Below are positions 1 to 64,000 of a stretch of 64,000 bases of DNA, one piece after another. The DNA lies in NCBI RefSeq assembly GCF_000012505.1, contig NC_007513.1:2046001-2110000 (forward strand), in the 5' to 3' direction. Made by a program: the position numbers and the translations under genes. Within the stretch, counting starts at the first letter, position 1; each line of letters opens with the position of its first letter. The notes under the pieces are model-generated. The model was not told where the DNA came from. It saw only the letters and a program-made list of their open reading frames with translations, and searched no databases. This DNA is from Synechococcus sp. CC9902 (GTDB taxonomy: Bacteria > Cyanobacteriota > Cyanobacteriia > PCC-6307 > Cyanobiaceae).

Positions 1-851
1 AAAACGTTCGCTTCGTCGCTGAAGAAGAGAAAAACGATTCAGGCTTCGCCGAGAAGCTGGCTGCCCTAGCAGACGTATACGTGAACGACGCCTTCGGCGC
101 CGCCCACCGTGCCCATGCCTCCACCGAGGGCGTCACCAAATTCCTGAAGCCAAGCGTGGCCGGCTTCCTGATGGAGAAGGAGCTTCAGTACCTACAGGGT
201 GCCGTGGACGAACCCAAGCGTCCCCTCGCCGCCATCGTTGGTGGTTCGAAGGTGAGCTCGAAAATCGGTGTTCTGGAAGCCCTGATCGATAAGTGCGACA
301 AGGTGCTGATCGGCGGCGGCATGATCTTCACCTTCTACAAAGCCCGTGGACTTGCAGTTGGCAAGAGCTTGGTGGAAGAGGACAAGCTGGAACTGGCCAA
401 GGAGCTGGAAGCCAAGGCAAAAGCCAAGGGCGTGGAACTGTTGCTACCCACCGACGTGGTGCTGGCCGACAACTTCGCCCCTGATGCCAACAGCCAAATC
501 GCCGACGTGACGGCGATCCCCGACGGCTGGATGGGACTGGACATCGGCCCCGATGCCATCAAGGTGTTCCAAGCCGCCCTGGCTGATTGCAAAACAGTGA
601 TCTGGAACGGCCCCATGGGCGTGTTCGAATTCGACAAATTTGCTGCCGGCACCAACGCCATCGCCACAACGTTGGCTGAAATCGGAGGCAAAGGTTGCTG
701 CACGATCATCGGTGGTGGTGACTCCGTCGCCGCTGTTGAGAAAGCTGGCCTCGCCGAGAAGATGTCGCACATCTCCACCGGTGGTGGCGCCAGCCTGGAA
801 CTCCTGGAAGGCAAAGTGCTGCCTGGCGTTGCAGCCCTAGACAACGCCTAA
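1..851 (+). CDS. pgk: Phosphoglycerate kinase, 3' part
   Basis: The start lies before the window; the frame is open from base 3 and ends at a TAA. The enzyme transfers phosphate between 1,3-bisphosphoglycerate and ADP in glycolysis and runs in reverse in the Calvin cycle. Visible signatures are the [15 protein letters not shown] segment of the N-terminal substrate domain, the [12 protein letters not shown] stretch after the first domain, the WNGPMGVFE motif, and the nucleotide-binding [13 protein letters not shown] and [14 protein letters not shown] motifs near the C terminus. All expected C-terminal motifs are present, so the gene looks intact on this side. A strong hairpin terminator follows about 45 bases downstream, so pgk probably ends its transcription unit. 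Confidence 0.97.
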
Positions 852-895
852 GCAATCACCAACAAACGACGAGGCCAGAAATGGCTTTGAGATTG

Positions 896-917
896 GCCCC
901 CGAATGGGGGCTTTTTT
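896..917 (+). terminator. Rho-independent terminator after pgk
   Basis: A GCCCCC / GGGGGC stem with a 4-base loop is followed directly by a run of six T. It sits just after the pgk stop and ahead of the convergent gene on the minus strand. Confidence 0.85.
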
Positions 918-948
918 GTGTGTTGTCTACGAATGCGAAGCGCGCCTC

Positions 949-1290
949 TTAACGAATCGGCAATCCAGCCTGCTCACGCACCTGATTCATGTAGGCGTGA
1001 TGCTCTTTCCGAAGAGCCCGACGCGCTGTTTTGCGTTGCTTATGGCAAGTTTTTAAGTCGTCTTTCGACTGCGCCGCATCGACGCAAGCCATCGTGCGAT
1101 CCATCGCACTCCGACGTTTGCCGTAGCTGGTCTTCGCCCAGGATTTATGGCCCTGAATCAACGCTTGCTTCTGCTCAGGCGTGATCGGAGCACGCTTGGC
1201 TTTTGCCAAGACGCTCTCGCCAAGAACAGGAACAGCAAGCAAACCCAACAGCAGCAGGCCACTGCCGTAACGACGGATGGAAGACTTCAT
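949..1290 (-). CDS. Small exported hypothetical protein
   Basis: This 113-aa protein has a typical signal peptide: MKSSIRRYG, then a run of Leu/Val/Gly and a probable cleavage near residue 20-28. The mature part is very basic, with many Lys, Arg and His, two Cys (MACVDAAQ and KTCHKQRK) and predicted helices. The open frame extends 23 codons further upstream, but the ATG at 1290 begins the signal peptide and is the better start. It faces pgk tail to tail and is divergent from the dehydrogenase gene at 1362. No family was recognised. The two Cys could pair once exported to the periplasm, which is inference. Confidence 0.6.
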   Translation of the reverse strand: MKSSIRRYGSGLLLLGLLAVPVLGESVLAKAKRAPITPEQKQALIQGHKSWAKTSYGKRRSAMDRTMACVDAAQSKDDLKTCHKQRKTARRALRKEHHAYMNQVREQAGLPIR

Positions 1291-1361
1291 GCCGAAACAA
1301 TCCAACTGAAAGCACTTTGACGCGTCAACCCGCGAAACTCTGACGACAACACCCACCAACC

Positions 1362-2243
1362 ATGACCAGATGTGACCTGAGGGTGGGGGTGATCGGCCTC
1401 GGCGCCCTGGGCCTTCCCATGGCCGCCAACCTCAAGCGTGCTGACGTCCCCCTCCGCGTTCACACCCGAAGCCGCAGCGCCGAGCGCGATCCAAGCCTGC
1501 AAGGGAGCATCGCCTGCGCCACGCCCGCCGAGGTCGCCCAAGGCGTTGACGTTTTGCTGGTTTGCGTCAGCGACAACGCAGCCGTGGAGGCCGTGCTGTT
1601 CGGGGCAAATGGCGCCAGTGATCACCTGGCAGCCGGCAGCATCGTGGTGGATTGCTCCACTATTGCGCCGGCCACAGCGATCGCATCTGCCCAGCGGCTC
1701 GCCCACCAAGGCATTGATTACGTGGATGCCCCCGTCACCGGCGGAACCGAAGGGGCCAAAGCAGGCTCCTTAACGGTGCTGGTGGGGGGCGAGCCGGCGG
1801 CATTGGAGCGTGCACGCCCCGTGCTCGAGATCATCGGCAGCAGCATCCATCACTTTGGGCCGGTGGGCCGTGGTCAGCAGGTGAAGGCGGTGAACCAGGT
1901 GCTGGTGGCCGGCAGCTATGCCGCCGTCGCGGAAGCCATGGCCCTCGGTCAACGGCTGGACCTCCCGATGGAGGCAGTGGTGAATGCCTTACAAGGTGGC
2001 GCCGCTGGGTCATGGGCCCTCAGCCATCGCGCCCATTCGATGCTGATGGCCGAGTACCCCCTGGGTTTTCGAATGTCGTTGCATCACAAAGATCTGGGCA
2101 TTGCTCTGGATGCCGCAGGTGACGTGAACCTGGACCTCCCAGTGACGCAACTCGTGGCCAACCTGGAAAACAACCTGATGGAGCGGGGGCATGGCGACGA
2201 GGACGTGTCGGCCCTGCATCGCCATTTTGATGCGATATCGTGA
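1362..2243 (+). CDS. NAD(P)-dependent 3-hydroxyisobutyrate dehydrogenase-family protein
   Basis: This 293-aa member of the beta-hydroxyacid dehydrogenase family (which also includes 6-phosphogluconate, tartronate semialdehyde and glyoxylate/succinic semialdehyde reductases) reduces or oxidises a small hydroxyacid with NAD(P). The N-terminal Rossmann motif is GVIGLGALGLPMAANL. The substrate-binding signature is DAPVTGGTEGAKAGSLTVLVGG around residue 125. The catalytic Lys is in the GRGQQVKAVNQ segment near residue 175. The C-terminal helical domain has the expected KDLGIALDAA stretch. Length is normal for the family. The exact substrate cannot be read from the sequence; in photosynthetic cells glyoxylate/succinic semialdehyde reductase activity is a reasonable guess. 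Confidence 0.85.
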   Translation: MTRCDLRVGVIGLGALGLPMAANLKRADVPLRVHTRSRSAERDPSLQGSIACATPAEVAQGVDVLLVCVSDNAAVEAVLFGANGASDHLAAGSIVVDCSTIAPATAIASAQRLAHQGIDYVDAPVTGGTEGAKAGSLTVLVGGEPAALERARPVLEIIGSSIHHFGPVGRGQQVKAVNQVLVAGSYAAVAEAMALGQRLDLPMEAVVNALQGGAAGSWALSHRAHSMLMAEYPLGFRMSLHHKDLGIALDAAGDVNLDLPVTQLVANLENNLMERGHGDEDVSALHRHFDAIS

Positions 2244-2275
2244 CGATTAAGTTTTTATTCAGTGACGATTTCGTG

Positions 2276-3031
2276 CTAAATCTGGGCTTGATCGTTGAAA
2301 TTAGACACGATCTGCACCCGCTTAGTCGCCGTCACAACGCCGTCGGGATGCACCAGCATCAACGCCCAGGTTTGTGATCCAGGCCGCTGGGGCGCCTGGA
2401 CGCTTTTGAACAAACCTCCACCGCCCAAAGGCGCCAACTGCAAGTTGGGTCGCGAAAGCGTGGCCAGTTGTTGATCGGTTAGCTCAATCACCCCCCCCGC
2501 CAACATCGCCTGCCCCAAAGGCTCCTCGACAATCAAATCGATGTCGTAACGGCTGCCGGTGAGCACCACATCGGGGATGCCCATGGTGACCTGCAATGGT
2601 CGTTTTCCACTGCGCAACAACGACTCCTGCGAGATCACATCCTGAGCGACAAGGCGTCCTGCCTCGGTGCGAATCGCCAGACGTTCCTCAGATTGGAGCT
2701 GGTAGCTGACCCCCTGCGCGGTCGTGGCGCCATTCACCGTCACCAAGAATGTCGAACGGCCATCCACCAGGGGGGGCGCCGGCCGGACAGACCAGGCCAA
2801 ACCAGGGAAATCGTTGCGGAACGCCTTGTAACGACTGGCAAGCGTCGGCAACAACTCGGGGGCCACCACGGCGCCAAGATCCTGTTCCGATCCTTTGTTC
2901 AACGCAGTTTGCAAACGCTGCGCGAAGGATCCAGATGCTTGAGGCTCAGTGGCTGCCCGCCCAGGGGCTTGAATCGGCAGCACCCCGACGCACAATGCCG
3001 TAACAAGGGCCATTCGCCAAAAACGATGCAC
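2276..3031 (-). CDS. Exported hypothetical protein
   Basis: This 251-aa protein begins with a clear signal peptide (MHRFWRMALVTALCVGVLP, likely cut after GRAATEP). The mature part looks alpha/beta in its first half (a helix around QRLQTALNKGSEQDLGAVV) and beta-rich afterwards. No catalytic motif is visible. It is convergent with the dehydrogenase gene and divergent from murG, with a 57-base gap that must hold both start regions. It looks like a conserved cyanobacterial periplasmic protein. The neighbourhood with murG suggests, but does not show, a cell-envelope role. Confidence 0.65.
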   Translation of the reverse strand: MHRFWRMALVTALCVGVLPIQAPGRAATEPQASGSFAQRLQTALNKGSEQDLGAVVAPELLPTLASRYKAFRNDFPGLAWSVRPAPPLVDGRSTFLVTVNGATTAQGVSYQLQSEERLAIRTEAGRLVAQDVISQESLLRSGKRPLQVTMGIPDVVLTGSRYDIDLIVEEPLGQAMLAGGVIELTDQQLATLSRPNLQLAPLGGGGLFKSVQAPQRPGSQTWALMLVHPDGVVTATKRVQIVSNFNDQAQI

Positions 3032-3088
3032 AGGCCTGTCGCGGGAATCGATCTAAGTTAGGACCGGAGAACGGGGACGTCCGCCGCC

Positions 3089-4165
3089 ATGACTCGGCTA
3101 CTGATCGCAGCCAGCGGAACGGGCGGCCACTTGTTTCCAGCACTGGCGGTGGCAGACGCCCTCGACGGACACTGCCAGGTGAGCTGGTTGGGCGTGCCTG
3201 ATCGCCTCGAAACCGAATTGGTGCCCGCTCGGTTCAAGCTGATCACCGTGAACGCTGGAGGCCTGCAGGGCCGTGGCATCACCAAACTGGTGCAGCTGAT
3301 TCGGCTGCTGGCGGCCAGCATCACCGTGCGGCGCCTGATCCGAACCCATCAAATCGACGCTGTGTTCACCACAGGTGGCTACATCGCAGCTCCGGCGATT
3401 CTTGGGGCGCGCTGGTGCGGCGTGCCTGCCGTGTTGCATGAATCGAATGCAATCCCCGGCCGGGTGACGCGCCTGTTGGGGCGTTTCTGCTCCGCCGTTG
3501 CCGTTGGCTTGCCAGTAGCTGCTGGACGAATTCCGGGCTGCCGCCCCGTGCTCACCGGCACCCCGGTGCGTTCAGGCTTTCTCAACGCGCAGCCCCTGCC
3601 GGACTGGGTGCCCTCCGGAGCTGGGCCGTTGCTCGTCGTGATGGGCGGTAGCCAGGGCGCGATCGGGCTCAATCGGATGGTGCGGGCCGTACTTCCCGAG
3701 CTGTTGGAGCAAGGCTGTCGGGTGGTGCATCTCACGGGGAGCAACGATCCCGACGTGGGTGAACTCCAGCACCCCCGGCTGGTGGAATGTCGCTTCAGCG
3801 ACGACATCCCCGGCTTGCTGCAACATGCCGACCTGGCGATTAGCCGAGCCGGTGCCGGCAGCCTCAGCGAACTGGCGGTGTGCGGCACGCCCAGCATCCT
3901 GGTGCCCTTCCCCCAAGCAGCCGATCAACACCAAGACGCCAATGCCGCCTGCGCCGCCGAGCTGGGTGGTGCCGTGATCGTGCACCAACATCCTCCAGGC
4001 CACCCCGCCCTCGGCAACAGCATCAAACGGCTACTCGGAGCACGACTGGGGGATACAGATTCCCGACCTGAACTGCTCGAACAAATGCGCGCCGGGATGG
4101 ATGAGCTAGCCCAACGGGATGCCGATGCACAACTGGCCCGATTGCTCGCCGACTTGGTGCGCTGA
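3089..4165 (+). CDS. murG: UDP-GlcNAc:undecaprenyl-PP-MurNAc-pentapeptide GlcNAc transferase
   Basis: MurG adds GlcNAc to lipid I to make lipid II, the last intracellular step of peptidoglycan synthesis, on the inner face of the plasma membrane. The 358-aa length is normal. The N-terminal glycine loop is [18 protein letters not shown], followed by [14 protein letters not shown] and the HESNAIPG motif. The second half carries [13 protein letters not shown] and the donor-binding segment [20 protein letters not shown] followed by [10 protein letters not shown], both characteristic of GT28 family enzymes. It stands alone, convergent with the next gene with only 2 bases between the stop codons. 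Confidence 0.96.
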
Positions 4166-4167
4166 GC

Positions 4168-5241
4168 TCACACCAACGGGGCGCGATCGAGCTCCTGCTT
4201 GAGCGCACGAATGATGCGGCGATTGTTGCGCCGGCTCTGCAAGCCAATCCGCAACCAACACTCACCAAGGCCCTCAAACGAGCGGCAATCCCGCAACAAA
4301 ATTCGATGGCGCTGCTCAACCGCTTCCCGCAGAGGCACCAACGACTGATCCGCCTGGATTAAGAGAAAGTTCGCCGCCGACGGCATCGGCGTGATGCCCG
4401 GCAACTGGGCCAATTTCCGCTGCATCCAAGCGCCCTCCTTGGCGACCCAGCTTTGAGCACGGCGGCACCAGCGTTGATATTTCGCCGGCGACGCCAACAA
4501 CTGTTCGGCCACGGCCGTAGCAATGCCATTCACGGGCCAAGGGTCTCGCCACTGGGCCCAGCGTTGGAGGCGTTCAGGCTGCGCCACGGCATAGCCAAGC
4601 CGCAAGCCAGCGATGCCATAGAGCTTGGTAAGGCTGCGGATCACCACCAGGTTGGGGTGCTCGGAAACCAAGGGGATCAAGGATTGCTGCTCGCCATCCG
4701 GCACCAACGACAAAAACGCCTCGTCGCAGATCACCAAGCGATATCGCTGAAGCAGAGGCTTTAACGAAGCACGGCTCCACAACTGGCCAGTGGGGTTGTG
4801 GGGGTTGCAAATCCACAGGACATCAGCCTCCGGGAGCGAGGGAAACGGCTGCGGAAAAGCGGCATCCCATTCCAAGCCCAACGAGTGCTGGTTCAAGCCC
4901 CCTTGCCAACAAGCCAAGGCACGGGAATAGTCGGCAAAGCCAGGAGCTGGCAGCGAGCTGATTCCGAAAGCTGCCGCATCTCGCGCAACCCAAGTGAACA
5001 GCTCTGCAGCGCCATTGCCTGGAAGCACAGCACTTGCTTCAAGACCGTGGATCCTGGCAATCAGACCCACCAATTGATGGTGCTGACGATCGGGATAGTC
5101 GCGCAGACCACGAGTTAGTTCTCGAGCAGAAAAGCGAGGTGTCCAAGGCACCAAGGAGGCGCTGGCGTCCAACACCTGAGCCGAAGGAACCCCAAGCCTC
5201 AAGGCAGCTGATTGAATCTCACCGCCATGGGCAAAACGCAT
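4168..5241 (-). CDS. cobD: PLP-dependent CobD-like threonine-phosphate decarboxylase / HisC-like aminotransferase
   Basis: This 357-aa fold-type I PLP enzyme begins HGGEIQSAALRLGVPSAQVLDASAS-like, the hallmark N terminus of L-threonine-O-3-phosphate decarboxylase (CobD, or CobC in other nomenclature). That enzyme makes aminopropanol phosphate for the cobalamin nucleotide loop. Further motifs are the LPGNGAAELF cofactor segment, ICNPHNPTGQLW, the ICDEAFLSL acid and the Schiff-base Lys in RSLTKLYGIAGLRLGY. The family overlaps with histidinol-phosphate aminotransferase, so that remains an alternative. The N-terminal motif favours the cobalamin assignment, and marine Synechococcus make pseudocobalamin. 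No other cob gene lies in the window. Confidence 0.75.
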   Translation of the reverse strand: MRFAHGGEIQSAALRLGVPSAQVLDASASLVPWTPRFSARELTRGLRDYPDRQHHQLVGLIARIHGLEASAVLPGNGAAELFTWVARDAAAFGISSLPAPGFADYSRALACWQGGLNQHSLGLEWDAAFPQPFPSLPEADVLWICNPHNPTGQLWSRASLKPLLQRYRLVICDEAFLSLVPDGEQQSLIPLVSEHPNLVVIRSLTKLYGIAGLRLGYAVAQPERLQRWAQWRDPWPVNGIATAVAEQLLASPAKYQRWCRRAQSWVAKEGAWMQRKLAQLPGITPMPSAANFLLIQADQSLVPLREAVEQRHRILLRDCRSFEGLGECWLRIGLQSRRNNRRIIRALKQELDRAPLV

Positions 5242-5375
5242 GCCAAACCAGGCTTGTACTGCAAGTTTGACGCGGGGGCCCCCTGACCGATACAGCCGCT
5301 ATCCCTGAGCGAAGGCGTTCGACAGCACAAGCAACCGTGGCTACAACGGTTCATCGCAGGGAATGAAACGCGACT

Positions 5376-5612
5376 ATGCCGTTGCACTTCAGGCTGGGGC
5401 TCGTTGTAGCGCTGTTCTGTACCGGAACCATTAGCGCGGCGGCACCGAAGGGAGATGACGCTCTTATGCAGCTACTTCAAACACGAAGTTGCCCAGAGTG
5501 CCAATTAGCAGATGTCGATCTCGTTCATGCACAACTACATGATGCCGATCTAGCAGGGGCCAAGCTGCAACAGCATCCCATCGCGACAACACCCTTCAGG
5601 CCAAGATCCTGA
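5376..5612 (+). pseudogene. Truncated exported pentapeptide-repeat protein
   Basis: The frame starts with a signal peptide (MPLHFRLGLVVALFCTGTIS, then AAA) and a short segment with Cys-Pro-x-Cys (TRSCPECQ). Five consecutive pentapeptide repeats of the A(D/N)LxX type follow: CQLAD, VDLVH, AQLHD, ADLAG, AKLQQ. The pattern then stops abruptly and the frame runs 12 more unrelated residues to a stop. Members of this family normally carry many more repeats. The last part overlaps, on the opposite strand, a reading frame that also looks like a gene fragment, so the 3' end was probably lost by a deletion or rearrangement near 5570-5580. It could still make a short secreted peptide. Confidence 0.55.
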
Positions 5613-5765
5613 AGCGACTTGCCACACTTGCTCGGACGGCCAAGCGATCCAAAGGTCGCGATCCGATGCCAACACGACCACCGTCTGGGCAGACCACAAG
5701 CGGCGCACTTGGCTCTGCAAGGCCTGGAGTTGAGGGATCTCAGCCAGGGACGGCAGAGGCACCAT
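5550..5765 (-). pseudogene. Fragment of an unrecognised protein, N-terminal part
   Basis: This 71-codon minus-strand frame reads like real protein: VPLPSLAEIPQLQALQSQV, then a helix-strand alternation with VVVLASDRDLWIAW and VWQVASGSWPE. Composition is ordinary for this genome, unlike the shadow frames around it. It ends at a TAG only after crossing into the pentapeptide-repeat gene on the other strand. Two coding-like frames that collide and both end soon after the collision suggest a breakpoint near 5570-5580 that removed the 3' ends of both genes. The parent family was not recognised. It lies 62 bases downstream of the pyrD stop, in the same direction. Confidence 0.4.
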
Positions 5766-5827
5766 GCATTCGCCACTCCATCAAAAGTATCGGTTATCGG
5801 TGCAACCGTCCTGGAACAGCACAGGCG

Positions 5828-7009
5828 TCAGGGTTGCCAAGGCAGTCCGGAACCCACGGCCTCGCCAATGGAGCGCAGACCATGCCGATCCATCTGCCCT
5901 TCCAAGCCCTCCAGAATTCGAGGCACCAAATCTGGACCCTGAAAAATCCAACCGGTGTAGAGCTGCACCAGCGAGGCACCGGCCACGATGCGCTCCCAAG
6001 CCGTCTCAGGGGAATCGATCCCACCCACTCCCACCAGCGGAAGGGCGGGCCCAGCCCCTGCCCGAAGGCGGCGAATCACCTCAAGCGCGCGTCCGCGCAA
6101 GGGCGCACCACTCAATCCCCCCGCTTCCTCCGCCAAGGTGCGGCCGGTTTGCGCCAAACGTCGTTGGGCCAATCCGAGCCGATCGAGGCTGGTATTCACT
6201 GCGATCACTCCGGCCAAACCTTCCTGATAGGCAAGACGCGCAATCGAATCGATGGCCTCATCATCGAGATCTGGAGCAATCTTCACCAGCAAGGGCGGGC
6301 AGGCCGCCAACCGACGGAGCCGCTCCACCAAGCGCCGCAACTGGACTGAATCCTGTAAGTCGCGCAGTCCTGGCGTGTTGGGGGAGCTCACGTTGATCAC
6401 GGCGTAATCCGCCATGGGAGCCAAGTGCTCCAGGGATGCGGCGTAATCATCGGGCGCCTGCTCGAGGGATGTGACCTTCGATTTGCCCACATTGATTCCC
6501 AAGACTGCCGGGCGTTGACCCGGCGGCTCCAACCGCTGACGGTCGAGGGTTTTCAACAACTCCTGTGCACCATCGTTGTTGAATCCCATGCGATTCAATG
6601 CCGCCTGCTCCTCTGCAAGGCGGAACAAACGTGGTTTGGGATTCCCCGGCTGACCATGCCAAGTGACGGTGCCAACCTCCGCAAAGCCAAAACCAAAGCG
6701 ATCCCAAATCCCTGCAGCGACACCGTTTTTGTCGAATCCAGCCGCCAAACCAACGGGATTCGGAAAACGACAACCAAACAACACCTGTTCCAAGCGCAGG
6801 TCGCGACGCTGTAGATCTGCCGCCACACCATCGAGAACGGATGACACCCCAGGCCAACGGCGGCGCAGGCTTGCCTGACCAAGGGCCGTCAACGCCACTT
6901 GCGAGAGCTGCTCCGCATCGAGGCCTTCATCGCGAGCGAGGAGGGGACCCAGCCAACGTTGATAAAAAGCACCGCTGCCAAGCGGACCAACCGAAGAAGA
7001 CGGTGACAT
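5828..7009 (-). CDS. pyrD: Dihydroorotate dehydrogenase (quinone), class 2
   Basis: This enzyme oxidises dihydroorotate to orotate in pyrimidine synthesis, using FMN and passing electrons to membrane quinones. The 393-aa frame has the N-terminal helical extension typical of class 2 enzymes ([10 protein letters not shown]), then [29 protein letters not shown] and the catalytic Ser region [14 protein letters not shown]. These are followed by [15 protein letters not shown] and the FMN-phosphate loop [10 protein letters not shown], with YTGWIFQGP at the end. The open frame extends 27 codons upstream, but the ATG at 7009 leaves only 8 bases after the rnhA stop and fits the family. It is probably co-transcribed with rnhA. 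Confidence 0.95.
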
Positions 7010-7017
7010 CCGGAGTC

Positions 7018-7761
7018 TCACGACTCCCCTGATCCTCCCTCGCGACGCTGCAGGCGCCAGCGACCGGTGTCCTCCGGACTGACCAACCAATCACGCCAAA
7101 TCCAAGGGCCATCCTTGGCTTCCAACTGCTTCATGGGTTGCTCCACCAACTGCGCCAGCTCAATCACCGTCAGGGCAAATGCCCCCTCCGCCAGCCGGTC
7201 TGCGAGCTCCAGCCGTGTCAGCAGCTGCTGGAGCGGCGCCGGTGCCAGATCGCTGTTAGGAGGCGCCGGAGCAAGCGAAGTCTTCACACCAACGGCTAAA
7301 TCGGGAGCTGCACCCTGGGAAAACGCCACAGCAATACGGTCGACACGCTCATTGTCTGGATCGCCGCTATGGCCCTTCACATGGGTGAGCGGAACGTCGT
7401 CGAGACGAGCCTCATCCAAAGACTTCCACAAATCCTGATTCAGCACAGGCTTACCCGCAGCCGTTCGCCAGCCTTTGCGTTTCCACCCCTTCATCCAAGA
7501 TCCCAACCCATCGATGAGGTATTTGCTGTCGGTCCTCAGGGTGAGATCGGGATGCCGTGGCAAATCTTTTAAACGCTCCAACAATGCCAAAGCCGCCTGG
7601 AGCTCCATCCGATTGTTGGTGGTGGCAGGGTCATAGCCACCCAACTCTTCAACGCTGCCATCCTCAAACCGCAGCAATGCGCCCCATCCGCCGGGACCCG
7701 GATTGCCACGGCAGGCACCATCCGTCGCGGCAGCCACAACACGACCCCGTCCATCAGCCAT
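7018..7761 (-). CDS. rnhA: Ribonuclease HI with C-terminal extension
   Basis: RNase HI cuts the RNA strand of RNA-DNA hybrids. The catalytic acids are visible: Asp in [16 protein letters not shown], Glu in [10 protein letters not shown], Asp in [11 protein letters not shown] and the final Asp in [12 protein letters not shown]; the HVKGHSGD loop is also present. The core domain ends near residue 155. About 90 more residues follow, with a low-complexity linker ([15 protein letters not shown]) and a helical domain ending in a Trp-rich segment ([11 protein letters not shown]). Ordinary RNase HI is about 155 aa, so the extension is extra; it looks like a cyanobacterial addition of unknown role. 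The start at 7761 was chosen over one 72 codons upstream because it matches the family. Confidence 0.92.
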
Positions 7762-7812
7762 TGGTCCCCCCTCGCAAAATTCGGTAGAACACGGGTTCTC
7801 ACGCAGCCGTGT

Positions 7813-8601
7813 ATGAGGCGAACCTACCCCCGAGCCGCAGGCATGGCTGCCACTGGTGTTGCTGCGACTGGTGTTCTGGCCCTGCTGTTGCCCAATACGC
7901 TCGCTGCCCGGGGAATCTTTGAGAGCAGGCCCCTCCCGCAAGACCGTTTTGCCGTGCTGGCGCAGCCCGTCGGTCAAACCGGCTGGAAACTACTGGTGCT
8001 CGAACAAATCAAGCGCAAACCCCTGTGCTGGAGGCCACGCGCTGATGGCCTCGTCGAGCCCTCGCTGAATAGCTTTAATTTCGCAGGGATTTGCAGTCGC
8101 TATCTCGATAGCAATGGCTATTCCCTCCGCAGCAGCGGCTCAGACCTTGGAAGGCGGTTCCGGTTGCGCTTAATGCAAAGCGGATCAACCCTGCAATTAC
8201 AAGCATTCAATCCAGATCAAACAGCACCGATCGTGGTTGGGAGTGCACCCGTCCCAAGCCGACAGCGAAATGGCTTTGTTCGGCTAGAGCTGAATAACGA
8301 CTGGCAGCTCGAACGACGCGTCTACCAAGGACGAACCCTGAGCCATCTTTATTTCTCGAATCCAGATCCGATTCAACTGTTGATGGCGCGAGCCATCCGC
8401 CAGGCCAGGGGCTCGAGCATGGCCAAGCTTGGTCCGTCGCGGGCCCCAAGCATGCCGCCACCAATCCCACCAACCCCGACAACATCACGCGGCAGCTCCT
8501 TGGCATCGCGGCTTAGCAGCGTCCAACGGGTCGCGAGCGCAGGCCCGATCCCGCTACAAGTGATCCCGTACAGCAGCCCTCGCCAAACACTGGCACAGTG
8601 A
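7813..8601 (+). CDS. DUF3747 exported protein
   Basis: This 262-aa protein has an N-terminal signal sequence (a basic start, MRRTYPRA, then a Val/Ala/Leu stretch ending LAARG). The first part carries [21 protein letters not shown], then [21 protein letters not shown], which I recognise as the DUF3747 domain, a cyanobacterial extracytoplasmic family of unknown function. The domain ends near residue 195. The tail is rich in Ser, Pro and Arg and looks disordered. It is divergent from rnhA with 51 bases between start codons. An internal ATG at 7843 is an alternative start, but the longer form has the better signal-peptide n-region. Confidence 0.8.
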
Positions 8602-8725
8602 CAGTTTTCAGAGAGGCCAGCGAGATAACCAATCACATTTGAGGACTTTTAGGTTTCTAGGGTGTGAGGAGTGCAAAACACCTCTTCAGGGTCGAAACAA
8701 GGACAGACTCCTGAACGTGTTCCAC

Positions 8726-8757
8726 AAAAAACCCTGCCTTCGGCGGGGTTTTTTTAT
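8726..8757. terminator. Bidirectional hairpin terminator
   Basis: A CCCTGCC-TTCG-GGCGGGG type stem, flanked by a run of A on the left and a run of seven T on the right, can end transcription from either side. It lies between the DUF3747 gene and rplL, which converge. Confidence 0.8.
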
Positions 8758-8779
8758 TGCCGAGCCCAATACACAACAA

Positions 8780-8809
8780 AAAAGCGACCCCCCGAGGAGA
8801 GTCGCTTTT
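8780..8809. terminator. Second hairpin between DUF3747 gene and rplL
   Basis: AAAAGCGAC pairs with GTCGCTTTT across a 12-base loop, a perfect 9-bp stem whose ends supply A and T tracts. It can work in both directions and is the middle of three consecutive hairpins in this convergent gap. Confidence 0.6.
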
Positions 8810-8828
8810 GTTGAAAAAAATGAGATGC

Positions 8829-8849
8829 GGATCGGCGAAAAGCCGATCC
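8829..8849 (-). terminator. Terminator of the rplJL transcript
   Basis: Read on the minus strand, GGATCGGC-TTTTC-GCCGATCC forms an 8-bp stem starting 7 bases after the rplL stop. A T run follows a few bases later. Confidence 0.7.
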
Positions 8850-8856
8850 CACAGGA

Positions 8857-9243
8857 TCACTTGATTGTGACCTTGCCACCCACTTCTTCGATGGCCTTCT
8901 TGAGGGCTTCGGCATCGTCCTTGGACGCACCTTCTTTGACCAGCTTTGGAGCGGCCTCGACCAGAGCCTTGGCATCGCCCAAGCCCAAACCGGTCGCTTC
9001 GCGAACGGCCTTGAGAACTTTGATCTTGGCGGAAGCTTCGAAGCTTTCCAAGATCACATCGAACTCGGTCTTTTCTTCAGCAGCCTCACCGCCACCAGCA
9101 GCGCCAGGGGCAGCCATCACGACGCCAGCTGATGCGGCGGCGGAGACACCAAAAGCCTCTTCGATCTGCTTAACAAGCTCGGAAGCTTCAAGCAGAGAAA
9201 GGGATTTCAGCGATTCGAGGATTTCGTCGGTTTTTGCAGACAT
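8857..9243 (-). CDS. rplL: 50S ribosomal protein L7/L12
   Basis: L7/L12 forms the flexible stalk of the large subunit that recruits translation GTPases. The 128-aa sequence has the N-terminal dimerisation helix ([20 protein letters not shown]), an Ala/Gly-rich hinge ([16 protein letters not shown]), and the C-terminal globular domain with [32 protein letters not shown] and ending GGKVTIK. Length and all landmarks are standard. It is the last gene of the secE-nusG-rplKAJL cluster, 50 bases after rplJ. Confidence 0.97.
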
Positions 9244-9293
9244 GGTTGAAAATCAGCAACAGATCAGGAAATAGACGTGGTGGTAGAGCGAAC

Positions 9294-9821
9294 TCAGCTG
9301 TCGCCGCCTTCGGCGTGCTGCTTGAGTGCCCTGGCCATACCGGTGGGAACCTCGTTGATGCCAACGGCGACCTTGGTGGCCACAGCGTTGATTGCACCAG
9401 CGATCTGAGCCATGAGTTCTTCCCTGGAAGGAAGATCAGCGATGGCCTTGATCTCGTCTTGAGAAAGAAGCTTGCCTTCGAAAAGAGCGCCCTTGGTCTC
9501 AGACTTTTTGAATTCGTTCTGGAAAGACCGAACGGCCTTTACACCAGCACCAACATCGCCTTTTACAAGAACGAAAGCGTTGGTACCCGTCAGAAGCGAA
9601 TCGAGGTTGGCCCAGGAGCTGTCACCATCAATGGCACGGCGCATCAAGGTGTTTTTAGTCACCTTGCAGACGCTGTTGGTGACCCGGAGACGATCCCGCA
9701 GGTCAGACATTTCCTTGATGGACAGGCCCTTGAAATCAAGGACCAATGCCAGCTCGGTCTCGGCGAGGAGCCCTTTGAGCTCTCCGACGATCTGTTGCTT
9801 GTTCTCCAGAGTGCGGCCCAT
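9294..9821 (-). CDS. rplJ: 50S ribosomal protein L10
   Basis: L10 anchors the L7/L12 dimers to the ribosome and represses its own operon. The 175-aa form starting [19 protein letters not shown] is the family standard; the 12-codon upstream extension of the open frame was rejected. Landmarks are [33 protein letters not shown] and the C-terminal helix that binds L7/L12. The 236-base gap before it holds a recognisable L10 leader, so autoregulation by L10-L12 binding to its own mRNA is likely. Confidence 0.96.
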
Positions 9822-9936
9822 GATGATTGGATCGGATTGAAGGAACAAGCAGGACATGCGGCCGATCGAGTCTCAAAAATGAGACGAGGCCGCGTTCCAA
9901 TCCAATCTCACGGGGGAGAAAAAATGTTGCGCGTTT

Positions 9937-9998
9937 GCCTCGGCGGGAATTAACTGGTCGAAAGACGATTGAACGTCCGTCGATCAAACCTGCTGTCT
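9937..9998 (-). promoter_or_regulatory. Ribosomal L10 leader element
   Basis: On the minus strand, the rplJ leader reads AGACAGCAGG (from 9998), then about 35 variable bases, then TTAATTCCCGCCGAGGC (ending at 9937). These two blocks match the conserved parts of the L10 leader family, the mRNA site bound by the L10-L12 complex to control rplJ and rplL. A further hairpin, GTCTCA-TTTTT-GAGAC style, follows downstream at about 9870-9886 and could act as an attenuator. The match is by recall of the family consensus; a covariance search would settle it. Confidence 0.72.
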
Positions 9999-10057
9999 CT
10001 GGCCGGGCACATGCCCGAATTGGCTTTCGCCAATGGCTAAATATAGATCAAGGGGCG

Positions 10058-10765
10058 TTAGCCCTCTTGACCAATCTCCTGAAGGGCCGAGAAATCAACC
10101 TCGACGGAGGGGCCCATTGTGGATGTCACGTACAAGCTTTTCCAATAACGCCCCTTCGCGCCACTGGGTTTGTTGCGATCGATCGTTTCTTGCAGCGTCT
10201 TGAGGTTCTCGAGCAGGGCATCCGCGGTGAAGCTGGCCTTACCAAAACGAACGTGGACGATGCCGGTGCGATCGGCTCGGAACTCGAGCTTGCCCGCCTT
10301 GAAGTCTTTAATCGCAGCCGCGAGATCGGTGGTCACCGTTCCAGCTTTTGGGTTCGGCATCAGACCACGCGGACCCAGCACACGGCCGAGTTTGGCCACC
10401 TTGGGCATCATGTCTGGAGTGGCAATCAGGAGGTCGAAATTCATTTCTCCCTTGCTGATCGCTTCCACTAGATCTTCATCGCCAGCGAGTTCGGCGCCAG
10501 CGGCTTTAGCGGCAGCCACCTTTTCACCACTGGTGACGACAGCGATGCGAACGGTCTGACCCGTGCCGTTGGGCAGGGCAACCGTGGTGCGCAATTGCTG
10601 GTCGGTGTATTTGGGATCGATGCCAAGCCGCACGTGGGCTTCCATCGTTTCGTCAAATTTGGCGTTGGCGTTGTCTTTTACGAGAGCAATCGCCTCGAGG
10701 GGCCCGTAGGTACGATCCTCGATCTTGCTGGCCAAGCCAGCCAAGCGCTTTGAAAGTTTGGGCAT
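10058..10765 (-). CDS. rplA: 50S ribosomal protein L1
   Basis: L1 binds 23S rRNA at the mobile L1 stalk that releases E-site tRNA, and in many bacteria represses its own operon. The 235-aa sequence begins [21 protein letters not shown]. It contains [46 protein letters not shown] and NPKAGTVT, and ends with the [17 protein letters not shown] motif. All are standard, as is the length. It lies between rplK and rplJ as in most bacteria. Confidence 0.97.
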
Positions 10766-10785
10766 ATCAGAGTTGGGGTACAGAC

Positions 10786-10800
10786 GACATCAGTGATGTC
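10786..10800 (-). promoter_or_regulatory. Hairpin ahead of rplA
   Basis: GACATCA-G-TGATGTC is a perfect 7-bp inverted repeat, 20 bases before the rplA start in the rplK-rplA gap. In the transcript the arms meet almost without a loop, so only the outer pairs could close. It may be an mRNA control site or a chance palindrome; no terminator T run follows. Confidence 0.3.
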
Positions 10801-10849
10801 TCCCCCGGTAATGAGGTTGAGAGTGAAACGTTGAGCGTGAACGATGCGA

Positions 10850-11275
10850 TCAATCGCTGACGGCAACGCCCATGTTGCGGGCAGTGCCTTCGATGATCCG
10901 CATGGCGGAATCAACGCTGGAGCAATTGAGATCGGGGAGCTTGGTCTTTGCGATCTCCTCGAGCTGAGCGCGGCTGATAGAGCCGACACTGCCCTTTGCA
11001 GAATCGCCTGATCCTTTCTCGATACCGGCAGCTTTCGTGATCAACACGGAAGCTGGAGGGGTCTTCGTAATGAAGGTGAAACTACGGTCCTCAAAGACCG
11101 AAATCTCAACCGGAATCACGAGTCCGGCTTTGTCCTGCGTCCGAGCGTTGTACTCCTTGCAGAACATCATGATGTTCACGCCGTGCTGACCGAGGGCAGG
11201 GCCCACGGGCGGCGCCGGGTTGGCTTTACCGGCCTGAAGGGCCAGCTTGATTACAGCTACGACTTTCTTGGCCAT
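10850..11275 (-). CDS. rplK: 50S ribosomal protein L11
   Basis: L11 forms the GTPase-associated centre with 23S rRNA and is needed for translation-factor action. The 141-aa sequence begins [20 protein letters not shown], has [20 protein letters not shown] (the Pro-rich rRNA-binding face), then [14 protein letters not shown] and [12 protein letters not shown]. It ends with [14 protein letters not shown]. Length is exact for the family. It follows nusG after a 109-base gap that contains a terminator-like hairpin. Confidence 0.97.
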
Positions 11276-11350
11276 CGTCTGGAGGGTTTGGACAACTACG
11301 GATCACCAGGCCCGTGGGCCGGATGCGGCGGGATGGAAAACCACCCCAAA

Positions 11351-11375
11351 GGCCGCCCTCCGCAGGGAGACGGCC
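11351..11375 (-). terminator. Hairpin between nusG and rplK
   Basis: On the minus strand GGCCGTCTCCC-TGC-GGAGGGCGGCC folds into a long GC stem with one mismatch region, followed by a T-rich stretch. It lies just after the nusG stop. It may partly terminate the secE-nusG transcript and separate it from the ribosomal genes. Confidence 0.55.
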
Positions 11376-11384
11376 GCCAGCATG

Positions 11385-12053
11385 TCAGTTCTGCTTGCTG
11401 ATCTGTGAAAACTCCAGTTCAACTGGCGTTTCCCGTCCAAAAATGGACAGCAATGCCTTGAGCTTGTTGCGCTCGCCTGACACCTCAATCACTTCCCCTT
11501 GGAAGTCTTTGAACGGACCAGCGGTAACAAGGATCTGATCGCCTTCGGCCAAGTCGACCTTGACGACGGTTTTCTTCTCGGCAGCGCGCTTAAAGATGCG
11601 ATCCACCTCTGAACGGCTAAGCGGGCGAGGTTTGATGTGGCCCCGGGCTTTTCCGGTTGCGCGTCGATCCTCAGCACCAACGAAATTAATCACGTTGGGC
11701 GTGCTGCGCACCGCCATCATCGTGTCTTCATCCAGCACCATCCGGACGAGCACATAGCCGGGAAACACCTTCTCCTCAGTGGACTGACGGCTGCCGTCCT
11801 TTTTCAGCTTGATCGCCGGCGTTTGAGGAATCTCGATCTCAAGAATGCGATTGCTCACCCCAAGGGTGACCGCCCGTTGTTCAAGGGTGGCTTTCACTTT
11901 TTTCTCACAACTCGAGGCCACCTGAACCGCATACCACCGAGCAATAGCGGTATTCGCGACAGGCTCCATCGCAAGCGTTCCGTCTTCCCCATCATTCGGG
12001 GCCGGCAGATCGATCACCTCAAGGGCGTCCGGTGTGGTCAAGTCGTCGGGCAC
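11385..12053 (-). CDS. nusG: Transcription termination/antitermination factor NusG
   Basis: NusG binds RNA polymerase and couples it to Rho or to ribosomes. The NGN domain starts at RWYAVQVASSCEKKVKATLEQ and includes VFPGYVLVRM and TPNVINFVG; the C-terminal KOW domain includes VDLAEGDQILVTAGPFKDFQ and LKALLSIFGRETPVELEF. A GTG at 12053 gives a 222-aa protein beginning PDDLTTPDALEV after the start, 19 bases after the secE stop. The longer ATG form would overlap secE and is less likely. The acidic N-terminal extension of about 35 residues is seen in cyanobacterial NusG. Confidence 0.93.
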   Translation of the reverse strand: MPDDLTTPDALEVIDLPAPNDGEDGTLAMEPVANTAIARWYAVQVASSCEKKVKATLEQRAVTLGVSNRILEIEIPQTPAIKLKKDGSRQSTEEKVFPGYVLVRMVLDEDTMMAVRSTPNVINFVGAEDRRATGKARGHIKPRPLSRSEVDRIFKRAAEKKTVVKVDLAEGDQILVTAGPFKDFQGEVIEVSGERNKLKALLSIFGRETPVELEFSQISKQN

Positions 12054-12072
12054 GGCGAAAGAGAGAAGCGAG

Positions 12073-12312
12073 TCAGCGGAACACCTGAGATGAAGCCCAA
12101 CCAAAGAAGCGACTCACGGCAGCGATGGTGGCTGCCGACAGGCTGACCATCAAGATCACAGCGATGGATTCGCTGAAAAGCTGTTGTCGGCTGGGCCAAA
12201 CCACCAATTTCAACTCTTGAACCGTATCCGCTAAAAAGCCACCCGGTCGGGTGGACTCAGCAGAAGGCTCAGGGGCGTTGGTAGTGGTGTCCTCTTGGGT
12301 TGGGCTGGTCAC
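12073..12312 (-). CDS. secE: Preprotein translocase subunit SecE
   Basis: SecE stabilises the SecY channel in the plasma and thylakoid membranes. The 79-aa protein from a GTG at 12312 has a polar N terminus, the amphipathic helix with the diagnostic VQELKLVVWPSRQQLFSES segment, and a single membrane helix (IAVILMVSLSAATIAAVSRFF). The annotated open frame goes on far upstream in non-homologous sequence, so the GTG start is preferred. It lies directly before nusG, the usual arrangement. Confidence 0.92.
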   Translation of the reverse strand: MTSPTQEDTTTNAPEPSAESTRPGGFLADTVQELKLVVWPSRQQLFSESIAVILMVSLSAATIAAVSRFFGWASSQVFR

Positions 12313-12385
12313 TGGGGGGTGGGACCGGAAGTTGACAACGGTGCCGGAAAGCACTTCGCCAAAGATCCACACTAACTGATGCCCC

Positions 12386-15211
12386 CTAGTCCATTTGTGG
12401 CTCAAACCGCAAGGGCTCTCCATCGGCGCCACCAACAGCGACGCACACACCCGTTGCTCCTGCAAAGCGTTCTTCGAGAAGCTGAGTTGCCAATGGATTC
12501 TCCACCTGGCGCCGCAAGACCCGCCGCAGGGGCCTTGCCCCATATTCGGGTTCATAACCCTGGCGCGCCAAGGAATCAGCGACGCCATCCTCGACCGCTA
12601 ACGACAAGCCCTGTTCCGCGAGCAGGCTCGTCAACTCCTGGAGCTGCAACGTCACGATCTTCACGAGATCAGACACCTGCAGCGGACGGAATCGAATCAC
12701 CTCATCAATGCGATTCAAAAACTCCGGTCGGAAATGGCTAGCCAAGGCTTCATCCACCTTGCGTTGGAGCGCGGAATCATCGGCTTCCTGTTGTCGGGCA
12801 TGGTCCAGGATTGCTGGGCTGGCCAGGTTGCTCGTCATCACCACAACCGTGTGCCGGAAGTCGACGGTTCGACCCTGGGAATCCGTGAGGCGGCCATCGT
12901 CGAGAACCTGCAACAACAGATTGAACACATCGGGATGGGCTTTCTCCACCTCATCGAGAAGGAGCACGGCATAGGGACGCCGCCGCACCGCCTCGGTGAG
13001 CTGACCCCCCTCCTCGTAACCGACGTAACCCGGTGGCGCGCCGATTAATCGCGCCACGGCATTGCGCTCCATGAATTCACTCATATCGAGGCGCACCAAC
13101 GCCTCTTCTTCATCAAACAAGGATGCCGCCAAGGCCTTGGCTAACTCCGTTTTTCCCACTCCGGTCGGGCCAAGGAACAAGAACGAACCCACCGGGCGTC
13201 GCGAATCCTTCATTCCTGCACGGGCGCGGCGGATCGCAGCTGCCACCGCCGTGACCGCCTCCGCCTGACCAATCACCCGTTCACCGAGGTGAGCTTCCAA
13301 GGCCAAAAGCTTGCGCCGCTCTCCGGCGAGCAGCCGCTGCACAGGAATGCCTGTCCATCGCGCTACGAGATCGGCGATATCTCCGGCCTCCACCTGTTCC
13401 CTCAATAACGCGGTGCCGGCGGCCTGCGCCTCAGCCTGACAAGCCTCAAGCTCCTCTCGGCGTTGCTGCAGCGTGTGCAATTGGTCGTACTGCAAGCGCG
13501 CTGCTTCTTCCAGATCACCGTCGCGCTCCGCCTCAGCGATGGCATGGCGAAGCTCTTCGTCCTGACGCAACAACTGGCCGAGTTCATCCAATTGATTCCG
13601 CTCCTCTTGCCAACGACGACGCAAGTCGTCGAGGCGGGCCGCACCATCGAGACGGTTGCGTTGCAACTGAATTCGCTCAGCCTCTGGGGCCTGTTCTGCC
13701 GCCAGCACCGCCAATTCAACCCGGCGAAGATCGGCTTCTGCCTCCTCCACCACTTGTGGCTTGGAAGTGACTTCCATCTTGAGTTGGGCAGCCGCTTCAT
13801 CGATCAAATCAATGGCCTTATCGGGCAAACAGCGATCACTGATGTATCGATCCGCCAGTCGGTTCGCCGCTTGCAGCGCCTCATCCGTGATCGACACGCC
13901 GTGATGCAGCTCATAACGCTCTTTCAAGCCACGCAGAATCTCCAAGCTCAGGGGCAAATCCGGCTCTCGAATCAGCACCTGCTGAAAACGACGATTCAGG
14001 GCTGGGTCTTTCTCCACGGTGCGGCGGTAATCCTCGGGCGTCGTGGCACCGATGCAACGGAGATCACCCCTGGCGAGGGCAGGCTTCAGCAAGCTGCCGG
14101 CATCGGTGCTGCTGCGCTCACTCCCCACCACCGTGTGCAATTCGTCGACAAACAACACCACCCCCGAATCAGGGCGACTCACCTCCTCCAGAACCGAGCG
14201 AAGCCGTTCCTCGAATTGACCCCGAAATTTGGCGCCGGCAATTAGGGCTCCGAGGTCGAGGGATATCAATCGCATCCCCTGGAGCGATTCCGGCACTTCA
14301 CCAGACACAATCCGCTGCGCCAACAATTCGGCGACGGCCGTCTTTCCCACTCCGGGTGCCCCAATCAGCACCGGATTGTTTTTGCTGCGACGCGATAAGA
14401 CCTTGATCAAGTTGCGGATCTCACTGTCTCGGCCGATCACCGGATCCAGCCGACCGGCCTCCGCCTCCGCCGTGAGATCACGCCCGAAGGATTGAAGGGC
14501 GCTAGGCGGCGCCTCGTGCTCCTCCATCTCCAAGCGCTGAGATTCCGCAGACGGCAACGCTGGTTCCATTGGAGCCACGTCAGCCCCATTTCTCCGAGAA
14601 GACTGGGGCGGATTCAAAGGTTGTGGCTGTTCGCGAGAGGCCTGTGGATCACGAGCCGGCTGGGATGGACGTGGCAGCCGAGACGACTGGGGGGTCGGCC
14701 GAGCCGGGGAAGGCGAAGGCTGGGATGACGAAGGCTGGAATGGCTGAGCCGCGACAGACGGACCTTGCAACAGCTCCTCCAACCGGTCGGCGGATAAGCC
14801 CAACCCTGCAAATAACTCAGCACCGAGGCGTGGATCAGCCCCAATGGCCATGAGCAGCTGTGGAACATCGATCCGTTCCACTCCCCAGCGTCGACGCACC
14901 GCATCCGCCGACTCCAGCAACTGCTCCAAGTCTTCGCCGATGAACAGATCCGTCCCTCGCCCGGAAGGCTGATCGGCCAGCACATCCTCCAAGCGGTCCA
15001 GCAACTCATCCACCACCAGGGGCAAGCCTTCCACCCAAGTGCGACCAACTGGATCCGTGAACAGCACCTGAATCAGATGCTCCACATCGAGTTGTTCATG
15101 CCGCCAACGGCCGGCAACATCTTGAGCACTCAGGAGGAGATCCCAGGCGGCGTCACTGAAACGGTCGGGATCGTGGGTGAGGCTGCCGTTGAAGGAGGGG
15201 GAACCAGTCAT
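12386..15211 (-). CDS. clpB: ClpB-type AAA+ protein disaggregase
   Basis: This 941-aa double-ring unfoldase rescues aggregated proteins with DnaK. The order is: N-terminal Clp repeats (residues about 15-140), a long Pro/Ser/Gln-rich linker (about 145-215), the first AAA+ domain with Walker A GAPGVGKTAVAE and Walker B VVLFVDELHTVVG, and a coiled-coil middle domain (about 460-600, with QQRREELEACQAEAQ). The second AAA+ domain follows, with Walker A LGPTGVGKTELAKAL, PPGYVGYEEGGQLTEA and VVVMTSNLAS. No ClpP-binding IGF-type loop was seen and the middle domain is present, so it is ClpB rather than ClpC. The divergent N-terminal half and linker suggest the cyanobacterial ClpB2 class. Confidence 0.9.
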   Translation of the reverse strand: MTGSPSFNGSLTHDPDRFSDAAWDLLLSAQDVAGRWRHEQLDVEHLIQVLFTDPVGRTWVEGLPLVVDELLDRLEDVLADQPSGRGTDLFIGEDLEQLLESADAVRRRWGVERIDVPQLLMAIGADPRLGAELFAGLGLSADRLEELLQGPSVAAQPFQPSSSQPSPSPARPTPQSSRLPRPSQPARDPQASREQPQPLNPPQSSRRNGADVAPMEPALPSAESQRLEMEEHEAPPSALQSFGRDLTAEAEAGRLDPVIGRDSEIRNLIKVLSRRSKNNPVLIGAPGVGKTAVAELLAQRIVSGEVPESLQGMRLISLDLGALIAGAKFRGQFEERLRSVLEEVSRPDSGVVLFVDELHTVVGSERSSTDAGSLLKPALARGDLRCIGATTPEDYRRTVEKDPALNRRFQQVLIREPDLPLSLEILRGLKERYELHHGVSITDEALQAANRLADRYISDRCLPDKAIDLIDEAAAQLKMEVTSKPQVVEEAEADLRRVELAVLAAEQAPEAERIQLQRNRLDGAARLDDLRRRWQEERNQLDELGQLLRQDEELRHAIAEAERDGDLEEAARLQYDQLHTLQQRREELEACQAEAQAAGTALLREQVEAGDIADLVARWTGIPVQRLLAGERRKLLALEAHLGERVIGQAEAVTAVAAAIRRARAGMKDSRRPVGSFLFLGPTGVGKTELAKALAASLFDEEEALVRLDMSEFMERNAVARLIGAPPGYVGYEEGGQLTEAVRRRPYAVLLLDEVEKAHPDVFNLLLQVLDDGRLTDSQGRTVDFRHTVVVMTSNLASPAILDHARQQEADDSALQRKVDEALASHFRPEFLNRIDEVIRFRPLQVSDLVKIVTLQLQELTSLLAEQGLSLAVEDGVADSLARQGYEPEYGARPLRRVLRRQVENPLATQLLEERFAGATGVCVAVGGADGEPLRFEPQMD

Positions 15212-15217
15212 CCAGGG

Positions 15218-15616
15218 TTAAACAGCTGCTTTGGAGGAGAGCTCGATCAACTCCACTTTGTAACCGTCGGGATCTTCGACAAACGCAATCACCGTGGTTC
15301 CGTGCTTCATCGGCCCTGGTTCACGCACCACACGACCCCCTTTTCCAGCAATGCCCGCACAGGTGGTTCGGATGTCGTCGACTCCAAGAGCGATGTGCCC
15401 ATAAGCATCACCAAGGCTGTAAGCGTCGGCATCCCAGTTATGGGTGAGTTCCAACACCGTCTGCTCGGTTTCGGGGCCATACCCCACAAACGCCAAGGTG
15501 AACCTGCCGCTGGGATAGTCCTTGCGGCGCAACAGATTCATCCCCAAAACACCCGTATAGAACGCCAACGAACGCTCTAAATCAGTAACCCGGAGCATCG
15601 TGTGCAGCATCCGCAT
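15218..15616 (-). CDS. gloA: Lactoylglutathione lyase (glyoxalase I)
   Basis: Glyoxalase I converts the hemithioacetal of methylglyoxal and glutathione to S-lactoylglutathione. The 132-aa protein starting [20 protein letters not shown] has the family's metal ligands in their usual places: His 5, Glu in [11 protein letters not shown], His in [11 protein letters not shown] and Glu in [10 protein letters not shown]. The start at 15616 matches the family; the longer frame adds 19 unrelated residues. It ends 6 bases before the clpB start, so the two are probably one transcript. Confidence 0.95.
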
Positions 15617-15714
15617 GGCGAAGAAACCGGTTGGGTGATCGTGCCCATATTCTGACCGCCGAGATTCACCCACGACAGGGCTGACAGGGGCGACCCATAG
15701 GATTCATGGGTTAA

Positions 15715-17022
<1,308 letters not shown>

Positions 17023-17039
17023 TCAACCACCGATAAGCC

Positions 17040-18722
17040 TCAGCGGTTGGAGCCAGGCAACTGTTCCAATCGCTGGTCGCGCCGCATTCTCATCTGCATT
17101 CGAAACCAGCCCAACCCCACAGGAAGCGTTGCCGCAGCCGGCAAGATCGACCAAAGAGGACGAGAGCTGGCACCAACAATGGCCGTTGCCAGAGCCAAAC
17201 AGCCCAAGAGAACGGCTTGGCCAATCGACTGTTGCGCAACGATCATGCGCCGGAACTGACGATCGGACTCACCGAGTCGGACCTGGAGTTGGAGATCGCC
17301 CTGTTCAAGACGCTCCAAGCTTTCGTCCAAGCGCCTTGGGATGCCAACAGCCTTACTGCTTAAGGCTCCAACCTGGCGCCCCAGCTCATTGAACAGATCA
17401 TTCGTACCGGGTCCACTGGACGTCATCAGAGGAAGTAAGTAGGGCTTGGCAATCGAGACAAGGCTAAAAGCTGGATCGAGGCTTCGGCCAACGCCTTCAA
17501 AGGTGGAAAGCGCCCGCATCACGAAGATCAACTCAACTGGCAACCGAAAGGGCTGGCCATAAACAAGGTCGTAGAGGTCGCCCGACAGCTTGTCGATCAC
17601 GTTGGAACTGAATGGAGGCGTCAAAGCGTCCTGCAGCATCACGCGCACCAACCGTCGAACAGGACCCACATCAATCTCAGTTCCGATCAATCCCGCTGCC
17701 TGCAATTCAGCCACCAAGGCAGCGGAATCCCTGGCTGCGGCAGCGCGCACCATCGATCCCAGTCGGCGACGTAATCCATCCGACAACACACCCATCATCC
17801 CGAAGTCGTAATAGATGAGTGCGCCGTCGCTGGCGACAGCAAGATTTCCAGGGTGGGGGTCGGCATGAAAAAAGCCAAACCGCACCAGCTGTTTGAGATA
17901 ACTGGCTGCACCGATTTCGGCCACCTCCGAGGGATCAATGCCCGCCTCAACGATCGCCTCGCGGTCATTGATTTTGATCCCAGGCAAATAGTCCAAACAG
18001 AGCACCCGACGGGTGCTCAACTCCCAAATCACCCCTGGAATACGAATCTGGTCGTCGTCAAGAAACTGTTGACGAAACCGAGCCGCATATTGCGCTTCAA
18101 CCCGGAAGTCGAGCTCACGCAACAACACACGCCGACACTCACGGGCCATGGCAGGCCAATCACGACCCCTTCCCCAACTGGGATGACGCTGCAACACCGC
18201 CGCCACCTGCTGCATCACGTCGAGGTCGAGGCGGAAGCGGCGATCCAGCCCTTGCCGTTGCACTTTGAGCACCACCTGCCGACCACTGCGCAAGCTCGCG
18301 CGATGCACTTGGGCAAGAGACGCTGCACCCAGAGGTTGTGGATCGAGATCAATCACCTCGGCGCAGCGCGGGCCGAGCTCCTCCTCCAACACCGTCTGAA
18401 CGCGATCAAAACTGAAAGCCGGCACATTGTCTTGCAGGGACGCCAGCTCACTCACCCACCCGGCTGGAAGGATGTCGGGCCTGGAGGACAACAGCTGCCC
18501 CAGCTTGATAAACGCTGACCCCAATTCCAACAGCTGACGGGTCAGCCATTGAGCGCGTTGTTGCTGACGTTCAGCGCGGCGCTCCCGTGTGGCACCACCG
18601 CGGTAGGTCCAAGATTGGCCGTCCCACCACAGCAACACCAAAAGGGTGAGAACGGCACGCCAAATCACCAATGCACGGATGGCCCGCTGCAAACCAAACG
18701 CGATATTCAAACGACGCATCAA
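17040..18722 (-). CDS. ABC1/UbiB-family atypical kinase
   Basis: This 560-aa protein belongs to the ABC1 (AarF/UbiB) family, which supports quinone and prenyl-lipid metabolism; cyanobacterial and plastid members act in plastoquinone/tocopherol balance. Motifs are the KxGQ-type segment FIKLGQLLSSRPDILP, LQDNVPAF, the Ala-rich loop GAASLAQVHRA, the VAIK-like VVLKVQRQGLDRR, FFHADPHPGNLAV and the DFG-type YYDFGMMGVL. Two hydrophobic segments near the C terminus (AVLLGCLALATAIVGAS and an LWSILPAAATL stretch) suggest membrane anchoring. It overlaps the next gene upstream by 4 bases, so the two are translated together. Confidence 0.9.
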   Translation of the reverse strand: MMRRLNIAFGLQRAIRALVIWRAVLTLLVLLWWDGQSWTYRGGATRERRAERQQQRAQWLTRQLLELGSAFIKLGQLLSSRPDILPAGWVSELASLQDNVPAFSFDRVQTVLEEELGPRCAEVIDLDPQPLGAASLAQVHRASLRSGRQVVLKVQRQGLDRRFRLDLDVMQQVAAVLQRHPSWGRGRDWPAMARECRRVLLRELDFRVEAQYAARFRQQFLDDDQIRIPGVIWELSTRRVLCLDYLPGIKINDREAIVEAGIDPSEVAEIGAASYLKQLVRFGFFHADPHPGNLAVASDGALIYYDFGMMGVLSDGLRRRLGSMVRAAAARDSAALVAELQAAGLIGTEIDVGPVRRLVRVMLQDALTPPFSSNVIDKLSGDLYDLVYGQPFRLPVELIFVMRALSTFEGVGRSLDPAFSLVSIAKPYLLPLMTSSGPGTNDLFNELGRQVGALSSKAVGIPRRLDESLERLEQGDLQLQVRLGESDRQFRRMIVAQQSIGQAVLLGCLALATAIVGASSRPLWSILPAAATLPVGLGWFRMQMRMRRDQRLEQLPGSNR

Positions 18723-19033
18723 GAACGCGCCTCGATCCGCTGACTGAGGTCAGCAACGTTGGCGCGCAAACGATCAATCACCTGCTGTGGAGATTCAGTC
18801 GTCGGTCCCTGCATCGAATCAGCATCAGACGTAACAGGGGAGGCATCACCACGTTCTAAGCGCTCGGCTTCTTCGCGCACTTCTTCTTGGAATAGCTCCC
18901 ATTCCTGGCGGAGCCGCTCGGGAGCGTCCTTCGCAAAAATCGCTAACTCAGCGGCCGTGTCGGCCAAACCATGGCCAACCCGAGCACCGATGCGATGAAC
19001 TGCTGCTCGTATCAAGGCGTCCGGAGAGCCCAT
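18719..19033 (-). CDS. Small helical hypothetical protein coupled to ABC1 kinase
   Basis: This 104-aa protein has no recognised domain. It is mostly helical and charged: an amphipathic N-terminal segment (LIRAAVHRIGARVGHGLAD), an acidic coiled-coil-like stretch (WELFQEEVREEAERLER), a Ser/Thr/Asp-rich linker, and a C-terminal helix (QVIDRLRANVADLSQRIEA). Its stop overlaps the start of the ABC1 kinase gene in an ATGA-type junction, so it is the first gene of a two-gene unit and may work with the kinase. Confidence 0.7.
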   Translation of the reverse strand: MGSPDALIRAAVHRIGARVGHGLADTAAELAIFAKDAPERLRQEWELFQEEVREEAERLERGDASPVTSDADSMQGPTTESPQQVIDRLRANVADLSQRIEARS

Positions 19034-19086
19034 GAACCATTGGCGTATAGGGAAACTGTGGCAGATCTAAGGATCGACTGGCCGAT

Positions 19087-19647
19087 CTAGGGCTGCGATG
19101 GAGGCATTAATGGCTGCAGTGGAAGCAACCGTTGGGCATCGTTCTCCGACACAAAAGCCGGAGGGAGGACCTCAGGGGGTGGGACCAGCAGAACAGATGC
19201 GGAGTCTGGCTCTAGGTCCAGGTCGGGAATTAATTCTGTCGACATCGCAGATGGCGCAACATCAATATCGGGGTCAGACCAGGCTGGTGCCGTCCAGGTC
19301 TTGTCTGCCGATGGAGGGAGCTGAAGCGCCAGGCTTGCCTCTGAAGCAGTGGCAACGGGCGGCGTGGTGGCCGCGTCTAGCTCCGGGGAGGCAAGCTTTC
19401 GGGCGGCTAAATCGACCTGCAAACTGGCGTCACCTTGGTGGATTGAACGCAGCGTCTGCAGGGAATCGCCTGGGAAGTAAGAGGGAGCAAAACGCTGTGT
19501 CTGGGCAGGCTTGATGTCGCTCTGCTGGCTCACCACACGATCGGTGATCCCAAACCCCATGGCGAAACAGCATCCGGCCACCAATGGACCAACCCAGAAA
19601 CGTGGCCGTCCCACGACGGTCGATTCAACAGGCTGGGATTGATCCAT
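19087..19647 (-). CDS. Membrane-anchored hypothetical protein
   Basis: This 186-aa protein starts MDQSQPVESTVVGRPRFW, has one membrane helix (VGPLVAGCCFAMGFGITD), then a long Ser/Pro/Asp-rich tail that looks disordered and extracytoplasmic. A possible periplasmic motif (FAPSYFPGDSLQTLRSIHQG) follows the helix. The open frame extends 34 codons upstream with atypical composition, so the ATG at 19647 is preferred. No family was recognised. It is the last backbone gene before the integrated element that starts near 19847. Confidence 0.55.
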   Translation of the reverse strand: MDQSQPVESTVVGRPRFWVGPLVAGCCFAMGFGITDRVVSQQSDIKPAQTQRFAPSYFPGDSLQTLRSIHQGDASLQVDLAARKLASPELDAATTPPVATASEASLALQLPPSADKTWTAPAWSDPDIDVAPSAMSTELIPDLDLEPDSASVLLVPPPEVLPPAFVSENDAQRLLPLQPLMPPSQP

Positions 19648-19995
19648 CAAGAGAAATTTGATCAAGGATATTTTGCCAGAGATTTCAACGCCAAACCGCA
19701 TTGAAACGCACAAAAAAATGACAAAGGACACACAGTCATCATCAAACAATCAAGAACTTCTTATTTGCAAAACAAATCTAAAAAACAAATTCAGATTGAT
19801 TCAAAGTGGCCAATGCAAATGGTTGTCCTGGCCCCATAGGCATCATCTAAGTGGTGTAATCGGCATTAATGCGCACGTATCTCTGGGAATGAGTGACTGA
19901 CTGGATTCTTACCAGTTAGGTTCACCGTAAACAATCTGTCAACACAGACCATATCCCAGTCGTGACGGTAGAGAGCGTCAACAAACTGCCAACAG
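19648..19995. other. Gene-free left flank of the integrated element
   Basis: This 348-base stretch holds no convincing gene. Its first 190 bases are AT-rich with poly-A tracts. From 19847 it carries the left copy of the argJ 3' end, then an ACTGG-ATTCTTA-CCAGT dyad near 19900, a GTAAAC motif at 19927-19932, and the start region of the integrase fragment. Confidence 0.5.
19847..19880. repeat. Distal attachment-site copy (displaced argJ 3' end)
   Basis: Read on the minus strand this ends ...TAC GTG CGC ATT AAT GCC GAT TAC ACC ACT TAG, the argJ C terminus with synonymous changes. It has no argJ sequence before it: the upstream residues (SVTHSQR) do not match. It is the partner of 22074-22107. 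Confidence 0.75.
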
Positions 19996-20640
19996 ATGCC
20001 TGAGACGAGCACTCAATCTCAGGTCCTGGATCGGGTCGATTTACAAGGCGGCAAACGAAACAACGCGAACGTGTTTCGCAACGGTCAACGGGGTGGTCGG
20101 TGGTCTCTCTACTTCTTCAACCCAGAGACGCAGAGCAGGCATCGGTTCGTTCTCAGACACCCCAACGGAGGATTCCCAGACCCAACACCAGCAGGGCTGG
20201 ATGAGGCACTGGAACTGGCGCAAGAGCGATACATCGAACTCCGAACCAAGGCAGACAGAGGAGAAGCGGTCAACGTCCTGACCATTGGGGAGATGGTGAA
20301 TCGGTTCCTAACGAAGGAGCAACGCCGAATCAGCAGCACACCTCACGAGGGGATCACCGATGGACGCTTTCGTCTGATCAGAAACCAGACCAGGCATTTC
20401 CTCGACTTCTGCTCTCGGAAGGGGGGATGTGGAGCAAGCAAGCAGGTCCACCTCTTCCGACGCACGTACCTGGACACCTATCAGCAGTGGAGACAAGACA
20501 CCACAGACGCAGTGGACAAGGCAGGACGCGTGCTGCCACGTCCAACAACCCTGAATGGAAAGGTATCCAGAATCGTCGTACACCTGATCCAAAGAAAAAC
20601 TTTAAAAAGGACTGCACCAACTAACCCGTCAAAGGTCTAG
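19996..20640 (+). pseudogene. Truncated tyrosine-type integrase
   Basis: The 214-codon frame looks like the N-terminal half of a phage or island tyrosine recombinase: an Arg-rich start with GGRWSLYFFNPETQSRHRFVL (the beta-sheet arm-binding domain), an amphipathic helix (ELAQERYIELRTKADRG) and a core-binding domain (RLIRNQTRHFLDFCSRKG to LDTYQQWRQDTTDAVDKAG, then PTTLNGKVS). The catalytic domain with its Arg, His, Arg and Tyr residues is missing. Near 20570 the reading frame seems to shift: a neighbouring frame continues RRTPDPKKNFKKDC and then stops. It reads inward from the distal attachment copy, as an integrase should. It is probably inactive. Confidence 0.7.
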
Positions 20641-20731
20641 GCAGCGATCCTATAAATCCAGAGCACAACGCGTACCAAGTTTGTTGCAGCTCAATATTCA
20701 AGTATAGTTACTTTTAATGATCAGTCTTTAA

Positions 20732-21106
20732 ATGAAAAGCCTCGCATTTGGACTCGCATCAGCATTGCTCTTAAGCGCAACCGCCTCTGCTCAAGAGCTG
20801 AAAACATATAATCCATATTTTGATCCATCTATTGTGGGCGCCACAGGCGTAGACACAGGTGTAGATTTAACCGAAGCGCTTAAGATTAATTACGCAAACT
20901 GTGTAATGAAACATATGTCAAGAAATATTGTTAATAACGGGGAAGGAGGGACATTTGTAGATTCGGATGCAGCATTGCTCAATTGCAATTGCATTGCAAT
21001 TACAATTCAGAAGGGCGAATCGCAGGAACAATGCAACAACGCATATGCAAACCCTCAACGTATTACCAGACCTCAAGCATTTGACGCTGGATTAACAAAA
21101 TACTGA
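20732..21106 (+). CDS. Small secreted hypothetical protein (element cargo)
   Basis: This 124-aa protein has a classic signal peptide (MKSLAFGLASALLLSATASA, cut before QELKTY). The mature part holds four Cys: NYANCVMKH, then LLNCNCIAIT and EQCNNAY, which could form two disulfide bonds. Codon usage is more AT-rich than the backbone. It lies inside the argJ element, 91 bases after the broken integrase. No family was recognised. Its good signal peptide and clean frame suggest it is still expressed. Confidence 0.6.
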   Translation: MKSLAFGLASALLLSATASAQELKTYNPYFDPSIVGATGVDTGVDLTEALKINYANCVMKHMSRNIVNNGEGGTFVDSDAALLNCNCIAITIQKGESQEQCNNAYANPQRITRPQAFDAGLTKY

Positions 21107-21310
21107 ACCAGGATCGCGTTAACTAGCTAAAAGACACAGCAAAGAAAATCACAACTAGAACTCTTTAGGTCTATGCAGAGCGTCCTTCCTGGTCCTTCTA
21201 GGGCAGTCTCAGAGCGTGAACACCTCTGAACTTGTTGCGCAATCAACCTTTCGAGAGCAACTAAGTTAGCTTTTCAAAATAAAGTCTGTGGTGCGCTAAC
21301 AGCACTCCAC

Positions 21311-21757
21311 TCACCTCTTTAGAACTCCCATAACAATGACTTGGGGATTACCACTACACTTATAAGAAGTAGAGCTGCTTTCAAGGCACTCATATACTTT
21401 CAGCTTGCCATTGTCTTCGCTATACTGCGTCAACCAGGTCAATGGAAAGTTAGAAGTTCGATCGGCTTTTACTTCATCCAGTCGCTGAGTAAATATAACA
21501 CCACGAGCATTAACAGCTAATACCTGTCCATCAATAATGCAGTATCCATAAGCCCCGAAGCCTTCATACTCTTCATACTTTGGACTGACGTATTTGACAT
21601 TGTCCGTAGTGCATTTCGAAGCCAATTCCAATTGCTGGCGCAGATCAGCTATCAAGGGAGCTTGAGGCAGTGCACCACTTAACGATTCAGAGATGCCGCC
21701 AGCAGGTGCAGGAAAAACACCGATCAACGAGAGGAGAGCAATACTCTGGTGCAACAT
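21311..21757 (-). CDS. Secreted hypothetical protein (element cargo)
   Basis: This protein of about 148 aa begins MLHQSIALLSLIGVFPAPAGG, a signal peptide. The mature part has four Cys: SKCTTDN, GYCIIDG, YECLESS and YKCSGNP, spaced to allow two disulfides. It contains KYVSPKYEEYEGFGAYGYC and a C-terminal strand (PQVIVMGVLKR). An ATG four codons earlier (21769) is possible. It is convergent with the other cargo gene; both encode small Cys-containing exported proteins. No family was recognised. Confidence 0.55.
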   Translation of the reverse strand: MLHQSIALLSLIGVFPAPAGGISESLSGALPQAPLIADLRQQLELASKCTTDNVKYVSPKYEEYEGFGAYGYCIIDGQVLAVNARGVIFTQRLDEVKADRTSNFPLTWLTQYSEDNGKLKVYECLESSSTSYKCSGNPQVIVMGVLKR

Positions 21758-22073
21758 AGTTTTTGGCAAGACCTCTTAGTCCGCAGAGAATGATTTAATC
21801 AACTTAACTTCCTCGACTAGGTGATTATGGCAGAGACCCAAAAACATACATAACACCTGGTCCAAATAAGCAACGCAAGACAACTTCTGATCAACTCGCT
21901 CCACAGATGTCAGCGAGTGAACCTAGTCAGAGGCAATCAAGTCCAAGAGACGACCATCAGCGTCCACGAGCCTGTGTCGGACTCCCTGGACATACGTTGG
22001 GAGGTAAACGTAAACAAGACGTAAACAGGCTTGGCTGATCTCCCAAATCCACTGCACTGCAATAAATTTGGGA
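21758..22073. other. Gene-free right flank of the integrated element
   Basis: These 316 bases hold no convincing gene. Their end, next to argJ, carries three GTAAAC motifs (22004-22026) 48 bases from the argJ tail, and a CTGCACTGCA near-repeat at 22051-22060. These may be recombinase-binding sites. Confidence 0.45.
22004..22026. repeat. Clustered GTAAAC motifs, candidate arm-type sites
   Basis: GTAAAC occurs at 22004-22009, 22010-22015 and 22021-22026, and once more at 19927-19932 by the other end of the element. Short direct repeats beside an attachment core are typical integrase arm sites. The role here is inferred from position only. Confidence 0.4.
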
Positions 22074-22107
22074 CTAAGTGGTGTAGTCGGCGTTGATGCG
22101 TACATAT
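22074..22107. repeat. Proximal attachment-site copy (functional argJ 3' end)
   Basis: This is the in-frame end of the intact argJ. It matches 19847-19880 at 29 of 34 positions, with the five differences all transitions at third codon positions. Confidence 0.75.
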
Positions 22108-23312
22108 TGATCCGACAAATCGCATCCCCAAGCACAACCCATACCAGGCCCCTCACCGATGCCGAGACGGATCTGAACGGTGTCCTGGCGAAGAACATCG
22201 CTGGCCGCTGCACGGTCAAACACCACCGGTTGCCCCTGATCCATTAGTTGATGGGGGCCAATCCAAAGTTCCACAGCTTCGGGGTCGAACGCGACATCAG
22301 CCCGACCGGCCGCCGCAACGATCCGCCCCCAATTGGGATCACGGCCATGCACAGCTGTTTTCACAAGGGATGACCCACAGATCGTGCGCGCCACGCGCAA
22401 CGCCGCAGCCTCATCCTCAGCACCATTCACCTGAACCTCCATCAAGCAGGTGGCTCCTTCGCCATCGCGGGCAATTGCTTGCGCCAATTGCTGCATCACC
22501 TGCGTGAGGCCCGCCTCCAAATCGGCATGGTGCTCCTCAGCCAAGGGCGCTCCAGCGCTGAAGGCCAACACCGTGTCGTTCGTGCTGGTGTCGCCATCCA
22601 CGGTGATGGCATTGAACGAGCGCTCAACCGCTCGACGCACCATCCCACGCCAAATTGCTGCATCCATGCCGGCATCGCAGCTGAAGAAGCCGAGCATCGT
22701 GGCCATGTTCGGATGAATCATTCCGGAGCCCTTAGCCATCCCGCCAATCCGCACCGTCCGCCCCCCCAACTCAGCCTGAACAGCCGCCTGTTTCTCCACA
22801 AGATCTGTGGTGAGAATCGCCTGCGCTGCAGCGGGCCCACCGCTATCCGACAACGCTGCAATCAGAGACCCCAGGCCGGACAACAGCGTTGGCATGGGTA
22901 TCGGCACACCAATCACACCGGTGGAGCAGATCAACACGGTGTCGTGATCAAGGCCCAGCTGGTCGGCAACGGCTTGCGTCGCTCGCTGACTATCCAACAA
23001 CCCACGGTCTCCAGTGCAGGCGTTGGCCTGGCCCGAGTTGATCAACACGGCTCGAGTCCGACCGTCTTGGCTGGAGAGCCGATCGGCACAGAGGTCAACA
23101 CAGGCGGCCCGCACCACGGACGTGGTGAACGTGCCCGCACACACCGCTTCGTCTGGGGCGAGGATCAAGGCCAGATCTGGGCGACCCGAGGGCTTAAGGC
23201 CCGCCACAACCCCTGCCGCCTCAAAACCGTTCGGCGCCGTGACCCCACCATCGATGGGAGACCAAATAGAAGCCATCGCTTCGGCCGCGTCGGCAAGAGA
23301 GACTTCACTCAT
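22074..23312 (-). CDS. argJ: Bifunctional ornithine acetyltransferase / N-acetylglutamate synthase
   Basis: ArgJ recycles the acetyl group from N-acetylornithine to glutamate in arginine synthesis. The 412-aa proenzyme cleaves itself before a Thr; that site is visible as HPNMATMLGFF, preceded by IGGMAKGSGMI. Other landmarks are VVAGLKPSGRPDLALI, INSGQANACTGDRG, FNAITVDGDTSTNDT and PNWGRIVAAAGRA. The C terminus is RINADYTT. The 3' end matches a copy 2.2 kb away and is the apparent integration site of the neighbouring element; the gene itself is intact. It is divergent from coaE with only 14 bases between starts. Confidence 0.96.
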   Translation of the reverse strand: MSEVSLADAAEAMASIWSPIDGGVTAPNGFEAAGVVAGLKPSGRPDLALILAPDEAVCAGTFTTSVVRAACVDLCADRLSSQDGRTRAVLINSGQANACTGDRGLLDSQRATQAVADQLGLDHDTVLICSTGVIGVPIPMPTLLSGLGSLIAALSDSGGPAAAQAILTTDLVEKQAAVQAELGGRTVRIGGMAKGSGMIHPNMATMLGFFSCDAGMDAAIWRGMVRRAVERSFNAITVDGDTSTNDTVLAFSAGAPLAEEHHADLEAGLTQVMQQLAQAIARDGEGATCLMEVQVNGAEDEAAALRVARTICGSSLVKTAVHGRDPNWGRIVAAAGRADVAFDPEAVELWIGPHQLMDQGQPVVFDRAAASDVLRQDTVQIRLGIGEGPGMGCAWGCDLSDQYVRINADYTT

Positions 23313-23326
23313 CTTCCACCGCCACC

Positions 23327-23926
23327 ATGACGTTTGGCGATTGGCCGCCCCAGAGACGCATCGGGCTCACCGGTGGCATTGCCAGCGGAAAAAGCAGTGT
23401 TGCGGCGTTACTCGAAAAACGAGGCTGTCCTGTGCTGGATGCAGATGTCTATGCACGCGAGGCACTCGCAACAGACACGTCTGCGAGCAAGGCTGTTGTG
23501 GCGCGCTACGGCAAACGCGTCCAAAAGGATGGAACGTCAGACATCGACCGCGCTGAACTCGCCGCAATTGTGTTCAACGATCCAAACGAACGGAGCTGGC
23601 TGGAACAACTCGTGCATCCGATTGTGCAGCGACGTTTTGATGACGCACTTCGATCGTTGCCAGACGCCCCGATCGTGATCCTGATGATTCCACTCCTATT
23701 TGAAGCCGGCCTTGAAAAGTGGTGCAGCGAAATTTGGGTGGTCCGCTGTACGGCGCTCCAGCAAAGAGAACGCTTGATGGCACGAAACAACTGCACGGAA
23801 GCCGAAGCCACACAACGCATCGCGGCGCAATGGCCGATCGACATCAAGGTGCAACGCGCTGATTCTGTTATTAACAACAGCGGTCGGATCGACGACCTAC
23901 ACGATCAACTTGATGCACTGCTTTAA
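23327..23926 (+). CDS. coaE: Dephospho-CoA kinase
   Basis: CoaE phosphorylates the ribose 3' hydroxyl of dephospho-CoA, the last step of coenzyme A synthesis. The 199-aa protein has the P-loop GLTGGIASGKSSVAALL, the DADVYAREAL motif, a lid region, and the conserved VIPLLFE-type segment seen here as VILMIPLLFEAGLEKW. A late RADSVINNSG segment is the usual C-terminal signature. Length is normal. Confidence 0.95.
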   Translation: MTFGDWPPQRRIGLTGGIASGKSSVAALLEKRGCPVLDADVYAREALATDTSASKAVVARYGKRVQKDGTSDIDRAELAAIVFNDPNERSWLEQLVHPIVQRRFDDALRSLPDAPIVILMIPLLFEAGLEKWCSEIWVVRCTALQQRERLMARNNCTEAEATQRIAAQWPIDIKVQRADSVINNSGRIDDLHDQLDALL

Positions 23927-24004
23927 GTCAAATCAGACAATCAAGTCAGCAAGTTTTCTATCAACCCTGATCAATACATAACCAACAACAACACATACAT
24001 ATGG

Positions 24005-24838
24005 CTAACCATTTCGCCCCGTCCTTTCTCGGAACCACTTTGTAATCACCCATTTGCTTCCAACAGCAACCGGAATGGCTTCATGCAATGTGTTCCGGTT
24101 TGGGGTTCCATCTTCTTGAAGATTGTTCCAAGCCAAACCCAAACCCGGTCGCGGCGTAAAACGTTGATCCAGATGTTGAAACCACGTCTCACCGCCCGAT
24201 TCCACGGCATTGAGATACACCATCACCGTCCAGGTTCGCTGCCCACCATTCCTGGTGTTGTGATCAAACTCTTTCGTGCCAGGTGAGAACCAATCAGTGT
24301 GTTGCTTGAAATACTCACCCGGGTCATATCGCTGCCCCTGAATGGGTTCCGAAAAGCGTGGATCAACCCCCAACAAATCCGCAAAGCGTTGATCCAAGCG
24401 GCGAGACAGCACGGGATGGTTATGACGCAGATGGCACGTGCGACTGGTGCGGTAGTCGTTGCTGCCACGGGTCACAGTGGACGGCAATAACGCCGAGTTG
24501 ATCGCCTCAATCAACTCTTGGCATTCCAGAGACGACAGCAAAGACGGCAGTTCATACAGCTGGGCGTGGGGGGTTTCCACACGAACAGCACGGGGCCGAT
24601 GCTGCGAATCCGTGATCGGCGCGTTGAACCACTGCAACCACGCTGGCGGCTTCAACCCATCGGACGAGATCAGTGCAGCTCCGTGCTGAGCAGGGGTCTC
24701 GAGCACAGCATTGATCGCCACCAAGGAATATCCCTGGGCGACGGCGCGGTCAACAATCTCCTGACGCGCACATCCACGATCACGGTTGTGAATGAGCCAC
24801 TGGCGCCAGGCCTTCGGAATGGCGCGGGTAGACGTCAT
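24005..24838 (-). CDS. 2-oxoglutarate/Fe(II) dioxygenase, prolyl 4-hydroxylase type
   Basis: The C-terminal half of this 277-aa protein is a P4Hc-type oxygenase: ELIEAINSALLPSTVTR leads in, the iron ligands are the His and Asp of YFKQHTDWF and the distal His of TLHEAIPV, and the 2-oxoglutarate-binding Lys is in GSKWVITKWFRER. The Trp-rich core AWNNLQEDGTPN is also typical. The first 80 residues are a helical region (RQEIVDRAVAQGYSLVAINAVL) of unknown role. It probably hydroxylates a peptidyl Pro or another protein residue; the target is not known. Its start overlaps the gatB stop by 4 bases, so the two are translated in tandem. Confidence 0.88.
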   Translation of the reverse strand: MTSTRAIPKAWRQWLIHNRDRGCARQEIVDRAVAQGYSLVAINAVLETPAQHGAALISSDGLKPPAWLQWFNAPITDSQHRPRAVRVETPHAQLYELPSLLSSLECQELIEAINSALLPSTVTRGSNDYRTSRTCHLRHNHPVLSRRLDQRFADLLGVDPRFSEPIQGQRYDPGEYFKQHTDWFSPGTKEFDHNTRNGGQRTWTVMVYLNAVESGGETWFQHLDQRFTPRPGLGLAWNNLQEDGTPNRNTLHEAIPVAVGSKWVITKWFRERTGRNG

Positions 24839-26319
24839 CCTCCCTTGAGTTTCTGGCTCAAGATTTGATTCGCCAGCTTTGGATCCGCCTTGCCACCTGT
24901 CTTCTTCATCAGTTGCCCCACAAAGAAGCCTTGCAGTTTGGTTTTACCGCCACGGAACGCCTCAACCTCCTCTGGATGGGCGCCCAACAGCTCATCGACA
25001 ATTGCTTCGATCGCCGCCGGGTCGCTAATCATTCCAAGGCCGCGTTCATCAACAATCGCCTTGGGTGATCCGCCCTTCTCCAACAGTTCCGGCAGGATTT
25101 CCTTGGCGATTTTTCCGCTGATTTTTCCGCCATCAATGAGCTGAACCATTTCCGATAACTGCTCCGGACGGAACGGCAATGCCGCAAAACTGAGGCGATT
25201 GCTGTTGACGTAAGCCGCAAGATCACCGGTGATCCAATTCGCTGAGAGCTTGGCGTCAGCTCCAGCAGTCACCACCGCCTCGAAGTAATCCGCCATCTGG
25301 CGCTCATCCGTGAGCACCCGGGCGTCGTATTGGGACAAGCCCAAGTCGTCGGCATAGCGATGACGCTTCGCCGCAGGTAGCTCAGGCAATTCAGCCCGCC
25401 AACCCTCACGCTGTTCGGGACTGACTTCAATCGGACCGAGATCGGGGTCGGGGAAATAGCGGTAATCACTTGCGCCCTCCTTGCTGCGCATGCTCTTCGT
25501 GAGCTGCTTACCTTCATCCCAAAGGCGGGTTTCTTGCACTACGGGCTCCCCCGTCTCATAGGCCTTCACCTGGCGTTTGATCTCGTAATCAACAGCCTTC
25601 TGGATGGCGGAGAAGGAATTCATATTCTTGATCTCTACCTTTGTGCCAAAGGGAGCATCTGGACCTCGACGCACCGAAATATTGACGTCGCAGCGAAGCG
25701 AGCCCTCCTGCATGTTTCCGTCGCTCACGCCCAGGTAGCGCATGATCCGCCGAATTTCAGAGGCATATTCAGCAGCTTCACGGCCTGTGCGCAGGTCGGG
25801 CTTGCTGACGATTTCGGCTAAGGCCACGCCAGCACGGTTGTAATCCACTAGCGAATGGGTCGAACCAGCCAGGCGATCACTGCCGGCGTGCACAAGCTTG
25901 CCCGCGTCTTCCTCCATATGAAGCCGTTCGATCCCAATCGTTTTGAGGTAGGTGTCTTTCCCTTTCTCGGCCACCTCCACCTCAATCCAACCCTCTTCGG
26001 CAATCGGTTGGTCGAACTGAGAGATCTGGTAGTTCTTGGGTAGATCGGGATAAAAATATTGTTTTCGATCGAATTTGCTGTGCTCTGCGATGTTCAAATT
26101 CAGGGCCATCGCTGCCTTCACGGCGTACTCGAGAACCTTCTGGTTCAGCACTGGCAAAGTGCCCGGCAGGCCGCACACCACGGGGTCGATATGCGTGTTG
26201 GGCTCGTCGCCAAAGGTGGTTGATGCCGCCGTAAAAATTTTGCTGTCCGTGCCTAACTGCACGTGGGTCTCAAGACCAATAACGGCCTCCCAGGGGAGTT
26301 GGGTTGCTGCGTCGGCCAT
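24835..26319 (-). CDS. gatB: Aspartyl/glutamyl-tRNA amidotransferase subunit B
   Basis: GatB is the tRNA-binding and kinase subunit that, with GatA and GatC, turns Glu-tRNA(Gln) into Gln-tRNA(Gln). The 494-aa protein begins with WEAVIGLETHVQLGTDSKIF, then VCGLPGTLPVLNQ, FDRKQYFYPDLPKNYQISQF, MEEDAGKLVH, DYNRAGVALAEIVSKPD and MQEGSLRCDVNISVR. It ends in the YqeY-like tail domain (FFVGQLMKKTGGKADPKL). Length is normal. The downstream dioxygenase gene overlaps its stop. Confidence 0.97.
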   Translation of the reverse strand: MADAATQLPWEAVIGLETHVQLGTDSKIFTAASTTFGDEPNTHIDPVVCGLPGTLPVLNQKVLEYAVKAAMALNLNIAEHSKFDRKQYFYPDLPKNYQISQFDQPIAEEGWIEVEVAEKGKDTYLKTIGIERLHMEEDAGKLVHAGSDRLAGSTHSLVDYNRAGVALAEIVSKPDLRTGREAAEYASEIRRIMRYLGVSDGNMQEGSLRCDVNISVRRGPDAPFGTKVEIKNMNSFSAIQKAVDYEIKRQVKAYETGEPVVQETRLWDEGKQLTKSMRSKEGASDYRYFPDPDLGPIEVSPEQREGWRAELPELPAAKRHRYADDLGLSQYDARVLTDERQMADYFEAVVTAGADAKLSANWITGDLAAYVNSNRLSFAALPFRPEQLSEMVQLIDGGKISGKIAKEILPELLEKGGSPKAIVDERGLGMISDPAAIEAIVDELLGAHPEEVEAFRGGKTKLQGFFVGQLMKKTGGKADPKLANQILSQKLKGG

Positions 26320-26392
26320 GCGTCCGCGGTATGAAGCTGATATCTGAATCCTATGGAACCAGCCCCGTTCTCATCAGGATTGACATGGGCCA

Positions 26393-26488
26393 ATGGACAG
26401 CATGAAGCCTGCAACAGCTGATTTTTTAATTGCGTACAGCGGCCTGAACCGTCTGCTGAACAGCGGTTTCAAAGCGCTGCGCGGGTAA
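26393..26488 (+). CDS. Possible 31-aa peptide ahead of thiO
   Basis: An ATG at 26393 opens a 31-codon frame (MDSMKPATADFLIAYSGLNR then LLNSGFKALRG) that stops 2 bases before the thiO ATG. An internal ATG at 26402 is also possible. Spacing suits translational coupling, and the sequence is compact and amphipathic with a basic end. Against it, there is no recognised homologue and it is short enough to be chance. It could be a leader peptide or a small protein. Confidence 0.3.
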   Translation: MDSMKPATADFLIAYSGLNRLLNSGFKALRG

Positions 26489-26490
26489 CC

Positions 26491-27606
26491 ATGACCACAC
26501 CACCACCGATTGTCGTGCTGGGCGGAGGGTTGATGGGCCTGGCGATCGCCCATCAATTGGCCCGTCGTGGCCATGCAGTCCGCGTGATCAGCCGCAATCG
26601 GAATGAAGCCGCAGGCTTCGTGGCGGCGGGAATGCTGGCACCCCACGCAGAAGGACTGAGCGGCCAGTTGTTGACGTTGGGGCAGCACAGCCTTGCGCTG
26701 ATCCCACAATGGGTCGCCCAGATCGAACACGACAGCGGGCTCACCTGTGGCTTACGGATGAGTGGAATTGTGGTGCCGTTCGCTACGGAGGACGACAGCA
26801 GGCGCTACCCGACGGCCGCCCTTGGGCAGTCGCTCACCCGTAAGGCTCTGGAGCAGGAAGTGCCTGGATTAGCCCCGCGTTGGCAAGCGGGGCTGCTGTT
26901 CGAGCAGGACGGTCAGATCGACAACCGCCGTCAATTGATGCGGGCCCTGGAAAAGGCCTGCGTGTCCCTTGGCGTGCAGTTCCTGGAAGGAGCCGAGGTG
27001 CAAACCCTCAGTCGCCACAGCGACAGCCAAGAGCTCCAGCAGATCACCTTGCGCACCGCCGAAGGAGAGGTGCAGCATCATCCCTGCCGAATGGCGGTTT
27101 TATGCAGCGGCGCTTGGAGCCAAAAACTGGTCCCAGAGCTTCCGGTCTTCCCAGTGAAAGGCCAAATGCTTTCCCTACAAGGGCCTCGCAAAGCACTGAA
27201 GCGCGTGATTTTTGGACCCGGCACCTATTTGGTGCCGCGGGAAGACGGTCTGATTGTGGTTGGGGCCACCAGTGAGCGCAGCGCCGGGTTTACGGCTGGA
27301 CTGACACCAGATGGACAAGCACAGCTTCAAGCCGGAATCCAAGACCTCCTACCCATGGCGGGAACCTGGCCACCGATGGAGCGTTGGTGGGGATTTCGAC
27401 CGTGCACCCCCGACGAAGGACCCTTGCTTGGTCCAGGACCGATCCGTGGACTCTGGCTGGCCTGCGGACACCATCGCAATGGTGTGCTGTTGGCGGCCAT
27501 CACAGCTGATTTACTGGCCACTGCAATGACAGGCGAGCGGCCTGATGCCGCTGACGAGGACCTACTCAAAGCATTCCATTGGGAGCGGTTTCAGGACTCC
27601 CAATAA
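26491..27606 (+). CDS. thiO: Glycine oxidase ThiO (FAD-dependent)
   Basis: ThiO oxidises glycine to iminoglycine for the thiamine thiazole ring. The 371-aa protein has the FAD-binding GGGLMGLAIAHQLARRGH near the N terminus, AAGMLAPHAEG (the glycine-oxidase signature region), CSGAWSQKL, VFPVKGQMLSL and VPREDGLIVVGATSER. The C-terminal FAD contact is WWGFRPCTPDEGPLLG followed by GHHRNGVLLA. The DAO-fold motifs are in the expected order. Another D-amino-acid oxidase specificity cannot be excluded, but AAGMLAP plus the ending is the ThiO pattern. Confidence 0.87.
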   Translation: MTTPPPIVVLGGGLMGLAIAHQLARRGHAVRVISRNRNEAAGFVAAGMLAPHAEGLSGQLLTLGQHSLALIPQWVAQIEHDSGLTCGLRMSGIVVPFATEDDSRRYPTAALGQSLTRKALEQEVPGLAPRWQAGLLFEQDGQIDNRRQLMRALEKACVSLGVQFLEGAEVQTLSRHSDSQELQQITLRTAEGEVQHHPCRMAVLCSGAWSQKLVPELPVFPVKGQMLSLQGPRKALKRVIFGPGTYLVPREDGLIVVGATSERSAGFTAGLTPDGQAQLQAGIQDLLPMAGTWPPMERWWGFRPCTPDEGPLLGPGPIRGLWLACGHHRNGVLLAAITADLLATAMTGERPDAADEDLLKAFHWERFQDSQ

Positions 27607-27699
27607 GACAACGTTGCATCACCCCCAACGCGATGGTGATGGCACCACCGCCATTCAGGGCGATGCCATCACGATCCGGTCAAAGGAACTTGTCGGCGA

Positions 27700-28155
27700 T
27701 CAGTCTTCAACGCGCCAGGCTTGATCCGAAGGGCTCCAGTCGTTCAGTTCAGAAGGCTGGAACCAAAGACCGATCTCGAACTCTGCGGTTTCTGGAGCAT
27801 CGGATCCATGGATCACATTGCGACCAATATTCACGGCCAAATCGCCACGGATGGTGCCGGGCTCAGACTCCAAAGGCTTTGTGGCACCAATCAGCTTGCG
27901 GGCACTAGCAATTACGCCATCGCCTTCCCAAACCATTGCAACCACCGGACCTGACGTGATGAAGCCCACCAAACCAGCGAAGAAAGGACGCTCCTTGTGA
28001 ACGCCGTAGTGCTCCTCCGCCAGGGCACGACTGGGGGTGATCTGCTTCAAGCCCACCAACTTGAATCCCTTGCGCTCAAAACGACCCAAGATCTCGCCGA
28101 CCAGGCCGCGTTGGACACCATCAGGCTTAATGGCGACGAAAGTGCGTTCAGCCAT
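27700..28155 (-). CDS. ndk: Nucleoside diphosphate kinase
   Basis: Ndk balances nucleoside triphosphates through a phospho-His intermediate. The 151-aa form starts [18 protein letters not shown]; the active His is in [17 protein letters not shown]; also visible are [34 protein letters not shown] and [16 protein letters not shown]. The ending [11 protein letters not shown] is common to cyanobacterial Ndk. The start at 28155 was preferred to one five codons upstream. It is convergent with thiO and divergent from speA. Confidence 0.97.
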
Positions 28156-28278
28156 GGAGAGGAGCAGCAATGAAAAACGTCGTCATCGTCCACGGTGGCC
28201 CACCCGCTTGGCAAGCACATGCCCTGAACTGGGACGACGAAAGTCCCTAGATTTCCGCAATCCCCCTTGCGTGAAAAC

Positions 28279-30207
28279 GTGGCAGACGGCGAAGGCTGGT
28301 CGATTCAGAACAGCACTGAGCTGTATGGCTTGGAGCGATGGGGCGACCCTTACTTTTCGATCAATGCCCGCGGTCACATCAGCGTTCAACCGCAGGGTGA
28401 GCGGGGCGGAAGCCTCGATCTGCACGAACTTGTTCAGGAGTTGCGAAGTCGAAACCTCAGCCTGCCCCTCCTGATTCGCTTCGACGACATCCTCGAAGAC
28501 CGGCTCGAGCGGCTCCACAGCGCCTTTGAACGTGCAATCGCCCAATACGGCTACAAGGGGCGATATCAAGGGGTATTCCCGGTGAAATGCAACCAGCAGC
28601 GCCACGTCGTGGAAGAGCTGGTGAGTTGCGGCAAGCGTTGGAACTTCGGGCTGGAGGCAGGGAGCAAAGCGGAACTGCTTATTGCACTTTCACTTCTCGA
28701 CGATCCAGATGCTCTGCTGATTTGCAACGGCTACAAGGATCGGCTCTACATCGAAACTGCAATTTTGGCGAGGCGCTTGGGGCGTCGCCCAGTGGTGGTG
28801 ATTGAACAACCCGATGAAGTGGATCGAATCATCGAGGCGAGCCGCAACTTGGGAGCCGCGCCGTACATCGGAATCCGAGCCAAATTGGCCAGCCGCAGTA
28901 CAGGACGTTGGGGCAGTTCCGTCGGCGACAAAGCCAAATTCGGACTCGCCATCCCCGATTTACTGACGACTGTCGAACGCTTGCGGGACAACGGCTTACT
29001 CGACGATCTACGGCTCCTGCACTTCCACATCGGCAGCCAAATCAACGACATCGCCGTCCTGAAAGATGCGCTCCAAGAAGCCGGACAGATCTATGTAGAG
29101 CTCACCCGGCTCGGCGCACCGATGGGGTTCCTTGATGTGGGAGGAGGCTTAGGGATCGACTACGACGGCAGCCGCACAGCAACGGCAGCCTCCACCAACT
29201 ACTCACTGCAGAACTACGCCAACGATGTGGTGGCCACGGTGCGGGAATGTTGCGAACCCAATGGGGTCGCCCTGCCAACACTGGTGAGCGAAAGCGGTCG
29301 CGCCATTGCCAGCCATTTCTCCTTACTGGTGTTCGATGTGCTCGGCAGCAGCCGGATGCCCGCCTCGATTCCCCCCGCCACAGAAGACGAGCCGCTGATT
29401 GTTCGCAATCTGCGGAGCACGCTCGAGACCATCCACAACCTTGATGGATCCGACCAAGCCGATCTGCCACCCCTGCAGGAGGCTTGGAACGATGCCTTGA
29501 AGTTCAAGCAAGACGCGCTGGCAGCATTCCGGCTTGGGTATGCGGGGCTGCCAGAACGGGCGACCGCCGAACAACTCACTTGGGCCTGCGCTGCTGCCAT
29601 TGCGGAACGCTTGCCAACGGGGCCTTCCGTCCCTGAGGAACTCCAAGCCCTCAAAGCTGCCCTGGCGGAGACGTATTACGCCAACCTCTCGGTGTTCCGA
29701 TCAGCCCCAGACACCTGGGCGATCGATCAAATCTTTCCAGTGGTTCCGCTCCAACGCCTCGAAGAGCGTCCGACACTGTTGGCCAGCTTGGCTGACCTCA
29801 CCTGCGATTCCGATGGTCGCCTCAATCGCTTTATCGGAAATGGACAAGCCAAACCCCTGCTCGAGCTGCATCCGCTCATCAACGATGAGCCTTACTTCAT
29901 CGGACTGTTTTTAAGTGGTGCTTATCAAGAGGTGATGGGCAATTTGCACAACTTGTTCGGAACCACTAACGCCGTGCATATCCGACTTAGCCCTGGCGGG
30001 AGTTATCGAGTGGATCATGTGGTTCGTGGCGACACCAATGCCGACGTCCTGAAGGCAATGGAACACGATCCAGACCTGTTATTGGAACGGTTACGGGTTG
30101 CCGCCGAAGGTGCCATCAGCAACGGTCAACTGAGGATCGAAGAGTCAAGGCGTCTGCTCGATCACCTGGAAAGCAGTCTCCGTCAAACCACATACCTCCA
30201 AGACTGA
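28279..30207 (+). CDS. speA: Biosynthetic arginine decarboxylase
   Basis: SpeA makes agmatine from arginine, the first step of putrescine and spermidine synthesis. The protein is about 642 aa. The PLP Lys is in the QGVFPVKCNQQ segment. Also seen are GLEAGSKAELLIAL, CNGYKD, the LHFHIGSQIND motif, DVGGGLGIDYDGS and ESGRAIASHFSLL; the C-terminal GAYQEVMGNLHNLFG and DPDLLLERL close the fold. A GTG at 28279 is chosen as start; a TTG at 28267 gives four extra residues and cannot be ruled out. Convergent with alaS. Confidence 0.95.
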   Translation: MADGEGWSIQNSTELYGLERWGDPYFSINARGHISVQPQGERGGSLDLHELVQELRSRNLSLPLLIRFDDILEDRLERLHSAFERAIAQYGYKGRYQGVFPVKCNQQRHVVEELVSCGKRWNFGLEAGSKAELLIALSLLDDPDALLICNGYKDRLYIETAILARRLGRRPVVVIEQPDEVDRIIEASRNLGAAPYIGIRAKLASRSTGRWGSSVGDKAKFGLAIPDLLTTVERLRDNGLLDDLRLLHFHIGSQINDIAVLKDALQEAGQIYVELTRLGAPMGFLDVGGGLGIDYDGSRTATAASTNYSLQNYANDVVATVRECCEPNGVALPTLVSESGRAIASHFSLLVFDVLGSSRMPASIPPATEDEPLIVRNLRSTLETIHNLDGSDQADLPPLQEAWNDALKFKQDALAAFRLGYAGLPERATAEQLTWACAAAIAERLPTGPSVPEELQALKAALAETYYANLSVFRSAPDTWAIDQIFPVVPLQRLEERPTLLASLADLTCDSDGRLNRFIGNGQAKPLLELHPLINDEPYFIGLFLSGAYQEVMGNLHNLFGTTNAVHIRLSPGGSYRVDHVVRGDTNADVLKAMEHDPDLLLERLRVAAEGAISNGQLRIEESRRLLDHLESSLRQTTYLQD

Positions 30208-30259
30208 GAACACTTTGAATGCTGTGGAGACGTCTCTGTGGAGCCCCATGGAGCCGACA

Positions 30260-32932
30260 TCAGCCTTGTTGCTGAAGAGCAGCCGTTAACTCCATGCGTG
30301 CTGTCTCAAGCGCTCCAGCCAGGGCCGCTCCGTCCCGTCCACCCGCCTGAGCCAGGTTCGGACGTCCGCCCCCGCCGCCGCCGCAGAGCTTGGCGATCGT
30401 TCCAATAAATTTGCCGGCCTGTTGCTTAGCGGCGATCACATCCTTGCCAAACGCCGCCACCAAAATCACCTTCCCTTGATCAGATGGATCGGGAAGACCG
30501 CCGAGCACCACGGCAGCGCCATCGCCCAACTGGGCAGCCAGGCTCTGGGCGGCTCCTTGCAACCCCGTGCCATCCACGCCATCCAGACGTTCCACCAACA
30601 GTTGAAAACTGCCAATGGCAACGGCCTTCGTTGCCAATGCTGCCGACTTGGCGACTGCTAATTCCGCCTGAGCAGCAATCAGAGCCTTGCCGGTGCTCTT
30701 CAGCTCATCCTGCAACGCCACAACCCGCTCAACGATCTCACCGGGCTGCGCCTTGAAGCGATCGCCGAGCTGCTTCACCACAAGCTCGCGCTCATTCAGA
30801 TATCCCAAAACTGAAGCCCCAGCCACCGCTTCAATTCTGCGAATTCCGGCGGCAACACCACTCTCGCCAACGATCTTGAACAGACCAATTTCGGCGGTGT
30901 TGGCCACATGCGTTCCGCCACACAGTTCCATCGACACCCCAGGCACATCCACAACACGCACCACGTCGGCGTACTTCTCGCCAAACATGGCAACGGCACC
31001 AGCCGCCTTCGCCTGGTCAATCGCCATCTCCTCCACCAACAGGCCATGGGCCTCGGCGATCCAGCCATTGATCAACGTTTCGATCTGCCCTAATTGCTCA
31101 GTCGTCACCGCTTGCGGGGCGTGGAAGTCGAATCGCAGGCGATCAAAATCCACGAGGGAACCCGCCTGACCGATCCCTGGATCCACGACTTGCTTCAGGG
31201 CCGCCTGGAGCAAGTGGGTTGCGGTGTGGTTTGCCTGAGCGCGTCGACGACAGGCTCGGTCCACCTGCGCTGTGATCGCATCGCCCACCGTCAGCTGACC
31301 GCGTTCAATCCGTCCGGCATGCACGAACACATCCCGACTGCGGCTTACCGACTCAATCGCAACGATGACATCGGCACCAGACAACACCCCGCGGTCTCCC
31401 ACCTGGCCGCCACCTTCGCCATAGAACGGCGTTGACTCGAGCACGATTTGCACATGGTCGCCCGCAGAGGCAGAGGTAGCCGGCTCACCGTTGGCCACCA
31501 ACGCCTGCACGCAGCTGGGCTGTTCCAGACGCTGGTACCCCTGGAAAGCGGTGGCCTTTTGAGTGGCAACAACCTGATCGATCGCATCCTGCAAGGTGAG
31601 GTCGATGCTCACCGCCGCGGCCTTGGCCCGTTGACGTTGTTGCTCCATCGCCTCCTCAAAGCCGGCCAAATCAACCTCGAGCCCCTGCTCCTCAGCGATT
31701 TCTTGAGTGAGCTCTAATGGGAAGCCATAGGTGTCGTAAAGCTCAAAGGCTTGGGCTCCACTGATCTGCTTCGGCTTGCTGTCCAGCACTTCAGAGAGCA
31801 GCTTCTCGCCCCGTTCCAAGGTTTCCAAGAAGCGCGATTCCTCCCGTTGAAGCTCGGCCAAGATCACCTCCTGCCGCTCCAACACTGAGGGGTGAGCGTC
31901 TTTTAGAAGTGCAATCGAGGCCTCGCCCATCATCACCAAGAAAGGCTTGTTGATACCGAGCAAACGACCGTGGCGGACGACGCGACGCAAGAGACGACGC
32001 AAGATGTAGCCACGCCCCAAGTTGCTGGCCGTGACGCCATCGCAGATCAGCTGCGTCACAGCACGGCTGTGGTCTCCAATCACCTTGAGAGACGTCTTTC
32101 CCGCATCATCGAGTTGGTGGTAGTCGACACCGGCACAATCAGCCGCTGCTTGGATCAGCGGAAAAATCAGATCCGTTTCGTAGTTGTTGGGAACCTTCTG
32201 AAGAATCTGAGCCATCCGCTCCAGACCCAGTCCCGTATCGATGTTCCGGTTCGCCAACGGCGTGAGACTCCCCTCAGCGTCGCGGTTGTATTGCATGAAC
32301 ACCAAGTTGTAGAACTCGATGAAGCGGTCATCGTCTTCGAGGTCGATGCCCTCATCACCCAGTTCAGGCTTGAAGTCGTAGTAGATCTCCGAACAAGGCC
32401 CACAGGGTCCCGTCGGACCCGATGCCCAAAAGTTATCGGCTTCATCCATGCGGATGATCCGCTTGGGGTTCACCCCCACAACATCTCGCCAAATCTGTTC
32501 AGCCTCATCGTCTTCTCGGAAGACGCTCACCACCAGATGCTTGGGATCAATGCCGTACACCTCCGTACTCAGCTGCCAAGCCCACTCAATCGCCTGTTGC
32601 TTGAAGTAATCCCCAAAGGAAAAATTGCCGAGCATCTCGAAAAACGTGTGATGCCGCGCCGTACGACCCACGTTCTCGATGTCATTGGTGCGAATGCACT
32701 TTTGACTACTCGTGGCCCGCGGTGCTGGCCGCTCCTGCTGACCAAGGAACACCGGCTTAAACGGCAACATCCCAGCAATGGTGAGCAGCACCGTTGGATC
32801 CTCTGGAATCAACGACGCACTTGCCATCACCTTGTGTCCCCGTTCCTCGTAGAAGCGCAGGAACGCCGAACGGATCTCAGCACCCGTTTGGGGCAGAGAT
32901 GCTGCAGAAGACGACGAAGCGGCGGCAGCCAT
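30260..32932 (-). CDS. alaS: Alanyl-tRNA synthetase
   Basis: AlaS charges tRNA-Ala and edits mischarged Ser or Gly. The 890-aa protein starts MAAAASSSSAAS and enters the catalytic core at TGAEIRSAFLRFYEERGH. Key motifs are LLTIAGMLPFKPVFLG, the motif 2 region, GLGLERMAQIL, the editing-domain HTATHLLQAAL, CGGTHVANTAEIG, and the C-terminal glycine-rich CGGGGGGRPNLAQAGGR. The longest frame starts nine codons earlier but overlaps the divergent gene's start. Length is usual for a cyanobacterial AlaS. Confidence 0.96.
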   Translation of the reverse strand: MAAAASSSSAASLPQTGAEIRSAFLRFYEERGHKVMASASLIPEDPTVLLTIAGMLPFKPVFLGQQERPAPRATSSQKCIRTNDIENVGRTARHHTFFEMLGNFSFGDYFKQQAIEWAWQLSTEVYGIDPKHLVVSVFREDDEAEQIWRDVVGVNPKRIIRMDEADNFWASGPTGPCGPCSEIYYDFKPELGDEGIDLEDDDRFIEFYNLVFMQYNRDAEGSLTPLANRNIDTGLGLERMAQILQKVPNNYETDLIFPLIQAAADCAGVDYHQLDDAGKTSLKVIGDHSRAVTQLICDGVTASNLGRGYILRRLLRRVVRHGRLLGINKPFLVMMGEASIALLKDAHPSVLERQEVILAELQREESRFLETLERGEKLLSEVLDSKPKQISGAQAFELYDTYGFPLELTQEIAEEQGLEVDLAGFEEAMEQQRQRAKAAAVSIDLTLQDAIDQVVATQKATAFQGYQRLEQPSCVQALVANGEPATSASAGDHVQIVLESTPFYGEGGGQVGDRGVLSGADVIVAIESVSRSRDVFVHAGRIERGQLTVGDAITAQVDRACRRRAQANHTATHLLQAALKQVVDPGIGQAGSLVDFDRLRFDFHAPQAVTTEQLGQIETLINGWIAEAHGLLVEEMAIDQAKAAGAVAMFGEKYADVVRVVDVPGVSMELCGGTHVANTAEIGLFKIVGESGVAAGIRRIEAVAGASVLGYLNERELVVKQLGDRFKAQPGEIVERVVALQDELKSTGKALIAAQAELAVAKSAALATKAVAIGSFQLLVERLDGVDGTGLQGAAQSLAAQLGDGAAVVLGGLPDPSDQGKVILVAAFGKDVIAAKQQAGKFIGTIAKLCGGGGGGRPNLAQAGGRDGAALAGALETARMELTAALQQQG

Positions 32933-32957
32933 GGAAAGGAGGGAGGATCCTGTGGTC

Positions 32958-33377
32958 ATGATCGCCCCTAACCCGCCAGCAGCGGTGCCAGCCCCACCGA
33001 CCGATGATCACCAGTCGCGCAATCGACTGAGGCTCCAATCGATTGGCTGGGCCTTGCTGGCTGGCATCAGTGCTGGGGCGATTGGTCTGGGATGGGGCCT
33101 AGACGCTGGGATTCGCTCCGGTGGATGCGGGCTGTTTTATGGATTGTTGGCCTTTCATTTGCACCGTGCCGACCCGGACGATCAGCACTTACAGGCCGGG
33201 CTCGTGGGGGCAATTTGTGGCGTTCGGAGCCTTGGAATGCCCTTACCCCTTGACAACTGGCACTCCGATGGCTTGGCATTGGTGACATTGGAGCTTCTAC
33301 AAGCCTGGCTGCCGTTGATCGGCAGTGCTCTCTTGCTCCATAGCACCCTCCGCTTCCTGCCCGCGTCGCGGCCATGA
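32958..33377 (+). CDS. Small membrane hypothetical protein
   Basis: This 139-aa protein starts with a Pro-rich tail (MIAPNPPAAVPAPPTDD) and has two hydrophobic stretches: SIGWALLAGISAGAIGLGWG and a weaker one near SGGCGLFYGLLAFHL, plus a C-terminal one (WLPLIGSALLLHSTLRFLP). No family was recognised. It is divergent from alaS with only 25 bases between starts. Its stop overlaps the SNF2 helicase start (ATGA), which makes it the first gene of that operon. Confidence 0.65.
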   Translation: MIAPNPPAAVPAPPTDDHQSRNRLRLQSIGWALLAGISAGAIGLGWGLDAGIRSGGCGLFYGLLAFHLHRADPDDQHLQAGLVGAICGVRSLGMPLPLDNWHSDGLALVTLELLQAWLPLIGSALLLHSTLRFLPASRP

Positions 33378-36300
33378 GCCTGCTGCACGCCACCTGGCTT
33401 CCCGCCATTCGTACTTCCAGCAGTTCCGGACAGCCGGCACTGCTCATTTGGGCTGACACCTGGCGTGTCGCCTCACCGGAGGGGCCCGGACTCACACCCG
33501 CTCTGCATCCCTTCACCCTTGGCTCGGACGATCTCAAAGCTTGGTTGACCGAACGGGACCTGATGCCTGGGGGCAGCATCGATGCCACCGCCTGCCTCAC
33601 CCTCCCAAGCCGCAGCGTCAAACCCCGCAAAAGTCGAACCCAACCGAGCGAACCAGCCCCAGAGGGACCGGCCTGGACCGGATTGCCAATGCAAGCAGGA
33701 GAGCCCATTCCGAAGCAAATGGAATGGTGGCCCTGGCAGGTACAAGGCCTCGCGGTGGAGCCATCGGCCGCAACGGAATGGCTCGCCCGTTTACCCCTAT
33801 CGGGCCGACATCCAGACCTCGGAGATGAATTGCGCTGGTGGAGCCATCTCCAACGTTGGTCCCTCAGCTTGGTGGCCCGGGGGCGCTGGATTCCCCAGAT
33901 GGAATTAAGCAAAGGCGAGGGTTACCCCCACCGAGCGCGCTGGGTTCCCTTGTTGAACCGTGAGGAAGATCGACGACGGCTCGAAGACCTCGCGGCCACG
34001 CTGCCCCTCGTGGCGACCTGTGCCCTCCCTTGGCGTGAGCCACTTGGACGCCGTAGCAACCGCACCACCAGGCTTCGACCGGAAGCGATGCGAGCCGCCA
34101 ACCCGGTGGCTTGCTGCCGCCCCCGGAGCGGTCGCCTCAGGGTGGCCACCTTGCTTGAAGACTTGGTGGATGCAGAGCTGCGCAAGGGATTTGAACCCAC
34201 CACAGAGGGGCTCGACCCCCTACTCACCCTGTGGCAAGAGGCCCTGGCCTCAGAAACCGGTGTTGTGGAGGTGGGCAACGAGGATGCAGAACGCCTTACC
34301 GCGGCAAGCCTGCACTGGCGCGAAGGGATTGCCGGAGGCTTCGCTGCTGCCCGCACCTGCCTCGAACTAAACACCCCAAACGAAGGCGAAGAACTCTGGG
34401 ACCTGAAGTTTGGCTTGCAAGCGGAGGCCGATCCCAGCCTCAAGCTGCCGGCCGCCGCGGCCTGGGCCTCAGGAGCCGAAACACTCCAGCTCGGGGAGAT
34501 CAAAGTTGACCAGGCGGGGGAAGTGCTGCTGGAGGGTCTTGGCCGAGCCCTCACGGTGTTCCCTCCGATCGAACGCGGACTGGAAAGCGCAACGCCAGAA
34601 ACGATGCAGCTCACGCCAGCGGAGGCGTTTGTCTTGGTGCGAACAGCAACGCACCAGCTCCGCAATGCCGGCATCGGCGTCGAACTGCCCCCCAGCCTTT
34701 CAGGGGGCCTCGCCAGCCGGCTTGGTTTAGCCATCAAGGCAGATTTACCAGATCGATCCAGCGGCTTCACCCTCGGAGAATCTCTGGACTGGAGCTGGGA
34801 TCTGATGATCGGCGGCGTCACACTCACCCTGCGAGAGCTCGAACGGCTCAGCGGTAAGCGCAGTCCGCTTGTGCGCCACAAGGGAGCCTGGATCGAACTG
34901 CGACCCAACGATCTCCGCAACGCCGAACGCTTCTGTGGAGCCAATCCAGAACTGAGCCTCGACGATGCCCTAAGGCTCACGGCCACAGAAGGGGAGCTAA
35001 TGATGCGCTTGCCGGTGCATCGCTTTGATGCGGGGCCTCGGCTTCAGGGAGTTCTCGAGCAATATCACCAGCAAAAAGCCCCCGATCCCCTTCCCGCTCC
35101 AGAGGGATTTTCCGGACAACTGCGTCCTTATCAAGAACGTGGCTTGGGCTGGCTGGCCTTCTTACATCGCTTCGATCAAGGCGCCTGCCTGGCGGACGAC
35201 ATGGGCTTGGGCAAGACCATCCAATTGTTGGCCTTCCTGCAGCACCTCAAAGCCGAGCACGAACTCAAACGCCCGGTGCTGTTGGTGGCCCCAACCTCGG
35301 TGCTCACGAATTGGCGACGGGAGGCGGAAGCCTTCACCCCCGAGCTGTCGGTGAAAGAGCACTACGGCCCACGCCGGCCTTCCACGCCGGCCGCCTTGAA
35401 AAAAGAACTCAAAGATGTGGATCTGGTGCTCACCAGTTACGGCCTGATGCAACGCGACAGCGAGCTGCTGGACAGCGTCGACTGGCAAGGGGTTGTGATC
35501 GACGAAGCGCAGGCGATCAAAAACCCTGGGGCGAAACAAAGCCAAGCAGCCCGAGACCTGGCCCGAGCTGGAAAGAGCAGCAGGTTCCGCATCGCACTCA
35601 CCGGCACACCGGTGGAAAACCGCGTCAGCGAGCTGTGGGCGCTGATGGATTTCCTCAACCCAAAGGTGTTGGGAGAGGAAGACTTCTTTCGTCAGCGCTA
35701 CCGCATGCCAATTGAGCGCTACGGCGATATGTCGTCGTTACGCGATCTCAAAGCGCGGGTCGGCCCCTTCATCCTGCGCCGTCTCAAAACCGACAAGTCG
35801 ATCATTTCCGACCTGCCTGAAAAGGTGGAGCTCAGTGAATGGGTGGGTCTCAGCAAAGAACAGAAATCGCTGTACAACAAAACCGTTGAAGACACCCTCG
35901 ACGCCATTGCCACCGCACCGCGGGGGCAACGCCATGGCCAGGTGCTAGCCCTCTTGACCCGGTTAAAGCAGATTTGCAATCACCCGGCTTTAGCCCAACG
36001 CGAAGGGGCCGTTGACAGCGAATTCCTTGGCCGTTCCGCCAAGCTGATGCGACTCGAAGAAATCCTCGAAGAGGTGATTGAAGCCGGCGATCGCGCTTTG
36101 CTATTCACCCAATTCGCCGAATGGGGGCATCTCCTGCAGGCCTGGATGCAACAACGCTGGAAGTCTGAGGTTCCCTTCCTGCACGGCGGAACCCGCAAGA
36201 GTGATCGGCAAGCGATGGTGGATCGATTCCAAGAGGACCCCCGGGGACCTCAACTCTTTCTTCTGTCCCTCAAGGCCGGTGGTGTAGGCCTCAACCTCAC

Positions 36301-36565
36301 CCGGGCCAGTCATGTGTTCCACGTCGATCGCTGGTGGAATCCAGCGGTGGAAAACCAAGCCACCGACCGGGCCTATCGAATTGGTCAAACCAACCGGGTA
36401 ATGGTGCACAAATTCGTCACCCGTGGCTCGGTGGAAGAAAAAATCGACCAAATGATTCGTGAAAAAGCTCGAATGGCTGAAGACGTGATCGGCTCCGGTG
36501 AAGACTGGCTCGGGAGCCTTGGCGGCGATCAGCTGCGCAATCTTGTTGCCCTCGAGGACACCTAA
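33374..36565 (+). CDS. SNF2-family DEAD/DEAH-box helicase
   Basis: This 1063-aa protein belongs to the bacterial Swi2/Snf2 ATPase family, which moves along double-stranded DNA and remodels protein-DNA complexes. The first 560 residues are the bacterial SNF2-associated region. Then come the helicase motifs: ADDMGLGKTIQLLAFL (motif I), LLVAPTSVLTNWRREA (Ia), VVIDEAQAIKNP (II), ALTGTPVENRVSELW (III), FLLSLKAGGVGLNLT (V) and TDRAYRIGQTNRVMVHKFV (VI). The gene is followed after 2 bases by a SWIM zinc-finger gene, a pairing seen in many bacteria. Confidence 0.93.
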   Translation: MSLLHATWLPAIRTSSSSGQPALLIWADTWRVASPEGPGLTPALHPFTLGSDDLKAWLTERDLMPGGSIDATACLTLPSRSVKPRKSRTQPSEPAPEGPAWTGLPMQAGEPIPKQMEWWPWQVQGLAVEPSAATEWLARLPLSGRHPDLGDELRWWSHLQRWSLSLVARGRWIPQMELSKGEGYPHRARWVPLLNREEDRRRLEDLAATLPLVATCALPWREPLGRRSNRTTRLRPEAMRAANPVACCRPRSGRLRVATLLEDLVDAELRKGFEPTTEGLDPLLTLWQEALASETGVVEVGNEDAERLTAASLHWREGIAGGFAAARTCLELNTPNEGEELWDLKFGLQAEADPSLKLPAAAAWASGAETLQLGEIKVDQAGEVLLEGLGRALTVFPPIERGLESATPETMQLTPAEAFVLVRTATHQLRNAGIGVELPPSLSGGLASRLGLAIKADLPDRSSGFTLGESLDWSWDLMIGGVTLTLRELERLSGKRSPLVRHKGAWIELRPNDLRNAERFCGANPELSLDDALRLTATEGELMMRLPVHRFDAGPRLQGVLEQYHQQKAPDPLPAPEGFSGQLRPYQERGLGWLAFLHRFDQGACLADDMGLGKTIQLLAFLQHLKAEHELKRPVLLVAPTSVLTNWRREAEAFTPELSVKEHYGPRRPSTPAALKKELKDVDLVLTSYGLMQRDSELLDSVDWQGVVIDEAQAIKNPGAKQSQAARDLARAGKSSRFRIALTGTPVENRVSELWALMDFLNPKVLGEEDFFRQRYRMPIERYGDMSSLRDLKARVGPFILRRLKTDKSIISDLPEKVELSEWVGLSKEQKSLYNKTVEDTLDAIATAPRGQRHGQVLALLTRLKQICNHPALAQREGAVDSEFLGRSAKLMRLEEILEEVIEAGDRALLFTQFAEWGHLLQAWMQQRWKSEVPFLHGGTRKSDRQAMVDRFQEDPRGPQLFLLSLKAGGVGLNLTRASHVFHVDRWWNPAVENQATDRAYRIGQTNRVMVHKFVTRGSVEEKIDQMIREKARMAEDVIGSGEDWLGSLGGDQLRNLVALEDT

Positions 36566-36567
36566 CC

Positions 36568-37473
36568 ATGAACTCAAATTCGAACACCAACAGCGGCATC
36601 ACTGCCATTGGCGATGACGGCTTAGGGCAACAGCCCTGGTGGGTTGAGCAATGGATGGAGCTGATTAACGGCTACCGATTTAAGAAACGACTCGAACGGG
36701 CCTGGGGCTATGCCCGCGAGGGCAACGTCACCTCCATTCGCTTCGAGGGACGCCGAGTGCATGCGCGGGTGCAGGGCACCGATGAAGAGCCCTACAAAGT
36801 GAAGCTTTGGCTCGATGTTCTCAATGATGAGGACTGGGGCTATGTGCTCGAGGCACTCACCCAAAAAGCACGCTGGTCCGCTCAACTGTTGGCTGGGATC
36901 ATGCCGTCCGACATCGAACGGGCCTTTGCTGCCAGTGGTAAGCGCCTGTTTCCGTTCAAACTTCAAGAGGTGCGCAGCGAGTGCAGCTGCCCAGACAAGG
37001 CCAACCCCTGCAAGCACATCAGTGCGGTGTACTTCCTGATGGGGGATCGCTTCAGCGAGGACCCCTTCGTGCTGTTCCAGCTCCGAGGACGCAATCGCTC
37101 AAAGCTGCTAGAGGACCTAGCCGAAAAACGGCGTAAAGCGCTAGCGGCCATGGTGAAAACCAAAGCCATTGGCAAGCAAAAAGCCGCCTCCATTTCAAAA
37201 AAGGCTCCTGAGGAAACGGCAGCCATTCCCCCCCATCCAGCCGTGCTGGATCCTGGGCTTTGGTGGCATTACAACCGCAGCCTCGACGGCGATCTGGTGG
37301 TGGTGACGGCGGCACTCGAAGGGGACACTGGCCTCGATGCCGCGGGTGAATTGCCCCTGGCTGAAGATCCGCGATTTCCAGAGGCCCGCGACACGTTCCT
37401 TGGCAACCTCAAAGCCCACGGCCAAGCCAGTGCCCAACGGGCGATGCTGCAAGCCATGGCAGCAGGCAGCTGA
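36568..37473 (+). CDS. SWIM zinc-finger protein
   Basis: This 301-aa protein has a SWIM motif (CxCxnCxH) at SECSCPDKANPCKHISAVYF near residue 135-152, a zinc-binding fold that binds DNA or protein. The first half (WWVEQWMELINGYRFKKRLE, then GYAREGNV) is the usual N-terminal part of bacterial SWIM proteins. Residues about 185-215 are Lys- and Ala-rich (KTKAIGKQKAASISKKAPEE), a flexible basic linker. It overlaps almost directly with the upstream SNF2 helicase gene. The two most likely act together on nucleic acids. Confidence 0.88.
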   Translation: MNSNSNTNSGITAIGDDGLGQQPWWVEQWMELINGYRFKKRLERAWGYAREGNVTSIRFEGRRVHARVQGTDEEPYKVKLWLDVLNDEDWGYVLEALTQKARWSAQLLAGIMPSDIERAFAASGKRLFPFKLQEVRSECSCPDKANPCKHISAVYFLMGDRFSEDPFVLFQLRGRNRSKLLEDLAEKRRKALAAMVKTKAIGKQKAASISKKAPEETAAIPPHPAVLDPGLWWHYNRSLDGDLVVVTAALEGDTGLDAAGELPLAEDPRFPEARDTFLGNLKAHGQASAQRAMLQAMAAGS

Positions 37474-37497
37474 ATCAAGCGTTCCGGCATACCAGCC

Positions 37498-37977
37498 ATG
37501 CAATGGGACCCCCCTTGGTTAATTGCGAGCCAACAGGCCCTGGTGGCACAGCTGCTGCAGTCCCACCAACGGGCCTTCGGCCGGCCACTGATCTCCGCAG
37601 CCCAACCTGGTTCCTCGAAGCAGTTGATCTGTCAGGAACTGTTCGCCTGTGGGTTCCCTGTGCTGGCCCATGACGGCAGTCCAGAGCCGAAGCTCACCTA
37701 TGCCAATGCCGCTGCCTTAGGCCTATGGGATGCCCCATGGGACGACCTGATGGGACTGCCATCACGGCTTACCGCACCAACCGCCGAACAGGCCGAACGC
37801 TCCCTTGCCCTCAGCAAAGCCAAAAGTGAAGACGCCATCGAGGGTTACAGCGGAATCCGCATCAGCCGCAAGGGACGACGATTCATGATTCAAAACGCCC
37901 GAATCTGGACCCTTTGGGATCAACACCAACACGCCTGTGGGCAAGCCGCGAGCTTCAGCAATTGGTGGTGGATTTAA
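37498..37977 (+). CDS. MEKHLA-domain protein
   Basis: This 159-aa protein consists of a single MEKHLA domain: a helical start (WLIASQQALVAQLLQSHQRA), ELFACGFPVLAHDG, LTYANAAALGLWDAPWDDL, MGLPSRLTA and the closing YSGIRISRKGRRFMIQNAR with IWTLWDQ. The domain resembles a PAS fold and is known from plant HD-ZIP III factors and from cyanobacteria, where it is thought to sense a small ligand or redox state. Here it stands alone, without an attached output domain. It is 24 bases after the SWIM gene and may belong to the same transcript. Confidence 0.8.
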   Translation: MQWDPPWLIASQQALVAQLLQSHQRAFGRPLISAAQPGSSKQLICQELFACGFPVLAHDGSPEPKLTYANAAALGLWDAPWDDLMGLPSRLTAPTAEQAERSLALSKAKSEDAIEGYSGIRISRKGRRFMIQNARIWTLWDQHQHACGQAASFSNWWWI

Positions 37978-37981
37978 AGCT

Positions 37982-38019
37982 GTTCGGTTTCAACGACAAC
38001 TGAGGAGTAGCAACCGAAC
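37982..38019. promoter_or_regulatory. Dyad upstream of the hsp20 gene
   Basis: GTTCGGTT (37982-37989) pairs with AACCGAAC (38012-38019) across 22 bases that include TGAGGAGTA. It begins 4 bases after the MEKHLA stop and lies 126 bases before the heat-shock gene. No T run follows, so it is more likely an operator or an mRNA structure than a terminator. Confidence 0.35.
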
Positions 38020-38144
38020 TAAGTCGTATAGACCGAATCAAATCAGACGGTTCTTACGCTCCTCCTTCTCATCAAGACCACGCAGATTGCTGTGGCGGGC
38101 AAACAACCAAGTCCGCAGATGTTCAACTCTTCGGACCAACAATC

Positions 38145-38537
38145 ATGATCACTCTTCGTCAATCACCCTTCGAACTTTTCGAACTACTAGAGCAACAAGT
38201 AGCAACCGCCGAGCGCGTGCCCCACGCCGAAATCCTGGAAGCCGAATCCACTTACACCGTACGCTTGGAACTGCCTGGCGTGGACCACGACTCGATCGAC
38301 ATCAAGGCCACAGATCGCAATCTTGTGATCAGTGCAGAACGCCCTTCCACCCCAGACGACGACAGTCTTTCCCCAGTACTCAGCGAATTCCGCACTGGCA
38401 CTTGGAGCCGTAGCTTCCGTTTCCCCCATAGCCTCAACAGAGAGCAACTGAAGGCCAGCTATCGCGACGGCATTCTTGAGATCACCGCCGGGAAAGCAAT
38501 CGAGCACACCAGCGTGTCGGTGCATATCGAAAAGTGA
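38145..38537 (+). CDS. Small heat-shock protein, Hsp20/alpha-crystallin family
   Basis: This 130-aa ATP-independent chaperone holds unfolding proteins under heat and light stress; a cyanobacterial form also protects thylakoid membranes. The alpha-crystallin domain is clear: TYTVRLELPGVDHDSIDIKA, RNLVISAERP, WSRSFRFPHSLNREQLKASY, and the A-x-x-x-G-x-L-type end DGILEITAGKA. The short N-terminal arm starts MITLRQSPFELFELLEQQ. The C-terminal I-x-I-like anchor is replaced by TSVSVHIEK. It has a 167-base leader, and a terminator follows. A thermosensor in the leader is possible but not shown. Confidence 0.93.
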   Translation: MITLRQSPFELFELLEQQVATAERVPHAEILEAESTYTVRLELPGVDHDSIDIKATDRNLVISAERPSTPDDDSLSPVLSEFRTGTWSRSFRFPHSLNREQLKASYRDGILEITAGKAIEHTSVSVHIEK

Positions 38538-38633
38538 TTTTAAGGATCAATCTATGAAGATCAAAGGCTGACCTTCACGACCTAAGACGACTCCGTCTTC
38601 ACCACAGGAAACGCACCAAAATGAACGGATCCC

Positions 38634-38656
38634 ACCCCCGCTTCCACGGGGGTTTT
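38634..38656. terminator. Terminator between hsp20 and the NRAMP gene
   Basis: ACCCCCG-CTTCCA-CGGGGGT forms a stem with a T run after it on the plus strand, about 97 bases past the hsp20 stop. The two flanking genes converge. The left side lacks a strong A run, so it mainly serves hsp20. Confidence 0.75.
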
Positions 38657-38687
38657 TAATTGGATCCATACCTAAATCAATTGGGTG

Positions 38688-39986
38688 TTATGAGGCACCA
38701 ACCCCAAAAAAGGCACTCGCCACAAACAACAGACTGAAAACAAGAAAGAACAGCAAGCCAAACCAACACAAGCCGCGCATCACCGGGCCATAACGATGCT
38801 CAACCGGAACCAGACTGCTGTTGATCGTGTCCATCGCCATCCAGGCGAACAAAGGAGCGGAAAGGAAACTGCCGGTCATCGCGCCGAACACGAAGTCCTT
38901 CACACCAATGCCGCCGCTTTTTGCCACCACCAAGGCCACAACCGCAACCAGCAGGTGAATCACCACCCACAACTGAAAACGACGACGCTGCGGACCCGGA
39001 GCTGCATCGCCGCTGTCTTGGCCAGTCAAAAGGCCCTGAATCGCTCCGATGCTGCGGGGGTAGGCGTCGAGGCAGGTAATCGTGGTGCTGAACATCGCCG
39101 AGAACGCAGCTGGAATGATCACCCAAGCCGCCCAACCACCCATGGCTGCGGTGTAGAGCTTGATCAGCTTCTGGGCAAAGGACACCCCGCTGCCGGCAAG
39201 CATTCCATCGCCTGTGCCATACATCGTGTAGGCGCCAAGCGTGATGAAAAACAAGGCCGTCACCACCGTGACGCCATAGCCAAGGTTGAAGTCGAATTCC
39301 GCTTCCGCAGGGCTAGCGGTGTGCTCAGTGTCGCGAGCACGGGAAAACATCCACAGCGATGGCCACACACACATCTCCACCGGTCCTGGCATCCAACCCA
39401 TCAAGGGGATCAGAAACGCCAAATTCGCCAGCGTCCACGGGCTGGGATCTGTTGCAACCCAACTTGCAGCCACGTCACCAACAGGGCCGCGAATCAGCAA
39501 CGACACCGCCGCTACACCTGTGAGAAGCGTGAGCAAGGCCACCAACAGCTTGGACAAACGATCCAGAGCTTTGTAATGACCCAGCAACAAAATCAGTCCA
39601 CTCACCACCAGCACACCGATCGAGAGGCCATAGGGATCCCACCCCGTTAAACCAGGCACATTGGTGAGCAACAGACCAGCCACGAAGCTCACAGCCGCGA
39701 TCGTGGCCGTACCGGTGACCAAACTCACCAGGAGATAAAGGGGGAGATAGGCCTTATTGCGCCGCTGGAATCCTTCCAACAACGACAGCCCCGTCGCAGC
39801 AGTAAACCGCGTCCCCACTCGCAAGAACGGGTACTTGATCAAATTGATCAGCAGAATCAACAGCACCAGCGCAAAGCCAAACCGCGCTCCTGCTGTGGTG
39901 GACGACATGAGGTGAGATCCACCAATACAGGCACCGGCCAGCAAAATCCCCGGACCAATGCTCTGACGCAGCGTCGATGACGCCAT
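38688..39986 (-). CDS. Divergent NRAMP-family membrane transporter
   Basis: The protein has about 432 aa from the ATG at 39986 and 11 or so membrane helices. Order and spacing follow the NRAMP fold: helix 1 reads IGPGILLAGACIGGSHLMSS, and helix 6 contains LIPLMGWMPGPVEMCVWPS. In classical Mn/Fe transporters helix 1 has Asp-Pro-Gly-Asn and helix 6 Met-Pro-His; here the first is GGSH and the second MPG, so the metal ligands are changed. It is probably a transporter of another substrate or an Nramp-related magnesium or other carrier. The open frame extends 28 polar codons upstream to 40070, where its ATG would overlap the flv3 ATG. Confidence 0.75.
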   Translation of the reverse strand: MASSTLRQSIGPGILLAGACIGGSHLMSSTTAGARFGFALVLLILLINLIKYPFLRVGTRFTAATGLSLLEGFQRRNKAYLPLYLLVSLVTGTATIAAVSFVAGLLLTNVPGLTGWDPYGLSIGVLVVSGLILLLGHYKALDRLSKLLVALLTLLTGVAAVSLLIRGPVGDVAASWVATDPSPWTLANLAFLIPLMGWMPGPVEMCVWPSLWMFSRARDTEHTASPAEAEFDFNLGYGVTVVTALFFITLGAYTMYGTGDGMLAGSGVSFAQKLIKLYTAAMGGWAAWVIIPAAFSAMFSTTITCLDAYPRSIGAIQGLLTGQDSGDAAPGPQRRRFQLWVVIHLLVAVVALVVAKSGGIGVKDFVFGAMTGSFLSAPLFAWMAMDTINSSLVPVEHRYGPVMRGLCWFGLLFFLVFSLLFVASAFFGVGAS

Positions 39987-40068
39987 AAAGAACAAGCGAT
40001 TTCTGCCATCTTCTGCGTCATCGGAGCCAACGGCCTTCTTAGAGTTGAAATCCGTCACGGTCGGTTTC

Positions 40069-41817
40069 ATGGTTGTTGCCCCTACCGCACAGCGCTTGAG
40101 CCTTCAGTGCGAAGCGATTGCCTCGGATACAACCACGATTCGATCCCTCGACTGGGAACGCAGCCGTTTTGATATCGAGTTCGGCCTACGCAACGGCACC
40201 ACTTACAACTCCTTTCTGGTTCGTGGTGAGCGCACCGCTCTGATCGACAGCAGCCACGCCAAATTCCGAGACAGCTGGATTCCGTTGCTGAAGGATCAAA
40301 TCGATCCCGCTTCGATCGATGTACTGATCGTGAGCCATACCGAGCCGGATCATTCAGGCCTAATTGGTGACCTTCTCGACCTCAACCCTGAAATTGAAAT
40401 TGTTGGATCGAAAGTAGCGATCCAATTTTTGCAAGACCAAGTGCACCGTCCGTTCCGATCCCGAGCGGTGAAGAGCGGAGAGGAGCTGGACTTGGGCACC
40501 AATCCAGAGAGCGGTGTTCAACACCGCTTTGAATTTCTCAGTGCCCCCAACCTGCACTGGCCCGACACAATTTTTTCCTTCGACCACGGCACCGGCATCC
40601 TCTACACCTGTGATGCATTTGGCCTTCATTACTGCTCTGAGGAACTGTTCGACAGTGATCCCGGTGCGATCGCTCCAGACTTCCGCTTCTACTACGACTG
40701 CTTAATGGGCCCGAACGCCCGCAGTGTTTTGCAGGCGTTGAAACGCATGGATTCCCTGCCGGAGATCAACACGGTTGCTGTTGGCCATGGCCCTCTCTTG
40801 CGCCATCACCTCAGCCACTGGCTCAACGATTACCGCGAGTGGAGTGGCCAGCGCAGCAAGGGTGAAAGCTATGCCGCGGTTTGTTACCTCAGCCAATACG
40901 GCTTCTCTGATCGCATTAGCCAGGCCATTGCCCATGGCATTGGCAAAGCCGACGCTCAAGTGCAGTTAGTGGATTTACGCGCCACCGATCCTCAGGAACT
41001 CACAGCTTTGGTGGGTGAGGCCAAGGCCGTAGTGGTGCCGACATGGCCCGAAGAACCCGAAGCTGATGTGCAAGCCGCGATTGGCACTCTTCTTGCCGCC
41101 TTACACCCCAAACAACTCGTTGGCGTATACGACGCTTTCGGCGGCAATGACGAACCGATCGACGCCGTTGCAGACCAACTCCGCAGCCAAGGCCAAAAAC
41201 AAGCCTTTGCCCCACTGCGTATCCGTCAGCTACCACAAGGCAGCGACTACCAGCGCTGCGAAGAATCAGGCACCGACCTCGGCCAACTGCTGACCAAGGA
41301 AAAAACCATTGCGGCGATGAAAAGCCTGGATGGCGATCTCGATAAGGCCCTAGGCCGGGTGAGTGGTGGCCTTTATGTGGTGACAGCAAGCCAAGGATCT
41401 GGCGAGTCCCAGCGACGCAGCGCCATGGTGGCCAGCTGGGTGAGCCAGGCCAGCTTCAGCCCTCCCGGGCTCACCGTTGCCGTCGCCAAAGACCGAGCGA
41501 TTGAAGCCCTCATGCAAGTGGGAGATCGCTTCGTTCTCAACGTCTTGCGCGACGACAACCACCAACCGCTGCTCCGTCATTTCCTGAAGCGGTTCCCCCC
41601 CGGCGCCGATCGGTTTGCGGGCGTGTCGGTGTTGGATGACGTTGCCGATGGAGGCCCTGTGCTGAGCGATGCCCTGGCTTTCTTGGGCTGCCGCGTTGAA
41701 CAACGCATGGAGGGCCCCGACCACTGGATTATTTACGCCGTCGTGGAACAGGGCAATGTGGCCGATGCCGACGGAAGCACCGCTGTTCATCACCGAAAAG
41801 TGGGCAATCACTACTGA
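40069..41817 (+). CDS. flv3: Flavodiiron protein, Flv3-type
   Basis: Flv1/Flv3 heterodimers use electrons after photosystem I to reduce O2 to water and so protect against fluctuating light. This 582-aa protein has a metallo-beta-lactamase-like diiron domain with intact ligands: HTEPDHSG, the His of APNLHWPD, the Asp of YTCDAFGLHYCS and the His of AVGHGPLLRHH. A flavodoxin domain (VCYLSQYGFSDRISQ) follows, then the C-terminal flavin reductase domain (MVASWVSQASFSPPGLTVAV). Intact ligands match the Flv3/Flv2 class. The ATG at 40069 was preferred over a TTG-like start eight codons earlier. Its usual partner flv1 lies 3.1 kb downstream instead of next to it. Confidence 0.92.
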   Translation: MVVAPTAQRLSLQCEAIASDTTTIRSLDWERSRFDIEFGLRNGTTYNSFLVRGERTALIDSSHAKFRDSWIPLLKDQIDPASIDVLIVSHTEPDHSGLIGDLLDLNPEIEIVGSKVAIQFLQDQVHRPFRSRAVKSGEELDLGTNPESGVQHRFEFLSAPNLHWPDTIFSFDHGTGILYTCDAFGLHYCSEELFDSDPGAIAPDFRFYYDCLMGPNARSVLQALKRMDSLPEINTVAVGHGPLLRHHLSHWLNDYREWSGQRSKGESYAAVCYLSQYGFSDRISQAIAHGIGKADAQVQLVDLRATDPQELTALVGEAKAVVVPTWPEEPEADVQAAIGTLLAALHPKQLVGVYDAFGGNDEPIDAVADQLRSQGQKQAFAPLRIRQLPQGSDYQRCEESGTDLGQLLTKEKTIAAMKSLDGDLDKALGRVSGGLYVVTASQGSGESQRRSAMVASWVSQASFSPPGLTVAVAKDRAIEALMQVGDRFVLNVLRDDNHQPLLRHFLKRFPPGADRFAGVSVLDDVADGGPVLSDALAFLGCRVEQRMEGPDHWIIYAVVEQGNVADADGSTAVHHRKVGNHY

Positions 41818-41828
41818 CACTTGCCCGA

Positions 41829-42959
41829 TTAATTCAGTGCTGCAAGGAGGTTATTGAGAGCCTTTCGAACATGGCGTTGCCGCAACAATTCACGTCGATG
41901 AATAAGCCCATCAAAACAAAAGTTCCATAAACGCTGAATTCGCCCCTCAGCCTCTTTATCGCAAAGAATGACGCCATGGGGGCTGGCTTGGAGGAAGGCT
42001 GCAGCCGACAATATATTGGTGCCGAATCCTGCTATTTGAATATTAGAGGAAGCAAAACTATTCATCATGCCGGAAGTAATCAGCTCTAGCGGAGCATGAC
42101 TGGGCAAGACTTTTATCTGAACATCGCCAACACCTCTCAACCCCAGCCGCAACAGATGCTCAATTAGCTTGAGATTCTGATAATTCTTAGGGTGAACTTG
42201 TACATACAAACAAGAATCTACGCCATTATTAGCCTTTAGATCATTAGCAAAATGCTGCACCCTGGCCAAGAAATAGTTCCAATCGTAAAACTTCTGGGAA
42301 CATTTAATTCCTCTAACTTTCCCAAAAAGCTCGAACCGAAAATACCACTTCTTCACTTTTAAATAAGGAAAACAAAGCAATGCATCACCCTCTGCAAAGA
42401 TTCTTGCGGGCCTCGAGATAGATGGCTTCTCACTCACCATGGCGGAAAAGCCTGCACAGCAGTCAAGAAAATGCTGCAGTCGCAACTTGTCAACAACTCG
42501 ATCTAGAGGAACGAGATATGAATAGTCGAGCCTCAAGCTCGGTCTCGACTCAAGTAAATGATGAATCGAGCGATGCCTCAATCGTCTCGCCTGAAAGGAA
42601 TACAGCTTGGTTTCCACACCAATCGATTCCCCCAGCTCAATCACAACATCTGGCAAACAACGCTGCAGAACTTCCCACCCGTGTTTGTGATCAACCCTTG
42701 GCAACAACAAAAGATCACAAATCAATCCTTCAGGCTCTTTGTGCAGGGCGCTGAGTTCTCCAAAGACACAGCGATGACCATCCCGTGCGGCAAGGCTTAT
42801 CAACACCTCTTCAAAAGCATGGGCGGCGTGAACATGATCCAGCCGTTCCAACGACAACATCCGTAGATCCGTTCCTGTGATGTTGCGATGCCGCAGATAG
42901 GCCAACGCGGAGAGCGTTGTAATCAGCTGCGATGCAACAACAACAACGGTCCGCGACAT
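41829..42959 (-). CDS. Putative glycosyltransferase, polysialyltransferase/GT52-like
   Basis: This 376-aa protein starts MSRTVVVVASQLITTLSALAY and looks like a two-Rossmann GT-B-type enzyme. The second half has LYVQVHPKNYQNLKLIEHLL, a dipeptide pattern (VHP) found in polysialyltransferase-like and GT52 families, then SSNIQIAGFGTNILSAAAF, resembling their donor-site Gly/Ser motif. The family call is tentative. It sits in the block between flv3 and flv1, 11 bases after the flv3 stop and on the opposite strand. Composition is more AT-rich than flv3. A role in a capsule or O-antigen is likely by family. Confidence 0.45.
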   Translation of the reverse strand: MSRTVVVVASQLITTLSALAYLRHRNITGTDLRMLSLERLDHVHAAHAFEEVLISLAARDGHRCVFGELSALHKEPEGLICDLLLLPRVDHKHGWEVLQRCLPDVVIELGESIGVETKLYSFQARRLRHRSIHHLLESRPSLRLDYSYLVPLDRVVDKLRLQHFLDCCAGFSAMVSEKPSISRPARIFAEGDALLCFPYLKVKKWYFRFELFGKVRGIKCSQKFYDWNYFLARVQHFANDLKANNGVDSCLYVQVHPKNYQNLKLIEHLLRLGLRGVGDVQIKVLPSHAPLELITSGMMNSFASSNIQIAGFGTNILSAAAFLQASPHGVILCDKEAEGRIQRLWNFCFDGLIHRRELLRQRHVRKALNNLLAALN

Positions 42960-43283
42960 GTCACAACCTGATGCAAAAATCAATCAGCATTCAAGGACAT
43001 AGGTTAAGCATTCAATAAATCTTCTAGCGCGAATCAGTCGACCCTGCACAATCAATAACTGGGAAATAAAAACCGCATGCAATCGAATCGGACCAAAATC
43101 TTTTTATCCTAGATGAAGAATTATATCTAGCTGCCTCCATACTCTTCAAATCTTTCCGAAAATGTTTCAAGACTTTCCTACAGCGAAGTAGCATATGGAT
43201 ATTAAACAAACCTCCGCAGTAAAGCTTTTAAAGCTTCCTAATAAAATATCGAACGAAGCTCCCAAGCGGCAGATATTCCAATA
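42960..43283. other. AT-rich gap between the two divergent glycosyltransferase genes
   Basis: These 324 bases hold no convincing gene. They are strongly AT-rich and must contain the promoters of both neighbours, which point away from each other. A repeat-like pair TATCCTAGATGAAG / TTATATCTAGC near 43106-43130 could be a regulator site. This is an observation only. Confidence 0.4.
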
Positions 43284-44639
43284 GTGGTGAAGCAGAAAGC
43301 CTCTACTAAGCATGCCTTGAGCAATTATCTCCAACCCCTGCAGAACACAAATCACCATAACAAAGCTACTGAATCAAAATATTATCCAAAGCGAAATATA
43401 AAGCTCATGCTATTATTTGAAAAATATTATAACAATATGTCCGCAGAGCTTGAACAGTCAAAACAAAATATCCTCTTGTCATTAAATGACGAAAATAACG
43501 TTGGCTCGATTAATGCAAAATATTATGATCCGAAGTTCTTTAAAGACGCATTTCAAAAGCAAATTTCGAACATCTCAAAAAACAGACAAATTGAAGCGAT
43601 AGATCTTTGCAATGTATATAAAAATATGTGTTTTCCTGGAGAGCGAAGCCAAGCACTGAAACCCAAAATGCATACCCATCATAATGCGCTGTGCATAAGC
43701 AAAAGATCAGCACTTTTTGATTTAAATAGTGGCGAACTTATACCAGAATCTATTTTGTACAGATTTCTTCATAAGAAGCCTAAACATTACAATGAGATCA
43801 AACCAAAAACGATCAAACGCCTAAGAAAAACTATTTATCATTCGATAGAAGAAGCATATTTTATTCCATTTTTTCCAACGGGTAACTTTGGACATTTTAT
43901 AACCGAAGCCACATCATACCTTTGGTTTGCAGCCGGAAAAGGTGGAGCGAACTTTCAACAAGTACCAATAATTTTAAGTGATAATACAGCTTTTGCTGAT
44001 AATGATATTTTTCGATATTTTTTTAAATTCTTACGCTCTAAGGGATTACGACCAATACTGAGGAGCCAGCTTCCACGACTGGTCAAGATTAAAACTGTTC
44101 ACATTCCTGACCCTACCTTAAGACTTTTAAGCCATAGTTCAACCGAGCACATAAGTACATGTAAAAATCTTGGGAAATGGATAACAGAAAATCACCAAAC
44201 AACTGAAATAACTAAAGATTCGAATATTTACATATCAAGAAGTCGACTCAAACCTAACCTCCGCAAAGTCGCTGGCGAATCCGCCTTAGAAAATGAGCTG
44301 GAAAAACTGGGCTGGAAGATTGTTCATCCTGAAAGTCTTCCCTTAAGCGAACAAATTCAAATATACGAATCAGCACAAAAAATATGTGGATTTGAAGGAT
44401 CTGCATTACATACACTTTCATTTTGTGCTAAAGATAAAATGAAAATAATTCTTCTTGGCAATAGGCCCCCAGCAGACTATTTCATGCAATTTTATGCTCA
44501 AAATGCATCGGGGTACTTTATTTCTTGTACATCTAAGATAGTCAGCAATGATGCCGATATACGCGATCGTGACATGCAAGAGCAGATAATTGTCGATACT
44601 AATAACCTGGCCAAGCAAATTCATCTGATATCAATATGA
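43284..44639 (+). CDS. Glycosyltransferase family 61 (DUF563) protein
   Basis: This protein of up to 451 aa carries a GT61 domain. Diagnostic segments are FFPTGNFGHFITEATSYLWF, SRSRLKPNLRKVAGESALEN, LEKLGWKIVHPESLPLSEQI and KICGFEGSALHTLSFC, the last being the usual G-x-x-G-S-x-L donor-site motif. GT61 enzymes transfer xylose, GlcNAc or other sugars to protein or polysaccharide. The start is uncertain: a GTG at 43284 and an ATG at 43407 both work. Codon usage is very AT-rich, unlike flv3 and flv1 on each side, a strong sign of horizontal transfer. Confidence 0.75.
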   Translation: MVKQKASTKHALSNYLQPLQNTNHHNKATESKYYPKRNIKLMLLFEKYYNNMSAELEQSKQNILLSLNDENNVGSINAKYYDPKFFKDAFQKQISNISKNRQIEAIDLCNVYKNMCFPGERSQALKPKMHTHHNALCISKRSALFDLNSGELIPESILYRFLHKKPKHYNEIKPKTIKRLRKTIYHSIEEAYFIPFFPTGNFGHFITEATSYLWFAAGKGGANFQQVPIILSDNTAFADNDIFRYFFKFLRSKGLRPILRSQLPRLVKIKTVHIPDPTLRLLSHSSTEHISTCKNLGKWITENHQTTEITKDSNIYISRSRLKPNLRKVAGESALENELEKLGWKIVHPESLPLSEQIQIYESAQKICGFEGSALHTLSFCAKDKMKIILLGNRPPADYFMQFYAQNASGYFISCTSKIVSNDADIRDRDMQEQIIVDTNNLAKQIHLISI

Positions 44640-44891
44640 AGCTCTTCGGCTTACACTTAATCGCTCATAAATTTACTTGCCAAGTAATAATGAGCCCTTT
44701 TCAGCTTATGGCTTAAAAAGTCTTAAAAAGCAACATATTGCTTGCCGCGAAACTGATTAATGTAATCGAATCATGCCTGTTAATAAAATCAATTACCAAA
44801 TCAAGAGATCTAATAAAATATTTTTTTGAAAAACTATTCAACAAACAATTGTCTTACCCACAACTAGATTAGAGGCTCATCAGGGAAGCGC

Positions 44892-46688
44892 GTGGTGAGC
44901 ACTGCTGCAGGACGTCGCACAATTCAATTACCCATCGACACCGGCGTGCTTTGTCTCAGGGGGCTGAGCCCTGAGCGTCATCGCTTTGAACTGGAGTACG
45001 CCTTAGAGCGCGGCAGTACCGCCAACAGCGTGCTGTTCGAAGCCGCAGATGGAGCCACTGCCGTACTCGTCCACCCACCAGGGGCGGCCTATAGCTCCGT
45101 GTTCTTGCCGCAGCTCAACACCCTGCTGGACGACGTGGAACAACCACTTCTGGTGGTGGTAGGCCACGTGAACCCGAACCGGATTGCTCTGCTGCGCAGC
45201 CTGGCTGAGATTTACCCCAAGCTCGAGCTGATTGCCTCGAATCCAGGCGCAAAGTTGCTCGAAGAGCTCTGGAGCCAACGCAAACCCGCAGCTCCCGGTG
45301 ACGAATCCGAGCAACCGCCACTGCCACCGCTGCCACCCCTTCGGGTGATTCGACAAGAGCAGAGTCTGGCTCTCGCCCACAATCGCAACCTGCTGCTGCT
45401 TCCCGCTCCAACGCCCCGCTGGCCCGGCGGACTGCTGGCCTTCGAGGACACTCTCGGCCTTTTGATGAGCGGGAAATTTTTCGGCGCCCACCTGTGTACA
45501 GACACATGGGCCGAGGCGAACCGCAGCAGCACTGAGGAGGAGCGACGTCATTTTTATGACTGTTTGATGGCTCCGATGGCGCGCCAAGTGGACGGCATCG
45601 TGGAACGCCTCGAGGAGCTGGACATCCGCACCTTGGTGCCTGGTCACGGGCCTGCGATTGAAGCGAGCTGGCGCAGCTTGTTAAACGATTACCGCCGGTG
45701 GGGAGAAGGGCAAAACAAGGCCAGCCTCAACGTGGCTTTGCTATTCGCCAGCGCCTATGGCAACACGGCAGCGATCGCGGATGCCCTGGCCCAAGGCGTG
45801 AACCGCACCGGCATTCGTGTGAACAGCCTCAATTGTGAGTTCACCCCTGCCGATGAACTGGTGAACACCATTAAAGAAGCTGATGCGATTTTGATCGGCT
45901 CCCCCACCCTCGGGGGGCACGCACCAACCCCAATCGTGTCAGCACTCGGAACACTCTTGGCAGAAGGAGACCGCAACAAGCCAGTTGGAGTGTTTGGAAG
46001 CTATGGCTGGAGTGGAGAGGCGGTCGACCTGCTGGAAACCAAGCTCCGCGATGGCGGCTTCAGTTTTGGGTTCGATCCCATTCGGGTGAAATTCAGCCCC
46101 GACACCGCGAAAGTGAAGGAACTGGAGGAAACCGGAACACGCTTTGGACGCCAACTGCTCAACGCTCAGAAACGCGCTCAACGCCGCAGTGCGGGTGGGC
46201 TCAGCGAAAGCCGAAGCGATCCAGCCGTTTTGGCCCTCGGACGGGTGTTGGGATCGCTGTGCGTCTTAACGACTCAAAAAGGTGATCTCAGCGGTGCCAT
46301 GGTGGCCAGTTGGGTGAGCCAGGCCAGCTTCACACCACCTGGAATCACCGTGGCCGTGGCCAAGGATCGAGCTGTCGAAGCTCTGCTGCACAAAGGCGAC
46401 TGTTTCGCTCTCAATGTTTTGGCAGATGGACGGGAGAGCGGCCTGATGAAGCAATTTCTACAACCATTCGAACCGGGGGCGAATCGCTTCGCGGGCCTCG
46501 AACTAGAAACCAGCCCAGGTGATCAGCCGCTCCTACCGGAAGCCTTGGCTTGGCTGGAAGGCAGCGTGAAACAACGCATGGAATGTGGCGACCATTGGCT
46601 GATCTACGCCGAGGTGAACCATGGAGGCCTCTTCGATGCTGAAGGCCAAACAGCGATCCACCATCGGCGCAGCGGGGCCAACTACTGA
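44892..46688 (+). CDS. flv1: Flavodiiron protein, Flv1-type
   Basis: This 598-aa partner of Flv3 has the same domain order: lactamase-like, flavodoxin (LNVALLFASAYGNTAAIAD) and flavin reductase (MVASWVSQASFTPPGITVAV). The diiron ligands are lost: the position of HxExDH reads GHVNPNRIA, and the Asp/His sites are changed too. That is the hallmark of Flv1/Flv4, which do not bind the canonical diiron centre and work as heterodimers. Its start is a GTG at 44892 or the next GTG codon. The 252-base gap before it is AT-rich. Confidence 0.92.
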   Translation: MVSTAAGRRTIQLPIDTGVLCLRGLSPERHRFELEYALERGSTANSVLFEAADGATAVLVHPPGAAYSSVFLPQLNTLLDDVEQPLLVVVGHVNPNRIALLRSLAEIYPKLELIASNPGAKLLEELWSQRKPAAPGDESEQPPLPPLPPLRVIRQEQSLALAHNRNLLLLPAPTPRWPGGLLAFEDTLGLLMSGKFFGAHLCTDTWAEANRSSTEEERRHFYDCLMAPMARQVDGIVERLEELDIRTLVPGHGPAIEASWRSLLNDYRRWGEGQNKASLNVALLFASAYGNTAAIADALAQGVNRTGIRVNSLNCEFTPADELVNTIKEADAILIGSPTLGGHAPTPIVSALGTLLAEGDRNKPVGVFGSYGWSGEAVDLLETKLRDGGFSFGFDPIRVKFSPDTAKVKELEETGTRFGRQLLNAQKRAQRRSAGGLSESRSDPAVLALGRVLGSLCVLTTQKGDLSGAMVASWVSQASFTPPGITVAVAKDRAVEALLHKGDCFALNVLADGRESGLMKQFLQPFEPGANRFAGLELETSPGDQPLLPEALAWLEGSVKQRMECGDHWLIYAEVNHGGLFDAEGQTAIHHRRSGANY

Positions 46689-46698
46689 ACCCAAAGCG

Positions 46699-46728
46699 AA
46701 CTCATAACGGGTATGAGTTGCTATAGAG
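46699..46728 (+). promoter_or_regulatory. Dyad operator with a -10-like element before rubrerythrin
   Basis: AACTCATA (46699-46706) and TATGAGTT (46712-46719) form a perfect 8-bp inverted repeat with a 5-base spacer, centred 10 bases after the flv1 stop. A TATAGA-type -10 element begins at 46722. A symmetric site placed on the promoter of an oxidative-stress gene suggests a redox- or metal-sensing repressor. Which family binds it is not known. Confidence 0.6.
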
Positions 46729-46750
46729 TCATTTGATACGCCGAAATGCA

Positions 46751-47464
46751 TTGGATCTTTCAACGCCAGGCACTCAAGCCAACCTCGAAGCCGCTTTCGG
46801 AGGAGAAAGCATGGCGAATCGCAAATATCTCTTCTTTGCTGATGTCGCCAAGCAATTAGGTCATAACGATCTCGCGAAACTCTTCCGCGAGACGGCTGCT
46901 CAAGAAACCGAGCATGCCTTCGCCCATTTCCGCTTACTCCACCCAGAGCTGGTGATCGGTGATGCCGCCAAACTCAGCGACGATCAGAAAAACGCCATCC
47001 TCAAGCAGTGCCTCGACCTGGCGATTGAAGGCGAAACCTATGAGTACACGACCATGTACCCAGAGTTCGCAGCTCAAGCTCGTACTGATCGCGATCAGGG
47101 GGCCGAAGCAGAGTTCCAAGGACAGGTGGACGAATCAAAGGAACACGCCGGCATCTTCCACACGGCGGCTAAAAACTTTGGGCTGCTCTCGCCCATCGAG
47201 CAGCACCATGCGGAACGCTATGGCGTGGCCTTAAAGGCTTTAGAGGGAGGGGGGAAAGCTGGCGAAGCCGATGAGCCCGTCTCCGGCCTGTGGATCTGCA
47301 AGGTGTGCTCGATGATTTACGACCCCAAAGAAGGTGATCCCGACTCCGGAATTGAGCCGGGCACACCCTTCGAAGCAATTCCAGATGATTGGTGCTGCAC
47401 GATCTGCGGGGCGCGCAAAGCGAGCTTCGTGCCCTATCGGGAAGCGGAATTGAAGACCGCCTGA
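46751..47464 (+). CDS. Rubrerythrin
   Basis: Rubrerythrin reduces hydrogen peroxide with electrons from rubredoxin. The 237-aa protein has a four-helix diiron domain with ligands in [25 protein letters not shown] and [14 protein letters not shown], and a C-terminal rubredoxin domain with the Fe(Cys)4 pairs [11 protein letters not shown] and [10 protein letters not shown]. Start: the first plausible codon is TTG at 46751, giving [12 protein letters not shown], the usual N terminus; another TTG lies 18 bases upstream. No ATG fits. A perfect dyad overlaps the promoter region. It is downstream of flv1 and adds a second O2/peroxide defence to the locus. Confidence 0.92.
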
Positions 47465-47573
47465 CGCTTGGCTCAGGGGTGCCACCACTCGATCAGCCTC
47501 ACAGCTGCTGAGGCCATGGCCTTACCCCAAAGTTGTCGGGCAAACTTCTACGTCGATCGTCGAGATTCTCATC

Positions 47574-48104
47574 ATGAGCTCAGACACACCGCTCGATGTG
47601 TTGGTGATCACGGCCAGCAATGGTGAAAACCTCAAGTTGGCCGAACGCTTTCAAGCCAGCGCCCGCAGCCTCGGCCAACGGGCAGAACTACTGGATCTCA
47701 CAACGCTCGACCTTCCCCTGTTCACGCCAAGAGCCCAAGCAGCCCACGGGATACCAACGGCCATTGCCCCTCTCCAGGAGTTGCTGGCCACAACTCCTCG
47801 CTGGGTGATTTGCGCTCCGGAATACAACGGGTCGATCCCGCCATGCCTCAGCAACGCCATTGCCTGGCTTTCGGTTCAAGGCGATGACTTCCGGGGCCTC
47901 TTCAATGGCCGACCCGTTGCCATTGCCACCCATTCCGGAGGAGGAGGCATGGAAGCCTTGATCTCGATGCGGATCCAACTCGCCCATCTCGGCGCAGAAG
48001 TGATAGGCCGGCAATTGCTGAGCAATTACGCCAAACCCGCCAACGACGACAGCATTGACGACCTGCTTCAACGCCTGTTGCAACAACAGCCATTGAAGCT
48101 CTGA
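47574..48104 (+). CDS. NADPH-dependent FMN reductase-family protein
   Basis: This 176-aa flavodoxin-fold protein begins PLDVLVITASNGENLKLAER (the phosphate loop) and has the family signature RWVICAPEYNGSIPPCLSNA, with IATHSGGGGMEALISMR near the C terminus. Members reduce flavins, quinones or azo compounds with NAD(P)H. It may supply reduced flavin or act in quinone detoxification next to flv1 and rubrerythrin. Single gene, 109 bases after rubrerythrin. Confidence 0.85.
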   Translation: MSSDTPLDVLVITASNGENLKLAERFQASARSLGQRAELLDLTTLDLPLFTPRAQAAHGIPTAIAPLQELLATTPRWVICAPEYNGSIPPCLSNAIAWLSVQGDDFRGLFNGRPVAIATHSGGGGMEALISMRIQLAHLGAEVIGRQLLSNYAKPANDDSIDDLLQRLLQQQPLKL

Positions 48105-48330
48105 GACCGATCTGCAAAAGCAACGATGCCGACGCTTGAGTTGGTGGATTGACCGAAAGCACTACCTGTGGTGCCTACCCAATGACCAACCCAAAAAAGT
48201 ATCCAGCAATACATCAATCTTCCTGCCACTAAGTACCACCAAAAACAAGTGCGAACGCAGTTCAAAGCTCGGCTTTGTCAACAGATGACAACCCAAACTG
48301 TTCAATCCTAAAAAAAATCAGCGGTTGACT

Positions 48331-48350
48331 GGCACACCACATGTTGTGCC
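48331..48350. promoter_or_regulatory. 20-bp near-palindrome upstream of the 68-aa gene
   Basis: GGCACACCACATGTTGTGCC has 8 of 10 base pairs in rotational symmetry. It lies 40 bases before the small gene at 48390, a distance suited to a dimeric regulator. No regulator is assigned. Confidence 0.35.
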
Positions 48351-48389
48351 CTGAAATGGATTCACTTCAACCAATTGACTCCCTGAGCG

Positions 48390-48596
48390 ATGGGATTTTT
48401 GCTTGGTCAGGAGGTCATCGTCCGCTACCGCGGATTCCTCCTGCTGGAACAAACCAATAAAGGATGGCTGGTGCGTCCCGAACGCAGCCCGATGCGATTG
48501 CTGCCCTTTCGGACACCATCCTGTTCATTAGCTGATGTGAAAGCTCTACTCGACTGGAGGCTGTCGAAAGACAGCACAGAGATCAACGCCGCTTGA
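48390..48596 (+). CDS. Small conserved-looking hypothetical protein
   Basis: This 68-aa protein begins MGFLLGQEVIVRYRGFLLLE, with a beta-rich start, QTNKGWLVRPERSPM, RLLPFRTPSCSLADVKALLD and a C-terminal helix. It looks like the short orphan proteins typical of marine picocyanobacteria and has ordinary codon usage. No function can be assigned. It is convergent with the next gene; the stops are 3 bases apart. Confidence 0.65.
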   Translation: MGFLLGQEVIVRYRGFLLLEQTNKGWLVRPERSPMRLLPFRTPSCSLADVKALLDWRLSKDSTEINAA

Positions 48597-48598
48597 TT

Positions 48599-48853
48599 TC
48601 AAGCGGCAGCTGGTGGTGGCGTTGGATTTCCAATCGGTTGCAGAGGAATCACCAAGGTTGCCCAATGATCAGGCCGCTCAGGGCGGGTTCGACGAGCTTC
48701 CCGCACTCCAAATGGCACACGAACAACATTCGTGCCTTCGATGGAAAGCGTATGGCCGCGATTAAAGGCTGATTCCAAGCCTTCAGGCAGTTGTGGAAGG
48801 CTTGGACCTTGCAAGGTTCCAAGACCCAACTTGGTGGTGTTGTCCCGATCCAT
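48599..48853 (-). CDS. Small hypothetical protein
   Basis: This 84-aa protein starts MDRDNTTKLGLGTLQGPSLP, then LPEGLESAFNRGHTLSIEGT, NVVRVPFGVREARRTRPERP and a C-terminal DHWATLVIPLQPIG. No domain was recognised. The longest frame begins 11 codons earlier. It is 140 bases downstream of gcvP on the same strand and may be in that transcript. The sequence has a clean composition but no extra support. Confidence 0.5.
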   Translation of the reverse strand: MDRDNTTKLGLGTLQGPSLPQLPEGLESAFNRGHTLSIEGTNVVRVPFGVREARRTRPERPDHWATLVIPLQPIGNPTPPPAAA

Positions 48854-48993
48854 GGTGTCCCCCGACAGACGAATCAGTTGCCGCATAGTGTGACTTCAGC
48901 CGCCAGAGCGGTGGGTGAAATCAAACTAATTAATTCGGTTTTCAGTGAAAATTTACTTCCTGTAGAGACAAAGCGCCAGTCCGAGGCGGCGAA

Positions 48994-51870
48994 TTAGGCC
49001 GCAATGGCAACGGCTTCCACGGACGGACAGGTACAGATCAGATTTCTATCGCCAAAGGCGTTATCAATCCGAGCCACGGCTGGCCACACCTTGTTTTGGG
49101 TTTGATCGGGCAAGGGAAATGCAGCCTGCTGGCGGCTGTAGGGACGATCCCAAACCTCGGCCATCACCGCAGCCATGGTGTGGGGAGCCCGCTTCAGAGG
49201 ATTGTTCAAGGCATCCATCGCCCCCGTTTCAATCGCTCGAACCTCGTCACGGATAGCGATTAAGGCATCGGCGAACCGATCCAATTCCGACAAGCTTTCG
49301 CTTTCCGTGGGCTCCACCATCACGGTGCCTGCCACCGGCCAACTCACGGTTGGAGCATGGAAGCCGTAATCCATCAATCGCTTGGCGATGTCATCGACAT
49401 CGATGCCGGCATCTCGCTTCAGTGGTCGAAGATCGAGGATGCATTCATGGGCAACACGGCCCGTGGCACCACGGAACAACACCGGGAAATGGTCATCGAG
49501 ACGGTGAGCCAAATAATTGGCCGACAACAGCGCCACGGCACTGGCCTGACGGAGGGCATCCGCCCCCATCATCCGTAAATACATCCAACTGATCGGGAGG
49601 ATGCTGGCACTCCCCAGAGCTGCTGCAGACACGGGGCCGATGGCCGATGCAGTTTGATTTTCAAAGGGATGCCCAGGCAAGAACGGCGCCAGATGAGCCG
49701 CCACCCCAATCGGGCCCACCCCTGGACCACCACCGCCGTGGGGAATGCAGAACGTTTTATGCAGATTCAAGTGGCAAACATCGGCACCGAAGGCTCCAGG
49801 TCGAGAGAGGCCCACCTGCGCATTGAGATTGGCGCCATCGAGATACACCTGACCGCCATGGCGATGGACCACCTCACAGATATGACGAATCCCGGTTTCA
49901 AATACCCCATGGGTTGAGGGGTAGGTAACCATCAAGGCCGCAAGCCGATCGGCGTACTCGGTTGCCCGCGCTGCAAGGTCGTCTTGATCGATGTTGCCTT
50001 CCGCGTCACAGGCCACCGCCACAACTTTGAGGCCAGCCATCACCGCGCTAGCGGGATTAGTGCCATGGGCACTGGTGGGAATCAGACAAATATCTCTGTG
50101 GTTGTCCCCGCGGGAGCGGTGCCAGGCACGAATCACCAATAACCCGGCGTATTCACCCTGAGAGCCAGCATTGGGCTGCAATGAAACAGCGGCGAAACCG
50201 GTAAGGGCCGCCAGCCAACGCTCCAAGTCGTCGGCGAGATGGCGATAGCCCAACGCCTGATCCAAAGGTGCAAAAGGATGCAAACGGGCAAACTCCGGCC
50301 AGCTCACTGGCAGAAGTTCTGCGGCTGCATTCAGCTTCATCGTGCAGCTACCCAGCGGAATCATTCCGTGCACCAGCGACAGGTCGCGACTCACCAAGCG
50401 CTGGATGTAGCGCATGAGCTCCGTTTCGCTGCGGTAGCGATGGAACGCTGGCTGCGTCAGCCAAGGCCGTATCCGCGAGGGGAGTGAGAGCAGCGCGGTG
50501 TTGGCTGCAGAGGCAGGCGCCGTGGACACGGGCTTGCCAACCGCCCTGGCCACTGCTTCGAGGAGGTGGGCTACCTCCTTCTGATCACTGAATTCATCGA
50601 AGCTGACGCCGAATCCGGTGGCTTGGGACGCCGGCACACCATCAGGCAGAACCCTCAGATTGAATCCCGCCTCGGCCGCCGCTGCGTGCACAGCCGGCGC
50701 ATGCGTGGTGGTGACGGTGACGGTGTCGAAACGGTCGGCCTCCTCCACCGCAACATCCAGCGTGCGAAGGCCAGCTTCGAATTGAAGACGGAGGCCAACA
50801 AGCCGTTCGGCGATAGCTCGAAGACCATCGGGGCCATGGTGCACCGCATAAAACGAAGCGATCACCGCCAGCAACACTTGCGCCGTACAAATGTTGCTCG
50901 TGGCCTTATCCCTGCGGATGTGCTGCTCTCGGGTCTGCAACGCCAAGCGCAAAGCAGGATTGCCCTCGGCATCCTTCGACTCCCCTACAAGCCGCCCAGG
51001 AATCTGACGCTTATAGGCCTCTCGCGTCGCAAAAAATGCTGCATGGGGGCCGCCGAATCCCATCGGCACACCAAATCGTTGAGCACTGCCTACAGCAATA
51101 TCAGCACCAAAATCCGCAACGGGCGCGAACAGGGTCTGCGCCAACGGATCAATCGCCACCGTCACCAGAGCACCTGCATCGTGGGCCCGCTCGATCAGCG
51201 TGGTGGGGTCCCAGAGCAGCCCATCGGCGCCGGGCAGTTGCAACAGCACCCCAAACACCCGCGTGTCAAAAGCCATCTGCTCGGGATCAACCCGCTCAAG
51301 CTCAATTCCCAATGGCTCCGCCCTGGTTTGCAGCACAGCCCAGGTCTGGGGAAGCACATGGCAATCGACAAGGAAACGATTCGCTTCGGGACGTCGACAC
51401 ACACCAAAGCTCAAGCCCATGGCTTCTGCCGCGGCCGTGGCTTCATCCAGTAAGGAAGCATTCGCGATCGGAAGCCCAGTGAGCTCACTGATCAACGTTT
51501 GAAAATTCAGCAACGCCTCAAGCCGCCCTTGGGCAATCTCAGCTTGATAAGGGGTGTAGGCGGTATACCAAGCAGGGTTCTCAAACACGTGGCGTTGAAT
51601 CAACGCCGGCGTTGCTGTGCCGTGATATCCGAGACCAATCAGCGATCGTTGAACAAGATTCTTCGCAGCGATCGTGCCGAGATCTGCCAGTGCCTCAGCT
51701 TCGCCACACCCTGCAGGAAGCACGTTGCGGGGCGGGGCGGCATCAAGGATGTCGTCGGGGACAACGTCCTTGATGAAATCATCCAAATGCTGGTATCCCA
51801 GCGTTTGCAGCATCTGGTGCTGCTCAGTTTCGCTTGGGCCCAAATGCCGCTGCAGAAAAGGGGAAGTCAC
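48994..51870 (-). CDS. gcvP: Glycine dehydrogenase (P protein of glycine cleavage)
   Basis: GcvP decarboxylates glycine and passes the aminomethyl group to lipoyl-GcvH; in cyanobacteria it is central to photorespiration. The 958-aa form is the single-chain alpha2-type. The N-terminal half begins [19 protein letters not shown] and has [21 protein letters not shown]. The PLP Lys is in [19 protein letters not shown]. Also seen are [18 protein letters not shown] and [13 protein letters not shown]. Together with the upstream gcvH it forms part of the glycine cleavage system; gcvT is not in the window. Confidence 0.96.
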
Positions 51871-51924
51871 GGTCTGCAGCGGGGGAAGGCGGTGATCTTA
51901 AAGAAGGGTGACCGCCTCCCGTCA

Positions 51925-52314
51925 TCAACCGGCGTTCACCTTCGCGGAATAGGTGGCTGAATCAAGCAACGTCTCGAGTTGCGCCGGATCACTTGGACGC
52001 ACCACCAGAAGCCATCCCGCGCCATGGGGATCGTTCTGGAGTTCTTCAGGGCTCGCCAGCACCGCTTCATTGCGCTCGACCACTTCCCCTGCAATGGGGG
52101 CATACATATCTTCGACAGCTTTCACAGACTCCACAGAACCAAAGCTGGTGCCCTTATCGAGGCTGGCGCCCACATCAGGGAGATCAACAAAAACAATGTC
52201 GCCGAGCTGATCAACAGCAAAAGCACTGATGCCAACGCGAATGAGCTCACCATCGAGATGGGCGTATTCGTGGCTGTCGGCAAAGCGGTAGGCGGCGGGG
52301 AACTCGAACGCCAT
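51925..52314 (-). CDS. gcvH: Glycine cleavage system H protein
   Basis: GcvH carries the aminomethyl group on a lipoylated Lys. The 129-aa sequence starts MAFEFPAAYRFADSHEYAHL and has the lipoyl-Lys in GSVESVKAVEDMYAPIAGEV. IVFVDLPDVGASLDKGTSF and NDPHGAGWLLVVR are the other usual segments. It is 54 bases before gcvP and 18 bases after the PLP lyase, so the three genes look like one operon. Confidence 0.96.
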   Translation of the reverse strand: MAFEFPAAYRFADSHEYAHLDGELIRVGISAFAVDQLGDIVFVDLPDVGASLDKGTSFGSVESVKAVEDMYAPIAGEVVERNEAVLASPEELQNDPHGAGWLLVVRPSDPAQLETLLDSATYSAKVNAG

Positions 52315-52332
52315 CGGGCAGGTGAAGGTGAA

Positions 52333-53679
52333 TTAGATGATCTCAGTTTGAGGGAGATTGATCAGTCCCGCCGCATCAAGTGCCGTGAGGGCTTCCGCCA
52401 AGGCCAGCTGGATATGGGCACGGTGAGTGCCGCCTTGAACAAACAAATTGAAAGGCTCTCGCAGGGGAGCATCAGCGGAAAATTCGCTCGTTGATCCGTC
52501 GATAAACGTGCCGCCGGCCATCATCAAATCACTGGCATAGCCAGGCATTGCGGCCGGCACTGGATCCAGATAAGCCCCCACCGGTGAACAGGCTTGAAAC
52601 GCACGGCAGACCGTTTTCAAAGCCTCCGGACTACCCAGACAAACCGCCTGGATCAAGTCGCTTCGCACAGCACCTGGCCTCGGTTGAACGGCGAAGCCAA
52701 GCCGCTCAAACACGCCGGCCACGAGATCCGCACCAATCAAAGCCTCAGCCACCATTTGTGGAGCCAAAAACAATCCCTGCAACACGAGGCGCTGCAGATC
52801 AAATCCCGTGCCACCTTTTCGACCGATGCCAGGGGCCGTCAATCGACAACACGCCTGGTGCACCAGATCGGCCCGGCCGGCAACGTAACCGCCGGTTGGG
52901 GCGATGGTGCCACCAAGATTTTTAATCAACGAACCCGCCACCAGATCGGCCCCCACCTCGGGCGGCTCACAGTCCTGAACCAATTCCCCATAGCAATTGT
53001 CGACAAAACAGATGCAATCGGGCTGCCGTGCGTGAATGAGCGCGCAGAGCTCACCGATTTCCTTCACCGACAACGACGGGCGCCAGCTGTAGCCACAACT
53101 GCGTTGAATCAAGACCATGCGCTGAGGCACAGCCAGCGCCTGATCCAAACCGACCCGATCCACAACCCCCTCAGGCGTTAACGGCACTTCGTCGTAATCG
53201 ATCCCAAAATCGGCCAACGACCCCTGACCCGTCCCTCTCAAACCGATGACTTCCTCAAGGGTGTCGTAGGGACGACCGGTGATTGAAAGCAAACGATCAC
53301 CAGGCCGCAGCACGCCAAACAACGCTGCCGTTATCGCGTGAGTGCCACTGACGAACTGCATCCGCACCGCTGCCGCCTCAGCCCCAAGAACCCTTGCAAA
53401 CACCCGATCCACCAGATCACGGCCCTGATCTCCATGGCCGTAGCCAGTGAGGGAAGCAAAGTGCTGCGTCCCCAACCGCTCCTCAGCAAACGCAGCCAAA
53501 ACACGCTGCAAGCGTTGTTCCACCGCAGATGTTCGCTGCGCAGCTAGGGGCGCCTGCTGCTGGCTCACAGAATCGATCAGCTTCCTTGCAATCGCGCTCG
53601 TCACCAGGGCCTCCCTGTGTTGGAACCGTTCCCAGGCTCCATGCTGCGCTCTCGCCTTCACCACGCTGATCCGCTGCAA
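52333..53679 (-). CDS. Methionine gamma-lyase / aluminium-resistance family PLP enzyme
   Basis: This 448-aa fold-type I PLP protein belongs to the family often labelled aluminium resistance protein (methionine gamma-lyase-like). Landmarks are HFASLTGYGHGDQGRD, RMQFVSGTHAITAALFGVL, GIDYDEVPLTPEG, IQRSCGYSWRPSL, VDNCYGELVQDCEP and the Schiff-base Lys in GSLIKNLGGTIAPTGGY. The C-terminal QGGTHRAHIQLALAEAL is also typical. The exact substrate is not known; a cystathionine- or methionine-like lyase is expected. It is the first gene of the run leading into gcvH and gcvP. Length and motifs look intact. Confidence 0.87.
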   Translation of the reverse strand: MQRISVVKARAQHGAWERFQHREALVTSAIARKLIDSVSQQQAPLAAQRTSAVEQRLQRVLAAFAEERLGTQHFASLTGYGHGDQGRDLVDRVFARVLGAEAAAVRMQFVSGTHAITAALFGVLRPGDRLLSITGRPYDTLEEVIGLRGTGQGSLADFGIDYDEVPLTPEGVVDRVGLDQALAVPQRMVLIQRSCGYSWRPSLSVKEIGELCALIHARQPDCICFVDNCYGELVQDCEPPEVGADLVAGSLIKNLGGTIAPTGGYVAGRADLVHQACCRLTAPGIGRKGGTGFDLQRLVLQGLFLAPQMVAEALIGADLVAGVFERLGFAVQPRPGAVRSDLIQAVCLGSPEALKTVCRAFQACSPVGAYLDPVPAAMPGYASDLMMAGGTFIDGSTSEFSADAPLREPFNLFVQGGTHRAHIQLALAEALTALDAAGLINLPQTEII

Positions 53680-53770
53680 GGCGAGAACTCCTTTAGATTT
53701 CTGTTATCAACGGCACCATCCGCTCCCTAGTTTTTTTTTGAGCGGCACTGTCGATTCCAGGAGATTCCGA

Positions 53771-54673
53771 TTGGTTTCCTCGCAACCAGCTGATAGCCGC
53801 GAGCTTCGCGTTAGGGCTGCTGTAACGGGCCCCCGTGGGCCATTACCTGCCCGTCAAAGGCGTCTAAAATCAGGAACCACCGGCTTCATGCTGGTGAATC
53901 ACATCCTGGCCACCGTGGCCTTGCTCCCTCAGTTTTGGAGCTGGCAGGCGATTGTTGCCTTCGGTGTTCTGTATTGGATGACCGTTCTGGGGGTCACCCT
54001 CGGATTACACCGTTTGGTGGCGCACCGCAGCCTTGTGGTTCCCGTTTGGCTGGAACGCGTGCTGGTGATCATGGGCACGCTCGCTTGCCAGAGCGGACCG
54101 ATCGAATGGGTTGGGCTTCACCGCCATCACCACCGATTCTCCGATCAACCCACAGACCATCACGATGCTGGACGGGGGTTGTGGTGGAGTCACAGCGAAT
54201 GGATGCTCCATGAGATTCCTGCGCTGAAAGAGCTCGATCGCTATGCGGGAGATCTGCAATGTGATCCCTTTTACCGCTGGCTCGATCGCTGGTTCTTGCT
54301 GCTTCAAATCCCCCTGGGATTGGGCTTGTACTGGTATGGCGAAGCTGCGCAAGTCCATGGCGGCGGATTGGGGCTCGTTCTTTGGGCCATCCCCCTACGA
54401 CTCGTGGTCGTGTATCACGTCACTTGGCTGGTGAACTCAGCGACCCACGCCTTCGGATATCGCAATTTTGATTCACCCGACCTCTCGCGGAATTGCTGGT
54501 GGGTGGCCGTGCTCTCGTTTGGAGAGGGTTGGCACAACAACCACCATGCGCACCCTGCCAGCGCACGCCATGGCCTGCGCTGGTTTGAATTTGATATCAC
54601 CTGGCAGCACGTTCGCCTCTTAAAACGGTTTGGCCTCGCGAGACGGGTCCGTGAAGCCACGTACAACCCTTAA
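53771..54673 (+). CDS. Acyl-lipid fatty acid desaturase (first of two)
   Basis: This 300-aa membrane enzyme introduces a double bond in acyl-lipids, most likely at delta-9. The three His boxes are GLHRLVAHRSL, GLHRHHHRFSD and WHNNHHAHP. Membrane stretches such as LVNHILATVALLPQFWSW and AIVAFGVLYWMTVL flank them. The start was placed at a TTG at 53771 because AGGAG lies 7 bases upstream at 53759-53763; the longer frame overlaps the PLP lyase and has no homology there. The N-terminal linker matches that of the second desaturase. Confidence 0.9.
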   Translation: MVSSQPADSRELRVRAAVTGPRGPLPARQRRLKSGTTGFMLVNHILATVALLPQFWSWQAIVAFGVLYWMTVLGVTLGLHRLVAHRSLVVPVWLERVLVIMGTLACQSGPIEWVGLHRHHHRFSDQPTDHHDAGRGLWWSHSEWMLHEIPALKELDRYAGDLQCDPFYRWLDRWFLLLQIPLGLGLYWYGEAAQVHGGGLGLVLWAIPLRLVVVYHVTWLVNSATHAFGYRNFDSPDLSRNCWWVAVLSFGEGWHNNHHAHPASARHGLRWFEFDITWQHVRLLKRFGLARRVREATYNP

Positions 54674-54696
54674 AAGGTTCACTCCTTGCGATTTTC

Positions 54697-54730
54697 ACCC
54701 TGGTGGATGAGAAATCCACCAGGGTTTTTT
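54697..54730 (+). terminator. Terminator between the two desaturase genes
   Basis: ACCCTGGTGGAT-GAGAA-ATCCACCAGGGT is a perfect 12-bp stem followed by a run of T. It lies 23 bases after the first desaturase stop, so the two desaturases are transcribed separately. Confidence 0.93.
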
Positions 54731-54889
54731 ATTGCGTGCCACCCCCCCCCAAGATGTGGTCGATCGATGGGGGGCAAGGGGCAAGCCTTAACAATCAGCG
54801 TTGCCCTGTCGTGATGGGCTACTGAGCCAAGAGCAATCCCTATGTAGGAAAGCTGATCGGTTATAAACAATGAAAAGTGCAAGAACAAA

Positions 54890-55825
54890 GTGATATCTGA
54901 CGTGAACCGAGCGCCATCTCCACCGAGCCGGCCGGTCACGTCTCACAAGGCTTTAAAACGTGCTGGCTTACTCCACGTGCGTCGCAAAGGGGGGCGATCC
55001 GCAGCTCCCTCCCAAAGCCCACGCAGGGGAACCATCGTGTTCATGGTGGTCTTGCATACCTCCGCGATGGTGGCTCTACTGCCGCGTTTCTGGAGCTGGC
55101 AAGCCGTTCTCACCCTCGGCATTTTGTACTGGGCTACAGCCTGCCTCGGAGTCACGATCGGTTACCACCGACTGCTGTCTCACCGGTCGTTTCGGGTTCC
55201 CAAATGGTTGGAGCGATTTTTCGCCACCTGCGGTGCCTTGAGCTGCCAGCAAGGGCCGATCACCTGGGCCGGTCTGCATCGCCACCACCACAAGTTTTCC
55301 GACACGGACGCGGATCACCACAACAGCCATCGAGGCTTCTGGTGGAGCCATATGGGCTGGATGTTTGAAACGATTCCTGCCATGCAGGCAATCCCGCGCC
55401 TCAGCGGCGACCTCAGCAGCGATCCCTATTACCGCTGGCTCAACCGCAATTTTCTTTACCTGCAATTTCCTCTGGCGTTTCTGCTGTTTGTGATCGGCTC
55501 CATCACTGGCGCTGGAGGGTGGGCCTTAGTGCTTTGGGGCATCCCCTTAAGACTCGTGCTCGTTTATCACGTGACCTGGCTTGTGAACTCCGCAACGCAC
55601 TGCTGGGGAACCATTGCCTACGACAGCGGCGATGCTTCCCGCAACAACAAATGGGTGGCGGCCCTCACCTTTGGCGAGGGTTGGCATAACAACCATCACG
55701 CCTTCCCTCACTCCGCATGCCACGGACTCCAGAAAGGACAGATCGACCTCACCTGGGAACATATCCGCTTGATGCGAGCTCTCGGGCTGGCCAAAAACAT
55801 CCGCCTACCCATCAAGCCTGCATAA
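54890..55825 (+). CDS. Acyl-lipid fatty acid desaturase (second of two)
   Basis: This 311-aa paralogue has the His boxes GYHRLLSHRSF, GLHRHHHKFSDTDADHH and WHNNHHAFP, and the same flanking membrane segments (VVLHTSAMVALLPRFWSW). The start is a GTG at 54890; a GTG four codons later is also possible. The two enzymes resemble each other over their whole length, so they come from a duplication or are two DesC-type desaturases with different regulation. Distinct promoters are likely because a strong terminator separates them. Confidence 0.9.
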   Translation: MISDVNRAPSPPSRPVTSHKALKRAGLLHVRRKGGRSAAPSQSPRRGTIVFMVVLHTSAMVALLPRFWSWQAVLTLGILYWATACLGVTIGYHRLLSHRSFRVPKWLERFFATCGALSCQQGPITWAGLHRHHHKFSDTDADHHNSHRGFWWSHMGWMFETIPAMQAIPRLSGDLSSDPYYRWLNRNFLYLQFPLAFLLFVIGSITGAGGWALVLWGIPLRLVLVYHVTWLVNSATHCWGTIAYDSGDASRNNKWVAALTFGEGWHNNHHAFPHSACHGLQKGQIDLTWEHIRLMRALGLAKNIRLPIKPA

Positions 55826-55899
55826 CAAGAGCCAGAGACGGTGCGCTACTTAAATCACATCAGTGAGTAAATATTCATACCCTTCAATTAATAAACAAA

Positions 55900-55918
55900 C
55901 CGTTCAACTATTGAACGG
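55900..55918. promoter_or_regulatory. CCGTTCAA dyad and repeated half-site upstream of rplI
   Basis: CCGTTCAA-CTA-TTGAACGG is a perfect 8-bp inverted repeat. AACTATTGAAC from its centre recurs at about 55951-55961, so half of the site is repeated. It is in the 259-base gap between the second desaturase and rplI, with no T run, which suggests a protein-binding site. Confidence 0.4.
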
Positions 55919-56084
55919 AAGCAACTTTTGTGGCGGGCAATCAACTGCCTAACTATTGAACTAGATCGAGAATCATCTGCTTTTTGTTGAGGAGATCCAA
56001 AAGCCCAAGCTTTCGATCCATCAACGGAACAGCTGAGGTCGTAATATTCCGGATCGCCCCGTAGTCGTTGTCGGTCGCAGTCCC

Positions 56085-56543
56085 ATGCCCAAACGCGTAC
56101 AAGTCGTTCTGAACGAGGACATCCTCAGCCTCGGCAAGGACGGAGATCTCGTGGACGTAGCCCCTGGCTATGCCCGGAATTTCCTGCTGCCCTTCGGCAA
56201 AGCTGTTCCCGTCACCCCTGCAGTGATGAAGCAGGTGGAGCACCGCCGTGCCAAGGAAGTTGAGCGTCAAGCGGCCCTGAAACAGGAAGCCCTGAACTTC
56301 AAGACAGCTCTCGACACCATCGGTCGCTTCACCGTGAAGAAGCAGGTTGGCGAAGACAACGTGCTGTTCGGCACCGTGACCAACGGCGACGTCGCTGAAG
56401 CGATCGAAGAGTCGACCAAGAAGGAGATCGATCGCCGCGACATCCTGGTGCCTGAAATCCACCGCACCGGTAAGTACACCGTGACGGTGAAGCTTCACAG
56501 CGAAGTGACCGCCGAAATCAACCTCGAAGTGGTGAGCTACTGA
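56085..56543 (+). CDS. rplI: 50S ribosomal protein L9
   Basis: L9 is a two-domain protein at the base of the L1 stalk. The 152-aa sequence begins [20 protein letters not shown] and has the conserved [19 protein letters not shown], then the long connecting helix ([20 protein letters not shown]) and the C-terminal domain ([20 protein letters not shown], then [18 protein letters not shown]). All are standard. It lies 61 bases before dnaB, the common bacterial arrangement. Confidence 0.97.
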
Positions 56544-56604
56544 TTTACCGCGAATCGGCTCGGTTCAGCCAGAGTGGGATCACTCTTAGCTGCACCTTGC
56601 CGCC

Positions 56605-58020
56605 ATGGTGAGCGCCCCCCAGCCAGACAACGACGAATCGCCCAAAGGGGGACGCTCGGGTTACGGACGAGATCGCCGCAACCAAGAGCCGAGTTTTGAA
56701 GGCCTCCCCGATTCGGTCCCACCCCAGAACATTGAGGCCGAAGAAGCGGTATTGGGTGGGATCTTGCTCGACCCAGACGCCATTGGCCGGGTTGCCGACA
56801 TCCTGCAACCTGAGGCGTTTTACCTCAATGCCCATCGGGAGATGTTCCGCACGGCCTTGATGCTGCATGGCCAGGGCAAGCCCACCGACCTCACCTCGAT
56901 GACCGCCTGGCTAGCGGACACGGGATCACTTGAAAAAGTCGGTGGCAATGGCCGACTGATTGAACTGGTGGAGCGGGTGAGCTCCACAGCTTCAATCGAG
57001 CAAGTGGCACGACTGGTGATGGACAAGTTCCTTCGCCGCCAGTTGATCCGTTCGGGCAATGAAGTGATCAAGCTGGGCTTCGATCAAAGCCTGCCGATGG
57101 AGCAGGTGCTCGATCAAGCCGAACAAACGATTTTTGCCATCAGCCAGGAAAAACCCTCCAAAGGGCTCACCCCCACCGCCGAAATCCTCACCCAAACCTT
57201 CGAAGAAATCGAAAGCCGCTCCCTGGGCACCTCGGTGGCGGGCATCCCGGTGAACTTCTACGACCTGGATGCGATGACCCAGGGCCTGCAGCGCAGCGAT
57301 CTGATCATCGTCGCCGGCAGGCCGGCGATGGGTAAAACCTCAATCGTGCTGAACCTGGCCAAGAACGTGGCCCAACTGCACGATCTTCCCGTTTGTGTGT
57401 TCAGCTTGGAGATGAGCAAGGAGCAGCTCACCTACAGATTGCTCTCGATGGAAGTGGGCATCGAAGCCGGGCGACTGCGGACCGGGCGACTGCAACAGGA
57501 GGAATGGCCCCTCCTCGGCCAAGGCATCAACACCCTCGGGCAACTGCCGATCTACATCGATGACAAACCCAACTCCGGTGTGCTGGAGATGCGATCGCTC
57601 TGCCGACGGCTGATGGCCGAACAGGGCAAGGAGCTGGGCCTGGTGGTGATCGATTACTTGCAGCTGATGGAAGGATCCACCCCCGACAACCGGGTGCAGG
57701 AGATCTCGCGGATTACGCGAGCCCTGAAGGGAATGGCCCGGGAACTGAACGTTCCGGTGATTGCGCTCTCCCAGCTCAGCCGTGGCGTGGAATCACGGAC
57801 GAACAAACGACCGATGCTGAGCGACCTGCGGGAATCGGGATCGATTGAGCAAGACGCCGATCTGGTGTTGATGATTTACCGCGACGAGTACTACAACCCG
57901 GAAACCCAAGATCGCGGCATCACCGAAGTGATCCTCACCAAACACCGCAACGGCCCCGTCGGCACGGTGAAACTACTGTTCGAGCCCCAGTTCACCAGGT
58001 TCCGAAATCTGGCGGCGTAA
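56605..58020 (+). CDS. dnaB: Replicative DNA helicase
   Basis: DnaB unwinds the replication fork as a hexamer. The 471-aa protein has the N-terminal domain beginning PPQNIEAEEAVLGGILLDPD, the linker helix region, and the RecA-like C-terminal domain with Walker A IVAGRPAMGKTSIVLNLA, VFSLEMSKEQLTYRLLSMEV, LVVIDYLQLM (Walker B) and RESGSIEQDADLVLMIYRDE. The N terminus carries about 40 extra polar residues (MVSAPQPDNDESPKGG). No intein is present, unlike several cyanobacterial DnaB. It is normally followed by mnmG in this lineage; here about 5 kb intervenes. Confidence 0.96.
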   Translation: MVSAPQPDNDESPKGGRSGYGRDRRNQEPSFEGLPDSVPPQNIEAEEAVLGGILLDPDAIGRVADILQPEAFYLNAHREMFRTALMLHGQGKPTDLTSMTAWLADTGSLEKVGGNGRLIELVERVSSTASIEQVARLVMDKFLRRQLIRSGNEVIKLGFDQSLPMEQVLDQAEQTIFAISQEKPSKGLTPTAEILTQTFEEIESRSLGTSVAGIPVNFYDLDAMTQGLQRSDLIIVAGRPAMGKTSIVLNLAKNVAQLHDLPVCVFSLEMSKEQLTYRLLSMEVGIEAGRLRTGRLQQEEWPLLGQGINTLGQLPIYIDDKPNSGVLEMRSLCRRLMAEQGKELGLVVIDYLQLMEGSTPDNRVQEISRITRALKGMARELNVPVIALSQLSRGVESRTNKRPMLSDLRESGSIEQDADLVLMIYRDEYYNPETQDRGITEVILTKHRNGPVGTVKLLFEPQFTRFRNLAA

Positions 58021-58160
58021 TAACTGCAGCACGATGAACGCAGCCATACTCAACACATTGGCCGATATGCAGACACAAGCTTTTTAGAGCTCGGTTGTTA
58101 TCAGGTACAGACGAAAAAGTTTTCGAACTGAACTATCAAGCCGACCAAAGCCGAACAGGA

Positions 58161-58204
58161 ATGCTCGATTTGGACCTTAGGTCGAGCCTAAATGCTCGAT
58201 TTGG
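58161..58204 (+). repeat. Direct repeat, candidate AraC-type operator
   Basis: ATGCTCGATTTGG occurs at 58161-58173 and again at 58192-58204, 31 bases apart from start to start (three helical turns). Between them is a TTAGG-TCGAG-CCTAA dyad. The pair lies 58 bases before the start of the big gene, and an AraC-type regulator gene lies at the far end of the same block; AraC proteins commonly bind direct repeats at such spacing. No other copy was noticed in the window. Confidence 0.45.
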
Positions 58205-58261
58205 CCCCTCAATGCAGCAGCAATCTCCAAAACTGAGAGTTGCCTGTGAAGTCGATGAGAC

Positions 58262-61200
58262 ATGCCCGCCAGCACTTGCGTCGTTGCTGAAACCGGTAAT
58301 GCAAAAGAAGCCGAAAGTGTTTCTTATTTAACACACGGCGCAACGAATGCAAATACTGATCAAATACAGCACATAACAAGCAGCCTCAAGGCACCTAGAG
58401 ACAACGAAACAAATCACCGACGAAAACAAACAAGCCCTCTCGTTGCGACCAATCACAACATCAACGATGTTGACTGGCTGCAAGGCCTAAATGAACAGAT
58501 CGCCTGGATCGAAGGTGATCCAATTCACGAAATATCGAAACAACTCAATCAGAATAAAAAAGCAGGAAAAACGATCGATGAGCTGCACATTGTTGCCCAC
58601 GGCAGCAATGGTGAAGTCAAACTCGGAAATACATTCCTCACCAAACAATATCTAGAAGAGTCTTCTCTTCTCCTACAGGAGTGGAAAGTTGAAGCCATTT
58701 ATTTATGGAGCTGCGAAGCAGGACGCAACACAGAACTCATCAAAACGCTGGGCAAAATCACGGGAGCTGATGTTTACACAAGCAAAAGCGAGATCAACAG
58801 CAAGCAACCCAACCTTTCATCCAGCACAGGAAAAGAGGCATCACTTGAGGCACTGATTGGCATAGCAAGGCTCAATCGATGGAGCGGGGCGCTGGCAAGC
58901 ACACAAGTTCTTGATGCCAACTTTCAACAACTGAATTTCGATCACAACAATTACAACACATCCTTCAATAATCCGTACGGAAGCGCAACAGCAGGAGATG
59001 TAGTCCTATTTAAAAATGTAATCACAATCGGCGGTCAAGTCGTCGACGCTCTTTACACAGTAGGCAGCATTAGCTCAGACATAGGCATAACTTTTGTCGA
59101 CTATGGAGGACTTGATGCTACATACATTTCCAGCTATTTCCCTACATCTTCAACTTCAGACCACCTGATTGAAGCTACAATTAGTTTTTACGAAGGCGGT
59201 ACATTTACAGGCTCCGGAACAGGTAACAGAGTCACCCTTGAGAACGTTGCACTCAACACATATGACATCGATCTGAAGCAGTTTCAAGTATTTAAGGATT
59301 TTAATTCCTACGAATTAGCCGCCGGATCAAATACAAATCTTGACGTCACAGTACAAAGCGACGGATCAGTCAAATTCCAAGATACGTCGCTTGCAAATAT
59401 CAATCCTAATGGAACAGACGATAGGGGCCGAGCTCGGGTTTATTACGACGCAATTGATACATTTGAGATTGCCATGGGCACACCTCTTAATACCAACGTA
59501 GTATTTTTCTTAGACTTTAGTGTTGGACCCTCCTGGACAGGGGACACCACAACAACAGATACTCCAGCAGCAAACTTCACCTGGAGCACCCGCAATTTAA
59601 CTGAAGCGTCAGCAAATGTTGGCTCATTTACTGAAACAGCCACCATTACCTTTAACCATCCAGGGTCAACGATTTTCGCTGGATCCAATGGCGACACTAT
59701 CACTCATAGTGCGACAAATGTTCCAGCAGGACTGACCACTGTTGTTACACGCGCATCCGACACAACAGCAACGATCACGGTCACCGGGAATGCTACTAAC
59801 CACACGACATCCGATGACTTAAGCAACATCGAGCTGGAATTTGAGAACAGCGCATTTGTTGTTGGTTCTGTAGGAGCTAGTTCAATTACCGATGCACGAA
59901 TCACCAATTTCGGCCTGAGCTTTATTGATGACACAACTCGGCCCACCATCGCCATCACCGATGACGATGCCGATAACTCCTTAAGCGCTGGTGAGTCATC
60001 CACACTCACCTTCACCCTCTCAGAAGCATCCACTAATTTCGTTGAAGCCGACGCCACTGTTACCGGTGGGGCCCTTTCCAACTGGACCGCTGTTTCCAGC
60101 ACCGTTTACACCGCCACTTTTACGCCCACAGCAGACAGCACCACCAACGGCGTCATTCACGTCGCTAACGATAAATTCTCTGATGCTGCCAGCAACACCA
60201 ACCAAGACGAAGACGACGCCAACAACACCGTCACCTTCACCGTTGATACCACCCGGCCCACCATTGCCATCACCGATGACGATGCCGATAACTCCTTAAG
60301 TGCTGGTGAGTCATCCACACTCACCTTCACCCTTTCAGAAGCATCCACTGATTTCGTTGAAGCCGACGCCACTGTTACCGGCGGCGAACTCTCCAACTGG
60401 ACTGCTGTTTCAAGCACCGTTTACACCGCCACTTTTACACCCACAGCAGACAGCACCACCAACGGCGTCATTCACGTCGCTAACGACAAATTCTCTGATG
60501 CTGCCAGCAACACCAACCAAGACGAAGACGACGCCAACAACACCGTCACCTTCACCGTTGATACCACCACAACTCCTTCTCCTTCGCCTTCTCCTTCGCC
60601 TTCGCCTTCTCCATCGCCATCCCCTTCGCCGACTCCTTCTCCCTCAGCGACGCCGACTGCTGAAATTGAATCAGCATCAGAGAGCGCAGGAGATGTTTAT
60701 CTCCTCCTCGATACCTCCACGTCCATGCGCCACAGCGAGGGTAAAGATCACAGCAAATTCCAATGCCTGTTAGCCCTTGAAGCATTCGCACAAGATGCCG
60801 AACGCGCTGGCTATCAGTTTCAACGCCGCGACACCAACAGCACCATCACATCGACGCAATTACTCCAAACCCTGGCCAATCAAACCAGCACACAAGCAAT
60901 TCAAGAGCTGGATAATTACACCATCATTGATAACCCAAATGATTCAAATACTGCCGATGATCTCAACATTAATCTGATTACTTACGACTACCACGTCCAA
61001 CACAACACCTTCATCCTTTCCCCCACAAATCCCAGCAGCGGCATCGATACAATGCAATCGATCCTGTCGCTCAAAATGGCAGGGCAAGTGCATGGAAATT
61101 CAATAAAAAACAACTCCAAATGGAAAGAACTTGGCCTGCCTGATCCCAATCGGTTTGACCTCCACAAAGGCCGTTCGGACAGGCCTTCCAACCTCTATGC

Positions 61201-61717
61201 CGGCACAGAATTACTCGGCGCCTTGGAAGGGCTCAACTATCTCCTCAACAACAAAGCCAACGACACCAGCCGGCGCGATCAATCCACCAAAATCTCCCTC
61301 ATTCTCGATGGCAGGCCAGAACGACGCAGCTGGTGGGACACCAGAACGAACTCCGCTTCTGACTCCATCACCGGCCAGGCCATTCCGCTGCCCGAAAGCC
61401 TCGGCAAAGAAGACATCACCACATCAGGCCTGCTCTACGACAACAAGGGCAACCCGCATTTTTTCAAGAATAATCAGGGCCAATGGCAGTGGAAGGCGAT
61501 GCAAAACGATCTCAATGCCGCCCTCGATCGCCTAGCCACTTACTCAACAGATCCCACCACGATCCAGGTGAATGCCTATGGCCTGAACAACACCGACAGC
61601 ACCTCCCTCAACGCCACTTATCAAGACCTCTTCTCCAACCAAAGCTTCGACAACTCGTCCAGCAGCTGGAGTTACGCCCACCAAATCATCAACTCGCTGG
61701 GAGATATCAACTTCTAA
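58262..61717 (+). CDS. DUF4347 - Ig-like - von Willebrand A multidomain protein
   Basis: This 1151-aa protein has an unusual layout. Residues about 65-200 form a DUF4347 domain (ELHIVAHGSNGEVKLGN, IYLWSCEAGRNTELIKTL). Residues about 205-450 are beta-rich. An Ig-like or cadherin-like segment follows, then two nearly identical 105-aa Ig-like repeats (559-663 and 664-768), a Ser-Pro linker (769-797), and a von Willebrand factor A domain from about 810 with the metal-ion motif DTSTSM. DUF4347 marks the N terminus of large secreted adhesin-like proteins. No signal peptide or C-terminal RTX repeats were seen. The ATG at 58262 is the first in a clean frame. A surface or secreted adhesion role is likely by family. 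Confidence 0.8.
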   Translation: MPASTCVVAETGNAKEAESVSYLTHGATNANTDQIQHITSSLKAPRDNETNHRRKQTSPLVATNHNINDVDWLQGLNEQIAWIEGDPIHEISKQLNQNKKAGKTIDELHIVAHGSNGEVKLGNTFLTKQYLEESSLLLQEWKVEAIYLWSCEAGRNTELIKTLGKITGADVYTSKSEINSKQPNLSSSTGKEASLEALIGIARLNRWSGALASTQVLDANFQQLNFDHNNYNTSFNNPYGSATAGDVVLFKNVITIGGQVVDALYTVGSISSDIGITFVDYGGLDATYISSYFPTSSTSDHLIEATISFYEGGTFTGSGTGNRVTLENVALNTYDIDLKQFQVFKDFNSYELAAGSNTNLDVTVQSDGSVKFQDTSLANINPNGTDDRGRARVYYDAIDTFEIAMGTPLNTNVVFFLDFSVGPSWTGDTTTTDTPAANFTWSTRNLTEASANVGSFTETATITFNHPGSTIFAGSNGDTITHSATNVPAGLTTVVTRASDTTATITVTGNATNHTTSDDLSNIELEFENSAFVVGSVGASSITDARITNFGLSFIDDTTRPTIAITDDDADNSLSAGESSTLTFTLSEASTNFVEADATVTGGALSNWTAVSSTVYTATFTPTADSTTNGVIHVANDKFSDAASNTNQDEDDANNTVTFTVDTTRPTIAITDDDADNSLSAGESSTLTFTLSEASTDFVEADATVTGGELSNWTAVSSTVYTATFTPTADSTTNGVIHVANDKFSDAASNTNQDEDDANNTVTFTVDTTTTPSPSPSPSPSPSPSPSPSPTPSPSATPTAEIESASESAGDVYLLLDTSTSMRHSEGKDHSKFQCLLALEAFAQDAERAGYQFQRRDTNSTITSTQLLQTLANQTSTQAIQELDNYTIIDNPNDSNTADDLNINLITYDYHVQHNTFILSPTNPSSGIDTMQSILSLKMAGQVHGNSIKNNSKWKELGLPDPNRFDLHKGRSDRPSNLYAGTELLGALEGLNYLLNNKANDTSRRDQSTKISLILDGRPERRSWWDTRTNSASDSITGQAIPLPESLGKEDITTSGLLYDNKGNPHFFKNNQGQWQWKAMQNDLNAALDRLATYSTDPTTIQVNAYGLNNTDSTSLNATYQDLFSNQSFDNSSSSWSYAHQIINSLGDINF
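59936..60565 (+). repeat. Two tandem 315-bp repeats inside the vWA protein gene
   Basis: Unit 1 is 59936-60250 and unit 2 is 60251-60565. Their 105-aa products differ at only two positions (residue 34 Asn/Asp and residue 46 Ala/Glu), and the DNA is nearly identical. Such similarity implies recent duplication or gene conversion. Unit number may vary between strains. Confidence 0.9.
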
Positions 61718-61989
61718 GACAAACATGTTTAACAACTAAGAGGACAGGCATAATCTTCTTCAATAACAATAAACCCATTCAATACTTGCAGAAGGAAAAA
61801 CATTTTCCATGAATCCTCGAAACAAGCCGCAAGCTAAACTACATATTAACTACTAAAATTATTGCTAGGCTCGTCGCTAAAATAAAGGATCATTCTTAAT
61901 AGCCCCTGCAAACTTAATTCAAGCCATCTTTCTTTGGCTCTGCGTTATCACACTCTGGGTTCACAAAAAAGCCATCAAAACAATATTCA

Positions 61990-62955
61990 GTGAAAGTTCT
62001 CGACGCCACATTCCGAAGCTGCGCTGATCTACAGGAGCTCTTTCAGCCCGTTTCCCCCGACCTGAGCGCCCTTCAATTGAGCGAGGGCCCGTTAAAAGGT
62101 CGACTGCAAATCCTCAACCTCGGTTCATTTCGTCTCACCTTGCTTGAGACCAACCAAGCAATGTTTCTGAGTGGCACGAGGCGGCCCCTGCCATGCACCA
62201 TTGCTATTCCCCTAAGCGACCCACAATCTGCTGACCCCATACGCGCCCAGGGAGTCGACATGCCATGGCCTGGACTAATGGGATACAACCATCAATTGCG
62301 TGACTTTGATCTACGACTGGCAGCGAACACCCCATTGGCTTCAGTGATTATTTCAAAGGAGCACTTACATGAGCGCCATCAACAACGCAAAGCTGGGGAC
62401 CTCCCTCTGGAGCGCTGGGAACGCAGCAATCAACTGGAACTCTGCGAACCAATTCGCACACAACTACGCACACAACTGGGCGACATAGTTGACAACCAAA
62501 GCAGCAGACATATGAATAAAGCAACCGATCAACTGATCGACACTATTTTTCAGGCATTTCAAAGTCTAAATGCACGCACATTGCCAATTGCCAAGCGGCA
62601 AACACGCCATGCCGCAGCGATCGAACTCCTGCACTGGTGCTCTAATAATCCATCCAAAAATCTCACCATCACAGAGCTCAGTGACGTGCTCTATCAATCC
62701 CGAACATCCTTGTTCAACGGATGCCAGGATCATTTCGGACGGACGCCAACAGAACTACAACGGTGCATTCGACTTGATCTCGTACGCCAGCTTTTGCTGA
62801 ATCCAAAGCGCAGCGATGCTTTGAAGTTGAAGGGCGTCGGGGCGATCGCAACTCACATGGGCTTTACCAGCCGCAGCCATTTCGCCCGCCGCTACAAGCA
62901 GCAATACAACGAGCTCCCGCAAAACACCTTGAGCCAAGGCAGCACCTGCGGATAA
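61990..62955 (+). CDS. AraC-family transcriptional regulator
   Basis: This 321-aa protein has a C-terminal AraC-type double helix-turn-helix (residues about 215-315): [40 protein letters not shown] then VRQLLLN, and [20 protein letters not shown]. The N-terminal 200 residues are a sensor domain of the type that binds small ligands, with [20 protein letters not shown] and [15 protein letters not shown]. Marine Synechococcus carry few such regulators. The GTG start is at 61990. It follows the vWA gene after 272 bases that contain no gene, and a direct repeat near the vWA promoter is a candidate target. Confidence 0.88.
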
Positions 62956-62962
62956 TGAAGGC

Positions 62963-64000
62963 ATGAGCTTCACTGCCGCCCCCACTGAATCCTTCGATGT
63001 GATCGTCGTTGGCGGTGGCCATGCCGGATGTGAGGCGGCCATCACCACGGCACGCCTGGGCTTGAACACTGCTTTGTTCAGCCTCAATCTCGACCGCATC
63101 GCTTGGCAGCCCTGCAACCCTGCCGTCGGTGGACCCGCCAAAAGCCAGCTAGTGCATGAAGTGGATGCCCTTGGGGGCGTGATCGGCCGCCTCGCCGATG
63201 CCACCGCAATTCAAAAGCGCACTCTGAATGCCAGCCGCGGCCCCGCCGTCTGGGCCCTACGCGCACAAACCGATAAGCGGTTGTACTCCAGACAAATGCT
63301 GCAACTTCTGCAGCACACGCCCAACCTGGCGCTCCGTGAAGCGATGGTGACCGGCCTCGAGGTGGAAGGAGAAGAGGAGCAACAACGCATCCAGGGCGTT
63401 CGGACCTACTTCGGAAGTGTGTATGCCGCCCAAGCCGTTGTGCTCACCGCCGGCACCTTTCTCGGTGGCCGCATCTGGGTGGGGCATCAATCGATGGCCG
63501 CAGGCCGTGCCGGGGAACAGGCTGCAGAGGGGCTCACTGAAACCCTGCAAGGCCTCGGCTTCCACACCGATCGCCTCAAAACGGGTACTCCTGCCCGGGT
63601 GGACCGGCGCAGCATTGCCCTCGATCAACTGGAGGAGCAGCCCAGCGATGCCGCCGACCGCTTCTTCTCCTTTGATCCCGCCGCCTGGGTGAGCGGTGAA
63701 CAGATGAGCTGCCACATCACCAGAACAACGGCAGAAACGCACCAGCTCATCCGCGACAACCTTCATCTCACTGCCATCTACGGCGGAGTGATCGACAGCA
63801 AGGGCCCCCGCTACTGCCCCTCGATCGAAGACAAAATCGTTCGCTTTGCCGACAAAGAGAGCCATCAGATCTTCCTTGAGCCGGAAGGGCGCGACACACC
63901 TGAGATCTATGTGCAGGGCTTCTCCACCGGCCTACCGGAGCCGATCCAATTGCAATTGCTGCGCAGCCTGCCCGGCCTCGAACAAGCGGTGATGCTGCGG
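62963..64000 (+). CDS. mnmG: tRNA uridine-5-carboxymethylaminomethyl modification enzyme, 5' part
   Basis: MnmG (GidA) works with MnmE to modify the wobble U34 of certain tRNAs with FAD and NADH. The frame starts at an ATG at 62963 and stays open to the window's end; 346 residues are visible. The Rossmann motif is [20 protein letters not shown], followed by [20 protein letters not shown] and [18 protein letters not shown]. Also seen are [14 protein letters not shown] and [17 protein letters not shown]. All are the usual MnmG motifs. The C-terminal domain lies beyond the window. It starts 8 bases after the AraC gene stop. Confidence 0.97.

Follow-up and report, generated by a model that had tools for sequence, protein, structure and literature searches.

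The 2.2-kb stretch at 19847-22107 is almost certainly the decayed deletion remnant of an argJ-specific integrative element that supplied its own argJ tail. This reading draws on sequence comparison: repeats mark the borders, sister genomes have the empty site, an intact integrase is homologous to the fragment, its family recurs at argJ beside a tail copy, and arm repeats are conserved. The remnant lies within a window of 64 kb, the whole stretch of DNA analysed, which spans 2046001-2110000 of a single-contig genome of 2,234,828 bases (G000). The original prediction of an integrative-element remnant with the argJ 3' end as attachment site is borne out by the empty sites, the intact integrase relative and the recurrence at argJ. 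It understated the breadth of the phenomenon: argJ-specific elements form a series that spans the family, and the remnant is a decayed example of it.

Results

The features of the locus, in window coordinates, are as follows.

19087-19749, minus strand: resident ORF of 220 aa, immediately downstream of argJ in empty genomes
19847-19880, minus strand: distal attachment site (core 19851-19870), read as the resident argJ tail after displacement; the resident DNA next to it adjoins argJ in G002 and G025
19926-19944, minus strand: putative integrase-side arm-type site, TGTTGACAGATTGTTTACG, aligned with the G007 element end
19976-19994, minus strand: second putative integrase-side arm-type site, TGTTGGCAGTTTGTTGACG
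19996-20574, plus strand: integrase fragment, codons 1-193 of a tyrosine integrase of ~543 codons, catalytic domain missing; the 214-aa ORF then leaves the homology and continues to 20640
20732-21106, plus strand: cargo ORF, 124 aa, N-terminus signal-peptide-like by eye
21311-21769, minus strand: cargo ORF, 152 aa, TTG start
22008-22027, minus strand: putative arm-type site on the argJ side, a pair of TGTTTACGT repeats with 11-bp spacing, from 47 nt past the argJ stop, with spacing and position as in most occupied loci
22041-22073, minus strand: hairpin directly 3' of the argJ stop, inside the element, 15 bp, -19.2 kcal/mol, no T run
22074-22107, minus strand: argJ-side attachment site, the argJ tail, read as element-supplied from the repeat and tail comparison (core 22078-22097)
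22074-23312, minus strand: argJ, 412 aa, target gene, intact; Pfam ArgJ E 6e-143, the match running to the final profile position

The two attachment sites form a direct repeat of 85% identity (29/34) with a spacing of 2227. On the minus strand the argJ copy reads A TAT GTA CGC ATC AAC GCC GAC TAC ACC ACT TAG and the distal copy A TAC GTG CGC ATT AAT GCC GAT TAC ACC ACT TAG. All five mismatches are third-position transitions, and YVRINADYTT followed by a stop is encoded by either copy; the repeat search and the sequence thus agree with the two 34-nt tails and synonymous differences first described. The G+C content of the insert is 47.5%, compared with 56.6% for the window. No tRNA was found in the 64-kb window, and the insertion site is argJ. 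The hairpin that follows the argJ stop resembled an element-supplied terminator (z -4.3), but it has no T run and is not common to other argJ elements, so it is not put forward as a trait of the series.

Site occupancy was scored in 26 argJ regions of the same genus, among them the G019 contig, which is not classifiable. The site is empty in 14 of the 26 (G002, G025 and twelve others), where argJ is followed within about 270 bases by a homologue of the 19087-19749 ORF. It is occupied in 11, with 1.1 to 10.5 kb between argJ and that homologue. The proposed comparison with related genomes therefore found argJ joined directly to the resident downstream gene, although the junction had been misplaced: it was expected after 19880, whereas argJ lies on the minus strand, so that the DNA to be joined is that below 19847. 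In G002 and G025, the closest relatives with a readable site (argJ 94% identical), the DNA past the argJ stop aligns over its full length with the DNA below 19847. Elsewhere, the distal tail copy in G012, G003, G028 and G014, and the far copy in G007, is followed by the sequence found after the argJ stop in the empty genomes G033 and G021. A recognisable distal tail copy is absent from occupied G001, G022, G006 and G018.

The first 193 residues of the 214-aa ORF (19996-20640) are 92% identical to residues 1-193 of an intact 543-aa integrase in G007, and the broken tyrosine integrase originally recognised in the insert is thus confirmed as a retained 5' portion. The fragment alone gives no integrase match in Pfam or PHROGs; it is identified as an integrase because its intact G007 relative scores above the curated Phage_integrase cut-off (PF00589). 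In an alignment of 12 relatives, R323, K360 and R447 are invariant and Y479 is present in over 90%; we take these to be the catalytic positions from general knowledge of the family. Y444 of the alignment sits where many tyrosine recombinases have histidine. No further integrase segments were found elsewhere in the 64-kb window, nor a second relative of the argJ integrase in this genome.

Of 300 genomes of the family, 40 contain relatives of the integrase. When 292 genomes of the phylum were searched with a profile, matches were confined to the window genome's own bacterial family. Wherever integrase and argJ share a contig the integrase lies 3' of argJ (21/21 genomes: G000, G007, G028, G023, G270, G219, G056, G106, G258, G102, G077, G199, G144, G251, G231, G217, G060, G297, G159, G165 and G282). 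In G155, G226, G019, G213 and the MAG Synechococcus sp. ARS1019 (L063), the contig ends before argJ, and the integrase borders on the same downstream neighbours. Of 22 distinct loci, 19 have an argJ-tail copy that precedes the integrase start by about 115-210 bp. Thus the search for related integrases at argJ, suggested at the outset, placed them there in every genome with a readable position, mostly beside an argJ-tail copy. Across 963 kb of collected regions, the argJ core occurs at argJ, downstream of argJ or, where the contig stops short of argJ, next to the integrase. Judged from these relatives, the broken integrase was probably specific for argJ.

C-terminal integrase pieces of ~50 residues lie away from argJ in five genomes. 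These are stretches of ~150 bp, 82-92% conserved, that encode only ~50 residues of the catalytic end and have no argJ core nearby (L130-L133 near 5000; L065:1215-1382); no argJ core was found in control regions around off-site integrase fragments (L130-L133, L137).

A direct-repeat pair of 8-9 nt, spaced exactly 11 bp apart and starting +45 to +50 past the argJ stop, is present in 14 of 22 occupied loci. The pair is TGTTTACGTCTTGTTTACGT at +47 in this window and, as a further example, GGTAACACCTCGGTAACACC in G106; in G023 a pair lies at +71. None of the 14 empty argJ loci has a pair with 11-bp spacing, the sole hit being a pair of spacing 12 in resident DNA of G030, and the chance rate for any such pair is 5% of random windows. 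Many loci also have similar repeat pairs in the interval that separates the integrase from the distal tail. By likeness to known tyrosine integrases, the repeat pairs are taken as putative arm sites of the integrase.

The origin of the two tails can be read from their differences. The displaced tail (19847-19880) has 2 mismatches to the argJ end of G025 and 3 to that of G002. The present argJ tail has 5 and 6, respectively; against the G007 element's distal site it has 3. That the displaced copy is nearer the sisters' argJ ends, and the argJ copy nearer the G007 element, supports the earlier claim that the element brought its own tail and displaced the resident one. At the integrase-side end, G000 and G007 share homology as far as the tail itself, where G007 reads TAC GTA CGC ATC AAC, the present argJ TAT|GTA CGC ATC AAC, and the distal copy TAC|GTG CGC ATT AAT. 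If the G007 distal end stands for the element's own site, these few sites would be consistent with one crossover, placed between tail positions 4 and 7.

The two cargo ORFs (124 and 152 aa) have no relatives in 201 genomes of the family and no match in Pfam or PHROGs. A prophage was considered and rejected. No phage structural or packaging genes were found in the 2.2-kb insert, whose ORFs are without a Pfam or PHROGs match, and the argJ integrase has no match in viral contigs or phage records. Elements of the main group carry the integrase at their far end, pointing towards argJ; G023, G060 and G217 have a distant integrase relative, which adjoins argJ in the same direction. Tandem argJ tails, argJ's own included, number 3 in G102, 3 in G199 and 4 in G159. 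The G159 locus (L127) has argJ-tail cores at 1326, 4135, 5367 and 6653, which are 1.2-2.8 kb apart, with small gene units between them that contain no integrase.

Element cargo varies from genome to genome and includes serine resolvases; a scan of a few argJ-element proteins turned up no recognisable transfer genes. Several individual cargoes are recorded here as observations in their own right. The G007 element carries a gene similar to druA of Druantia (L041:3587-4450), possibly a phage-defence cargo. The G144 element encodes a single-subunit RNA polymerase of phage type (L109:1611-4079), full-length and about 28% identical to the Synechococcus phage enzymes; this element is possibly a phage satellite. 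A block of two genes (about 354 and 265 aa, the first with a GSCFA motif) recurs beyond the argJ islands, on their far side, in three genomes (L034, L038 and L041). In G102, two tandem argJ elements (L105, 5152-7022 and 13297-14946) together hold ten precursor genes of prochlorosin type with a Nif11 leader; two further precursors are in L062 (Prochlorococcus AG-412-I05), and one adjoins argJ in L141. Recombinases near prochlorosin clusters have been noted before, the argJ site not (PMC10783134).

Discussion

The locus has the features of a gene-restoring tyrosine-integrase island: the integrase lies at one end of the element, repeats of the target end form the borders, the frame of the target is restored, and relatives have an uninterrupted site. 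The catalytic act and the order of events would be as follows. The tyrosine integrase of the element would recombine attP, the element's version of the final ~24-34 nt of argJ, with attB, the 3' end of chromosomal argJ. argJ would be restored with the imported tail, because the element copy encodes the same C-terminus and stop codon, and the resident tail would be carried to the distal border of the insert, next to the integrase gene. A deletion would later have taken out the integrase's catalytic portion, and probably a large share of the element with it; the surviving 2.2 kb still have the two attachment sites and their arm repeats. The remnant is presumably immobile at present, the genome having no intact relative of its integrase.

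It is unlikely that the 2.2-kb unit is instead an integrase-less cargo unit, similar to a MITE or satellite, that is mobile by way of argJ integrases from other elements. Such a unit would account for the retention of both attachment sites and arm repeats, and integrase-less units with argJ-tail copies do occur in G012, G003, G014 and the G159 stack. However, searches of 201 genomes with each cargo ORF gave no second copy of the 2.2-kb unit, the leftover 5' end of the integrase gene points to a plain deletion, and the genome offers no intact argJ integrase of its own. It is very improbable that the second tail arose by local duplication, or by homologous recombination with the argJ region of another strain, with no site-specific recombinase involved. 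All tail differences are synonymous, as they would be in any homologous argJ fragment, yet the distal copy ends at 34 nt, whereas homologous exchange usually brings longer stretches of argJ. Moreover, the arrangement of integrase beside tail copy recurs across the family at one nucleotide-level site, with arm-type repeats where they are expected. A match by chance, or by sequence constraint on unrelated sequence, has a negligible probability and nothing in its favour except the shortness of the repeat; it is already refuted by a score of 29/34 where the next best place for the argJ 34-mer in 64 kb and the best of 300 random 4.5-kb Markov sequences each reach 21/34, and by a 20-nt core pattern that, with synonymous changes allowed, matches the 64-kb window only twice, both times at the tail copies.

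Given the deletion remnant of an argJ-specific element in this genome and its relatives elsewhere, argJ is apparently a recurrent and undescribed landing site for foreign genes across picocyanobacteria. No report of argJ as an attachment site was found in the literature searched, which is weak evidence of absence as subscription papers were mostly outside its coverage. A broader proposal, tentative and on balance doubtful, is that the argJ 3' end is a family-wide undescribed picocyanobacterial hotspot with its own integrase family and tandem stacking, and a main route for prochlorosin precursor, defence and other strain-specific genes, including integrase-less units still moved in trans.

Gene turnover in marine Synechococcus and Prochlorococcus is usually tied to tRNA-associated islands. 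With a conserved protein-coding site that has an integrase family of its own, exchanged genes can be sought at a precise and predictable position. The argJ elements account for the variable stretch beside argJ in many strains, and they tie prochlorosin-type precursors and other cargo to a definable mobile element. The short conserved argJ attachment sequence could also serve for site-specific insertion in picocyanobacteria, which are hard to engineer.

In E. coli, e14 and phage 21 insert at icd, carry the 3' end of the target gene and restore it. The argJ elements share this restoration of a gene end; the gene, the host and the type of element differ. Tycheposons of Prochlorococcus and other marine bacteria are likewise cargo-bearing elements with tyrosine recombinases in marine picocyanobacteria; they are described at tRNA genes (PMC10872708), whereas the argJ family uses argJ. 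SGI1 and related islands insert at trmE, as the argJ elements do at argJ, at the 3' end of a protein-coding gene. SGI1 is mobilisable, is moved by IncC plasmids and belongs to Gammaproteobacteria (PMC8409611), in contrast to the argJ elements, in which no transfer genes were recognised among the few proteins scanned. The islands and prophages at dusA (PMC4482086) resemble the argJ elements in having one tyrosine integrase family for one protein-coding gene, a gene restored by an element-supplied end, semiconserved direct repeats of ~21 bp and highly variable cargo. The dusA islands use the 5' end of their gene. The argJ elements differ in the gene, in using its 3' end and in being confined, within the genomes searched, to one bacterial family. 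The mechanism at argJ is thus of a known kind, that of the dusA and trmE islands.
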